From an uncultured Candidatus Poseidoniales archaeon (GTDB lineage: Archaea; Thermoplasmatota; Poseidoniia; Poseidoniales; Poseidoniaceae), in NCBI GenBank assembly GCA_905182635.1, contig CAJJCM010000008.1, forward strand, positions 1 through 45,083: 45,083 nucleotides of DNA. The letters run 5' to 3'. The position numbers and the translations under genes were made by a program. The notes beneath the pieces were generated by a model, which worked only from the letters and a program-made list of their open reading frames with translations, was not told the origin of the DNA and did no database searches. Shown here piece by piece: positions 1 through 45,083 of this stretch. Numbering within the stretch: position 1 is the first letter of the stretch; each line of letters starts with the position of its first letter.

Positions 1-263
1 CCGGGTAAAGAGGGGCCCCATACCAATCCGATATCTTTCTTGGCTGAATGTTGTTGTATGTCATCATAGTCTACATGGAAAGGCATCGGGAAAAGTGCAA
101 AAGTAAACATCAAAACCGCTATACCGAGCCATAAAAAAACATTCCACCGGGACTTTTTCAATTCCTCTTGACGTTGGTCCAAAGTAAGGGTTTCCTCCTC
201 TTCATCTTGGTCGGCATCAGTAGGAATTTCTTCATCGGTAGCCACTACACCTTCTTCGGTCAT
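1..263 (-). CDS. Membrane protein, N-terminal part (cut by left edge)
   Basis: Reading the minus strand from the ATG at 263 gives an open frame of 87 codons that runs off the left edge without a stop. The first 40 or so residues are very acidic (runs of Glu and Asp) and end in a basic KKSR patch. A hydrophobic segment of about 18 residues follows (WNVFLWLGIAVLMFTFALF), so this looks like a single-pass or N-terminal membrane anchor with an acidic cytoplasmic head. The frame is divergent from the RimK-like gene, and only 42 bases separate the two start codons. Its presence argues against starting the RimK-like gene upstream at 168, because that would overlap this coding region. The family is not recognised and the rest of the gene lies outside the window. 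Confidence 0.6.
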   Translation of the reverse strand, partial: MTEEGVVATDEEIPTDADQDEEEETLTLDQRQEELKKSRWNVFLWLGIAVLMFTFALFPMPFHVDYDDIQQHSAKKDIGLVWGPSLP

Positions 264-274
264 GTTTACCCCGA

Positions 275-280
275 TTTAAA
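275..280 (+). promoter_or_regulatory. Possible TATA element for the RimK-like gene
   Basis: A TTTAAA core lies in the 42-base divergent gap. Counting about 26 bases from its centre places a start site near 304, just in front of the ATG at 306, which would give a nearly leaderless transcript. Read on the other strand it would initiate inside the divergent gene, so the plus-strand use is more likely. This is an inference from spacing only. Confidence 0.35.
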
Positions 281-305
281 GCGAGCACTTGAAAGGCGCG
301 ACGGA

Positions 306-1559
306 ATGACGGCAAGTATGGAGGAGTATAGCGTGAATCACGAAGGGGGAGCGTCGCATGGCGTTGACCTTCGAATTGCTATCCTTTCGAGAGGGCCTCG
401 GCTTTACAGCACCAGAAGATTGGTTGAAGAGGCGAAAAAGCGTGGACTGGACCCTTATGTGGCAGACCCAATGAAGTTCTCCTTATTCGTTGCTGATGGC
501 CGAATTGATATACTTCACAATGGCGAGTTGTTCAATTATGATGCTGTTATTCCTCGTATTGGTCATTCGATCACCAAACACGGTGTTGCGGTACTCCGCC
601 ATTTAGAACAATTAGGAATTTGGACTGCGAACACAGGAGCGGGTATTCTCAAAAGTCGCGATAAACTCCACGCATCTCAGATTCTTGCTCGAAACAGAAT
701 TCCTGTACCCCGCACAACCTATGTCCGAGATATCATTGATGTTGAGACCGCGGTTGATTTTGTCGGTGGCCTACCCGTAGTCATCAAAGTCACGCAAGGA
801 ACACAGGGACAGGGTGTGTTTTTGCGCCACACTATTCGAGAAGCTCGCAATCTCGTCCAAGGGCTGCTGCTCACTGGTCGCTCAATCTTGATTCAAGAGT
901 ACATTGCGGAATCCCACGGCAAAGATATCCGTGCCTTGGTGGTTGGAGACCGCGTCGTTGCAAGCATGAGACGCCGGGCCCGCGGAAGAGAGTTTCGGAG
1001 CAACTATCATCTCAATGGAACGGTTGAAAACGTAGATTTGTCAAAAGAATTTGAAGAGGTTGCTTGCCGAGCAGCCCGTGTTCTCGGCCTGCATATTGCT
1101 GGTGTTGATTTACTTGAGTCAAAGAATGGACCCTTGGTTCTTGAAGTGAATTCATCCCCGGGTCTCGAAGGTCTCGAGAAAGCCAGTGGCGTCAATGTCG
1201 CTGGAGAAATCATTGATTATGTTACAAGTGAAACTGCTTTTGCAGAAGTCGATCTCGACCAATTACTCAGAACTGTACCTGGCGCAGGAGTACTTTCACT
1301 TCAAATTCGTAATCACCCGGCATTGGTGGGCCAACAGCTTGCTAGTTTATTCAAATCAAATGCCGACATCCCTGTTTTTGCGCTTTCTCGCGACAACAGT
1401 TTGATGTGGAATCCTTCTGATGAACTTCAATTACGATACGAGGACGTGCTGATTTGTTATGGGGAGCTCACAGAACTGAGGTCCTCCCTTCGTCAAGCAA
1501 TGCTCGATGTGCCACGAAAAGCCTTTGATGTCCCCTCATCCGAAGAGACAAATGCTTGA
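306..1559 (+). CDS. RimK-like ATP-grasp ligase with RCK_C-like C-terminal domain
   Basis: The protein resembles RimK/LysX alpha-L-glutamate ligases, ATP-grasp enzymes that add amino acids to a carboxylate of a protein or small-molecule acceptor. The N-terminal domain starts with LRIAILSRGP. The ATP-grasp core follows, with TANTGAGILKSRDKL, the VIKVTQGTQGQGV nucleotide loop, IQEYI and the metal-binding LEVNSSPGLEG near the end of the core. About 85 further residues have the pattern of a TrkA/RCK C-terminal ligand-binding domain (HPALVGQQL ... PVFALSRD ... EDVLICYG), which is not usual for RimK. ATG 306 is chosen because the divergent gene starts at 263. GTG 333, with GGAGGAG about seven bases ahead, is a good alternative. 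The acceptor substrate cannot be told from sequence. Confidence 0.8.
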   Translation: MTASMEEYSVNHEGGASHGVDLRIAILSRGPRLYSTRRLVEEAKKRGLDPYVADPMKFSLFVADGRIDILHNGELFNYDAVIPRIGHSITKHGVAVLRHLEQLGIWTANTGAGILKSRDKLHASQILARNRIPVPRTTYVRDIIDVETAVDFVGGLPVVIKVTQGTQGQGVFLRHTIREARNLVQGLLLTGRSILIQEYIAESHGKDIRALVVGDRVVASMRRRARGREFRSNYHLNGTVENVDLSKEFEEVACRAARVLGLHIAGVDLLESKNGPLVLEVNSSPGLEGLEKASGVNVAGEIIDYVTSETAFAEVDLDQLLRTVPGAGVLSLQIRNHPALVGQQLASLFKSNADIPVFALSRDNSLMWNPSDELQLRYEDVLICYGELTELRSSLRQAMLDVPRKAFDVPSSEETNA

Positions 1560-1672
1560 CTCGGCGTTGGACCCGAGGGTGCGTTCTCGATTCCTGTTCC
1601 ATGTGAACGCGCGGTGGTTTGATATGGGAGTCCGTCTTCTTCTCTTCTGCTCTACGGAGCACGGGATGCACC

Positions 1673-1687
1673 CCCGCCTTAGGCGGG
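1673..1687. repeat. Short perfect inverted repeat upstream of the recombinase
   Basis: CCCGCCTTAGGCGGG forms seven-base arms around one central base. It sits in the 140-base gap after the RimK-like gene and about 15 bases ahead of the recombinase start codon. As RNA it would make a tight GC hairpin just 5' of the GGTGA ribosome-binding site of that gene. It could be a terminator-like structure, a translational control hairpin or an operator. It is too short to match a typical 28-base dif site. Confidence 0.45.
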
Positions 1688-1702
1688 AGGCGGTGAACGC
1701 CA

Positions 1703-2800
1703 ATGAATACGCGGAGAGGAGAGGAGCGAAATCGCAAGGCTATGAGGCCGAGCCAACTACGGCTCAATGATACCTCAGTTGTGCTTCCGCCACGCCTTAT
1801 TCACATGCAAAATCTGCCCTGGTTGGCCTGTTATATGCAGACATTGAAGGCTGAAAATAAATCACTGAATACTCAAAAGTCCTACGCCAGTGGATTACGC
1901 GCTTTAATTGAAACTACCCTTTCTGGGGAGAATGTTCTGAGTGAATCTGATTATCAAGCAATGACTGTGTACGAATTGGCTGAACGAATGGAACCGCTCA
2001 ATGGACGGATGGACCGGTGGACACATGGATTATCTGAGTTACGCCCAACCACCTACAATGCGCGTCTGGCTGCTGCTCGACACCTACTCAAATGGCTCGG
2101 GCATCGCTGGCCCGACCATCTGGTTCGTGCACGAACTGGAAAGCGCCTTCCTCGTACTTTGAACCGAAGAGAAATGTCGATGGTTTTGGATGCTTCTGCA
2201 AAAAGTGAAAATCCCGTCGCCTCAATTGTCGTTACAATGATGCTTGACACCGGTTTACGTGTCAGTGAAGTGTGTAATCTTGACCAGAATGATATCGACC
2301 TCGAAGATGGGTCTGCTCGAGTCTACGGCGGCAAAGGAGACAAAGACCGTCTGGTACTCTTCACTCGCCGAACCCTTGAACGTATTCATGCATGGATCCC
2401 GATTCGAGATGCTCGAGTTCGTGATGATGATTTCGCATTTCTCTTGAATTCTGCAGGGCGGCGCCTACAACCTCGTGGCGTTCAGCGATTGATGGATTCA
2501 CTCGCAGGAGATGCGGGACTTCCGAAGGGAAAATTGACGCCGCATGTATTACGTCATAATTTCGCCACTGGTTTATTGGAACGTGGGGCTGATTTAGTCA
2601 CCATTCAACGCTTACTCGGCCATTCCAGTATTGCGACGACTCGGGTTTATCTTGAAATTTCTGACCAAACATTACGTGAAGTCTATCATCGAGCTCAGGC
2701 CACTCGGGAAACGATTGAGGCGGCGGCGGCAGCAAGAACCGCCGATGAAGATGAACTCGTCGAAACCACACCGTCGACCAGTTCGATTGGTATTGATTGA
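1703..2800 (+). CDS. xerA: Tyrosine recombinase, XerA/XerC-like
   Basis: This is a site-specific tyrosine recombinase. In archaea XerA resolves chromosome dimers at a dif site. The N-terminal SAM-like DNA-binding domain is at about residues 35-140. The catalytic domain carries all expected residues: Arg in LDTGLRVSEV, Lys in YGGKGDKDR, the H-x-x-R pair in HVLRHNFATG, His in LLGHSSIATT and the nucleophilic Tyr in TRVYLEI. The C-terminus ends in an acidic and Ser/Thr-rich tail of about 30 residues. At 365 residues it is longer than the usual 280-300, partly because of a basic 34-residue N-terminal extension. GGTGA six bases before ATG 1703 supports this start, but ATG 1742 or 1805 could be used. 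No integrase-type att duplication or phage gene is seen nearby, so a housekeeping role is favoured. Confidence 0.88.
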   Translation: MNTRRGEERNRKAMRPSQLRLNDTSVVLPPRLIHMQNLPWLACYMQTLKAENKSLNTQKSYASGLRALIETTLSGENVLSESDYQAMTVYELAERMEPLNGRMDRWTHGLSELRPTTYNARLAAARHLLKWLGHRWPDHLVRARTGKRLPRTLNRREMSMVLDASAKSENPVASIVVTMMLDTGLRVSEVCNLDQNDIDLEDGSARVYGGKGDKDRLVLFTRRTLERIHAWIPIRDARVRDDDFAFLLNSAGRRLQPRGVQRLMDSLAGDAGLPKGKLTPHVLRHNFATGLLERGADLVTIQRLLGHSSIATTRVYLEISDQTLREVYHRAQATRETIEAAAAARTADEDELVETTPSTSSIGID

Positions 2801-2801
2801 A

Positions 2802-2984
2802 TCAGGTACGTTTTTGTTTTTGCTTTTTGATGGAGGCGGGGCCTGCCCATTCTCGGTGTGGTGTGATCTCTTGCCCACTGTGGCCTTCTATCGGACAAAA
2901 TTTACCTGAACGGCAGCGTGAACACTTTTCTTTTGACGGCATTTCGACGGTTTTTCTCAACTTGCCGTATTTCCGTCGCGGCAT
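2802..2984 (-). CDS. Possible small Cys-containing protein (doubtful)
   Basis: A 60-codon minus-strand frame begins 57 bases downstream of the HhH protein gene on the same strand. It carries a zinc-ribbon-like cluster (C-x2-C-x5-C in EKCSRCRSGKFCP) and a basic N-terminus. Codon choice resembles neighbouring genes. Against it, no ribosome-binding site is seen ahead of the ATG, only three cysteines are present, and the KKQKQKR tail is simply the antisense of the T-rich terminator. An overlapping plus-strand frame (2830-3039) is equally open. The region 2801-3041 may therefore be non-coding apart from the terminator. Confidence 0.3.
   Translation of the reverse strand: MPRRKYGKLRKTVEMPSKEKCSRCRSGKFCPIEGHSGQEITPHREWAGPASIKKQKQKRT
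2809..2829 (+). terminator. T-rich terminator after the recombinase gene
   Basis: Three runs of five T separated by single G or C bases begin nine bases after the recombinase stop codon. Archaeal RNA polymerase terminates on such oligo-U tracts without needing a hairpin. On the opposite strand the same tract encodes the Lys/Gln-rich tail of the doubtful small frame at 2802-2984. Confidence 0.6.
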
Positions 2985-3041
2985 GGAAGGTTGTGTGTCA
3001 CGACGGTATTCAATGCTAACGCATCATTCAGTGAAATGATT

Positions 3042-3581
3042 TCACTTTTTATTGAACCACGGCATATCGGTCACATTGCGCGGCACGCGCAGCGTAGAAC
3101 CTTTCCTTCCGTCAGAAGATTTGGAAGGCTTGACCGCTTTCTTGGTCTTTGCAAGAGTTGATTTCTTGACATCGCCGGCTTTCTTAGAAACTTTCTTTGC
3201 TGCTGCTTTGGTTTTTGAAGTTGCTTTCTTAGCCGCCGTCTTGGTTTTTGACGCCGCTGTTTTAGCGGCTGAAGATGATTTCTTAGCAGTCGACTTTGTT
3301 GCTGTCTTTGCTTTTGAAGCGACTTTTTTAACGGTGACAGAGGCTTTGTCTGCAACCTTGGCAGCAGCACCTACTTTCTTTGCAACCGCAGCACTAAGGC
3401 CTGCATCTTGGAGTTTTTTAGAACCTGCAGAAGCAACCTTTGAGACCGTGTCGATTTTTGCGCTGATCAGTTTTTTTGCCGTAACTGCCCCGATTCCAGG
3501 AAGTGCAGTTAACGTGTCGATTTTTGAATTCCCCTTTGCGGTCATTGGCTCACCAATCACTCCATGATGGGCGCGACTCAT
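3042..3581 (-). CDS. Helix-hairpin-helix protein with histone-H1-like Lys/Ala tail
   Basis: The N-terminal domain has a helix-hairpin-helix signature (IDTLTALPGIGAVTAKKL) followed by a second HhH-like helix pair, a fold that binds DNA without sequence specificity. The middle 100 residues are almost entirely Ala, Lys, Ser and Thr in AAKK/SKTKT repeats, closely resembling the tails of eukaryotic histone H1 and bacterial Hc1/AlgP-type proteins. The last 18 residues return to normal composition and end in NVTDMPWFNKK. The likely role is DNA compaction or nucleoid architecture. ATG 3581 is used here. ATG 3545 has a GGTGAG ahead and would remove 12 residues, and TTG 3584 is also open. The gene is divergent from 3607, with a very small gap. 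Function is inferred from composition and the HhH motif. Confidence 0.75.
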   Translation of the reverse strand: MSRAHHGVIGEPMTAKGNSKIDTLTALPGIGAVTAKKLISAKIDTVSKVASAGSKKLQDAGLSAAVAKKVGAAAKVADKASVTVKKVASKAKTATKSTAKKSSSAAKTAASKTKTAAKKATSKTKAAAKKVSKKAGDVKKSTLAKTKKAVKPSKSSDGRKGSTLRVPRNVTDMPWFNKK

Positions 3582-3606
3582 CAATTCTTCTCTTCACCCG
3601 TTTGGA

Positions 3607-4515
3607 ATGAAGCGTTGGATTGATGGTGTTTGGACGAACCCGCGCACCATGGGCAACCGAGAGTATGGCGAGGGTGTACTTGTAGTCTATGCCCAAGTTG
3701 GTCATGCTAAAGCGAATCATCGAGTTGAAAACGACACCGGTTTTTTGAGACCGAAATCATTCAGTTTGCCAAGTAAAGTGGTCTATCTCGGAGATGTTGC
3801 CACTCATGCTCTGGCCTATCTTGAACACCCAGAAACACCTCACTTTTCTGAACCGCCGCAATTCAATGAACAAAGGTGGACCTTTCAAACTCAAAGCGGA
3901 GGCCTGGGGTTGACCATCTCCTCTGAGTCATATTGGGGTTTTGGCTTATTCAATTCAGGCTACCTCAACCGTATCGTGCTCAAAGGCTCGCCTCAATCAT
4001 ACGCCCGATTACTGTTCGACCTTTCTGCATCGCTTGGGCACCGGCCATGGGAGTTCATCCACTCATCATCTGCGCGAAAATATCTCTCAAAGCAGGATGG
4101 GGATGTATCTCTCGAATCGAATGAAAAGGCTTGGAAGAGGGCTTTTGAAACAGCACGGTCGATCTTTGATGAACAACTGTTCATGGTTGGAGAACAAGGA
4201 AAGGCGGTTCAGAAGCGAATAAAAAATACCCCCGATTCGAACGATTGGACGGCTAAGAAAGCTGAGGTGGCCATCAAACATGCCGATTATGATTTAGAGG
4301 TGGCCAGGGGCGCTCTTGCGGACGGAAACGCTCCCGGTTTCGAACGCGCTGTTGCAAGGGCTGAAGCCTACTTCATCGAAGCAGACCCTGATGGGAATAT
4401 TGCGTATTCGATGGAGAGTTTGTATGAAATTCCTCAAGGCCAAATACTCAGCCATACCACAATCGATGAAGGGGTTTCCTTTGTTGATTTAACCTCAAAT
4501 GATGAAGAAGAGTAG
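3607..4515 (+). CDS. Uncharacterised protein, 302 aa
   Basis: A well-formed gene without a family I recognise. No signal peptide or membrane segment is visible. The first half is rich in aromatic residues and Gly, with segments such as ESYWGFGLFNSGYLN, suggestive of a beta-rich domain. The second half (about residues 165-260) is helical and charged, with regular Lys/Glu spacing (KAWKRAFETARSIFDEQL) consistent with a helical bundle. It ends in an acidic DEEE tail. It starts 25 bases from the divergent HhH gene. Because no ribosome-binding site precedes ATG 3607, it may be translated from a leaderless message. The Sec61-beta gene follows 56 bases later on the same strand. Confidence 0.7.
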   Translation: MKRWIDGVWTNPRTMGNREYGEGVLVVYAQVGHAKANHRVENDTGFLRPKSFSLPSKVVYLGDVATHALAYLEHPETPHFSEPPQFNEQRWTFQTQSGGLGLTISSESYWGFGLFNSGYLNRIVLKGSPQSYARLLFDLSASLGHRPWEFIHSSSARKYLSKQDGDVSLESNEKAWKRAFETARSIFDEQLFMVGEQGKAVQKRIKNTPDSNDWTAKKAEVAIKHADYDLEVARGALADGNAPGFERAVARAEAYFIEADPDGNIAYSMESLYEIPQGQILSHTTIDEGVSFVDLTSNDEEE

Positions 4516-4571
4516 TTTTCTTGGCCGCGTCGCGTTGATAAAGGAGTGGCAACTCGCACAGATTGGTCCAC

Positions 4572-4763
4572 ATGGCTTCAAAGAAGAAATCCGACGGTAG
4601 CGGTATTCAACAGGCTGCAGGTCTTATTCGATATTTCGATGAAGAATCAGAAGATGCTTGGAAGATTACTCCGTTCCAAGTTTATGCAGCATGTATCGGA
4701 ATTGGAAGCTTCTTCTACCTTGTCAATCAAGGCGTCGTTTCATGGATTATGGGCCTGTTCTGA
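4572..4763 (+). CDS. secG: Preprotein translocase subunit Sec61-beta
   Basis: This 63-residue protein is the small, non-essential beta subunit of the archaeal SecYE-beta protein-conducting channel. The family pattern is clear: a polar N-terminus rich in Lys and Ser, the GLIRYFDEE signature shared by Sec61-beta proteins (AGLxRYFxEE), the ITPFQV membrane-entry motif, and one C-terminal transmembrane helix at about residues 38-58. Length is normal for the family. ATG 4572 fits the family N-terminus better than the in-frame TTG at 4563. The neighbouring convergent gene stops ten bases downstream. Confidence 0.9.
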   Translation: MASKKKSDGSGIQQAAGLIRYFDEESEDAWKITPFQVYAACIGIGSFFYLVNQGVVSWIMGLF

Positions 4764-4772
4764 AACTCTGTT

Positions 4773-5129
4773 TCAAATCGGTTGAATCATAATAATTCGA
4801 TTTTCTTTTTGTGCCATGCATTGTGCAACTTTCATTGCAGTTCGCATATCAGTCGTACCGCCAATCACTTTCTCGCCATTGATATCGTGAAGAATCAGTT
4901 TATGAGTGAGGTTGTAAAGTACGCCTTCTTCAATACGTTCGAAAACCCAATGTTCGTTTTCAATTCGAACCATTGCGGGAATCTCAACCAACGGGCCCAT
5001 TTGTGAACCAATTGTTTGCGTACGGGATTTCAAGCCTTGAAGGTCTCGAACAGGGCTCCAATTCCTTCGACGAATCGGTGCATGCATTCTTTTGTTTTTC
5101 GCAACGCCTTCTCTAAATGCTCTACTCAT
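4773..5129 (-). CDS. Uncharacterised small protein, 118 aa
   Basis: The N-terminal third is basic (MSRAFREGVAKNKRMHAPIRRRNW). The C-terminal two thirds have alternating hydrophobic strands (WVFERI, LYNLTHKLILHDI) and end with a helix and strand. The composition suggests a small soluble alpha/beta protein that may bind nucleic acid through its basic N-terminus, but I do not recognise the family. It is convergent with the Sec61-beta gene and is divergent from gcvH across a 214-base gap holding several small inverted repeats. Confidence 0.6.
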   Translation of the reverse strand: MSRAFREGVAKNKRMHAPIRRRNWSPVRDLQGLKSRTQTIGSQMGPLVEIPAMVRIENEHWVFERIEEGVLYNLTHKLILHDINGEKVIGGTTDMRTAMKVAQCMAQKENRIIMIQPI

Positions 5130-5145
5130 GAGGGTCCCATCCCTT

Positions 5146-5206
5146 GAAGTCGTTCGACTTCGTTCTGAAGCGGACTTCGTCTGCTAATAAGAACCGCGAC
5201 GCGTTC
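5146..5206. repeat. Cluster of small inverted repeats upstream of gcvH
   Basis: Three inverted repeats follow each other. Positions 5146-5161 have seven-base arms GAAGTCG/CGACTTC around TT. Positions 5169-5185 have seven-base arms AGCGGAC/GTCTGCT with one G-T pair. Positions 5191-5206 have GAAC/GTTC ends around a GC-rich core. They lie in the divergent region between the 118-residue gene and gcvH. They could be operators, or hairpins in a leader or small RNA. Confidence 0.4.
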
Positions 5207-5343
5207 GATGGGAAAAACAGGGTTTTGTTCAACCTCTGGTTGTACTCAATGGTTTGAAAGTACATCGAAGCGATGAAACAGGAAATGGCTCAAGCGGTGG
5301 CTTCATCAAATACCGACGATTCGACAAATCGGAGACGGACGAT

Positions 5344-5727
5344 ATGAGCGAAATTCCAGAGGGACAATACTACACCAAAGAACACGAATGGTTGCGCGTA
5401 GAAGGGAATGAAATAACCATCGGAATTACCGACCATGCACAACATGCTCTTACTGATATCGTCTACATTGAACTCCCAGGTGAAGGCGAAGTCCTTGCCG
5501 ATATGGAAGAGTTTGCAATTGTCGAGTCTGTGAAATCTGCCTCACCTATTTTTGCCCCGTTTGCTGGAGAAATTACCGCTGTCAATGATGCATTGGAAGA
5601 TGCCCCTGAACTTATGAACTCCGACCCGTATGGCGAGGGGTGGATCGTTCGAATGGTCTTGGAAGACCCGAATGCTGTTTCATCATTAATGGATGCTGCA
5701 GGTTACAAAGCAGAGATTGGCGAGTGA
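5344..5727 (+). CDS. gcvH: Glycine cleavage system H protein
   Basis: GcvH is the lipoyl-carrying shuttle protein of the glycine cleavage complex, moving the aminomethyl group between the P, T and L proteins. The 127-residue product has the full family layout: YYTKEHEWL at the N-terminus, GITDHAQ, IVYIELPG, the lipoyl-lysine hairpin IVESVKSAS, and NSDPYGEGW near the C-terminus. ATG 5344 gives the standard N-terminus (MSEIPEGQYYTKEHEW), with GGAG nine bases upstream. A 30-codon open extension back to 5254 is not needed. The other gcv genes are not in this window. In an organism lacking them, GcvH could serve as a lipoyl relay instead. The stop codon overlaps the start of the RNase HI gene. Confidence 0.93.
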   Translation: MSEIPEGQYYTKEHEWLRVEGNEITIGITDHAQHALTDIVYIELPGEGEVLADMEEFAIVESVKSASPIFAPFAGEITAVNDALEDAPELMNSDPYGEGWIVRMVLEDPNAVSSLMDAAGYKAEIGE

Positions 5728-6269
5728 AGAGGGTGACTGAGCACAGATGGAGCCTCTACGTAGATGGCTCCTGTCTTGGAAACCAGAACGTCGATGAAAA
5801 TACCCCCGCCGCGTGGGCGGTTGTGATCGTTACAGGGGATACAGGTTTAGGAAAGAGAAGTGGTGAACTCCACGAAGAATTTGCTGATATCGTCGTGACC
5901 GATAATGGTGGTGAACATTTCATTGGAGCCGAAGTTGGCTCAAACAACACTGCTGAACTCTCAGCGTTTGCTGGTGCACTGCGGTGGCTCTTAGTCGAAG
6001 GTGGAAGTGATGCTGCAGTTATCCGGGCAGATTCTCAATATGCCGGAAATCTTGCATCCGGTGTATGGAAGGCCAAATCCAACCGAGAACTGGTTGCTCA
6101 TGTTCAATCTCTCTGGGACACAGTTTCTGAACTTCGAAACCTTACTTGGGAGCATGTCAAAGCCCATCGCGGTTACCGTTGGAATGAGCGCGCTGACCAT
6201 TTGGCTCTTCGTAAAGCGCAAGGAGAACCTCCTGTGCCACTGACGTTTTGGAAACCTGGTCAACGTTAA
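5724..6269 (+). CDS. rnhA: Ribonuclease HI
   Basis: RNase HI cleaves the RNA strand of RNA-DNA hybrids, acting on R-loops and primers. The four catalytic acidic residues are all visible: Asp in SLYVDGSC, Glu in NNTAELSAF, Asp in IRADSQYA and Asp in NERADHLA. The WEHVKAHRGYRWNERAD stretch near the C-terminus is typical. The chosen start is GTG 5724, which overlaps the gcvH stop (GTGA) and gives 181 residues, slightly longer than the usual 150-160. A loop of about 20 extra residues lies between the first two acidic residues. The 4-base overlap suggests translational coupling with gcvH. The gene ends four bases into the convergent GalU-like gene. Confidence 0.9.
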   Translation: MKRVTEHRWSLYVDGSCLGNQNVDENTPAAWAVVIVTGDTGLGKRSGELHEEFADIVVTDNGGEHFIGAEVGSNNTAELSAFAGALRWLLVEGGSDAAVIRADSQYAGNLASGVWKAKSNRELVAHVQSLWDTVSELRNLTWEHVKAHRGYRWNERADHLALRKAQGEPPVPLTFWKPGQR

Positions 6270-7132
6270 TCTTGGTCAAGCCGTTCGATAAGCCAGGCCC
6301 TGAATGAAGCTGAGAGGTCATTACGACGTAATGCATGGTCAACCTGCGCTTGGAGCCAAGGCAAGGGTTTACCAGAGTCATACCATTGGAAATTTGTCAG
6401 TTCGACCCCGAGTAGACCGTCGTTTTCCATCCAATGTTGCTGAATGACAATCGATTGAAGTTCTCCATGCGTTGCTACATCGTATTTTTGCAACAAACTT
6501 TTGGTATCGGAGGTAAACAAATAACGCCCACAGAGTACAAGATTTGATGGGGCGTTTCCCGGTGCTGGTTTTTCACAAATTTCAAGAATCCTTTCCCCTT
6601 CCTGGCGAACCACGCCATAATTGGATACTTCATCGGGTTGTACCGCCAATAAGCCAACACAAGGGAGGCCGTTTTTCTCAAAATTTTCAACTAATTTCAT
6701 ACTTGCATTCGAAGGTGAAAAATTGTTTGGTGAGGTATGTTGGTCAAGTAAAATATTATCACCAAGTAAGACTAAAAAAGGCCCATCGATATCATCTAAA
6801 GCGCATTCGATCGCATTTCCTAAGCCAAGAGGTTCATGCTGAATATGGACAAAGACCTCTACATCGGCAAACGGCGAAAGGAGTTGTGGGTCAAGGTCTG
6901 GGCGTTTATTTTGAAGCCAAGCATGGTCTCCAAGCAACGCCTTCATGTCTTTTCTTGGTGATGAAATAATGTGGAGGCGTTGCGCTCCAGCAGCAACTGC
7001 TTCGCGTGCAAGATGTACGAGTGCCGGTATATCGACGAGTGGAAGCGCCTCTTTTGGCACAGACGCGCTGGTTGGGAGCATTCGAGTACCGAGGCCTCCA
7101 GCAACCAGTAAGGCATCCTGAACTACCGCCAT
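6266..7132 (-). CDS. galU: UTP-glucose-1-phosphate uridylyltransferase-like nucleotidyltransferase
   Basis: A sugar-nucleotidyltransferase of the GalU/RmlA class, making an NDP-sugar from NTP and sugar 1-phosphate, most likely UDP-glucose. The N-terminal signature is LVAGGLGTRMLPTSASVPKE, with the Lys that contacts phosphate. It is followed by LPLVDIPAL, EPLGLGNAIECAL and the metal-binding VLLGDNIL. The YGVV and EKPAPGNAPSN elements of the sugar-binding half follow. The 288-residue length is typical for GalU. ATG 7132 places the glycine-rich loop seven residues from the start, as in the family, so longer frames back to 7231 are not used. It probably supplies surface polysaccharide or protein glycosylation. 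The exact nucleotide and sugar cannot be fixed from sequence. Confidence 0.85.
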   Translation of the reverse strand: MAVVQDALLVAGGLGTRMLPTSASVPKEALPLVDIPALVHLAREAVAAGAQRLHIISSPRKDMKALLGDHAWLQNKRPDLDPQLLSPFADVEVFVHIQHEPLGLGNAIECALDDIDGPFLVLLGDNILLDQHTSPNNFSPSNASMKLVENFEKNGLPCVGLLAVQPDEVSNYGVVRQEGERILEICEKPAPGNAPSNLVLCGRYLFTSDTKSLLQKYDVATHGELQSIVIQQHWMENDGLLGVELTNFQWYDSGKPLPWLQAQVDHALRRNDLSASFRAWLIERLDQD

Positions 7133-7184
7133 GAGACCTGCTGGATGGCGTAGGCTTTCAAGCGTCGCCCTTCTGCCTTGGAAT

Positions 7185-7607
7185 ATGGGCAGAACTCTTG
7201 AGTGGCGGTGGTTTGCCATTATAGGCGCCATATTGGTCGGTCAATCCTTTGTTGATTTTACTCCCGAAGGTCCTTGGAACTCACGTTCTTTCTCTAGAGG
7301 TATGCTCGGATTAGTCGGATTATCGTGCCTTTATCTGGCTTGGTTTCGATGGGCATTTGACCGTAAAGGCGTAGCACCGACAATCAATTTGTGGACTGCA
7401 CCAGAAGAGACATGGAGAAATGTGTTACTGATTGGACTTGGATGTTTATTATTTGTCAAAGCAACGGCATGGGTTGATGTGAAGGGTTGGATGCCCGAAC
7501 CAACTGGGATGATTCTAACGCTTATTGGATGTTTAGTTGTCCTTAATGCACTCTATGTTGGACTGATTACAGTCGGGCCTTTGGCTCCTTCCTCGGAAGA
7601 AGAATGA
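7185..7607 (+). CDS. Small four-helix membrane protein
   Basis: The predicted 140-residue protein has four hydrophobic stretches: WFAIIGAILVGQSFVDF, a second around LGLVGLSCLYLAWF, a third around VLLIGLGCLLFVKATAW, and GMILTLIGCLVVLNALYVGL. It ends in a short acidic tail (SSEEE). No family is recognised. ATG 7185 is preferred because the longer frame from 7131 adds a hydrophilic, Arg-rich segment and would overlap the start codon of the divergent GalU-like gene. The gene stops two bases before the convergent HEAT-like gene. Confidence 0.6.
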   Translation: MGRTLEWRWFAIIGAILVGQSFVDFTPEGPWNSRSFSRGMLGLVGLSCLYLAWFRWAFDRKGVAPTINLWTAPEETWRNVLLIGLGCLLFVKATAWVDVKGWMPEPTGMILTLIGCLVVLNALYVGLITVGPLAPSSEEE

Positions 7608-7609
7608 GC

Positions 7610-9094
7610 TCAATCATCGATGAAGCCAAGTTCTTGGTCCAGTATATCATACGCATCTTCTACCGATGGCAATTCTCCTGAATCGTCCATATCACTGTGA
7701 AGAGCAGGACGAATTTCAGGAAGAGTGGGTTGTTCCCCCTCTCCAGCAAACCAAGCTTGCCATAGAAGGCTTCGTTCAGGTCGCCGATGTGTGAGTGGTT
7801 CCCAAAGCGGTTCAAGTGGGCAGCCTTGTTGTTTGAAATCTTGCAGACGTGCTGCGAAATGGTCAGGTGAAACTTCTTCCATTCGCATCAATAATTCACG
7901 CATTCGGGAGCGAACGACTTCGTCGCCATCTTGCCAAAGAATAGGGAGAAGGTGGCGTTCGTCCTCGGGGTATTGTTCGATATAATCGCGCAAAAATGGG
8001 ACAAGATTTCGGCGGACAATCGGAAGTGGGTGATGTGCTAATTTTGCGATAGTATCCGCCCATAATTCGGAATCGAGGAATCGTAAATCGCCTACAGTTG
8101 AACTTGCAGCGGCGAGAACTCCTTCATCTTGGTCGGCAAGCATGTCGTTCAGAAACGGTACCGCATCCCATTCGAGACGGCGGAACATTCGGGTGAGGAC
8201 ATCTGACATCCCTCGCTTGACAAGAAGTTCGTCACGCTGATGAAGGCGTTTCGCAAGTTCAAGTCCCGTGTCTCGATTAAATTCAATCGCCTTAGCAAGA
8301 CAAAGAGTCACACGAGCTGCTACTTCAGCCTCAGGGTCTGAGGCTCGGCGAAGAAGTATGGTATCGAGACCAAGGGGTTCGATCAAGTTTGGTCGCTGAA
8401 GGAGCAGGCGTACCCATTCCATCAGCAAAAGACGCCGGTCAAGGGTGTCGTTTTCTAATTTTTCAATCAACCAACGGGCTGCTGTAACACCAGCATCATG
8501 CGCAACAACCCCTGAATTGCGAGGGATGACTGCGTGTGGGTCCCATTCCACCTGATGGGGGCCAACGTCAGGTTGTGTGTGCCAGGTCCCGGGGCGTTCA
8601 GCCAAAGCAATCGATTCGACCAGATGGTATCCTTGGTGTACCGGTTGACCATGAGGAGAGGTGGATAAACCGTTGAGCAGCGAAATAGCCAGCCACCAAC
8701 GGTCAGTGTTCGGGGCTGATTGGTCGAACGCTTGAGCCAACCAATCGGTCGCTACAGTAAAGAGCAGGCTTTCCGCAACTTTGTCAACGCGCCTATGGAG
8801 CCATTTTTGATGTACTTCAAATGGGTCATCGCTGAGGTTCATTCGATGAGGTACGATCAAATCGACAACAGTGTTGAGGTTCGATTCAAACATGCCTCGG
8901 TCCATTTGCAGAATTCCAATCCCCTGTTCAATGACTGAAGCGGGTGAAAGTGGTTGAATTGGTGGAAAATCAGGGTCTGTCATTGGTGGTTGAGGGAGTG
9001 GCCATGCAAGAGTACCTCGTTCCAAGGCTTTGACCAGACCCGTTGCTACTGCCTCGAAGACAGTGTCTGACAATTTTGTTCGCTCTTTTCCCAT
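7610..9094 (-). CDS. HEAT-like repeat protein, 494 aa
   Basis: A soluble, mostly helical protein. The region from about residue 210 to 400 has repeating helical units with Asp/Glu-Ala turns (DPEAEVAARVTLCLAKAI, DEGVLAAASSTVGDL, PIVRRNLVPFLRDYI, DEVVRSRMRELLMRM). This is the appearance of HEAT or PBS-lyase-like repeats used as protein-binding scaffolds. The N-terminal 200 residues and the acidic C-terminal 40 residues are not recognisable. The gene begins 33 bases after the TFB gene on the same strand with GAGGT six bases before ATG, so the two are probably co-transcribed. A role linked to transcription is possible but is only an inference from context. Confidence 0.65.
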   Translation of the reverse strand: MGKERTKLSDTVFEAVATGLVKALERGTLAWPLPQPPMTDPDFPPIQPLSPASVIEQGIGILQMDRGMFESNLNTVVDLIVPHRMNLSDDPFEVHQKWLHRRVDKVAESLLFTVATDWLAQAFDQSAPNTDRWWLAISLLNGLSTSPHGQPVHQGYHLVESIALAERPGTWHTQPDVGPHQVEWDPHAVIPRNSGVVAHDAGVTAARWLIEKLENDTLDRRLLLMEWVRLLLQRPNLIEPLGLDTILLRRASDPEAEVAARVTLCLAKAIEFNRDTGLELAKRLHQRDELLVKRGMSDVLTRMFRRLEWDAVPFLNDMLADQDEGVLAAASSTVGDLRFLDSELWADTIAKLAHHPLPIVRRNLVPFLRDYIEQYPEDERHLLPILWQDGDEVVRSRMRELLMRMEEVSPDHFAARLQDFKQQGCPLEPLWEPLTHRRPERSLLWQAWFAGEGEQPTLPEIRPALHSDMDDSGELPSVEDAYDILDQELGFIDD

Positions 9095-9127
9095 GGTGAG
9101 ACCTCAAGGTTCCAACAGGCTCTCGCT

Positions 9128-10057
9128 TCAAATATCAAGCTCAATGTTGAGATTTTGAATCAATTCCTTGTAACGGTTACGAATAGTGACTTCGGTTACA
9201 CCAGCGACTTCAGCAACTTCTCGTTGTGTTCTACGCTTCCCGCATAAAACCGAGGCGATGTAAATGATTGATGCTGCGATTCCAGTAGGTCCACGTCCAC
9301 TTGTCAATTCCTTTTCTTGGGCTGCTTTGATGAGTTCGTAAGCCTTGGCTTCGACTTCAGCATCTAATCCAAGCCCGGAACAGAATCGGGAAATGTAATC
9401 TTCAGGCCCTGTTGGCATGATTTTCATTTTGAGTTCTCGGACCATGAAACGGTAAGTACGACCGATTTCTTTTCGGCCAGTACGTGAGGCTTGACCGATC
9501 TCATCGAGTGTTCGAGGAACACCGCATTGGCGGCAAGCTGCGTAAAGGGATGCTGCTGCAACACCTTCAATCGAACGGCCACGGATCAGTCGCTTGTCAA
9601 CTGCTTTCTTGTAATTGACTGCTGCTGCTTCACGGACAGACTTTGGAAGTTCAAGGCGGCTTGCCATACGGTCCAACTCGGCCAAAGCCATAGCGAGATT
9701 ACGTTCTGTAGCGTTGGATACTCTGCTTCTCTTTTGCCACTTACGCATTCGGTAGAATTGCGATCTGTAACGTGAATTAATGGTTTTCCCAGAGTAATCT
9801 TTGTTTTGCCAATCGATGTCTGTCGAGAGACCTTTGTCGTGGAGCATAACGGTCATTGGAGCACCGGTTCGGGCGCGCTGATCACCTTGTTCAGGGGAGA
9901 ATACACGCCATTCAGCACCTTGGTCGATGACGTTGTCTTCCAACACTAATCCACAGTCCTCGCAAACGACTTCGCCACGAGTTTCGTCGCGAGTTAGAGT
10001 TCGACTTCCACAATCACTGCATTTTACAATATCTTCTACTTGTTGTTCATCTGCCAT
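9128..10057 (-). CDS. tfb: Transcription initiation factor IIB (TFB)
   Basis: TFB binds the TBP-TATA complex and recruits RNA polymerase. The 309-residue protein has the complete archaeal layout. It begins with an N-terminal zinc ribbon with two CxxC pairs (KCSDCG ... VVCEDCG), then the B-reader/linker (GAEWRVFS), then two cyclin-like repeats. The second cyclin repeat ends in a helix-turn-helix that reads the BRE ([21 protein letters not shown]). No expected residue is missing. A TATA box lies upstream at 10139-10146. The HEAT-like gene follows closely on the same strand. Confidence 0.97.
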
Positions 10058-10138
10058 ATGTATTCCTCATATCTCGCCCTTGCCGAGCCTTACCGCTCAA
10101 CTCACTAGGGAACCTTATTATACACCGATATCCAACTG

Positions 10139-10146
10139 TATATAAA
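10139..10146 (-). promoter_or_regulatory. TATA box of the tfb gene
   Basis: On the minus strand the sequence reads TTTATATA, an exact match to the archaeal TTTAWATA consensus. Initiation about 26 bases downstream, near 10116, would leave a leader of about 58 bases before the tfb start codon. The rest of the 223-base divergent gap to the aconitase-like gene is AT-rich near 10100-10170. No second clear TATA element for the plus-strand gene was found. Confidence 0.65.
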
Positions 10147-10280
10147 TCTAATTATTCATAGTCTTAAACTTGTGGATTCAGAAAACTGTGTTTTTGTGCA
10201 AAAATTCAAACATACCCCCCAAGGGATTTTCCCGAACCGGTTATCAACACTGAGCGCTTGAAAGGATTTGAGGGAGAGGG

Positions 10281-12269
10281 ATGAGGGAAAACTGGCCGCC
10301 GGCAAAAATAGCCCTTGACCCTGAAAAAAGGGTTCTCTTTCTTACCAAAGATTTAGAGCTTATCAAACAACAATTGTATAATGGTCTGGATTTGAAAATG
10401 GAAGATTTGTCCATTGATGATTTGCTTGATGACATCAATACAGATGTCATGACGCCAGCATGGGTTTGTTTTGACCATGACCCTGTCGAAATTTCAAAGA
10501 ATGCATATGCTGGATTGATGCATAACGGATTAAGGGTGTTTAGTGAAAATGCGCTCAAAAATGGAAACTTTGAAGTCATTGTTTCTGGACAACGAAAAGG
10601 AACTGGTTCGTCGAGAGAAACCGCGGCTCAGTGTGAACGTTGGGCTGGGATAAACATCGTCATCGCCGCCTCTTTTGCCCCCATACATGAACAAAATAAT
10701 ATCAACCTCGGCCAACTGATGGGTGACCATACAATGCTCGAACGTTTACAAAAAGGCGACATTCTTCCCCTTGAAGAGTTTACAGCACGCTATGATGAAG
10801 TCACAAAAATTATTCTTGAAAAGGGAGGGTTATTCCCTTTTGCAAAATCACTCAAATCAGGAGAAGTCACACTCCCTCCAATGGATACCCCCTCTCGCCC
10901 AATGACCATGGCTGAGAAAATTATTGCTCGTAACCTCGTAGGACAGGTTGAAGGGCAATGTGTCAAACCAGATGACCCTGTTATCGTTGAAGTCCAAGGT
11001 GGATACTCTCATGAATTCACCACTGCCCAAGTTCATACATTTCTTCAAAACGAATACGGTGAAGAATACACATTGCCGAATCCGAATAAATTTGCTGTTT
11101 TTGAGGACCATTTGCTTTACGCCCATCACAACCCGAAGTTTGTTCCTTTCATGGACAAAGTCCAAACTTTGCGGGATTTACAAGTTGAATTCCAAAAGCA
11201 TACATCTGTTCGCGACTACTCCGCCAAAGATGGTGTCTCGCCTGGCATTTGTCATCAGGTCGCCCGTGAAGAATTCATTGAAGTGGGTGATTTCATCCAA
11301 GCCACCGACTCACATACTTGCATGGGTGGCGCTTCAAACGCACTCACTTGGGGCGTTGGTGCGACAGAATACGCCAACCTCGTAAGTGCTGGATTTACTT
11401 TCGTCAAAGTCCCTGAATCAATCCGGTTTGAATTGGTCGGTACACTCGCACCTGGGTGCACTGCTAAAGACGTGATTCTCTACATATTAGCCGATCATGC
11501 TCGAGAAGAGTTAACCTTGAATCGAAGTATGGAATTTGGTGGAGAAGGATTAGCGAGCCTCTCGATTGATGAACGAGCCACATTGTGCAACATGGCTACA
11601 GAATGTTCGGGTCGGACTGGGATTTGTGAAGCTGATGACTTACTGTTTGAATGGATGATTAAATCTCAACCTCATTTGAATCGAGAGGCTCAAAAGAACC
11701 GTTCGGTTCATTCCGATGAAGGCGCTGAATATCACGGTGGGGTCCACATCATCAACATGTCTGAGATTCAACCCATGGTTGCTCATCCGGGAGACCCTGA
11801 CAAAGGCATTCCAAGCGACCCTACCAACGGTGCGAATATTGCTGAAATTGGTGATGTATCAATCGATATCGCATACGGTGGCTCCTGCACTGCTGGGAAA
11901 GCAGATGACATAGCCTACTATGCTCAAGTGTGCCAGGCTGCTGAAAATGCTGGTTTGGTCGTCAAAGATGGAGTTGAATTCTACATCCAATACGGCTCTG
12001 GTATCGTCAAAGATTTGGCTGTTGAAGAAGGCTGGCATGATTTGTTTGGTCGAGTCGGGGTCAATCTCATCGACCCCGGGTGTGGCGCATGCATTGGTGC
12101 AGGGCCCGGCGTTTCTATTACGCCTGAACAGGTGACAGTGTCGGCGATTAATCGAAATTTCCAAGGACGTTCAGGGCCCGGGAAACTCTACCTCGCCAGC
12201 CCACTGACCGTTGCCGCATCCGCATTCATGGGAACCATCACATCATGGCATGATGAATTATTCAACTAA
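10281..12269 (+). CDS. Aconitase/isopropylmalate isomerase superfamily protein, swivel domain first
   Basis: A [4Fe-4S] hydro-lyase of the aconitase, homoaconitase and isopropylmalate isomerase superfamily. The usual small-subunit swivel domain is N-terminal (about residues 60-190, with SGQRKGTGSSRE and NNINLGQL). The large catalytic part follows (about 205-662) with cluster cysteines C347 in TDSHTCMGG and C601/C604 in DPGCGACIGAGPG. The ending NRNFQGRSG ... YLASPLTVAASAF is LeuC/homoaconitase-like, while GICHQV recalls AcnA. Swivel-first order is otherwise known from AcnB, but the AcnB HEAT-like domain is absent. GAGGGAGAGGG directly before ATG 10281 is a strong ribosome-binding site. Substrate is undecided: citrate, homocitrate or isopropylmalate are all possible, and no leucine or lysine pathway gene is adjacent. 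Confidence 0.85.
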   Translation: MRENWPPAKIALDPEKRVLFLTKDLELIKQQLYNGLDLKMEDLSIDDLLDDINTDVMTPAWVCFDHDPVEISKNAYAGLMHNGLRVFSENALKNGNFEVIVSGQRKGTGSSRETAAQCERWAGINIVIAASFAPIHEQNNINLGQLMGDHTMLERLQKGDILPLEEFTARYDEVTKIILEKGGLFPFAKSLKSGEVTLPPMDTPSRPMTMAEKIIARNLVGQVEGQCVKPDDPVIVEVQGGYSHEFTTAQVHTFLQNEYGEEYTLPNPNKFAVFEDHLLYAHHNPKFVPFMDKVQTLRDLQVEFQKHTSVRDYSAKDGVSPGICHQVAREEFIEVGDFIQATDSHTCMGGASNALTWGVGATEYANLVSAGFTFVKVPESIRFELVGTLAPGCTAKDVILYILADHAREELTLNRSMEFGGEGLASLSIDERATLCNMATECSGRTGICEADDLLFEWMIKSQPHLNREAQKNRSVHSDEGAEYHGGVHIINMSEIQPMVAHPGDPDKGIPSDPTNGANIAEIGDVSIDIAYGGSCTAGKADDIAYYAQVCQAAENAGLVVKDGVEFYIQYGSGIVKDLAVEEGWHDLFGRVGVNLIDPGCGACIGAGPGVSITPEQVTVSAINRNFQGRSGPGKLYLASPLTVAASAFMGTITSWHDELFN

Positions 12270-12413
12270 TTCGGAAGGGTTCTAAATCCTCAAAAAAGAA
12301 GTTCGTTGATGGTGTTCGGTCTTAGACATTAAAAACCGTCGGTAAACATGGTTGCCTACCACATAGGCCCGATGTCATCAGGACAGAGGAGGACCTGTGC
12401 TGGAGGAATACCC

Positions 12414-14561
12414 ATGACTGGCATCGCACAAAAACTCGCATCGAATCAAAAGCAAGTTGCAATTTCTGAGTTTTTTGAGAAAAACAAGCACTTTCTCGGA
12501 TTTGATTCCCTCGCACGTTCTCTCATCACTGCCGTAAAAGAGGCTGTTGACAATGCACTGGATGCATGTGAAGAAGCCCGAATCCTACCAACGATTCGAA
12601 TCAAGGTCACAAAAGTCGATATAAAGAAAGACATCATCAAGATGGTCGTTGAAGATAATGGGCCAGGTATACCTCAAAAGAGCATTGAGAAAGTGTTTGG
12701 ACAACTTCTTTTTGGTTCGCGTTTCCACGCAATTCGACAATCTCGCGGCCAACAAGGAATTGGCATTACTGGCGTAGTCATGTATTGTCAATTAACCACC
12801 GGGCGAACAACCCATGTCCGCTCAAAGATTGCTACAGAACCGACCGCTGCTTTTGTCGACATCGGGCTTGATACTCGAAAAAATAAGGCGACGAAGGCCA
12901 ATGCAGGACGTGAAATCTGGTACAATGAGGATGGAACTGGTAAAGAGCATGGAACTGAAGTGACTGCTGAAATGAAAGCGAAATACCAGAAAGGCCGTCA
13001 AAGTGTTTGGCAATACCTTCGCATGACCAGTATTGTTAACCCGCATGCTGAGATTATTTTTACTGACCCTGATGGAGAAACACATCATTGGACTCGGGTA
13101 ACCCAACGGTTACCAACAAAAGTCGAAAGCATCAAACCCCATCCTCATGGCATTGAATTGGGTCAACTGCAACGGATGATTGCTGAATCAACCGATTTGA
13201 ATTTGAACCATTTCTTACTCAATAACTTCTCAGGAGTGACCAATCGTGCTCGCAAAGAATTATGTCAAGCAGCAGAAATTGAAGGCACGAGAAAAATGAA
13301 GAGTGTCAAAGGTGACGATATCCGTTCCCTCCTCGAAGCCTTCCAAGGTGAACGGTTGTTCAACGGACTACCTGTTAAATTACTCAAACCACCAACAAAT
13401 TGTTTGTCACCGATTGAGGAATTACTCATCAAAAAAGGTCTATCCAAGACCATTGACTCTCGTTTCGTATCAACACTTACCCGAGTCCCCAACGTAACGC
13501 AAGGAAATCCGTTCCAAATTGAAGTCGGTTTGATCTTTGGGGGGGGCATGGCTGGGGATAAACCAGTTGAAATTCTTCGTTTCGCCAACCGTGTTCCGCT
13601 TATGTATCAACAAGGTGGCTGCTTACTCACCAAAGCAATAGAAAGTGTCGATTGGCGTCAATACGGATTAGACCAAGCCGGTGGCAAAGGTGTACCAAAA
13701 GGTCCAGCTGCAATCTTAGTTCATCTCGCCAGCACAAATGTTCAATTTACTTCCGAAGCAAAAGAGGCTCTGGCTGATAACGCTGAAGTCATGGAAGAAG
13801 CAAGAAGGGCAATGCTCGAGGTGGGTCGCGGCTTACGAAAGCATTTGGAAAAGAAAAAGAAAATGGCGAAAACCAAGGAAAAGTTCGAACTCATCAATGA
13901 TATTTTACCAGCCATTGCAGAAAAATCGGCTCAAATCCTTGAACGTCCGGTGCCGGAACTCTCAGGTTCAATTACCAAGATTATGTCTGCTGTTATTTCA
14001 GAATCGACGACAGAATGGAATAAAGAAACAAAGCAAACGGATGTTGAGATTGTCTTGTTCAATTATACAACACGGGTGCGTGCTTACACAATTCTCGCAA
14101 CCTGGCCAGAAAAATCAGGTGCTACGATGGTACTGAATGATACTGGGGGTCGGAAAGAAGCGCTTGGCGTATGGGCTTGGAAACTCGATTCATTACAGCC
14201 TGGTGGAAAAACAACGATTTCCTACAGTCTTAGCGGATTGGAACGCGGTGATTGGACTGAAACTGAAGTCTTGTTTCGAGGCTCTCAAGATGTCATCGGA
14301 GCTACAAAAATGGATGAAACATTCCTCCAAGAAATTCTCCGCCAAGAGCAACTCATGGACGAAAGCGGCATTGAGTCTCCTGAGGCTGAATCTGAAAAGA
14401 ACGAAGTTCCAAGTGAGCCTGTTGAAGAAAATGCGCCACCTGCAATCGCCCCGCCTGAATCTGAAAAGGACGAAGTATCCAATGAGTCTGTTGAAGAAAA
14501 TGTGCCACCTGCAATCGCCCCGCCTGATGGCCAGCGTACCTTGTTTGGAGGTGGGGTCTAA
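12414..14561 (+). CDS. top6B: DNA topoisomerase VI subunit B
   Basis: This is the ATPase subunit of the type IIB topoisomerase that relaxes and decatenates DNA by passing one duplex through another. The GHKL ATP-binding motifs are clear: EAVDNALDA with the Mg-binding Asn47, DNGPGI, and GQQGIGITG of the lid. An H2TH region and the transducer domain follow. ATG 12414 is set by GGAGGA six bases upstream and by family alignment; the open extension to 12348 is ignored. The product is 715 residues, longer than typical (about 530-630), because of a C-terminal acidic tail with two copies of a 23-residue repeat. The tail ends in GQRTLFGGGV, which resembles a sliding-clamp-binding peptide. The stop codon overlaps the top6A start by one base. 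Confidence 0.95.
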   Translation: MTGIAQKLASNQKQVAISEFFEKNKHFLGFDSLARSLITAVKEAVDNALDACEEARILPTIRIKVTKVDIKKDIIKMVVEDNGPGIPQKSIEKVFGQLLFGSRFHAIRQSRGQQGIGITGVVMYCQLTTGRTTHVRSKIATEPTAAFVDIGLDTRKNKATKANAGREIWYNEDGTGKEHGTEVTAEMKAKYQKGRQSVWQYLRMTSIVNPHAEIIFTDPDGETHHWTRVTQRLPTKVESIKPHPHGIELGQLQRMIAESTDLNLNHFLLNNFSGVTNRARKELCQAAEIEGTRKMKSVKGDDIRSLLEAFQGERLFNGLPVKLLKPPTNCLSPIEELLIKKGLSKTIDSRFVSTLTRVPNVTQGNPFQIEVGLIFGGGMAGDKPVEILRFANRVPLMYQQGGCLLTKAIESVDWRQYGLDQAGGKGVPKGPAAILVHLASTNVQFTSEAKEALADNAEVMEEARRAMLEVGRGLRKHLEKKKKMAKTKEKFELINDILPAIAEKSAQILERPVPELSGSITKIMSAVISESTTEWNKETKQTDVEIVLFNYTTRVRAYTILATWPEKSGATMVLNDTGGRKEALGVWAWKLDSLQPGGKTTISYSLSGLERGDWTETEVLFRGSQDVIGATKMDETFLQEILRQEQLMDESGIESPEAESEKNEVPSEPVEENAPPAIAPPESEKDEVSNESVEENVPPAIAPPDGQRTLFGGGV
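14388..14525 (+). repeat. Two in-frame 69-base tandem repeats in the top6B tail
   Basis: Positions 14388-14456 and 14457-14525 encode two 23-residue copies that begin ESEK and end PPAIAPP, differing at five residues. The copies are head to tail with no spacer and keep the frame. This points to a fairly recent duplication in a flexible acidic tail. Confidence 0.85.
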
Positions 14562-15658
14562 TGTTCCGATCTCGTACCCCTGAAGAAACAAAAACCGCAA
14601 TGCACAAAGTTGTTGAAGAAATGTATGACCGAATCGTCAAAGGTGAGCCACCAACGATGACTCTTCCTGTACGGACCAAAACAAACATTGCTTTTGATAA
14701 GAAACTCGGCGTGTACAAATACGGCAAAAAGCAATCCGTTCGCGATGCAACCAGTCTTGGTTCAGCCAAACAATTGCTTCGGACATTACACGTTGTTGAA
14801 TTCATTGAAGAAATGCTTGATGCGGGTAAATCTTCGACCTTGAGAGAAATGTACTATATTTCTGAAGGGTGGGGGATGGGTAAGTTCGGTAGCCAAAACG
14901 ATTCCAATAATTTGGCTGAGGATTTGGAAATCGTAACGAAGTGTTTGCGTGAAGATTTCAAATTACGCCCTGAAGAAGATGGTGCGCGAATGATCGGTAA
15001 TTTGACTCTTCGCGAACGCAACCGGCGCGGTGAATGGATGCGAATCAATGCGCGCGATGATGTCGGCGACTCAGGATACGGCGTACCGTATAACGTCGAA
15101 TTAGAAAAAATTGAATTGCTTGAACATGACATTGATTTCATCATGGCCATCGAGACCGGTGGTATGTTTGACCGTTTGATTGAGAATGGATTCGATGAAC
15201 AATATCGTTGTGGTTTACTCCATCTCAAAGGTCAGCCTGCCCGTTCAACGCGTCGAATCATGAAGCGTATGAGTGAAGAATGGGATTTGCCCGTTGTTGT
15301 CTTCCTTGACGGCGATCCGTGGTCCTTCCGTATCTTTGCTTCAATCGCTTATGGTGCAATTAAAACTGCACATATTTCGGAATATCTTGCTACACCATCG
15401 GCCACTTATCTCGGCATCACTGCGGATGATATTGTCGCTTATGAGTTGCCAAGCGATGATTTGTCAAAGAAAGATATTGAAGCATTGAATGCTGAACTTA
15501 CCGACCCACGGTTTGCCGACAGTTGGTGGCAAGAACAAATCAATATGATGTTGGAACTTGGAAAGAAAGCCGAACAACAATCGTTGGCCAAATACGGTTT
15601 GGATTTCGTAACTGAAACGTACTTGCCCGAGAAATTAGCTGAATTAGGATTGGCTTGA
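14561..15658 (+). CDS. top6A: DNA topoisomerase VI subunit A
   Basis: This is the DNA-cleaving subunit, related to eukaryotic Spo11. The winged-helix CAP domain carries the catalytic tyrosine pair in LREMYYISEGW (residues 98-99). The Toprim domain follows, with the metal-binding Glu in IETGGMF and the DGDPW aspartates. The 365-residue length is normal. The start overlaps the last base of the top6B stop codon (TAATG), so translation is likely coupled and the two subunits are made together. The product is complete. Confidence 0.96.
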   Translation: MFRSRTPEETKTAMHKVVEEMYDRIVKGEPPTMTLPVRTKTNIAFDKKLGVYKYGKKQSVRDATSLGSAKQLLRTLHVVEFIEEMLDAGKSSTLREMYYISEGWGMGKFGSQNDSNNLAEDLEIVTKCLREDFKLRPEEDGARMIGNLTLRERNRRGEWMRINARDDVGDSGYGVPYNVELEKIELLEHDIDFIMAIETGGMFDRLIENGFDEQYRCGLLHLKGQPARSTRRIMKRMSEEWDLPVVVFLDGDPWSFRIFASIAYGAIKTAHISEYLATPSATYLGITADDIVAYELPSDDLSKKDIEALNAELTDPRFADSWWQEQINMMLELGKKAEQQSLAKYGLDFVTETYLPEKLAELGLA

Positions 15659-15700
15659 GGCGCGCAAGGATTCATTGGGGATGAAGGCCGAGGACGGGTC

Positions 15701-16738
15701 ATGGCAGAGGGTGCATCGCAACGGTCTCCCTGGGCTCGTGGCTTGGCCATTTCAGGGGCTCTTTTTCTTGTGCTTGGAGCGATCATTGTGTCTTCACAGA
15801 ACGAGGCTCTTGATTCGGTTTTTGACCCGAGAGAAATATCTATTGCTCAAATTGAAGGTGAGAATGATGTTCGCTTTGATGTTCAAAAGGACGGATGCTA
15901 TATGGCGCTTGTCAAGGACGGCGAGTCTGATATGGATGTCACGCTGACTCCAATTATTGGCTCTGATACAGCAAACGAAGCACTGGTGCCGGAATCATGT
16001 TTTTCTGATTGGTTTCCAATGGCCTCGGATGGAGTGGTTTTTGAAATTCACGAACAATGGATTGCAGATGAAAATGGCGAAATGTTTGCTTCGAGTTCAT
16101 GTTCTGAAGAAAAATGTCAAGAACAAACTGTTTGGCTGGCCCACATTGATCAATGGCAGGAACTCAAAATTTTTGAATCCGGTGGGTTAATATTCGGATT
16201 CGGCATCTGTTGCCTCGGTTTCTTATTCCTCCCGATTGCCGGAATTCTTGCGTATTCAGCACGCAGTAATAGGATTCATGGCGCAGTGAGAATTGTTGGC
16301 CCCAATGGCGAATTGCTTCAATCCTTTGAGAATCAAGAAGAAATGCTGGCGGCGATGGAAGGCCAAAATAGCCCACTCCACCAGAATGCCAGCAATGAAA
16401 ATCTTGGAGAGGATCCCGAACATGACGATGGGTTTGTAGATGGGTCGAAGGATGTCACACAGGGAACCCTCATGACAACTGAGCAAGTCTATGCCTTTAT
16501 GCGAGGCGATGCACCTGAAGCAGTTCGGCAAGTTGGTGACCCCTTCGCCGACTCTCCCGCACCGGTCAAACAAACGGTCGAACGCCCAGTTGCGAATACA
16601 GAAGTCATTTCAGATTGGGATACTGGAGGTGGGGACGAAATTAAAACGCCATCGAGTAGCCCAACCCGCCGAAAACCAATGGAACTCAAAGAGGAAAACT
16701 CCGAATCAAAGAATTGGTCGGTTTGGGATGACATGTGA
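15701..16738 (+). CDS. Two-helix membrane protein with Cys-containing outer domain
   Basis: Transmembrane helix 1 is at about residues 13-31 and helix 2 at about 162-187. The 130 residues between them are acidic, contain five cysteines and probably face outside. The C-terminal 150 residues are hydrophilic and presumably cytoplasmic, ending in KNWSVWDDM. Just after helix 2 comes a short domain (IHGAVRIVGPNGELLQSF). The family is not recognised. It begins 42 bases after top6A, and the next membrane protein begins ten bases after its stop, so all appear to be in one operon. The overall architecture is shared with the following gene, suggesting that the two work as partners. Confidence 0.65.
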   Translation: MAEGASQRSPWARGLAISGALFLVLGAIIVSSQNEALDSVFDPREISIAQIEGENDVRFDVQKDGCYMALVKDGESDMDVTLTPIIGSDTANEALVPESCFSDWFPMASDGVVFEIHEQWIADENGEMFASSSCSEEKCQEQTVWLAHIDQWQELKIFESGGLIFGFGICCLGFLFLPIAGILAYSARSNRIHGAVRIVGPNGELLQSFENQEEMLAAMEGQNSPLHQNASNENLGEDPEHDDGFVDGSKDVTQGTLMTTEQVYAFMRGDAPEAVRQVGDPFADSPAPVKQTVERPVANTEVISDWDTGGGDEIKTPSSSPTRRKPMELKEENSESKNWSVWDDM

Positions 16739-16747
16739 GTGGTATAC

Positions 16748-17359
16748 ATGCGTGAATCTCCTTTTCGATGGACTGCTGGTATTGTCTGTCTTCTCCTACT
16801 CATACTCCCCTCTTTCATTCCTCCACCGATGATGGAAGACAATGCAACAGAAACTGCAATGTTGCCTCCGTGTGATGTTGAAGATGGTATTCCGTTTATT
16901 CAAGAAGAACAAGTAACGTGCTATTGGGGTATGTCAGAAGAAATCCTCACCTTGCCAGAAATCATTGATTCACTCGATGTTGAGATTTCCATTTCATGGG
17001 AAAATCAAGGGACTTGGATTGGGATTGCTGAAGCAAGTGAGGCAGACAAATGTACGCAAAAGGAAGGCTATTATCAATGCGACAAAAACTCGGTTGAATT
17101 GGTCGCTGGAGGCGATATCCCTGGTAGCGCGTTCACATGGAACGCCGAGAGTGGCGACTATCGATTTGTTGCCGGTGGAGACGATACACAAACTTTGCAG
17201 CAATTTGATGTCGATTGGGAATACCAGGCCACATTAGATGTTTCTTCAGGAATCTATTTTGTGTTTGCACTTTTACTTGCAGGATATGCAATACTTGGGG
17301 TCAAAGGTATAATGCAACTCATTCGAATGGTTTTACCTACAAATAAAGTCGATGAGTGA
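16748..17359 (+). CDS. Membrane-anchored extracellular protein
   Basis: The protein starts with a hydrophobic signal or anchor (about residues 8-24, TAGIVCLLLLILPSFIPPP). An acidic outer domain of about 140 residues contains four cysteines, and a C-terminal transmembrane helix (about 168-190) is followed by a short basic tail. The soluble part looks beta-rich (VEISISWENQGTWIGIAEAS, GDYRFVAGGDD). ATG 16748 is preferred over the in-frame GTG 16739. The stop codon lies next to or overlapping the open frame of the winged-helix gene. No known family is recognised. Similar topology and Cys content to the preceding gene suggest a two-component surface complex. Confidence 0.6.
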   Translation: MRESPFRWTAGIVCLLLLILPSFIPPPMMEDNATETAMLPPCDVEDGIPFIQEEQVTCYWGMSEEILTLPEIIDSLDVEISISWENQGTWIGIAEASEADKCTQKEGYYQCDKNSVELVAGGDIPGSAFTWNAESGDYRFVAGGDDTQTLQQFDVDWEYQATLDVSSGIYFVFALLLAGYAILGVKGIMQLIRMVLPTNKVDE

Positions 17360-17424
17360 AACGGAAGAATTCTTTCAGCCCCCTCTCCGTGAGTGGTTGC
17401 GAAGTGCCGTTCGAGTGGATAACG

Positions 17425-18234
17425 ATGAGCGACGCCTTCAAAGGGTGCCTGTGTCTAGGTAACTCCGAGTTGAGCAGTGTGGAAGATATTGATACGGCCC
17501 TAACCTTGCTTCAAAACAAGCTACGACGGCAGATTCTCGAACGCTTGGTTCGCGAACCACACTACCCTATGCAACTCGCTGATTTACTTGATGTCAGTCA
17601 ACAAGCTATTGTCAAACATTTACGCGAATTAGAACGTGGTAATTTTGTCACCAAAATGAAAGTTGCGAGTGAGAAAGGCGGACCTCCAAGGACCATTTAC
17701 AGTGTTCAACAATCAATTTCGTTACGTATCGATCTTGGACCTGATTTGTTTCTTTGTGAGCAACGCAGCCTTCCGGCTGGAGGGCCGATGCGGCTATCCA
17801 ATCGTTTACCAAACGCGACTGAACATGTTGTTCAAGCCGTCAGTGGCCGAAAGAAGATCTCCGTTGGAGAGGGTATGGCTCATATCCAGCACCTCAGCGG
17901 GGTTCTCGAAGAAATCGATGCGCAGAGGGACGCTGTAATTGCCTTGCATCAGCACATCCGAAACCGCATTTCTGCAGGGGTCGATTCTGACTTTGAACAT
18001 TATGACCAACGGACCATGGTTCACAGCCTTATTGAGGCACCTGAGCGGAAGTTAGACCTCACAGATTTACGCAGAGAATTGCAACTCGGACAAACCGAAA
18101 TGGCAACCTTACTCGATGAAGTCCGCAATCGGCTTGAACGTCAATTGTCCGAACGTGCCGGGCATATTGTCGCAGTTCCAAACAACTCAAACCTGCGGTT
18201 CTGGCTCGGATCACTTCCTCGAAAGAAGGAGTGA
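17425..18234 (+). CDS. Winged-helix (ArsR-like) transcriptional regulator
   Basis: About 20 residues into the protein begins an ArsR-like winged helix: LLQNKLRRQILERLVREP, then MQLADLLDVSQQAIVKHLRELE as the recognition helix-turn-helix, then the wing GGPPRTIYSV. The remaining 170 residues form a mostly helical C-terminal part with a coiled-coil-like segment (LSGVLEEIDAQRDAVIALHQH) that could be for dimerisation. ATG 17425 is chosen because the frame back to GTG 17356 has an atypical Ser/Pro-rich sequence. However GTG 17356 overlaps the previous stop (GTGA) and cannot be excluded. The gene is last in the top6 operon and converges on the giant surface protein gene. It may regulate either unit. 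Confidence 0.75.
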   Translation: MSDAFKGCLCLGNSELSSVEDIDTALTLLQNKLRRQILERLVREPHYPMQLADLLDVSQQAIVKHLRELERGNFVTKMKVASEKGGPPRTIYSVQQSISLRIDLGPDLFLCEQRSLPAGGPMRLSNRLPNATEHVVQAVSGRKKISVGEGMAHIQHLSGVLEEIDAQRDAVIALHQHIRNRISAGVDSDFEHYDQRTMVHSLIEAPERKLDLTDLRRELQLGQTEMATLLDEVRNRLERQLSERAGHIVAVPNNSNLRFWLGSLPRKKE

Positions 18235-18246
18235 GGTTCGAGCGAA

Positions 18247-21200
18247 TCAAAGGTCGTTGCCGGCCAAGACCGAGACGAGTGAAGATTGCTCAGCCTTTCG
18301 ATCCAAGACATCTTGTCGTCGTCCACGTCCAACGAGGTAAACCACGCCGAACAGTGCGAGTGTCAGCAGAATCACTGCAAATGGTAGAGCGGTCTTACCA
18401 ATTACTTCACTTGCAACGTCCAAAACACCACCGCTGGATTTCAACTCATCCTCGACACCCATGATGTTATCTTTTTCATTGGTTTCGACAATTGAATTCG
18501 AAGGATCGACCACGACATAGACGCCATGGCTACCTGCGGAAACAGGGTAGAGGAGAACCAATTCGATTTCCTTGTAATCTTCAGAGGCATCAGGTGCAAG
18601 AAGAGCCCCGATCATATGGCGCATGACGATGTTTTCATCGTCGCATCCATTCAACCTGATTTCTGCGAGGGTGTCGTCATCAGAATCTGGATATTCACAC
18701 AAGACGATTTCTATGTCGGTTGCATGTGTATTTCCGTCGTTCTGTAACACAACACGGATTGGAATGGTTGTATCGACATCTCCTGAGAAATCAGATGCAG
18801 TCACTTCAGAAATCACCAAATTCGGAGCACGGAGACGGAGTGTGACCACGAATTCGTTGGTGTCAAGGTTCTCAGCAGCCCAGGATGGGGAGTCGTCATG
18901 GTCGCCACCTTCGAGCATATTGCCCATCTTCGAAACCACCTTTAGACCGATACTTCGAGTATCGAGTTTTGCAGTTGGTGCAATCTTCACGATTGCAACG
19001 ACTGGATAAGTGGTGTACGGATCCATCATTGGCATAAAATACCGGTCATCAGATTCAAGATAGACGCAACGCTCGCTCAAATCGGCAAAGGCAGTTGCAG
19101 GGTCAATTGCTGCATCTTCATCACCTGTAGTGACGTCAAGTGATGCAACCGTTTCACACATTTCTTCAGTTGTCAAGTCTGTTCCAATTTGTTTAACCAA
19201 ACGCCATTCGACAGACCAGCCACCAAGTGTACCCATTCCAGGCAGCTCAGTCCAAATCAATGCTTCACCATCACGATTAGCGGTGTGGTTGTTGAGAGTT
19301 GGCCAATCAGGGACGTTTCCATTATTGGTGATGTTCAGCTCGAAACGGACAATACGCCCAGGGGCTGAAGTCTTAATGGCGTTATCAACTGTTGAATCCA
19401 TGCTAATTTGCATATCGTAGAATTCTTGCACGTAGACTGGGAGCTCGAGCGTGGCCCGGAGGCGAGTGAGTCGGCCACTGGAGTCTGGGTATGATTCTTC
19501 AGAGAATGTTTGGAAGACGACCATGTAAACTCCTGCTTCAACTTGGTCCGGAACATTCATCGTAATTTCAAATATTTGGTCGGTGTCTCGGGATAATTCC
19601 TTGAGTGTTTCACGTGGGACGTCGATGTCCCAGATAACGTCAACACCTGTTGGGTCAGTCACTCGAGCAAGACGGTAATCGAAACGATCTGGTCCGTTGC
19701 CTAAATTCGTCACCGTGGTCGACAAACTGATTTGCTGACCTGGGTTGACTGGGAGCACTTCTTGTCCATTGAGCGTTATCTTGTCATCTTCATCAAGATC
19801 CACATCTGCATGTAACTGGTAGACATGATTAACATTGGTCGAGAGAATCTTCGAGGCTGAAATACGCGGGTAGCCCTCAAGGTATGCCTTGAGAATGACG
19901 GCAGGGCCGAGCCCGGCGGATGCACCCGTTGGGGCACAAACTTCTACACTAACTTCGTAGGTGACGGATTCGGCACCGGGTGGGAGCGTCCAAGCTCTTG
20001 GTTCGCTCATCTCAATAGAGTTACCACCTGGGGCATTGGAGAAGTCAAGATTCAAAACCCAGTTATCGGTACGCCATGCATCCATCGAAATGGTGTCAGG
20101 CTTCACATCAGGCGCACCTGGGGTGACAAAGACTAAGCTTCCAGAATCGAAATTCTTAGTGACATCAATTGGGTAGGTTGCACATTTACCGGGGTCTACG
20201 TATTCACTGGTGTCAAATATTTCCATGACAATATTACCAGTTGAACGAATTGACACAAACACGCCAAGTTCAAGAACATCGTAAGTTCCTTTCTCTATCG
20301 ACTTGATCGGTTCACCTTCAGACCAACCTTTGAGATAAATCACAAAAGCACCAGGGTCTTCAGATGTTGGAACGAGTACTTCGAGATTCTTTGTTACTGA
20401 TTGCCCAGGGTCCAGTTCAACACTGGTCGGGAAAACAACCGCCCAATTAAACGGCAAGAGCCATTCTTGTTGGCCTTCTAAGGTATACGGGTCCCAGAAG
20501 ATAAAGCGGTCATTCACGTTACCTGTATTGGTGATGGTAATCGAGAAAATTGCCGTTTGCCCTTGTTCGACATCGGCCATACTGTGGGATGTGTCGAGGT
20601 TTATTCCATGCACTACATCCATTAGAGTACGGGTGATTATATCGGATTGGATTGCCGGATCTTTATACGATTTAGCTGTCACAGTAATATCGGCAAGTTG
20701 GTCTGCGTCTGCCTGATAGACCGATGGAGCACGAATACGTATGTAGAAGCGGATATCTTCGCCACCTTCGAGGAAGATTGCTGTATCTGGCATAATGGTC
20801 GTATGGTTGTCAGCAAAGAACAAAGTTGCTGTCCAATTTTGAGGAACACCAGAAATGTTGAGGCCGAATGTGTCTGCGACGAGGTCCTTAGGACCTGGTG
20901 TTGAATTGTTCATCGACATGTTGTAAATCGTTTGTTCACCAGGCTCAATCACGTGATAGAATGTTTCTCCGTCTTGGAATTCGACATCGACTTGACCTGT
21001 GAGAACGTGTGAATAACAAATGGTAAACCGGTTGTTATTGGCTTCCTCGCTGCACTTGTTGGTATCGGACCAAGCAATATGCGCACCGCTGCCCAAATCA
21101 TTGTAGAACGCCGGAGGCATACCTAAACTTGGCTGACTGCCAGAATTAGGACCAAGTTTGTTACTTGCCCAAGAAGTGACGGCAACGGCATCCCAAGGAT

Positions 21201-23334
21201 CCAATGCGGTAAGGCCTGGGCCAGTGAGGTCGGTTGAATTCAGGCGAGTGTAGAGAATTTCTTCATCCGCTGTTGCGTTTCCTGAATCGACCCAAGCGAT
21301 GTGAATGTTGTTTTGGTCATCGGTAAGAAGGGCTGGGAACACAGAGTTTCCGCCGTATGGGCGGTTACCTGGGAGCCCGGAGTTGGTTTCAACATTGGAG
21401 ATCGGCGTGTCTTGGATTTTCTTAATTGCATACGTGGAAAGACCTTCGTTTGCTCCATCCCATGCACCTGCTCCTTGCAAACGGAGTTTGGTGTAGTAGA
21501 CTTCGTAATTTACGCCCTTTTCAAAACCATAGTTTCGGCCGTCCATCCAAGCGATGTGCGTATTACCTTGCATGTCAACACCGATTGAAGGGTGGAATGA
21601 GTAAGCGTCATCGATGGTCACACGCGTATCGTTGACAACAACAAGGTGCCCGTCTGCACCAGCGCCGGTATCCTCAGCGTATGAACCGCCAATAATCGAG
21701 TGGCCGGTTGCACCAGGCACCCATGAAGGGTCATTGTTCATCTTGCCATAGGGGTCAAGAACAGTCATGTAGATTTCACGTGAGTTGTTGGTCGAGATGT
21801 AGACCATCGCTTCGACCAGAAGGGCCATTGCGTTGGAACCGCCTGAGCCCGATGGGAATTCATATGCTTGACCGCCAGCATCGGAACTGCGGAGAGTATT
21901 ACCAGGGCAGTTACGAGTCGAGGTCGAAACAACACTGTTCGGACATTGAGCCAAGTCCATGAAGTGGGATTGAATATTTCCAGCACCGCCGTAACCCTGA
22001 CCATAGAGTCCGACCGGAACGACACCTGCAAGGATGCAGTTGTCGTGAGCCTCTTCAATCGAAGTCAAATCATCTGCTTGTTGAGATGGGTCGCCGTCTT
22101 TTGGACCTTCGTCAGAAACTGGAATCACAATCTTCGTTGCGTTTGGATTCCAGCGGTGATCGTCTTGAGTTGGGGGGTTACCTGGTACGTTACCGGTGGC
22201 ATCCTTCCAAGACAAGCAAGCCCAGTTGGTGCCTGGGCCCCAGTCTTCGCCAGAGTATCCGGAATAGGTGTTGCCGTTGTAAACTGTGCCAGGCAACTTA
22301 CGGATGCCTCCAGAATCGTCGCCTGGGAATTGCCCAAGGGCGGTTGTTCGAGGGCCCGCATTTTGGTTGTATCCAGCACAGTTACCAGAGCTTGCTGCGC
22401 CTGGGAGTGTGTTTCCAAGTCCGTAAATAGTTTCGTAAACAGTCATATTTGCAGTTTCAAGCATTGGCTTAATGCCTTGGAAATAACCGCCTGAAGCGAA
22501 ATTCCCACCGTAAACGACTGTGCAGATATCTGCCCATTCAGAATACATCGAACCCGAAGTATCGACGATAAAGCTTAATTCAACCTTGCCACCACGGGTA
22601 TCATCCCAAGCGATTTGAACATAATCATTCGCATCGACGACAATGTCGGGGTGGCCCTTGTGGCCGATGATCGGCGTCAACAGCGTGTCCTCGAAGTTGG
22701 TGATGACTGAGCCTGAACCGATATCTGGGTTGAGCATGGTATAGTAGATTTGAGGTTGGTTAAAGAAACGACCTAATTCGTCATAGGAATCTTCCCAAGC
22801 AATGTGGACGCCGCCTTGGCTGTCAATATCGATTGCTGGCCAATCTCTGTTTTGGGCACGGCTTGATACAACATGGTCGTTGATTGCAGAGAGAGTACCG
22901 TCGTCAGAAGCCGAACCATCCATTGCCGCTGCCCATGGGTTGAGGACGGTATAGACGATTTTGTGTTGACCGGACTTGTCGGCCCAAACAACATGGACTT
23001 TGTCGTTTTCGTCAACGACCATGTCGGGGTGCCAAATCTTGTGAAGCCCTGGATTGGTGATTTGAGTGGTGTCAATCAATGTTTCACCGCGAGGGGAAAG
23101 CATGGAATAGTAAAGATGGAGATTGTTTCGCGCCCAAACTATGTGCACATTTCCTTCACTGTCCGAGCCGATTGCCGTTTGCGTATCTGCTGCAGTTCCA
23201 CCGTCAACAATCCGTATCGCTTCGGTAATAACAACAGTATTTGCTGTGGCGGTAAGAGTTGCCAAGAACAACGTCGAGAGGACGGAGAGCAACATTATTG
23301 ATACTAGACTTACTGACTTTATTTTTTGACTCAT
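18247..23334 (-). CDS. Giant surface protein: beta-propeller-like region with inserted VWA domain, CARDB-like repeats, C-terminal anchor
   Basis: A 1695-residue secreted, membrane-anchored protein. A signal peptide covers residues 1-31. Seven blade-like motifs of the form GNVHIVWAD, most followed by IYYTxLN, are spread over residues 60 to about 790. Between the fourth and fifth lies a 280-residue von Willebrand A domain starting near 250, with the metal-site motif DTSGSM (D258, S260, S262) and many cysteines. From about 800 onward are Ig-like repeats of the CARDB/NEW3 kind (TITNTGNVNDRF, TVTNLGNGPDRF, LNITNNGNVPDW, VLQNDGNTHATD). Near the C-terminus one transmembrane helix (LPFAVILLTLALFGVVYLVG) is followed by a basic tail. 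A role in adhesion, surface recognition or polymer binding is inferred. The start is fixed by the signal peptide. Confidence 0.88.
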   Translation of the reverse strand: MSQKIKSVSLVSIMLLSVLSTLFLATLTATANTVVITEAIRIVDGGTAADTQTAIGSDSEGNVHIVWARNNLHLYYSMLSPRGETLIDTTQITNPGLHKIWHPDMVVDENDKVHVVWADKSGQHKIVYTVLNPWAAAMDGSASDDGTLSAINDHVVSSRAQNRDWPAIDIDSQGGVHIAWEDSYDELGRFFNQPQIYYTMLNPDIGSGSVITNFEDTLLTPIIGHKGHPDIVVDANDYVQIAWDDTRGGKVELSFIVDTSGSMYSEWADICTVVYGGNFASGGYFQGIKPMLETANMTVYETIYGLGNTLPGAASSGNCAGYNQNAGPRTTALGQFPGDDSGGIRKLPGTVYNGNTYSGYSGEDWGPGTNWACLSWKDATGNVPGNPPTQDDHRWNPNATKIVIPVSDEGPKDGDPSQQADDLTSIEEAHDNCILAGVVPVGLYGQGYGGAGNIQSHFMDLAQCPNSVVSTSTRNCPGNTLRSSDAGGQAYEFPSGSGGSNAMALLVEAMVYISTNNSREIYMTVLDPYGKMNNDPSWVPGATGHSIIGGSYAEDTGAGADGHLVVVNDTRVTIDDAYSFHPSIGVDMQGNTHIAWMDGRNYGFEKGVNYEVYYTKLRLQGAGAWDGANEGLSTYAIKKIQDTPISNVETNSGLPGNRPYGGNSVFPALLTDDQNNIHIAWVDSGNATADEEILYTRLNSTDLTGPGLTALDPWDAVAVTSWASNKLGPNSGSQPSLGMPPAFYNDLGSGAHIAWSDTNKCSEEANNNRFTICYSHVLTGQVDVEFQDGETFYHVIEPGEQTIYNMSMNNSTPGPKDLVADTFGLNISGVPQNWTATLFFADNHTTIMPDTAIFLEGGEDIRFYIRIRAPSVYQADADQLADITVTAKSYKDPAIQSDIITRTLMDVVHGINLDTSHSMADVEQGQTAIFSITITNTGNVNDRFIFWDPYTLEGQQEWLLPFNWAVVFPTSVELDPGQSVTKNLEVLVPTSEDPGAFVIYLKGWSEGEPIKSIEKGTYDVLELGVFVSIRSTGNIVMEIFDTSEYVDPGKCATYPIDVTKNFDSGSLVFVTPGAPDVKPDTISMDAWRTDNWVLNLDFSNAPGGNSIEMSEPRAWTLPPGAESVTYEVSVEVCAPTGASAGLGPAVILKAYLEGYPRISASKILSTNVNHVYQLHADVDLDEDDKITLNGQEVLPVNPGQQISLSTTVTNLGNGPDRFDYRLARVTDPTGVDVIWDIDVPRETLKELSRDTDQIFEITMNVPDQVEAGVYMVVFQTFSEESYPDSSGRLTRLRATLELPVYVQEFYDMQISMDSTVDNAIKTSAPGRIVRFELNITNNGNVPDWPTLNNHTANRDGEALIWTELPGMGTLGGWSVEWRLVKQIGTDLTTEEMCETVASLDVTTGDEDAAIDPATAFADLSERCVYLESDDRYFMPMMDPYTTYPVVAIVKIAPTAKLDTRSIGLKVVSKMGNMLEGGDHDDSPSWAAENLDTNEFVVTLRLRAPNLVISEVTASDFSGDVDTTIPIRVVLQNDGNTHATDIEIVLCEYPDSDDDTLAEIRLNGCDDENIVMRHMIGALLAPDASEDYKEIELVLLYPVSAGSHGVYVVVDPSNSIVETNEKDNIMGVEDELKSSGGVLDVASEVIGKTALPFAVILLTLALFGVVYLVGRGRRQDVLDRKAEQSSLVSVLAGNDL

Positions 23335-23406
23335 AAATACACATCCAAGGTGATACTGAAAAAAAGCACACCCTCATGCTACTTAACCGCGACTCTTTCA
23401 AGTCAT

Positions 23407-23414
23407 TTTTTAAA
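23407..23414 (-). promoter_or_regulatory. Possible TATA box of the giant surface protein gene
   Basis: The minus strand reads TTTAAAAA, preceded by an AT-rich stretch, 73 to 80 bases ahead of the start codon. Initiation near 23385 would leave a leader of about 50 bases. This is the best TATA-like element in the 108-base gap, but it matches the consensus only partly. Confidence 0.4.
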
Positions 23415-23442
23415 TTAGCCAATCAAGTTCGATATCGGCTGA

Positions 23443-24090
23443 TTAAGCCCATTCAGAAGGGTCAAAACCAGAGCCGAAAGACATCTTTTCATCGAATTCG
23501 ATTTCGTGATGCGTGGATTGGTCCGGGTCTTCGTTTGATGCGGCAGGGGGGGATTTTCCTTCCTGTTTGGCTTTCACCCAATCATCAACTGGGCCCGGTT
23601 TTCCGACACCAGGGCCATGTGAGAATTTGATCTCATGAATAATTCCAAGTTTTGCGAGCCACAATTTTCGGAGAGTGTGCATAAATTCATTTTTTGACAG
23701 CCCATCAAACCAAATCGGTAAACTCACATTGAATGCTTGCAGTGGGCCAGTTTTTTGGTCGCCTTCATGGCCCATGTGAATTCCCCAATCGACACTGGTA
23801 CGTATCAATTGAAGGCGGACATCGTGAATCCATTCCAGCCACGTATCATTGTCTTCTTTCATGTGATTCGTCATTTCTTTTTGCTGCCCTTCATCGACTC
23901 GCGTCATGCTTGAAACTGCGACGAGGTCTCGACCTTTCGGTATAACTACGGCAAACATGTGGCCTTGAGGGCCCTGAGGATAACGAATTAACAAATGCAT
24001 TTCTGCCCGAGGGTCTTTTTGCTCTTTGACAACAAGTCGTTCTTGTTCGACCCATTTTCGGATTTTGAGTATTGCTTCCTCACTCGCCAT
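23443..24090 (-). CDS. Uncharacterised protein, possibly DUF2299-like
   Basis: The 215-residue soluble protein begins ASEEAILKIRKWVEQERL, followed by a strand-rich middle (MHLLIRYPQGPQGHMFAVVIPKGRD), a helical stretch, and IWFDGLSKNEFMHTLRKLWLAKL. This order recalls the small archaeal DUF2299 family, whose fold is related to type III secretion chaperones, but the match is from memory and uncertain. The last 45 residues are polar and acidic. ATG 24090 is preferred over 24105. It lies between the surface protein and acyltransferase genes, all on the minus strand. Confidence 0.6.
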   Translation of the reverse strand: MASEEAILKIRKWVEQERLVVKEQKDPRAEMHLLIRYPQGPQGHMFAVVIPKGRDLVAVSSMTRVDEGQQKEMTNHMKEDNDTWLEWIHDVRLQLIRTSVDWGIHMGHEGDQKTGPLQAFNVSLPIWFDGLSKNEFMHTLRKLWLAKLGIIHEIKFSHGPGVGKPGPVDDWVKAKQEGKSPPAASNEDPDQSTHHEIEFDEKMSFGSGFDPSEWA

Positions 24091-24138
24091 GACTATCGGA
24101 AACACTCCTCTCGTTTGAATCGCACCCTTTTTGAGACC

Positions 24139-25761
24139 TTACAGTTTATTCATCTCAGCATGAATACTTTTTAATGCCCCGCGGAGGTTTTGGCGATTGG
24201 TTTTATTGAATCTCAATCGGCGTAGAGCACGCTGTAAGTCACACCAATCATCCCATAACAAAGCTGAAGTTCTTCCGCTGAGCCAAAAACATGGCATGAG
24301 GGCGAAAAGGAACGTCACCCTTGCTGCAGTTTCGTGGAGAGAAGTGGCCCCGTAGATCGAATACCAATCAAAGCCGATGAGTAGTTCCACCGAATCATGG
24401 TTCATGTGCTCAATTCCCAATGCCCCGAGCGCCATAAATGGCCAAAGCATCAGAGAGCCGAACATTGCGGCTAGAAAGTGGTACGAAGTCCGAGCATCGA
24501 CTCCTTCATCCGTTGAATCTCCAAGAAGTCTGCCCAGTGCCATTTGTGGTATGAAACAGAACAAAAACAACGGCAATAAAGCGACCGAAAGTGGCAACCT
24601 TACCAATTTCGGGATACTCCGCAAGGGGCGAATCTTACGTAAATCAGTGGCTGATGTGTTCAGGTCTCGACCATCCAATTGTTGTGCTTGCAATAATCCT
24701 GAGGCGGCTTTGGCCGGCGTGATTACAGGATGGGTGATGACTGGTAATTCAGAATTATCAATTACTTTTTCATCAGGGAATGGTGGTTGTAACAAGGTCC
24801 GGAAGGTGCGGGCTGCTTCAACTTCTTCCCTCCAAGAAAGAAGAGGCTGGTTGGCCCTCTGTGCCTCGATATGCCCCAAAAGGTGCAAGGCGTGGTATTC
24901 ATCCCAATCATGTGTGTTCGGAGTAAGTGGAGCAAGTTTGAGCCGTAGAGCGTCTCGAAGAGCATAGACATTTTCGGCCGCAGGTTCAACCCAATCTCCT
25001 TGAGCGACGGCTGCGACGAGGTCGTTTGGAATTTCGTCCCCTTGTATCTCAAGTGGCGAGTCGTATTCAACCCATATGTCGGTTCGGAAATGGTCCCGTC
25101 TCCTAAAATGTAGCCCAACAGGAATCAATGCCGGAATCGGTTGCTCGTTGGCTTTCGCAAGAGCTGCTGCGGCAAAAACTGTTCGGAATGGCCCTGTTTT
25201 GAAACGCAGCAAGGAAGAACCGTGGTGACTGGTACCTTCGGGAAACAGTACACAGCCAAAACCTGCTGAAATCCCCGTTGCTAACATCATCAGAGAACGT
25301 CCATTGATTTGTGTCGCTTCTTCTTCACTGCAACCACCTCTCAAAAGTTCCGCTTTACGAACGACTGGTTGCACCGCTAATTTGCGAGTCCACCATCCAA
25401 GAAATGGGCGCGTGACCAAATCATGGCGCCCGCCCATCAAAAAATGATTCGGATGTTTGAGGACGATTTGCAGTGGGTCCATAAGGCCGTTTGTGTGCCA
25501 TGCGCAGCAGAGATTTCCACGGTCAAGCGGCAATGTCTCGATGCCGGTGACTTCACTGGTTCGGAACTGAACTGCTAGAATGCGACGAGAGATCCAATAT
25601 GCAAAATTCGACCAAAAAAAGGAACCCGGCGTGGTTCCATCAAACGATGGCATTGGTGTCGACAATAATTTGTCTATTTGCAGATTAGCAGATGACTTGG
25701 AGAGTACGGGTAAATCTTCACCCCGATGGTCGGTGTCCACTTGAGCCGGCGAGTCGCTCAT
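24139..25761 (-). CDS. Glycerolipid acyltransferase, PlsC/Sct1-like, with C-terminal membrane helices
   Basis: The N-terminal half is an LPLAT-type acyltransferase domain, which transfers an acyl group to glycerol 3-phosphate or lysophosphatidate at the membrane. Block I is AWHTNGLMDP, an H-x5-D form as in Sct1/Gpt2-like enzymes rather than H-x4-D. Block III is LFPEGTSHHGSSLLRFKTGP, and a conserved IPVGLHF follows. The C-terminal 170 residues hold about three hydrophobic segments (LPLFLFCFIPQMAL, FGSLMLWPFMALGALG, FLFALMPCFWL). At 540 residues it is much longer than PlsC. ATGA at 25758-25761 overlaps the HIT gene stop, so translation is coupled. The enzyme is notable in an archaeon, where ether lipids normally make acyltransferases unnecessary. 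Confidence 0.85.
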   Translation of the reverse strand: MSDSPAQVDTDHRGEDLPVLSKSSANLQIDKLLSTPMPSFDGTTPGSFFWSNFAYWISRRILAVQFRTSEVTGIETLPLDRGNLCCAWHTNGLMDPLQIVLKHPNHFLMGGRHDLVTRPFLGWWTRKLAVQPVVRKAELLRGGCSEEEATQINGRSLMMLATGISAGFGCVLFPEGTSHHGSSLLRFKTGPFRTVFAAAALAKANEQPIPALIPVGLHFRRRDHFRTDIWVEYDSPLEIQGDEIPNDLVAAVAQGDWVEPAAENVYALRDALRLKLAPLTPNTHDWDEYHALHLLGHIEAQRANQPLLSWREEVEAARTFRTLLQPPFPDEKVIDNSELPVITHPVITPAKAASGLLQAQQLDGRDLNTSATDLRKIRPLRSIPKLVRLPLSVALLPLFLFCFIPQMALGRLLGDSTDEGVDARTSYHFLAAMFGSLMLWPFMALGALGIEHMNHDSVELLIGFDWYSIYGATSLHETAARVTFLFALMPCFWLSGRTSALLWDDWCDLQRALRRLRFNKTNRQNLRGALKSIHAEMNKL

Positions 25762-26198
25762 GATTCCACCCCTTGGAGACTCATTGAGAGTGTGTGTAAT
25801 GAGTCATGGTCTACTTCCCCTCCCATTGGAGGAGCATTTGGCCACATGGCCTGTAGAGTAGAACCACCGTCTCCTAATTGACGAGGAATGATGTGGACAT
25901 GGACGTGAGGAACTTCTTGCCCTGCCAGTGGGCCATCGTGAATGCATACCGTAAAATCATCTGTTTCAAAATGTTTGGAAAGAATTTCTTGTACTTCGAC
26001 TACACCAGCAAATAGTGCATTTCGCATCGATTCTGAAAGTTCAGATATATGGCGAACACTTTGCTTTGGAATGACGAGAGTGTGGCCCCTACTGCGTGGG
26101 AAAATATCCAAGAAAGCATACCATAATTCGCCTTCAGCAACCTTGTGAGATGGCAGCGTTCCGTTCAAGATACGGTCGAACAAAGTTGCCTCGGCCAT
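25758..26198 (-). CDS. HIT family nucleotide hydrolase
   Basis: Histidine-triad proteins hydrolyse or transfer nucleotides, commonly acting on AMP-lysine, ApnA or related compounds. The 146-residue product has the family start LFDRILNGTLPSHKVAE, the SRGHTLVIPK strand, and the catalytic triad in VPHVHVHIIPR. Length fits the family. It is the first gene of a pair with the acyltransferase (4-base overlap), which suggests a shared role, although HIT enzymes are too general to name the substrate. Confidence 0.92.
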   Translation of the reverse strand: MAEATLFDRILNGTLPSHKVAEGELWYAFLDIFPRSRGHTLVIPKQSVRHISELSESMRNALFAGVVEVQEILSKHFETDDFTVCIHDGPLAGQEVPHVHVHIIPRQLGDGGSTLQAMWPNAPPMGGEVDHDSLHTLSMSLQGVES

Positions 26199-26255
26199 AG
26201 CCGTGCTACATGGCTACCCTTTTCAGTAGTTCACCAAAATTTCGATGGTTTAGAA

Positions 26256-27878
26256 TTATTGAGGGGGTAAAATCCAATTTCCAGTCTTACTCTTACGAAG
26301 GGCTAATGTCTTCACCTCTCCCTTTTGGTTGACGGTGTAGTGGGTCAAGTATTCTTCGTTTGAATCTGTGAAATCATTACGATGGTGACATCCGCGTGAT
26401 TCCTTGCGAGCAAGCGCTGCTTGAGCAGTCGCGAGTGTGAGGCGGGCTGAGGCTTGCACTCGAGCAATTTCCACGAGGTTTGAGTTTGCAATCAAAGAAG
26501 ATTGGTCTACATGGATTGATTCTGCAAGGATACTTGCGGATTCTAATGTTTTGATGGCGGATTCGAGTCCTGAAGCACTACGGCTGAAACCAAGGGCGCT
26601 TTGAACTGCATCTCGAACTTTTGTGACAACGTGGCCGACTCGAACCACTCCTTCTTCGGAATGTTCTGAAACAGCGGCATGATCTGCTTGTGCGGCTTGC
26701 TCTGCATCGTGTGAAGCTTGGGTATTCGAGAATTGTCGATTCTTGACCCATTTGCCAGCGTGGGTTCCAGCGGCTGCTCCACCAAGTATGGCATCGAGCA
26801 TTTGGTTACCCGGCAAAAGGTCAGCGCCATGGAATCCTGAGCAAGATGCTTCGCCAGCGGCATATAATCCGGTGAACCAACGAGACCAAGTGGAGAGAAT
26901 TGCACGTCCGAATTCATCGACGGGGACTCCGCCAAGTGTTGCATATGGGCGAACTTCGAGAGCAACCGTTTGCCGGTTCATATCGATGCCTGTTCGTTGT
27001 TGAACGCTTCGGAACACCGCTTTCCACCATTTTGAAGAGTCGCCTAAATTACGAGCATCGAGAACTGGTTGGGTGGCGTTTGAAACGGATTGGCAGATTG
27101 TATCCAAACCGCCTTCACCCATTTCCAAATCAGAGCCACTTGCTTCGTGCAATGTTGCCCCGTCATGAAGAAGACCGAGGGGCAAAACCATGTGAGTATC
27201 TTTGATACCAAGAGGTGTGTGGGCAATGAATTCCAAATCACGCAAAGGAACTCCGGCACGAAGAGCGAGGTCGAGGCCGAGGCCAACTGCACCGTGGCTA
27301 AAGGCACCTTCAAATCCTCCATCAGCAAGGATGACCGCTTTTGCTTGCAGTGCTACAATTCGGCCATTGACCAGATCTACCACGGTTATTCCACTGACGG
27401 ATTGATTGGTATGTATCAAAGAAAGTGGAAGGTGGTCGCCTCGGCGAATTACGCCATGTCGCATGCATTGTTCTTCGAGAATTTGTTGAATTTCACGACC
27501 GGTTGCATCTCCCGCATCCGCATTTCGGGCCATGCCATGGCCTGGGGCTTTTCGAACCAGTGGAATCCCATGTGCGTCGCGTCGGAAATTCAAACCCCAT
27601 CGTTCGAGCAAATCCACTTGCCGGTTTGCGTTTGCAGTGTGTGATGCGACGATATCTTGGTCGTTCAAGAATGCGCCTGCTCGAATCGTATCTTCACGAT
27701 GATTGCGGTTATTTGATTCTTGAAGCGGGGCGGCAATGCCGTCTTGAGCGAGGTGAGGCCCGCTACCGAGTGCGTTTACCGAGAGCACGAGGGTTGTGGC
27801 TCCTTGCTTGGCAGCCTCTGCTGCTGAACGGAGGGCCGCGGGCCCGTCGCCTAATACGATGACATCCCATGCTTCCAA
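26256..27878 (-). CDS. FrdA/SdhA/NadB-family flavoprotein with altered active site
   Basis: An FAD-binding protein of the succinate dehydrogenase, fumarate reductase and L-aspartate oxidase family. It has the Rossmann start DVIVLGDGPAALRSA, the AQDGIAAPL loop, DATGREI, ILADGGFEGAF, GGVPVDEFG and the C-terminal FAD motif GLYAAGEASCSGFHGADLLPGN. Length (540) is typical. Several residues that bind the dicarboxylate in FrdA/SdhA are changed: the His of the HYTMGG motif is Tyr (PYATLGG), and the Arg in HGANRL is Leu (HGADLL). The HPTG motif is also not intact (IAHTPLG). No sdhB or membrane subunit is adjacent. It may act on another substrate. The substitutions are read by eye and depend on the alignment. 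Confidence 0.8.
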   Translation of the reverse strand: MEAWDVIVLGDGPAALRSAAEAAKQGATTLVLSVNALGSGPHLAQDGIAAPLQESNNRNHREDTIRAGAFLNDQDIVASHTANANRQVDLLERWGLNFRRDAHGIPLVRKAPGHGMARNADAGDATGREIQQILEEQCMRHGVIRRGDHLPLSLIHTNQSVSGITVVDLVNGRIVALQAKAVILADGGFEGAFSHGAVGLGLDLALRAGVPLRDLEFIAHTPLGIKDTHMVLPLGLLHDGATLHEASGSDLEMGEGGLDTICQSVSNATQPVLDARNLGDSSKWWKAVFRSVQQRTGIDMNRQTVALEVRPYATLGGVPVDEFGRAILSTWSRWFTGLYAAGEASCSGFHGADLLPGNQMLDAILGGAAAGTHAGKWVKNRQFSNTQASHDAEQAAQADHAAVSEHSEEGVVRVGHVVTKVRDAVQSALGFSRSASGLESAIKTLESASILAESIHVDQSSLIANSNLVEIARVQASARLTLATAQAALARKESRGCHHRNDFTDSNEEYLTHYTVNQKGEVKTLALRKSKTGNWILPPQ

Positions 27879-27998
27879 GGTCCCACATCCGGTAATTTAT
27901 CCCAAGTGCGCCCCATCCATAAGCAACGCGCTTAACCGGCCTCCCATTTCACATGTTATCGATGCGTTAAAGTCGGCGATTACAAGATGAAAACCAAA

Positions 27999-29555
27999 CT
28001 AGAACACCAGTTTTGGCAAGGGCAACTCTCCATGACGGCGGGCAGCCTCTAATTTTCGAATCCTGTGTTTTGTTTGACGACCTGCACTTCGTTGAACCAT
28101 CGTTCGAATCACTTGAGATTCCAATACGATTCCATCGTCATCTCGAAGTATGATTTGGACATCAGCGGGGCCTCTAAAATTTCTTGGCCAAGCAACGCCA
28201 ATCCAAAGAACGACACCTCGTTCAAGATAACGGGGCATCCAATCGAGGGCGTCGTCCTCCGTCAAATGTGACAACAAAACCGAACTATGAGGAGGAGGGC
28301 ATGCGCTCAATTCAAAGCGGTGGTCGCGCGTTTCGGGTTCACCGTTGGGCGTCAACACTTCAACACGCACATGACGGGATTCAAATGTTTGATTATTCAA
28401 CACGATGAAGAGGTTGCCTGAGCCTTCGTAGCAATTTTCATCCAAAGCAACATCCATCCGCCACTTTGCTCGAAGCATTGGCGGAGTTCCTGCGAGGAGG
28501 TCGTTTTGCAAACGGTCAAGCAAAAGGAATGCCTCGGGTTGCCAGCCTCTTGAATGTGCAAGAAGTCGTTGAATCGTTCGCCAGTTGAATCGAGCTTCAC
28601 CGTCGAGAAGAAGAGATTTGAAACGATCTTCGTTGATGAATGATTTCAGTTCATCGTGAGCCATATCCGTACTCAATTCTTCCTCCAAATGAAGGTGTAA
28701 GATGTAGAGGAGCCGCTCTAGTGACTGTTTTGTGATATGCCCGGGAATCAAGGCTTTTCTGAATTCTTTCTGCCACGCCTCCCATTCCAAAAAAAGGTCA
28801 GGGTCAAGATGAGCGATCAGTAAATCTCCTAAGACACTCCCTAATTGTGTCGGGTGATGCGTTGGGGCATGGAACACAATTGAAGGGAATGGGTCGCCAA
28901 GTTGACGGATAAAATCATAGGAAAATATTCCGTAGAAAGATTGGGCAATGCCAAGTGTCATCGCGACGAGAAGGGCGAGGTTCCATGCCAATGAATTTGA
29001 TGTAACCGCTGAGGCAAGGAGGATCAAGGTTACGGTTATCGCCGAAAGTAAGCCCAGTGCAGCGTTGTTTCGTCGTTGGTCGCTTAGGCTTTCTATGATA
29101 CGGTCCATCCCGGGTTGGGCCCGCAATATGTGCCCTTTCTCTCTTGAAACGCCGCCTTGCTCTCGTAGAGAAATACGGGCCTGCATAGCCTGCCATGCCG
29201 ATTCTCCAGCAATTACTGTAGGGCCAGCCCCGATGAGAACGAAAGGAATTAATATGAAAATGAGGCCATTTGCAGATTCAATCAGTGGTGAGTAAATGAC
29301 GCTTATAAAAGCGAACATGGCGAGACAAAAACCACTCAATGTTCGCCAAATCATGAGAACGGGATGCCGAGCAATACGTCCTGCTGTGAGGCGGCGGCGT
29401 TCAAGTACAGCCCATTGCTCTCTGGTGTTTTCAATTGGGTCTTCTGAATATTCAAACCCTTCACCATAGGGGTCGGGAAGCGAGATATACGCGTCTGAAC
29501 CGTTCGCGCTACCCCCGTCTAAAGCCATGGTCCTCATGCCAAGACGGGGCGTCAT
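27999..29555 (-). CDS. Four-helix membrane protein, 518 aa
   Basis: An acidic N-terminus of about 60 residues is followed by two transmembrane helices at about 67-87 and 93-113. A cytoplasmic loop of about 50 residues and two more helices at about 165-187 and 190-210 follow. The C-terminal 300 residues are soluble, starting with a helical part (about 215-360), then a probable beta-sandwich (NLFIVLNNQTFESRHVRVEVL) and a basic tail. No family is recognised. ATG 29555 is supported by GATAAATG at 29577-29584, which would put the transcript start at the initiation codon. ATG 29528, with GAGG just ahead, is an alternative. Confidence 0.65.
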   Translation of the reverse strand: MTPRLGMRTMALDGGSANGSDAYISLPDPYGEGFEYSEDPIENTREQWAVLERRRLTAGRIARHPVLMIWRTLSGFCLAMFAFISVIYSPLIESANGLIFILIPFVLIGAGPTVIAGESAWQAMQARISLREQGGVSREKGHILRAQPGMDRIIESLSDQRRNNAALGLLSAITVTLILLASAVTSNSLAWNLALLVAMTLGIAQSFYGIFSYDFIRQLGDPFPSIVFHAPTHHPTQLGSVLGDLLIAHLDPDLFLEWEAWQKEFRKALIPGHITKQSLERLLYILHLHLEEELSTDMAHDELKSFINEDRFKSLLLDGEARFNWRTIQRLLAHSRGWQPEAFLLLDRLQNDLLAGTPPMLRAKWRMDVALDENCYEGSGNLFIVLNNQTFESRHVRVEVLTPNGEPETRDHRFELSACPPPHSSVLLSHLTEDDALDWMPRYLERGVVLWIGVAWPRNFRGPADVQIILRDDDGIVLESQVIRTMVQRSAGRQTKHRIRKLEAARRHGELPLPKLVF

Positions 29556-29576
29556 TCAATTTGGCTCTTGCCTACA

Positions 29577-29584
29577 CATTTATC
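29577..29584 (-). promoter_or_regulatory. Possible TATA element of the 518-residue membrane protein gene
   Basis: The minus strand reads GATAAATG centred at about 29580. Initiation about 26 bases downstream falls at 29554-29555, on the first ATG, so the message would be leaderless. It lies between the tRNA-Arg gene and the coding region. The consensus match is modest. Confidence 0.35.
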
Positions 29585-29607
29585 TCAAAACAGCACATTA
29601 GAGTCTA

Positions 29608-29681
29608 CGGGCGTGCCAGGATTTGAACCCGGGATCTTCGGCTTAGGAGGCCAACGCATTATCCAGCTGTGCTACACGCCC
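29608..29681 (-). tRNA. tRNA-Arg (anticodon CCT)
   Basis: The minus strand folds into a full cloverleaf: acceptor arms GGGCGTG and CACGCCC, a short D arm around AGCTGGATAA, and an anticodon arm TTGGC/GCCGA with loop CTCCTAA and anticodon CCT. The T arm is CCGGG/CCTGG with loop TTCAAAT, followed by discriminator G. CCA is not encoded. It decodes AGG. The gene follows the clamp-loader-like gene on the same strand by 22 bases with no TATA element between, so it is probably cut from that transcript. Confidence 0.95.
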
Positions 29682-29703
29682 ATCCGGCCCAGTGGACCGA
29701 GTG

Positions 29704-30849
29704 TCAAGACGCTTTCGCAATCTCCATCCGTTGTCCGATTTCAGCAACTTGGAACAAAAACCGTTCCAATTCAATTCTCCCTTGCATCGAACGATGAAGC
29801 GCGACATCGCATGCGGAAAGGGCGAGAAGGATTTCTGCAAGAACTTCTTCATCAAGGTGTAGTCTTCCTTCAGTCAATACATGATGGAAATTGGTCACGA
29901 TTTCTTCGGCTTCAAGACTGTTTTCTGCCATGACCTGGTCCAACACTCCCATCGCTCCTTTGAGTACGCGTTTGTTTTTGTTTCCTTCTTTTTCCCATCG
30001 CCAATCATGCACACGGTTACGTAATGCTTCCTCGAGGACATGTTGCACTTCACGCAAGGAGGTTGCGGCCAGTAGATTTTGCAAATTCTTTCGATCTCCG
30101 AGTAACTCACGAAGCGCTAGGAGTTCAGTGATGAAAATTGCTTTCCGGAGATTTCCGGATGAAACATGTGAAATGTCGCCTATGATGCCTCGAACTGGTG
30201 AGAGGTTCTCTTCTTCTACAATTTCAAGAAGACGGCTTTCTATTTCTAAACGGGGGATTTTAGGAAGGCGTATATGTTGCGTTCTACTTCGTAAAGCCTC
30301 AATGATTCGAGAAGGTGTGTGGGCGGTGAAAATAAAACGTGCACTGCCGCTGCTTACCTCCATCATTCTACGCAAGTAGGACTGACGGATTGTGCCGAGG
30401 TAATCTGCATCTTCAATGACAATTAAACGTGAAACTGGGGCTCTTTCACCAGAATTGTGAACGCACTCTCTACCGGCCGGAGGAGGTGTGTCGGCGGCTG
30501 ATGAAGAGAAGTTGCTATCAAACGCATCAAGGCTTGTCCGGCCTGCGAGTGTATCCTCTGAACCGCTTCCTTCGGGTCGAAGGAATTCTTCGAATTTCGC
30601 CATTGCTCCTGATGTACGGGCAAGGTCGCGCGCTTGGAGAATATGTGTTCGTGCCTCCCACGTCGGGCCGAGCACTTGTCGAGCCATCAAACGCCAGGCA
30701 GCAGTTTTTCCTACGCCTGCGGGGCCCGAAAGAAGAAGATGTGGAGGATTTGCTTGAAGTGAAGTATGTTGTATGTTCGACTGAACCGTCTCTGGAAGCA
30801 ATAAGTCCTCAAACAAAAGAGGCGCTTTCTCTGCGAGCCAAGATGACAT
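29704..30849 (-). CDS. Divergent RFC small-subunit-like clamp-loader ATPase
   Basis: An AAA+ protein resembling the small subunit of replication factor C, which loads the PCNA clamp. The order is right: WLAEKAPLLFEDLLLPE, Walker A in LLLSGPAGVGKTAAW, a Walker B-like LIVIEDAD, YLRRMMEVSSGSARFIFTAHTPSRIIEALRSR around sensor 1 and the arginine finger, and a helical C-terminal domain. Departures are seen: the DEAD box is EDAD, sensor-1 Asn is replaced in FTAHTP, and the SRC motif reads SRT with the Arg kept. About 50 polar residues are inserted between Walker A and B (around 90-140). It is therefore likely a specialised paralogue rather than the main RfcS. A DnaX-like or RFC3-like role is possible. 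Confidence 0.75.
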   Translation of the reverse strand: MSSWLAEKAPLLFEDLLLPETVQSNIQHTSLQANPPHLLLSGPAGVGKTAAWRLMARQVLGPTWEARTHILQARDLARTSGAMAKFEEFLRPEGSGSEDTLAGRTSLDAFDSNFSSSAADTPPPAGRECVHNSGERAPVSRLIVIEDADYLGTIRQSYLRRMMEVSSGSARFIFTAHTPSRIIEALRSRTQHIRLPKIPRLEIESRLLEIVEEENLSPVRGIIGDISHVSSGNLRKAIFITELLALRELLGDRKNLQNLLAATSLREVQHVLEEALRNRVHDWRWEKEGNKNKRVLKGAMGVLDQVMAENSLEAEEIVTNFHHVLTEGRLHLDEEVLAEILLALSACDVALHRSMQGRIELERFLFQVAEIGQRMEIAKAS

Positions 30850-30908
30850 GTAATCACTCTTATTGTCAGAGGTCTTTCAACCCTGCGCGGGAGTCGGGTG
30901 ATGTGAAA

Positions 30909-31058
30909 TCACTCGGCTTTGATCGTTTTGTTGCCTTGACGGCGTAACTTCATGAATATTCGGGAACCGCACGCTTTGCAACTAATTCCGTTACGTTCAC
31001 GGTGGAACGATTCAAGGTTTCCGCAGACAGCGCATTTGTAATCAACGAGTTCAACCAT
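30909..31058 (-). CDS. rpoP: DNA-directed RNA polymerase subunit P (Rpo12)
   Basis: This 49-codon gene encodes the archaeal homologue of eukaryotic Rpb12, which sits at the assembly platform of RNA polymerase. The zinc ribbon has two CxxC pairs, C9/C12 (YKCAVCG) and C27/C30 (SCKACGSRI). It is followed by FMKLRRQGNKTIKAE, matching the basic tail of the family. ATG 31058 is used; an in-frame ATG at 31073 would add five residues. It is followed by the clamp-loader-like gene on the same strand 59 bases later. Its small size makes it easy to miss. Confidence 0.9.
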   Translation of the reverse strand: MVELVDYKCAVCGNLESFHRERNGISCKACGSRIFMKLRRQGNKTIKAE

Positions 31059-31143
31059 AGCATTCGACTCCATTCAACGCGACCCACCACCCTTTCTTGA
31101 AGGTGTCCCTTGAGGATGGTGTCGTTCAGACTCTAAAAACGCC

Positions 31144-31578
31144 TCACTGGCCGGCAAGAAGGGCCGGTACCATGCGAATGTGCTGAGCTGTGCTCAAATC
31201 AGTGGTTGCGAGTTGGTCGGTAGCCACCATACAGCTGTCGACAAAGACCCAAGCGCCGGATTGTTGCTTGGCTTTTTCGACGATTTCATTCTTGGTCATC
31301 TCGACAACGCTGTGTCCGGTCGGGTCGGCGATCTCAACGGTATAGGTTGGTTCATCACTCGAATCGTTACCTGCTTGAAGGGCAGGAACCATACGGATGT
31401 GCTGGGCTGTGTCAAAATCTGTGTTCGCAAGTTCGTCTGAAGCAACCATTCGGTTGTCGACAAAAACCCAGCTACCTTGGCTCTCGGTGGCTTGGTCAAT
31501 TAGTTCGGTCTTGGTCATCTCGACAACGCTGTGTCCTGTCAGGTCGGCTATTTCTACAATGTATGTTTTCTCACTCAT
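31144..31578 (-). CDS. Tandem-duplicated small protein, beta-grasp-like repeats
   Basis: The 144-residue protein is two near-identical halves of about 67 residues joined by a short NDSSDEP linker. Each half runs TYxVEIADxTGHSVVEMTK, then a helix, then WVFVDxxMVAxDxLAxTD, ending AQHIRMVPALxAG. The strand-strand-helix-strand-strand order and the terminal IRMVPALxAG, like the ends of ThiS/MoaD-type proteins, suggest a ubiquitin-like beta-grasp fold. The last residues are AGQ rather than GG. A perfect TATA box and a GAGGAAT ribosome-binding site precede it, suggesting high expression. The function is unknown, and the fold is inferred, not shown. Confidence 0.75.
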   Translation of the reverse strand: MSEKTYIVEIADLTGHSVVEMTKTELIDQATESQGSWVFVDNRMVASDELANTDFDTAQHIRMVPALQAGNDSSDEPTYTVEIADPTGHSVVEMTKNEIVEKAKQQSGAWVFVDSCMVATDQLATTDLSTAQHIRMVPALLAGQ

Positions 31579-31610
31579 GGATATTCCTCGTCAGTTTAAT
31601 ACCGTGACCA

Positions 31611-31618
31611 TATTTAAA
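31611..31618 (-). promoter_or_regulatory. Strong TATA box of the tandem-repeat protein gene
   Basis: The minus strand reads TTTAAATA, the exact archaeal consensus. Initiation is expected near 31588, ten bases ahead of the start codon, so the GAGGAAT at about 31583-31589 would sit at the very 5' end of the message. The upstream stretch 31619-31726 is otherwise without a gene. Confidence 0.7.
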
Positions 31619-31726
31619 CAAAGTCGAAATGGGTTGATTTATGACGGATTCAAGAAGACATCCATCACTTATCTTGAAGAGTTTTCTTCAATAAGACCTG
31701 CGTGGATTCAAAGAAACTTTTCTCGA

Positions 31727-32686
31727 CTACACTCTTGCCATGAGGCCAAGTGATAACGGGATTGGAGAGAGGAATCTTTGATTGGCTGGATTCTCCAGTT
31801 CACATCGGCGTATGTGGTGTTGAAGCAGTGTGAATGGCGCTGAGCGGGGAAGCAAGCCCCGGCGGAAATTATGAATAACTTCCAGCATTTCTTGGCGTTC
31901 ATTCTTCGTTAAATTATGAGACAATTTACCCAATATTCGCTCCATCGTATGCGCTATTGGGCCATTTTTTGTCAGCACATTGAGTGATTTTTGCGCTTCA
32001 GACATGTAAGCAAGAGCTACCACCTCAGGCCGGTCACCGTTATCAAAACCTTCTGCAATAAGGCGGCCAAGTCTACGTTTTGCATCGGGAGAACGACTCA
32101 AAAGGAAGAGTTTGTTGGTGGTGTGAAATTGCATCATTGCTTTGGCCGTCCAACCTTTATGGCCTTCTTCGCGCCACAAAGAAAAAAAGTGTACTCGGGC
32201 CAAGAAATGTTCAGCCTGGCTGGGGTCAGTAAGACGTCCTTCTTCAATGACCGGAATATGGGGGTAGAGGGTTGTAAACACTTTAGCAAACATGCCCATG
32301 CCGTTACGGGTTGCTTTAACGTGGCCTTCCCGGTAGACTTTAACGCGTTCGAGCCCGCAGCTTGGAGAATCTTTCTTGAACACGAATCCACAGATGCCAG
32401 ATTCGACCAAGGCGTCTGCTTGTAACTGAGCGTATTCAAGCATCGGTGTGGTAAAGTCATCACCATTCTTTGGATTGACAAGACGGATTGAATTGCCGTC
32501 ATTGATCAGACGAATCGTTGGCCGGGGTACGCCCAAGCCAATACCGACTTCCGGACAGATGCCAACCAAATCAAAATGGCCGTTCCACTTACGGGTAAGT
32601 GCTCTGAACTCAGCAGCATCTCCGTTGTAGCGGACTTTTTTTCCAAGTAAACATGCAGAAACTGCGAGCATCGGTTTTTTGTCCAT
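31727..32686 (-). CDS. DUF523-DUF1722 protein, YbgA/TudS-like
   Basis: The N-terminal domain (about 1-150) is DUF523, the family of the iron-sulfur thiouracil desulfurase TudS. It keeps three cysteines, C12 in SACLLGKKVRYNG, C44 in GICPEVGIGLGVPRP and C110 in KDSPSCG, which in TudS bind a [4Fe-4S] cluster. The C-terminal domain (about 190-306) is DUF1722, with HFFSLWREEGHKG and the FHTTNKLFLLSRSP region. The fusion is the same as E. coli YbgA, which lies beside photolyase there; no photolyase is seen here. Likely roles are desulfuration of thio-nucleobases or related sulfur chemistry. ATG 32686 gives a compact family-like start. Confidence 0.87.
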   Translation of the reverse strand: MDKKPMLAVSACLLGKKVRYNGDAAEFRALTRKWNGHFDLVGICPEVGIGLGVPRPTIRLINDGNSIRLVNPKNGDDFTTPMLEYAQLQADALVESGICGFVFKKDSPSCGLERVKVYREGHVKATRNGMGMFAKVFTTLYPHIPVIEEGRLTDPSQAEHFLARVHFFSLWREEGHKGWTAKAMMQFHTTNKLFLLSRSPDAKRRLGRLIAEGFDNGDRPEVVALAYMSEAQKSLNVLTKNGPIAHTMERILGKLSHNLTKNERQEMLEVIHNFRRGLLPRSAPFTLLQHHIRRCELENPANQRFLSPIPLSLGLMARV

Positions 32687-32751
32687 GCCCTTGTGTCCCC
32701 GAATGGGTATATCAAGAACTGTTTATCAACACCGAGAAAAGAAGAGATAGG

Positions 32752-32823
32752 CGCCCACTCCGAGAATTGAACTCGGGTCGCAGGAATGACAATCCTGCAT
32801 GATAACCTCTACACCAAGCGGGC
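32752..32823 (-). tRNA. tRNA-Asp (anticodon GTC)
   Basis: The minus strand forms a cloverleaf: acceptor arms GCCCGCT/AGTGGGC with one G-T pair, and a D arm with GTGTAGAGGTTATC. The anticodon arm is CAGGA/TCCTG with loop TTGTCAT and anticodon GTC, and the T arm is CCGAG/CTCGG around TTCAATT. Discriminator G follows and CCA is not encoded. A TATA-like element about 26 bases ahead of its 5' end supports its own promoter. Confidence 0.96.
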
Positions 32824-32850
32824 CTAAGCAAGAACTCCGTTACGGAACCG

Positions 32851-32859
32851 CTATTTAAG
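32851..32859. promoter_or_regulatory. Two-way TATA element between tRNA-Asp and the Gly/Pro-repeat gene
   Basis: CTATTTAAG reads TATTTAAG on the plus strand and CTTAAATA on the minus strand. On the minus strand, initiation about 26 bases away falls near 32829, just ahead of the tRNA 5' end at 32823. On the plus strand it falls near 32881, eleven bases before ATG 32892. It is the only TATA-like site in the 68-base gap, so it may serve both. Confidence 0.5.
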
Positions 32860-32891
32860 CCGCGCCATGTGGCCAGTGTGGGGCGTTATCG

Positions 32892-34673
32892 ATGGTGGGA
32901 AAGAAAACATCTGCTGAGCAAACAAAAGAAGAGCAAAAAGATACCCAAGTTGGGAATCTCCTCGATGCTGCTTTTGGCGACCTCGGCGGGCTACAGAAAG
33001 CCGATGAAGAGGAAGTCATTGAAACGACTGGAATTGGCGAAGAGATAATCGCTGAAGAAACTCCCGAAGAAGAAGTCGTAGAAGAAACTCAAGAGTTGCA
33101 AAGTACAGAAGCACCTCTCGAAGAGGACGAAACGATTGAAGAGGAAATCTCCACTTCTCCAGCAGGTCCGCCATCAGGTCCGCCATCAGGTCCACCGGCA
33201 GGTCCGCCATCAGGTCCACCATCCGACCCGGAACCGGCTGAACCAGCCTCTGAAACCTCTGAAGAAATTACCGCGAGCCAACCAGCAGGTCCGCCATCAG
33301 GTCCACCGGCAGGTCCACCGGCAGGTCCGCCAGCAGGTCCGCCAGCAGGTCCGCCATCAGGTCCTCCATCAGGTCCTCCATCCGACCCGGAACCGGCTGA
33401 ACCAGCCTCTGAAACCTCTGAAGAAATTACCGCGAGCCCACCAACAGGCCCTCCATCAGGCCCTCCATCAGGCCCTCCATCAGGCCCTCCGGCAGGTCCG
33501 CCAGCAGGTCCTCCAGCAGGTCCTCCATCCGACCCGGAACCGGCTGAACCAGCCTCTGAAACCTCTGAAGAAATTACCGCGAGCCCACCAACAGGCCCTC
33601 CATCAGGCCCTCCATCCGGCCCTCCCTCAGGTCCGCCATCCGGCCCTCCATCCGACCCAGAACCGGCTGAACCAGCCTCTGAAATTTCTGAGGAAATTAC
33701 GTCAAGCCCACCAACAGGCCCGCCATCCGGCCCACCCACGGAATCTCCGGTTGAACTGGTTTCTCAACCTCCATCAAATTCACCCGAAGTCGTAGAAATG
33801 GTTCAAGAGGAAATGTCTGAAGAACCTATGCCGGAGGACACTCCTGTTGAAGAAGAACAAATCGTACTTGAAGATGCACAGGTCGAGTCGAATACTAATT
33901 TTAACAGCGAAGAGATTCAATCTGCACTCAATGAGCAACAGATGCTTGCAGAACAAGAAATCGCTCGCCTCAATGCTGAAGTTGAACGTTTGCGACAATC
34001 CATGGCAGGCGTTGCTGATGTGATTGAAGAACTCGAAACCCCGCCAATGCCTCCGGCAGTCATCGAAGATATCGTCATTGGTGCTTACATCGTCAGTGAT
34101 TTCGCTCGTCTTGCTCGGCAACTCGACCGTGAACAATTGATTCGCGCCACAATGGGGAACATCGCTATGCTTCACCCAGATAACCTCGGCATCATGATTG
34201 CCACACGAAATCGTACTATGCTGCCTCGGCTTGATGAGCGCGGTTTGTGCGCAGGCCTCCTCGGCCGGCCAGCGCCGCGAGGCGCTCCGGCTGATTGGAG
34301 AATCATGGAAGTTGTACTTGCCTCAGTCAGCCTCGTTACTGGCGGGCCAGCCGCAGTCATTCATTCACACGGAGCCTATACCACAGCTGCAAGTTGTGAG
34401 AAAGATTTAGTTCTCGTTCAGCCAATCGATGGCATTGGAAAGGAACAGATTGGCAAGGTCATTATTGTCGATCCAGATGAGGATAATCCAGATGATTTCT
34501 TGCGTCAAATTGTCGAGGCCCTCAAACAAGGCGGTATGCGATGTGTTGTGGTTCGTGGCATGGGTGCTTACGCTGTTGGCGCAGACCTCGACCAAGCGTG
34601 GGCCAATGCGGCAATGCTTGAACACAGTATGCGCATCGTATTATTAGCCCGACAAGCAAATCTCAAGATTTGA
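32892..34673 (+). CDS. Gly/Pro-repeat protein with coiled coil and class II aldolase-like domain
   Basis: Four parts are visible. Residues 1-88 are acidic. Residues about 89-285 consist of five blocks of (S/A/T)GPP repeats separated by four copies of a DPEPAEPASE-type acidic spacer. Residues about 335-385 include a coiled coil (EQQMLAEQEIARLNAEVERL). Residues about 390-593 resemble class II aldolase/adducin domains, with AVIHSHGAYTTAAS supplying the H-x-H zinc ligands and ALKQGGMRCVVVRGMGAYAVGADLDQAW as the final part. The third zinc His (nHG in FucA) is replaced by Met (RGMGA), so catalysis is doubtful. No signal peptide or membrane segment is present. The gene ends 11 bases into the convergent Rieske gene. 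The function is unknown. Confidence 0.8.
   Translation: MVGKKTSAEQTKEEQKDTQVGNLLDAAFGDLGGLQKADEEEVIETTGIGEEIIAEETPEEEVVEETQELQSTEAPLEEDETIEEEISTSPAGPPSGPPSGPPAGPPSGPPSDPEPAEPASETSEEITASQPAGPPSGPPAGPPAGPPAGPPAGPPSGPPSGPPSDPEPAEPASETSEEITASPPTGPPSGPPSGPPSGPPAGPPAGPPAGPPSDPEPAEPASETSEEITASPPTGPPSGPPSGPPSGPPSGPPSDPEPAEPASEISEEITSSPPTGPPSGPPTESPVELVSQPPSNSPEVVEMVQEEMSEEPMPEDTPVEEEQIVLEDAQVESNTNFNSEEIQSALNEQQMLAEQEIARLNAEVERLRQSMAGVADVIEELETPPMPPAVIEDIVIGAYIVSDFARLARQLDREQLIRATMGNIAMLHPDNLGIMIATRNRTMLPRLDERGLCAGLLGRPAPRGAPADWRIMEVVLASVSLVTGGPAAVIHSHGAYTTAASCEKDLVLVQPIDGIGKEQIGKVIIVDPDEDNPDDFLRQIVEALKQGGMRCVVVRGMGAYAVGADLDQAWANAAMLEHSMRIVLLARQANLKI
33158..33745 (+). repeat. Coding low-complexity repeat array (xGPP blocks with acidic spacers)
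   Basis: The array contains about 27 twelve-base units encoding SGPP, AGPP or TGPP in five blocks of roughly 5, 8, 7, 5 and 2 units. The first four blocks are each followed by a spacer of about 20 codons (DPEPAEPASETSEEITAS, nearly identical each time). Units inside one block share codon variants (ggtcc early, ggccct later), which suggests local duplication. The antisense strand is open but is only a mirror of this repeat. The array is likely to vary in length between strains. Confidence 0.9.
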
Positions 34674-35034
34674 TTTTTTCGATGAATACTTGGACATACT
34701 CGTCTTTTACCCGTGTTTCATAGATCTTCAAATCTTTTTGTTTTGAAAGTTTTCCGAGCAATCTTCCCCAAGGAGGAATCAGTGGGAAAGGTGACCATTC
34801 TTTTACGCTACCGTCTTCAATGTGATACGTCGACTGATGCAATGGACAGCGAATACACCCATCTTTGATTTTTCCACCCCACGCCAATGGCCATCCCATA
34901 TGGCGGCATAGGCCCCCGGTTGCGAAATATTCGTCGTCGAGTTGTCCCACCGTGACGGTTTTCAATCCTAAGGTAACCATTTTGGTTTTTCCAGGTTTGA
35001 GGCGTTTTGTTTTAATTGCGTTTTTCCAAGTCAT
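34663..35034 (-). CDS. Rieske [2Fe-2S] ferredoxin-like protein
   Basis: A 123-residue soluble Rieske domain, an electron carrier of the kind that feeds oxygenases. The cluster ligands are clear: C-x-H in GLCRHMGWPL and C-x2-H in IRCPLHQSTYHIEDG, 17 residues apart. DGSVKEWSPFP is the usual third region. A longer loop follows, and the domain ends in a Lys-rich tail. ATG 35034 has GGTGA five bases upstream and lies four bases after the SDR stop, so the two form an operon. The paired dehydrogenase suggests a small redox pathway, but the partner oxygenase is not in this window. Confidence 0.88.
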   Translation of the reverse strand: MTWKNAIKTKRLKPGKTKMVTLGLKTVTVGQLDDEYFATGGLCRHMGWPLAWGGKIKDGCIRCPLHQSTYHIEDGSVKEWSPFPLIPPWGRLLGKLSKQKDLKIYETRVKDEYVQVFIEKIKS

Positions 35035-35038
35035 ATGT

Positions 35039-35770
35039 TCACCCACTTATTTTTGACATTCCGCCATCAAGATGGAAAATTTGACCTGTTATGTTGTCTG
35101 GGGCAGTACACAACAACCATTGCATTGTTGAAGCAATTTCTTGCGACTGATTGATCCTCTTCAAAGGAATTTTGTTTACTGCGGCCTCCCTCATTGCATC
35201 AGAACGCAACAACGTTTCTGCTAATCGCGTATCAGTCAAACCCGGAGCGACTGCATTGACACGGATGTTGCGTTGACTGTAAGTTGCTGCTGCTGAGCGA
35301 ACCATTGATTCAATCCCGCCTTTCGCAGCGGCAATAGCTTCATGATTCATCATCCCTAGGCTCGCTGCGACACTTGATGTGAATACCATACGACCTCCGT
35401 CATTACGGAGCATCGACTTGCCTGCAACAGAGAGCGTCAAAAATGCGCTGGAAAGGTTCGTGTGAATGACCTCATTGAATGCATCCAAACTCAATGCGTG
35501 AGGGGGTCGCAACACGAGCGAACCCACTAAGTGAGCGACTCCCGAAATTTTCCCCCCACCGTTCTCGTTCGCCAAATCCACAGCTTGCTGGATACATTCT
35601 TTGTCCAATGCATCGCCTTGGATAAAATGGGCTCCCTGCGTCACCAAACTCTTGACACGGTCTGAGTCTCGAGCGAGAAGCGTGATAGAATGTCCATTTT
35701 CAAGGAGTTTTGAACCGAGTTCCAGAGCAATATCGCTGCTCGCTCCTATAATCAGGTAGGATTGGCTCAT
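35039..35770 (-). CDS. Short-chain dehydrogenase/reductase-like protein, catalytic Tyr absent
   Basis: A 243-residue SDR fold protein that should bind NAD(P)(H). It has the N-terminal IIGASSDIALEL nucleotide loop, HTNLSSAFLTL, VFTSSVAASLG, RNIRVNAVAPGLTDT and the C-terminal GQIFHLDGG. The usual Y-x3-K is changed: the sequence is MNHEAIAAAKGGIES, so the Lys is kept but the Tyr position holds Ile and the FabI-type position holds His. Either another residue acts as acid, or the protein is a non-classical SDR. ATG 35770 is chosen over 35794 because it begins right before the nucleotide-binding strand. It is co-transcribed with the Rieske gene. Two tandem 11-base repeats lie 40-61 bases upstream. 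Confidence 0.85.
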   Translation of the reverse strand: MSQSYLIIGASSDIALELGSKLLENGHSITLLARDSDRVKSLVTQGAHFIQGDALDKECIQQAVDLANENGGGKISGVAHLVGSLVLRPPHALSLDAFNEVIHTNLSSAFLTLSVAGKSMLRNDGGRMVFTSSVAASLGMMNHEAIAAAKGGIESMVRSAAATYSQRNIRVNAVAPGLTDTRLAETLLRSDAMREAAVNKIPLKRINQSQEIASTMQWLLCTAPDNITGQIFHLDGGMSKISG

Positions 35771-35809
35771 ATGCTCAGCTCCCCCTATGCGCACTTATAC
35801 TTCTGTTTT

Positions 35810-35831
35810 GAAATCGGCCGGAAATCGGCCG
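35810..35831 (-). promoter_or_regulatory. Tandem 11-base direct repeat upstream of the SDR-Rieske operon
   Basis: GAAATCGGCCG occurs twice head to tail (35810-35820 and 35821-35831). On the coding strand it is CGGCCGATTTC twice, followed about ten bases later by a TATA-like GTATAAG near 35795-35801. Each unit holds the palindrome CGGCCG. One-turn (11-base) spacing directly upstream of a TATA element suits an operator or activator site. The binding protein is unknown. Confidence 0.45.
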
Positions 35832-35886
35832 TTCAAACAACACTTTCTCTTGGGAGTCAGACGAGCGTGAAGAGGTAAGTACCTCG

Positions 35887-36510
35887 TTATGGCAAACCTT
35901 TGGGAGCCCTCCAAGGGTCAGCTTCACTGAGGGTTGATTCCTGTTCGGGCATTCCGGAATTTGTGCGTGAGAATGGTGCTTTCTCTCTCGCCTGTGTGCC
36001 GTTACTGTTTTTCTTTAACACATACTCTCTTCCTTTTTTACGAGCAAATGTTTCCGTAAATGCCACAAGAATAAGCAGTGTTGAAAGAGCTATGTGGCCC
36101 TCAAATACATAACTGCCAAACGGTTGAATATACAGCGTTTGTTCGGTAATGATGCCCTGGCCTACCGTCGTGTTGAAACGGTAAGTTCCAGGTTTTAATT
36201 CGCCTTTCCAGCCGGTGGACTCATTCAATTCGCCCGACCATTGTGCTACAACTACATCGTTGTCATCGAATATTTTCCACCCAACTGCACCTTCTTCGGC
36301 AGTGAGTCCACGAAATTCAATTTCAAACACAGAAGGCATCGGTTTGTCTTGACCAAATACACCCGCCAACGTAATCGTTCGTTCTTCGATGGTATGCTCG
36401 AAGTCATTGATTTCATATGGGGCGGCATTATCCGAAATTCCAAACCAAAGGGAATTGAGGAGTAGGAGAGCGATTGGCCACAAAATCTTATTGAGTTTTT
36501 TGCGCTCCAT
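35887..36510 (-). CDS. Membrane-anchored protein with beta-sandwich-like outer domain
   Basis: The 207-residue protein begins with a short basic stretch and a signal-anchor helix (about residues 8-26). An outer domain of about 110 residues that looks like a beta-sandwich follows (TITLAGVFGQDKPMPSVFEIEF, YRFNTTVGQGIITEQTLYI). A transmembrane helix (about 138-155, STLLILVAFTETFA) and a polar cytoplasmic tail complete it. ATG 36510 is chosen because AGGAGG lies five bases upstream. ATG 36552, which overlaps the mptE stop as ATGA, would add 14 basic residues. The family is unknown. It is co-oriented with mptE. Confidence 0.65.
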   Translation of the reverse strand: MERKKLNKILWPIALLLLNSLWFGISDNAAPYEINDFEHTIEERTITLAGVFGQDKPMPSVFEIEFRGLTAEEGAVGWKIFDDNDVVVAQWSGELNESTGWKGELKPGTYRFNTTVGQGIITEQTLYIQPFGSYVFEGHIALSTLLILVAFTETFARKKGREYVLKKNSNGTQAREKAPFSRTNSGMPEQESTLSEADPWRAPKGLP

Positions 36511-36548
36511 ATTGCCTCCTTTTCTGTGTTTCGTTTTAGCAGTGTGTT

Positions 36549-37343
36549 TCATTTCTTAATGAAATGCCCAAACCCTAACTCTGAAACGATTCGTTCCATC
36601 CATTCGAGTTTTTTGAGTTTCGTTTCAGCAACTGTGACGCCTGACCATTGCCCTACTCGATTGAGTGAGAAGCCAACGAGTTCGATGGTTTTTGGAACGC
36701 AGCCCAACGAAAGTACGAAGCAAAGGGCTCGATCGCCATCGGTAAATCCGCCGAAATTGTGCATCCCAGGTATGGGCTGATTCACTTGATGGGTGAGTAT
36801 GAGCGGTGGAAAAGGGGTGCATTGTTCCCATGAAGTAAGTGTTTTTTGCCATTGCTGTACATTATCGCCATGAGCATGGACGACGATTGTTTGTCCTTGC
36901 TTAGCTGCTGCATCCAAATAATCCCCACCGTCAAGATCGGAAACGATACAAGCCAATTGAGAATATCCTTGAAGTGCGCCTACTGCACCATCGGCTGCAA
37001 CAAAAACATCTCCGGGTTGAGTGTATTGTTTGAGTTCATTTTCCTCAACGCCAGCGCCAATGATGATGACGCGTTGAGCGTTCAAAAGTTGTTTTGTGAC
37101 TCGCTTTAGAGCCTTTTCTCGATGAAGAAGGGACCATCGATCATGATATTGAAGAAAGCGTTGGAGTTGCAATGCACTCTCGGCATCGTCTGCCTCGGAC
37201 CATCCAAAGGCTTGACGGACCTCATTTTGAATGAGCAATGCATTCAGTGTTGGGGCCTCATGCATGCTTTGGGGGTTGGACTCGTGCACATGAACCATCC
37301 GTTGTTTCGTTGAAGTTCTTATGCAGTTGGCGCGCATGGCCAT
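36549..37343 (-). CDS. mptE: 6-hydroxymethylpterin diphosphokinase, MptE-like
   Basis: MptE is the archaeal enzyme that pyrophosphorylates 6-hydroxymethyl-7,8-dihydropterin for tetrahydromethanopterin or folate synthesis. It replaces bacterial FolK and belongs to the DUF115 fold. Visible family features are the nucleotide-binding VIIIGAGVEENE, the metal-site VSDLDGGDYLDAA, VVHAHGDN, and the terminal NFGGFTDGDRALCFVL followed by LVGFSL. The 264-residue length is close to family size. The start at ATG 37343 is preferred over longer frames to 37454, which would overlap the divergent primase gene. Start codons of mptE and priL are only three bases apart, so their promoters must lie inside each other's coding regions. 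Confidence 0.88.
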   Translation of the reverse strand: MAMRANCIRTSTKQRMVHVHESNPQSMHEAPTLNALLIQNEVRQAFGWSEADDAESALQLQRFLQYHDRWSLLHREKALKRVTKQLLNAQRVIIIGAGVEENELKQYTQPGDVFVAADGAVGALQGYSQLACIVSDLDGGDYLDAAAKQGQTIVVHAHGDNVQQWQKTLTSWEQCTPFPPLILTHQVNQPIPGMHNFGGFTDGDRALCFVLSLGCVPKTIELVGFSLNRVGQWSGVTVAETKLKKLEWMERIVSELGFGHFIKK

Positions 37344-37346
37344 GTC

Positions 37347-38597
37347 ATGCCCGTCCCAAGTTCCCTCCCGGTTCTTGACGACGAAGTGACGTTTGCTCGC
37401 TATCCTTTTCTGCCTCAAGCTGGTGAGTGGATTCGCAATATGGCGGTCGAACACAACATCGACCTCGATGAATTGTTAGACGGCGTGTGGATGGAGAAAG
37501 CGCGCTCACGGGCACGAATTCGACTGATTGATTCGATACAATCAAAGGAGGGTGTCGAGGTTGTTGGGGGCGATTTATTCACTGAAGAAGGTCGTATCAT
37601 CGAGGCTTTTTCATTCTATTACGCACGCCTGGTTGTTTGCGCCTCCGAAGATGAACGCCTAATCGCCCGTTGGGCTCAAGCCGAAGCGGCACGTGCGGAA
37701 CAAATACTCATCAAGGACCATAAAAATCTCAGCGTCATTGCTAGGACCTACATTGCAAACATCGAAGAGGTCGATCACCAAAATGCGCCATTGGCTTCTG
37801 ACATGTCGGCAAATTATGGTGGTGCACTTCAACAGCGCCGGCGCTCTCAATCGGGGCCTTTATGGAAAATTGGGCTCAGCGATTTTATCGAAATATGTCC
37901 AAAAATTACCGGGTCTCGGTGGAGGTTGCCCAATTGTGATGTCCACAAAGGTTGGGTCGCATTATTTGAAGAACCGCAATACGGTTCATCTGCAAAACTT
38001 TCCCGATTGCTTCGAGAGCGGATAAAGGCGGGTGTCGAGGCAGAGGCTTTGGAGAAAATGGGAGAGATTACTATGGATTTGGCAGTCCGGCTCGCTGAAC
38101 CGGTTGGTATGGTTCGCAATCTCATGGCCACAAAGGCGTCAGAGGCTATTTCGTTGGTTGGTGCTGATGAAAATGATTGGCCACCCTGCATGAGAAAAGC
38201 GGTGGCGGAATTGTCAAACGGCGTCAACCTGAATCATTTTGGAAGGTTGTTTCTTGCCTCGATGGCTGCAACATTGGCCTTACCGAAAGAAGCGTGTGTC
38301 AGTTTTTTCCGGGGTGCGCCGGATTTCAGTGAAAGTACAACATCCTACCAAGTGGACCATGTATACCAGCATGGATACACGCCTTCGGGATGTGGTAAAC
38401 TCAAAGTGAATCACAACTGCCCCGTGCTTCCTGGTGATGACCGATTGTGCGACCAACCATGGCTGGACCACCCCCTCAAATATATCCGCGCTACTCAACG
38501 TTGGAAAACAAAGAACCAACGAGCGGAGGCGGAGGCATTAGCCTTAGTTTCAACTCCAAACGAGGACGGGGAAAAACAACCCGATTCCGTGGAATAA
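37347..38597 (+). CDS. priL: DNA primase large subunit PriL
   Basis: PriL is the non-catalytic large subunit of archaeal/eukaryotic primase. Its C-terminal [4Fe-4S] domain supports primer initiation. The N-terminal half (about 1-190) is the helical region that binds PriS (LDDEVTFARYPFLPQAGEW, FSFYYARLVV). The C-terminal half holds the four cluster cysteines: DWPPCMRKAV, TPSGCGKL, VNHNCPVL and DRLCDQ. The HPLKYI sequence follows. Length (416) is in the family range. The ending is a polar, Glu-rich tail. PriS is not in the window. The gene is divergent from mptE. Confidence 0.92.
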   Translation: MPVPSSLPVLDDEVTFARYPFLPQAGEWIRNMAVEHNIDLDELLDGVWMEKARSRARIRLIDSIQSKEGVEVVGGDLFTEEGRIIEAFSFYYARLVVCASEDERLIARWAQAEAARAEQILIKDHKNLSVIARTYIANIEEVDHQNAPLASDMSANYGGALQQRRRSQSGPLWKIGLSDFIEICPKITGSRWRLPNCDVHKGWVALFEEPQYGSSAKLSRLLRERIKAGVEAEALEKMGEITMDLAVRLAEPVGMVRNLMATKASEAISLVGADENDWPPCMRKAVAELSNGVNLNHFGRLFLASMAATLALPKEACVSFFRGAPDFSESTTSYQVDHVYQHGYTPSGCGKLKVNHNCPVLPGDDRLCDQPWLDHPLKYIRATQRWKTKNQRAEAEALALVSTPNEDGEKQPDSVE

Positions 38598-38664
38598 CGG
38601 GCTTTCGCGCGAAGACTTTGAAACGGAGGGGTGCCTAGGTTCCATCAGCCACAGGTGATTCTCA

Positions 38665-39783
38665 ATGACTCGAACACTCGTTTTGACAGTTGACCGAGAT
38701 AATGACCTTGGTGTTAAAACTGGCATCCGGGGCCCGGTTGTTGGACGTCGCCAAGTCATGGCTGCAGCCCTTAAACTCGGTATTGCAGACCCTGAAGAGA
38801 GTGATACAAACGCTATTCTTGGAGCTCTTTCTCAACACGATAACTTGGCCGAAAATAATGCCGAGGAAGATGAGGTCGAGATTGCAATTTTAACAGGCGA
38901 TGAGAAAGTTGGTATTCGGTCAGACCGAGCGGTTGCTGCACAATTAGAGGAAGTTGTTGCTGCTTTCCAACCGGATACCGCGATTCTCGTCACTGATGGA
39001 GCAGAAGATGAATCCGTCCTCCCTATTCTTCAATCGCAAGTTCGAATCGACCATGTTGAGAAAATTATTGTGAAGCAATCGAAAGGTATCGAAGGAACCT
39101 ACTACTACATTGTCAAGGCACTTGAAGATCCAAAATGGCGTTCAAAGATTATGATTCCTGTGGGCCTCGTGTTAGCGCTACTTGGCCTTGGAATCATGCT
39201 GCCAAACGAAATTGGCGGCGTAGTTATTGGCGGCTTACCGTTGGTCACTGGGTTATATTTGCTCAGTAAAGGTGCAGGAATTGAAGCGACCGTCGACAAG
39301 GTGATTCAAGAAATGCGCGACAATGCTGACGCGGCAATGTTCTCTTCTTTATTGTGGACTGCAACTGTATTCAGCGCTATTTTTGCCGTTGCAGAAGGGT
39401 ATAGAGAATACAATATCCATGTGGCTACGGTAAGTTCATCGGTTCTGTGGTTGGAAGTGGTGCATTCCGCTCTTGCATGGATCGTTATCGCCTTCTTGAC
39501 CTCGACTGCGGGCTTTATGTTGTTACGGCTCAAACGAGGTTCTTTCTCTGGCCGGTTGTTAATTCTCGGTATTTTTGCGATGGTGGTCTATTCTTTCGTC
39601 GATACTGCATTGGTAATCTCCACCCGTGTTTTACGCGGAGAGGCCTATGAATTCAGTGTTGCTGAGATTATCGGCGACCTTCAATATCCAATGACTTGGG
39701 TGGTTGTTTTGTGGATGGCTATGACCATCGTTCGTTCATTGAGGACTCGTCAAGCGCAAACTGAGCGTTACTGGGGAATCTGA
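38665..39783 (+). CDS. DUF373 family membrane protein
   Basis: The N-terminal soluble domain (about 1-150) has the DUF373 signature: LVLTVDRDNDLGVKTGIRGPVVGR, then LGIADPEESDTNAI, ILTGDEKVG and ILVTDGAEDE. The conserved acidic residues suggest metal or phosphate binding. About six transmembrane helices follow from residue 160 onward (MIPVGLVLALLGLGIML, VVIGGLPLVTGLYLL, MFSSLLWTATVFSAIF, and three more). DUF373 proteins occur widely in archaea, but their function is not established. The gene follows priL by 67 bases. A 10-base palindrome (TTCGCGCGAA, 38604-38613) lies in that gap. Confidence 0.9.
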   Translation: MTRTLVLTVDRDNDLGVKTGIRGPVVGRRQVMAAALKLGIADPEESDTNAILGALSQHDNLAENNAEEDEVEIAILTGDEKVGIRSDRAVAAQLEEVVAAFQPDTAILVTDGAEDESVLPILQSQVRIDHVEKIIVKQSKGIEGTYYYIVKALEDPKWRSKIMIPVGLVLALLGLGIMLPNEIGGVVIGGLPLVTGLYLLSKGAGIEATVDKVIQEMRDNADAAMFSSLLWTATVFSAIFAVAEGYREYNIHVATVSSSVLWLEVVHSALAWIVIAFLTSTAGFMLLRLKRGSFSGRLLILGIFAMVVYSFVDTALVISTRVLRGEAYEFSVAEIIGDLQYPMTWVVVLWMAMTIVRSLRTRQAQTERYWGI

Positions 39784-39785
39784 GT

Positions 39786-40268
39786 TCAAAGAATGAACTT
39801 CGGCATCTTACGAGCCATTGTATTGTGTCCTACGACGCCAATCAAAGCACCCTTACGGTCGACTACACCAACCTGATTCAAGTCATGAGCCAACATCAAT
39901 GCACCTGCCTTGAGTAGAGGGGTTGATTCTGTCACAGTGATTGGTGGTTGGTTGACGAGTTGTTGAGCGGGAATGCCATGCATCCATGCAATGTCGCGAT
40001 TGACCGTTTTTCTGGCGATGATTTTCAAGACGTCAACGGCGTGGATTCGCCCTTGAGGGGCTCCTTCGGCGTTGATTACAAAAATGTGGTCCCAATTATT
40101 TTCAGTCAAATGTTCGATGACTTCGACCATGGAACTGTCGTCCCAAATCCAATGCGCTTGAGTCATTGTTTCTCCGCATGTGAGCGAACGTGCTGTAGCA
40201 GAACGTTCTGTTGCTGACATTCGCGACAAATCGTCCCGGGTATATTTTCTCGGCTTGGATTGACCCAT
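39786..40268 (-). CDS. CBS-domain pair protein
   Basis: A 160-residue protein made of two CBS motifs, which together form a Bateman module that senses adenine nucleotides or similar ligands. Motif 1 covers about residues 30-90 (MTQAHWIWDDSSMVEVIEHL ... HIFVINAEGAPQGRIHAVDVLKI). Motif 2 covers about 103-158 (PPITVTESTPLLKAGALML ... QVGVVDRKGALIGVVGHNTM). A basic stretch of 25 residues leads in. ATG 40268 is preferred over 40364, because GGAGT lies seven bases before it and a TATA-like GAATATA at 40331-40337 is placed suitably. It is convergent with the DUF373 gene. Confidence 0.85.
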   Translation of the reverse strand: MGQSKPRKYTRDDLSRMSATERSATARSLTCGETMTQAHWIWDDSSMVEVIEHLTENNWDHIFVINAEGAPQGRIHAVDVLKIIARKTVNRDIAWMHGIPAQQLVNQPPITVTESTPLLKAGALMLAHDLNQVGVVDRKGALIGVVGHNTMARKMPKFIL

Positions 40269-40384
40269 CTTAATTACTCCTTCATTCCGCCGGCGAACGC
40301 GCACTCCTTTCAAGGGTTTCGGCCACATGGTATATTCCGCATCCGAGTCTTTGCTTTCCGACATCCGGCGAAACCAGTCGACTC

Positions 40385-40392
40385 AATATAAG
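40385..40392 (+). promoter_or_regulatory. Possible TATA box of the zinc-ribbon protein gene
   Basis: AATATAAG is centred at about 40388. Initiation about 26 bases downstream, near 40414, would fall after the in-frame GTG 40392 and before ATG 40428. This favours ATG 40428 as the real start. Confidence 0.4.
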
Positions 40393-40427
40393 TGAACACT
40401 CAAAACGCAGAAGTTCCTGAGAAGAGC

Positions 40428-40856
40428 ATGGCAGGCATTCCGGAGCACGAAATCTCAGCATTACGGGCGCTTTCAGGTTATGAGCAAATGCTTGAAATTG
40501 ACCGTATAACGAAACAATATAACGTCACAGAAGAAGAGATTCTTGCTTCGCTTCAACCGGCCACTCAAAACCAACAGCAAGCGGCTCCTGCAATGGCCGG
40601 TGAATACGACCCCAGTGCGGCCCCTTTCATCCCCGACTCGAAAGAAGCGCCACGCCTTCCTTCGACTGCTACAATGTTGGATAAATCGAATTTCCGATAT
40701 GAATACGATCCTTCACAGGAAGCCGCTCAACGACGAGCGGATGTCGCTCAAGCCATCCTTTGTCCGAGCTGCGGGGTTGCTCTGGGAATACCTGATATTC
40801 GGCCGATCAAAGTCACTTGCCCACAATGCCTTCAGGAAACTGTGTTCGATGCTTGA
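40428..40856 (+). CDS. Zinc-ribbon protein, 142 aa
   Basis: The N-terminal 40 residues look like a short helical domain (GIPEHEISALRALSGYEQML, ITKQYNVTEEEILASL). A Pro/Ala/Gln-rich linker follows. The C-terminal 40 residues form a zinc ribbon with two CxxC pairs (ILCPSCGVALG ... KVTCPQCLQE). The family is unknown. Such ribbon proteins often join transcription, translation or membrane assemblies in archaea. GAGAAGAG precedes ATG 40428. GTG 40392 would add 12 residues. The gene is followed 38 bases later by an uncharacterised gene on the same strand. Confidence 0.7.
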   Translation: MAGIPEHEISALRALSGYEQMLEIDRITKQYNVTEEEILASLQPATQNQQQAAPAMAGEYDPSAAPFIPDSKEAPRLPSTATMLDKSNFRYEYDPSQEAAQRRADVAQAILCPSCGVALGIPDIRPIKVTCPQCLQETVFDA

Positions 40857-40894
40857 GCGTTGAATTGATGAAGCAGAGGAGAGGAGGCACAGTC

Positions 40895-41704
40895 ATGGAG
40901 AGCAGCACACCTCGCCTTTGGCCCTACACGCCATCCAATTCGCCCATCGCTTTGCCGAAAGAATCAATTTTCTTCTGCTCGAGTGAAATCATTCCCCTTC
41001 AGTTTCCTTCTCAAACCAGCAGTGAAGTTCTTGCAGGGCCATCACTGCAAGCGTATTGTTCAACATTTACCAGTGAATCAGGGACAGTTGACGAACTGCT
41101 TGCAGCGCACGATGCCCCTCCAATGCAGGAGCGTAGACCTTTTCTGTTGTTGGGGGAATTAGCAAACCCTTACCGTTTACAAGACATAGGAATTGGACCT
41201 TTACCCATCTATACTGTCCGACTTTCGGGATTATGCCGAACCTATGTAGACGCTCTTGACAACCGAGAAGTGAAACCTGGAGTAATCCATATTACATTGG
41301 CTCGGACGGCTGGTTGGTGGGAAAAGTCTCATCTCGCACTCGCAACAGTTGACCAAATGAAACAGATGGTTTTTTGGCTTGACAAGGGTCGAAAAGGTAC
41401 TTGGAAAGCGGTGAAGCCTGCTGAAGGAATGTTACATTTTGAGACACAACAACTCATGCCGCCGACAGTCGAGAATATCACTTGGAATGGGCATGTCGAA
41501 TCTGTCGATGTTCAAGCTCCAGCATTCAATGGCTCGCAGATTGATTTGAAACAGGTCATGGTGCCAATACATACTGACTACGGTTGCTATGATAATCGCG
41601 GGCGTTTGGCGCGATGTGTTCACATTGGTCAGCGTGCATTCCATGAGGATATGTTTCGCCGGGGCTCCTCGAAAAAATGGTCTGACATCCTCGATATTTG
41701 TTGA
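40895..41704 (+). CDS. Uncharacterised protein, 269 aa
   Basis: A soluble protein with no signal peptide or membrane segment. The start is fixed by GGAGG eight bases before ATG 40895. Two parts seem present. Residues 1-180 have mixed strands and helices (SIFFCSSEIIPLQFPS, FLLLGELANPYRL, VIHITLARTAGWW). The C-terminal 90 residues include a compact His/Cys-containing region (MVPIHTDYGCYDNRGRLARCVHIGQRAFHED), which could bind metal or a cofactor. I do not recognise the family. It sits between the zinc-ribbon and small winged-helix genes. Confidence 0.65.
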   Translation: MESSTPRLWPYTPSNSPIALPKESIFFCSSEIIPLQFPSQTSSEVLAGPSLQAYCSTFTSESGTVDELLAAHDAPPMQERRPFLLLGELANPYRLQDIGIGPLPIYTVRLSGLCRTYVDALDNREVKPGVIHITLARTAGWWEKSHLALATVDQMKQMVFWLDKGRKGTWKAVKPAEGMLHFETQQLMPPTVENITWNGHVESVDVQAPAFNGSQIDLKQVMVPIHTDYGCYDNRGRLARCVHIGQRAFHEDMFRRGSSKKWSDILDIC

Positions 41705-41771
41705 TTACGAGGGTCAAAGAGTGGGGTCCCATGGCGGTCCCTCACCGGATTGTTATACTGCTTCGGACATA

Positions 41772-42038
41772 ATGAATATGATAACAATGAAAGGATACGG
41801 CGTTCAGAAACAGGCTCGGTTAAACCGATTGAAAAATGAGATCATAGAATATGTGTCATCTCAACCACAATGTTCAGCAGCAGATATTGTTGACCATTTA
41901 TCGAACGAAAGAAAAATGCGGAATCATGGCCTTACTACACGTAAGGTTGGATTTTTCATTCCGCGCTATCTCCCAGAATTGATCGGGTTCACGCTCGATA
42001 ACTCCACTGGAAAGCGACTTTACCATCTTGCGGCTTAA
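41772..42038 (+). CDS. Small winged-helix-like protein
   Basis: The 88-residue protein has a basic N-terminal helix (KQARLNRLKNEIIEYVSS), then CSAADIVDHLSNERKMRNHGLTTRKVGFFIPRYL, which has the look of a helix-turn-helix followed by a wing-like strand (KRLYHLAA). A DNA-binding role is likely but is an inference. ATG 41772, 41778 and 41787 are all possible starts. A TTATAC element near 41749-41755 would put initiation close to these, so the message may be leaderless from 41778 or 41787. The 67 bases upstream contain a partial inverted repeat around GGGTCCCATGGC that could end the preceding transcript. Confidence 0.6.
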   Translation: MNMITMKGYGVQKQARLNRLKNEIIEYVSSQPQCSAADIVDHLSNERKMRNHGLTTRKVGFFIPRYLPELIGFTLDNSTGKRLYHLAA

Positions 42039-42080
42039 TTTGAGCATTAAGTTCATGCAAGAGGGGCCGGTGCATCAGCC

Positions 42081-42788
42081 ATGGAATGGCCGGATTCACT
42101 CCCATCGGCATCGGAACTTTTTCCATCATTGTACTCAACTGATGCACCGGAAGGGTTCTGTCCAACCTTTCCTGACTCGAATGCAGTCTTTACTTTCTTA
42201 CAACCAAAAAGTTCCGATGGACTCAAAGCCCAACTCCTTTCTGTGCTCGAACGCTTTCAATCATCGCCACAAAACGCTACTGATTCAGGGGCTACCGTCG
42301 ATGAATCACAGGGAATGGTCATTGTCGAAGCATCGGCTCAAATTGAAGTCGGTGCTCATTTGATCGGGCCATGTTATGTTGGCCCGAGAGCAGAGATTCG
42401 CCATGGAGCATATGTCCGCCCGTATTCTTGGATTTGTGCTGAAGCAGTCGTCGGCCATGCGAGTGAAACAAAACATGCCGTCCTTCTCCCTGGCGCAAAG
42501 GCTCCGCATTTCAACTATGTCGGCGATTCAGTACTTGGAAAAGGCGTCAACCTCGGGGCTGGAACAAAAATTAGTAACCTTCGGAATGATGGTGGTGAAG
42601 TTCAACTTCGTATTGGTGGAGAACGTATTGGCAGTGGGCTGAGGAAATTCGGTGCACTTCTCGGAGAAGGTTGCCAATTGGGATGTAACAGCGTCACAAA
42701 CCCTGGCGTAATTCTTGGTTGTAACAGCGTCGTTTGGCCAAACATTACCGTAACAGGCGTGCATGCTGCAGAATCCAAACACAGGTGA
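42081..42788 (+). CDS. Left-handed beta-helix acyltransferase, GlmU C-domain-like
   Basis: After a variable N-terminus of about 75 residues, the protein forms hexapeptide repeats of a left-handed parallel beta-helix (VEASAQIEVGAHLIGPCYVG, AEIRHGAYVRPYSWI, VLGKGVNLGAGTKISNL). HFNYVGDSVLG and NLRNDGGEV resemble the C-terminal acetyltransferase domain of GlmU. In archaea a GlmU-C-like enzyme acetylates glucosamine 1-phosphate. The uridylyltransferase domain is missing here, so that step must be done by another enzyme. GlmM follows four bases after its stop codon, which strongly supports a role in UDP-N-acetylglucosamine synthesis. Confidence 0.85.
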   Translation: MEWPDSLPSASELFPSLYSTDAPEGFCPTFPDSNAVFTFLQPKSSDGLKAQLLSVLERFQSSPQNATDSGATVDESQGMVIVEASAQIEVGAHLIGPCYVGPRAEIRHGAYVRPYSWICAEAVVGHASETKHAVLLPGAKAPHFNYVGDSVLGKGVNLGAGTKISNLRNDGGEVQLRIGGERIGSGLRKFGALLGEGCQLGCNSVTNPGVILGCNSVVWPNITVTGVHAAESKHR

Positions 42789-42792
42789 GACG

Positions 42793-44421
42793 ATGGTGCA
42801 ACGTTTGTTTGGTACCGACGGGATTCGTGGGGAAATTGTCGCGGCAAATCCTGATGAAAAAGCGGCATTAGCATCATTACATGAAGAAAGAAGCGTTTGC
42901 CCAACCCTCATGCGTTTGGTGGGGGAGGCTCTTGGACATCTTATCGACACACTCCCTTGTGAAGGTGAACTCGTCGTCATTGGCTGGGATGAACGGCCAG
43001 GAAACCAAGCATTGGTTGATGGTGTTACGCTCGGCCTACGCCTTGCGGGTTGTTCGGTAACCCATGTTGGAATATGCGCGACACCGGCTCTCCATTACGC
43101 AGTATTATGGCATAAGGCACGCCTTGGATGTATGATTACTGCTAGCCATAACCCAGCATCGGATTCAGGCATCAAGGTATTCGATGCTGAAGGTTACAAA
43201 ACCTCGCCAGAACTTGAAGACAGGATTTCTGAACTTGTCTACGCTCTGTGTGAAGAAGAACGTGAAATCGATGAAATCGACCATGCTGAACTGTCCCAAC
43301 CAAATGAACCTGCCTCCCTTGAATGGGGGAGAACCAATCATCCCTTGTGGCTCTCTCAACGATTTACCCACTTCAAGCGCCTGTTTGGAACTGAAACGCT
43401 CTCAACGAATTTCATTCAGCAACCTTTGCTTTTGGATTGTTCAAAGGGTTCCGCGAGTTCTTGGTTTGCTGAATGGCTCACACACAATGGAATCGAGACG
43501 CGAGAAATGAGTCGTGAGGCTGCGGAATTAAACAAGTCATGCGGAGCTGGTGAATTTTCTCCTACCGCTGCATGGACATTTGAAGAAGCGGCTGCATCGG
43601 AACATGTACTGCTGAAAAATCTCAAACAAGCACCTTGCGGAACTCTTGTCGGTGCTGCACTCGATGGCGATGGCGACCGGTGTTTAGTCATTGAATCAAC
43701 GGAATCCGGGTTCAGGGTCATCGATGGCGACGCGATGGCGGACGCATTCGTCGTTGCCGGAACTCAACAGCAAAGCCCGTGGCTCATTGCTGCAAGTATC
43801 GAATCGGATTTGGCTTTGCTTTCTTCCCTCGGCCGATTACCTGTAAAGGTCACATCGATTGAAACGGCTGTTGGAGACCGTTGGCTCTCTCACGCTTTAC
43901 GCTCTTCACTTGTTTTGGACTCTCAAATGCCACGGATGGTTGGCGTCGAAGATTCCGGTCATGCCGTCTTACCTTCACCGCACCCCCACGATGAACAGCA
44001 TTGGAGTTTGGTTGGTGATGGGTCGGCAACATTGGTTGCGTATCTCTTAGCTCGAAGTGCTGCTCGAACGGAATTGCTGATGATTCGAGGTTGGAAACAA
44101 CGGATTTCGGTTCAAAATGTTCAGCGCGAATTATGGAATGGAGTGAATGATCTTTCGGATGAAATTGAAAACATCGCCCGCGACCACTTTGAACTGTGCG
44201 GTGAAGTAACACAATGGAAGCGCCACGGACTTGAAGGCGAAGAAAACCTCATGCTCATTGAAGCACTTCTCAACGGTGAACCGCTCTCTTTAGGGATTCG
44301 TAACAGTGGCACTCAAGCCAAAATCAGTATTTCACTGCGCTTATCTTCTGCTCTCGAACATGAACCGCTTGCTTCAGTAATGCCGAAGCTTGCCAGTCAT
44401 TTGGCTGAAGCAATGTGTTGA
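42793..44421 (+). CDS. glmM: Phosphoglucosamine mutase / phosphohexomutase
   Basis: A phosphohexomutase that interconverts hexosamine 6- and 1-phosphates. The start RLFGTDGIRGE is the GlmM signature. The phosphoserine loop is ITASHNPASDSGIKVF, the Mg-binding loop ALDGDGDRCLV and the sugar loop VGVEDSGHAV. The phosphate loop near the C-terminus is IRNSGTQAKI, where most relatives have R-x-SGTEP. At 542 residues it is about 90 longer than typical GlmM, with extra segments around residues 140-190 and near 350-400. GGTGAG precedes ATG 42793, and the gene is four bases after the beta-helix gene, an evident operon. Phosphomannomutase activity cannot be excluded. Confidence 0.9.
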   Translation: MVQRLFGTDGIRGEIVAANPDEKAALASLHEERSVCPTLMRLVGEALGHLIDTLPCEGELVVIGWDERPGNQALVDGVTLGLRLAGCSVTHVGICATPALHYAVLWHKARLGCMITASHNPASDSGIKVFDAEGYKTSPELEDRISELVYALCEEEREIDEIDHAELSQPNEPASLEWGRTNHPLWLSQRFTHFKRLFGTETLSTNFIQQPLLLDCSKGSASSWFAEWLTHNGIETREMSREAAELNKSCGAGEFSPTAAWTFEEAAASEHVLLKNLKQAPCGTLVGAALDGDGDRCLVIESTESGFRVIDGDAMADAFVVAGTQQQSPWLIAASIESDLALLSSLGRLPVKVTSIETAVGDRWLSHALRSSLVLDSQMPRMVGVEDSGHAVLPSPHPHDEQHWSLVGDGSATLVAYLLARSAARTELLMIRGWKQRISVQNVQRELWNGVNDLSDEIENIARDHFELCGEVTQWKRHGLEGEENLMLIEALLNGEPLSLGIRNSGTQAKISISLRLSSALEHEPLASVMPKLASHLAEAMC

Positions 44422-44430
44422 TTGCCATTA

Positions 44431-44994
44431 TCAGCCTTGGCGGCCTTCGATTGCTGAACTCAAAAGGGCAACTGCAGCAATAACCCGGCGGTCTAATGGG
44501 TGGCCGGGTGGAATCATTACGTCGGTTCGTTTAACAAAGGGATTGAAGCGTTGTTGCATCAAAATCGGTTGCTGACCTGCAATTTCAAAATGATACTTTG
44601 CTGGAATCAGGGGTATGAATCTGCGTAAGATTGCAATGCTGTCTTCGATGAATTGTGCGTATGGATTACCGGCTGGGTCGTTAATTGTCCATGAATCTTT
44701 GAAAAGTGATTTCATGAAATTACGCTTTGCAGATCCAAGGTTGACGCCGGTTTGTGCGTCGATAATATCGTAGGTGGTTCCCAAATCCATGATTGAACGC
44801 GCTTTGATTTGTACCAAGGCTTCAGTACAACTTTCATTGGTGTAAAGGACAATGTCTTCCCTCAATTTAAAGCGCTTCTGTTTTGAATAAGCAACGACGT
44901 TTCCTTCGAGGTCTTCAAAGTAAAATGCTCCTCCAAAAATCCGCCAAAATTTCGTCCGTAGCAGGTATCGGTCCATCTCAAACAACTGTGACAT
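44431..44994 (-). CDS. LURP-one/scramblase-like (Tubby C-like) protein
   Basis: The 187-residue protein has the pattern of LURP-one-related and YxjI proteins, which share the Tubby C-terminal beta-barrel: FEMDRYLLRTKFWRIFGGAFYFED, NVVAYSKQKRFKLREDIVLY, ALVQIKARSIMDLGTTYDIID, and KDSWTINDPAGNPYAQFIED. A hydrophobic helix near the C-terminus (RRVIAAVALLSSAIEG) is the central helix of the barrel. Function in prokaryotes is not settled; membrane lipid binding is often suggested. The gene is convergent with glmM and probably leaderless (see the TATA box at 45016). Confidence 0.82.
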   Translation of the reverse strand: MSQLFEMDRYLLRTKFWRIFGGAFYFEDLEGNVVAYSKQKRFKLREDIVLYTNESCTEALVQIKARSIMDLGTTYDIIDAQTGVNLGSAKRNFMKSLFKDSWTINDPAGNPYAQFIEDSIAILRRFIPLIPAKYHFEIAGQQPILMQQRFNPFVKRTDVMIPPGHPLDRRVIAAVALLSSAIEGRQG

Positions 44995-45015
44995 AAAATA
45001 GCCATATACGCCTCA

Positions 45016-45023
45016 GTATATAC
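45016..45023 (-). promoter_or_regulatory. TATA box of the LURP-one-like gene
   Basis: GTATATAC lies with its centre about 26 bases ahead of ATG 44994 on the minus strand. The transcript would then begin at the initiation codon, a leaderless message. The remaining bases to the right edge (45024-45083) are AT-rich without a visible gene. Confidence 0.55.
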
Positions 45024-45083
45024 CATTTGTTCCGGTAAAAGAAATATTTTGTTCGAAGGGGCCTATCGAATAGAGTAGGGGGG

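Follow-up and report, generated by a model that had tools for sequence, protein, structure and literature searches.

A tandem ubiquitin-like gene and its context

We analyzed a 45,083-nucleotide stretch of contig CAJJCM010000008.1 (hereafter "the window") from an uncultured Candidatus Poseidoniales archaeon. On its reverse strand lies an open reading frame that encodes a protein of two ubiquitin-like (Ubl) units of about 68 residues each (Table 1). The two units share the ending IRMVPALxAG and are 70% identical in amino-acid sequence over 66 residues; the first-pass annotation was thus right about the repeat, but went too far in calling the halves nearly identical. In the DNA, the units are underlain by direct repeats of 101 and 80 nt with 77-79% identity, at a spacing of 219 nt (73 codons). 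The 144-aa open reading frame is a real gene, since its dN/dS of 0.08-0.11 against five close relatives indicates purifying selection and 138 of 319 Poseidoniales genomes carry a homologue.

Table 1 Features of the tandem Ubl locus in the window.
Feature	Position	Strand	Basis
PolyUbl gene, 144 aa, two ubiquitin-like units	31144..31578	-	Open reading frame; homologues in 138/319 genomes; dN/dS ~0.09
Ubl unit 1 (residues 3-70), C-terminal end IRMVPALQAG	31369..31572	-	Profile domain boundaries; beta-grasp elements in full-length model
Linker NDSSD joining the units; predicted cleavage site after G70	31354..31368	-	Low-confidence junction in model
Ubl unit 2 (residues 76-143), C-terminal end IRMVPALLAG	31150..31353	-	AlphaFold2 model pLDDT 83, beta-grasp topology; Foldseek
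Residue Q144 behind AG; predicted removal at maturation	31147..31149	-	Mostly 1-3 residues past terminal GG/AG in relatives
TATA box TTTAAATA, ~33 nt upstream of ATG	31611..31618	-	TATA-like boxes at comparable positions in relatives
Shine-Dalgarno-like GAGG	31586..31589	-	Sequence; similar purine-rich motifs in many relatives

The TATA box preceding the gene is real: relatives carry TATA-like boxes, often TTTATATG, at a nearly equal position before their Ubl genes. It had been described as the strongest in the window, but it is not unique there, as the consensus TTTAWATA has a second exact match at 10139, with 1.3 matches expected by chance over the whole window. In the window's family, the Ubl gene stays beside the genes for RpoP and an AAA/RFC-like protein. 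Elsewhere in the window, a long Pro/Gly-rich low-complexity region with PSGPPAGPP repeats precedes a class II aldolase/adducin domain (PF00596; 32892-34673, forward strand).

Predicted fold of the Ubl units

We modeled a single unit with AlphaFold2, using as input the window unit together with units of related loci. The predicted unit has a beta-beta-alpha-beta-beta-beta topology in ubiquitin order at a pLDDT of 83, with secondary-structure elements E3-10, E13-20, H21-30, E35-38, E41-43, H45-48 and E59-62. In a full-length model the protein forms two beta-grasp domains, with the junction and the tail predicted at low confidence. Foldseek searches against the PDB returned ubiquitin, SUMO, ISG15, FAT10 and other Ubls as top matches, with weak scores (E ~0.01, TM ~0.5), and a search against a viral library agreed, matching viral ubiquitins. 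Taken as predictions, these models support the ubiquitin-like beta-grasp fold class well, but not the details of the fold. The first-pass annotation had proposed this fold, and the modeled unit and the Foldseek matches agree with it; we found neither a confident structure of another fold nor homologues belonging to a known unrelated family.

Searches of the Ubl sequence against Pfam, NCBIfam, PHROGs and the PDB gave sub-threshold and mutually inconsistent matches, none of them significant in Pfam or the PDB. In Pfam scans, neither the window Ubl nor its genome matched Multi_ubiq (PF14452), which is presumably the row 6e bacterial polyUbl family discussed below. Nor did the window Ubl match the ThiS/MoaD profile PF02597 at its curated cut-off; a separate PF02597 match lies elsewhere in the same genome (G000:C58). 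Two sub-threshold candidates suggested a tail protein. Lambda_tail_I (PF06805), also a beta-grasp family but one with a phage tail function, scored 20.8 bits (E 5e-4) against a cut-off of 23.8 bits, and no tail genes lie nearby. A PHROG "tail fiber assembly" match (E 6e-6) spans just 39 residues and is unsupported by gene context. We rejected the tail-protein reading because the gene's place on the chromosome, next to RpoP and the RFC-like AAA ATPase, is conserved.

Unit number and C-terminal glycines across the family

The number of units per protein varies among homologues from different genomes, with one, two, three or four units found. Each of the 132 distinct units, internal and terminal alike, ends in a C-terminal glycine, as -GG in 104 and as -AG in 28. 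Among internal units this glycine is kept in 60 of 60 distinct examples, and the final units of stand-alone Ubls mostly carry 1-3 more residues past it. In each of 75 multi-unit proteins, all units have the same ending, either GG or AG. The AG units, those of the window included, come almost entirely from the window's clade, the exception being a single-unit protein (L055); because the AG units of this clade share one origin, the matching ends of both units in a protein partly reflect shared descent rather than parallel constraint. The observation that the window protein ends in AGQ rather than GG therefore holds for this protein as a trait of one clade, a clade that keeps E1/JAMM enzymes with intact motifs. 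The conserved internal glycine, short tails, variable unit number and JAMM partner (below) fit a polyubiquitin-like precursor.

In metagenome-assembled genomes (MAGs), contigs tend to end at the tandem Ubl gene or next to it (L137, L138, L139, L140), perhaps owing to its repeats, and counts of Ubl presence are therefore underestimates. At another locus (L072:1018-5747), a single-unit Ubl ending exactly at GG lies amid three paralogous large proteins of no known family and an HNH-like protein.

Partner E1/ThiF-like and JAMM/JAB-like enzymes

In family f2 and in several genera of family f1, the Ubl gene is followed in an operon by genes for a ThiF-like E1 and a JAB-like protein, and some of these operons also encode an additional-domain protein and an 80-aa protein. 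Single-unit Ubls are found in operons with the same E1 and JAB families. Gene fusions join the components further: the E1 carries two fused Ubl units in three genomes (G131, G132, G170) and probably in a fourth with a masked stretch in its sequence (G169), and the E1 is fused to the JAB in four others (G223, G207, G204, G279). The overlapping E1 and JAB genes of the window's family form a pair unlinked to the Ubl gene; they usually lie near genes that we read from their sequences as GDP-mannose dehydratase-like and 3-hydroxyacyl-CoA dehydrogenase-like. One genome (G094; L105, L113) carries two separate E1-JAB pairs and one detected Ubl gene.

The dedicated E1 is about 220 aa long, scores above the Pfam ThiF cut-off (PF00899; E 1e-12 to 1e-17), and aligns as a profile to MccB, Uba6 and other E1 structures. 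Its motifs comprise GxGGIG, DxD, N, Q, K, D, R and an invariant SCQ that contains the candidate catalytic cysteine. The JAB partner, which falls under the Pfam Prok-JAB cut-off, matches the catalytic stretch of AMSH at the profile level (E 0.007). In the window's family it carries the motif E-Xn-HTH-X7-S-X2-D, in agreement with the JAMM/JAB definition E-Xn-H-S/T-H-X7-S-X2-D (PMC300881); in many f2 members the X7 spacing is one residue shorter (X6). In a 390-genome sample of the phylum, the JAB family was confined to Poseidoniales. JAB matches are present in most AG-clade genomes, and the E1 and JAB proteins that we examined there have intact motifs.

We recognized no E2 or E3 in the system. 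In several operons a domain that we call "E2x" adjoins the Ubl or is fused behind it (L068:3129-3947, L065:4259-5341, L061:4563-6014); it had no match in family and PDB searches, and we do not claim it as an E2, though it could possibly act as an E2 replacement or a target adaptor. PADLOC mostly matched the E1s to generic E1-E2 models, and we claim no defense role.

Co-occurrence of Ubl and JAB genes

Across the 319 genomes, 138 have the Ubl, 150 have the JAB and 125 have both. The association holds when stratified by genus (Mantel-Haenszel odds ratio 19, p 4e-20) and also within the window's own genus, g1, where the two loci are unlinked (Fisher p 1.3e-6). Six genomes of this genus have a JAB and lack a detected Ubl, and all six show contig breaks or missing assembly at the Ubl locus: one contig begins within the Ubl gene (G069), three end beside or inside neighboring genes (G070, G042, G068), and in two genomes the gene neighboring the Ubl was not found (G058, G074). 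None of these six JAB-only genomes shows a true absence of the Ubl.

The genome from which the window derives is 66% complete, and we found neither E1 nor JAB in it. Because of this incompleteness, and because the genome also lacks a ThiF-like homologue that 286 of the 319 genomes have, their absence says little. Most Ubl-bearing relatives do have an E1 and a deconjugating-type protease in their genomes, and we infer that the species of the window has the E1-JAB pair as well. A search for E1-like and JAB proteins, proposed in the first-pass annotation, hence came back empty in this genome and positive in its relatives. The same annotation noted correctly that no E1-like enzyme lies near the Ubl gene, an absence that comes from the loci being unlinked and the MAG incomplete.

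A proposed polyubiquitin-like modifier system

The Ubl very probably serves this E1/JAMM pair. Our best reading, which we consider likely, is that the gene encodes a tandem Ubl modifier precursor, akin to polyubiquitin, with a dedicated E1 and JAMM enzyme; we also consider it probable that the Ubl is processed to single units and conjugated. We infer a cycle of cleavage, activation, conjugation and reversal, targets included. Encoded elsewhere beside its E1, the JAMM/JAB metalloprotease would cleave behind each unit's terminal glycine and take off the last residue of the precursor. Such processing has a precedent in Caldiarchaeum subterraneum, where a JAMM enzyme processes a ubiquitin precursor after Gly-Gly (PMC6043591). 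Adenylation of the exposed C-terminal glycine by the E1/ThiF-like enzyme would come next, followed by a thioester on the enzyme's conserved S-C-Q cysteine. From there the Ubl could be attached to amino groups of targets, in this family probably without an E2, as in archaeal SAMPylation, which proceeds with no known E2 (PMC4443979). The same JAMM enzyme would reverse the conjugation.

An unlikely alternative is that the protein functions uncut with its two Ubl domains joined, as do ISG15, FAT10 and multi-domain bacterial Ubls, and is activated at its last glycine only. Bacterial multi-domain Ubls do exist (PMC1779556 row 6e), the linkers are short, and the units have stable positional identities, 96 of 114 being closest to the unit at the equal position in another species (in most multi-unit proteins). 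Yet a C-terminal glycine retained by every distinct internal unit would be needless if only the last tail were used, and the single-unit forms in operons with the same E1/JAB families likewise argue for processing. Loss of conjugation in the AG clade, with the protein persisting as a non-conjugated Ubl scaffold or decoy, is far less credible still. The penultimate glycine matters in ubiquitin, and the change from GG to AG runs throughout the clade; against this reading, the last glycine is invariant in all AG units, dN/dS is 0.09, and the clade retains its JAB matches and intact enzyme motifs.

It is also quite improbable that the Ubl is a sulfur carrier of the ThiS/MoaD/Urm1 type, activated by the E1 to a C-terminal thiocarboxylate for thiolation of tRNA, a cofactor or a metabolite. 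Combinations of Ubl, E1 and JAB without an E2 also occur in sulfur-transfer operons (PMC1779556 rows 4a-4e), and in the window's genus the Ubl adjoins a gene that the first-pass annotation had called TudS-like and that Pfam identifies as a 2-thiouracil desulfurase. While the neighbor's identity was thus confirmed, its value as evidence for sulfur transfer was not, as several other genera lack it in the vicinity of the Ubl; we saw no conserved sulfur-metabolism neighbor around the loci. Moreover, the E1s that we scanned lack a rhodanese domain, and PF02597 misses the Ubl while matching a separate protein of the same genome.

Ubl-like proteins on viral contigs

Three viral contigs with a DNA polymerase-like gene encode a Ubl-like protein, KYKIEIADRTGHSTV...GMLVGG (L120:5908-6276, L121:4748-5218, L122:5860-6261). 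The matching segment is IADRTGHS, with GMLVGG near the end, and hhalign gave 96.6% over 41 columns for the protein of L122. Two genes downstream of the Ubl-like gene, L120 and L121 encode a JAB-like protein, which in L120 is a Pfam Prok-JAB match.

Significance and comparison with known systems

Tandem polyubiquitin-style precursors are best known from eukaryotes. The Poseidoniales proteins present an analogous tandem layout, with variable unit number and E1/JAMM partners, in abundant surface-ocean archaea. They also offer a natural series (one to four units; GG and AG tails; free, operonic and E1-fused forms) for studying the evolution of precursor processing and E1 recognition. The system appears, provisionally, to be undescribed: a literature search confined largely to open-access journal papers found no prior description of a Ubl system in Poseidoniales/Marine Group II (MGII), and in a survey one MGII single-cell genome is credited with a UCH protease and RING proteins (PMC4327156). 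Whether Poseidoniales have a tagging system of their own, distinct from those of SAMP and Caldiarchaeum, with its own E1/JAMM enzymes, a precursor of one to four units and, in one clade, an Ala-Gly conjugation tail, strikes us as an evenly balanced proposition.

Among archaeal systems, the haloarchaeal SAMP/UbaA/HvJAMM1 system likewise combines a beta-grasp modifier, a stand-alone E1 and a JAMM protease with no obvious E2. SAMPs, however, are single-domain and ThiS/MoaD-like, whereas the Poseidoniales Ubl is tandem, is missed by PF02597, occurs alongside PF02597 proteins and has a dedicated E1 of ~220 aa. The Caldiarchaeum Ub/E1/E2/RING/Rpn11 system also has a precursor with JAMM-removed residues past GG (PMC6043591), but this precursor is a single unit, is much nearer to eukaryotic ubiquitin, and is accompanied by a complete E2 and RING E3. 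With eukaryotic polyubiquitin the Poseidoniales proteins share head-to-tail units and a conserved C-terminal glycine, and with ISG15 and FAT10 a two-domain layout; they differ from all three in having no detectable sequence similarity, mutually diverged units and a JAMM-type protease.

Closest in layout are the bacterial polyUbl operons described by Iyer, Burroughs and Aravind in 2006 (PMC1779556 row 6e), which combine tandem Ubls (2-3) with E1 and JAB, encoded within one gene or in neighboring genes, and also include E1-JAB fusions; in some species the Ubl carries an additional fused domain. Unlike these, the Poseidoniales family lacks a Multi_ubiq match, carries GG or AG on every unit, reaches four units, is unlinked from E1-JAB in one family, and has no demonstrated E2/RWD domain. 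The best reading of the system is an archaeal variant of the bacterial polyUbl-E1-JAB kind.
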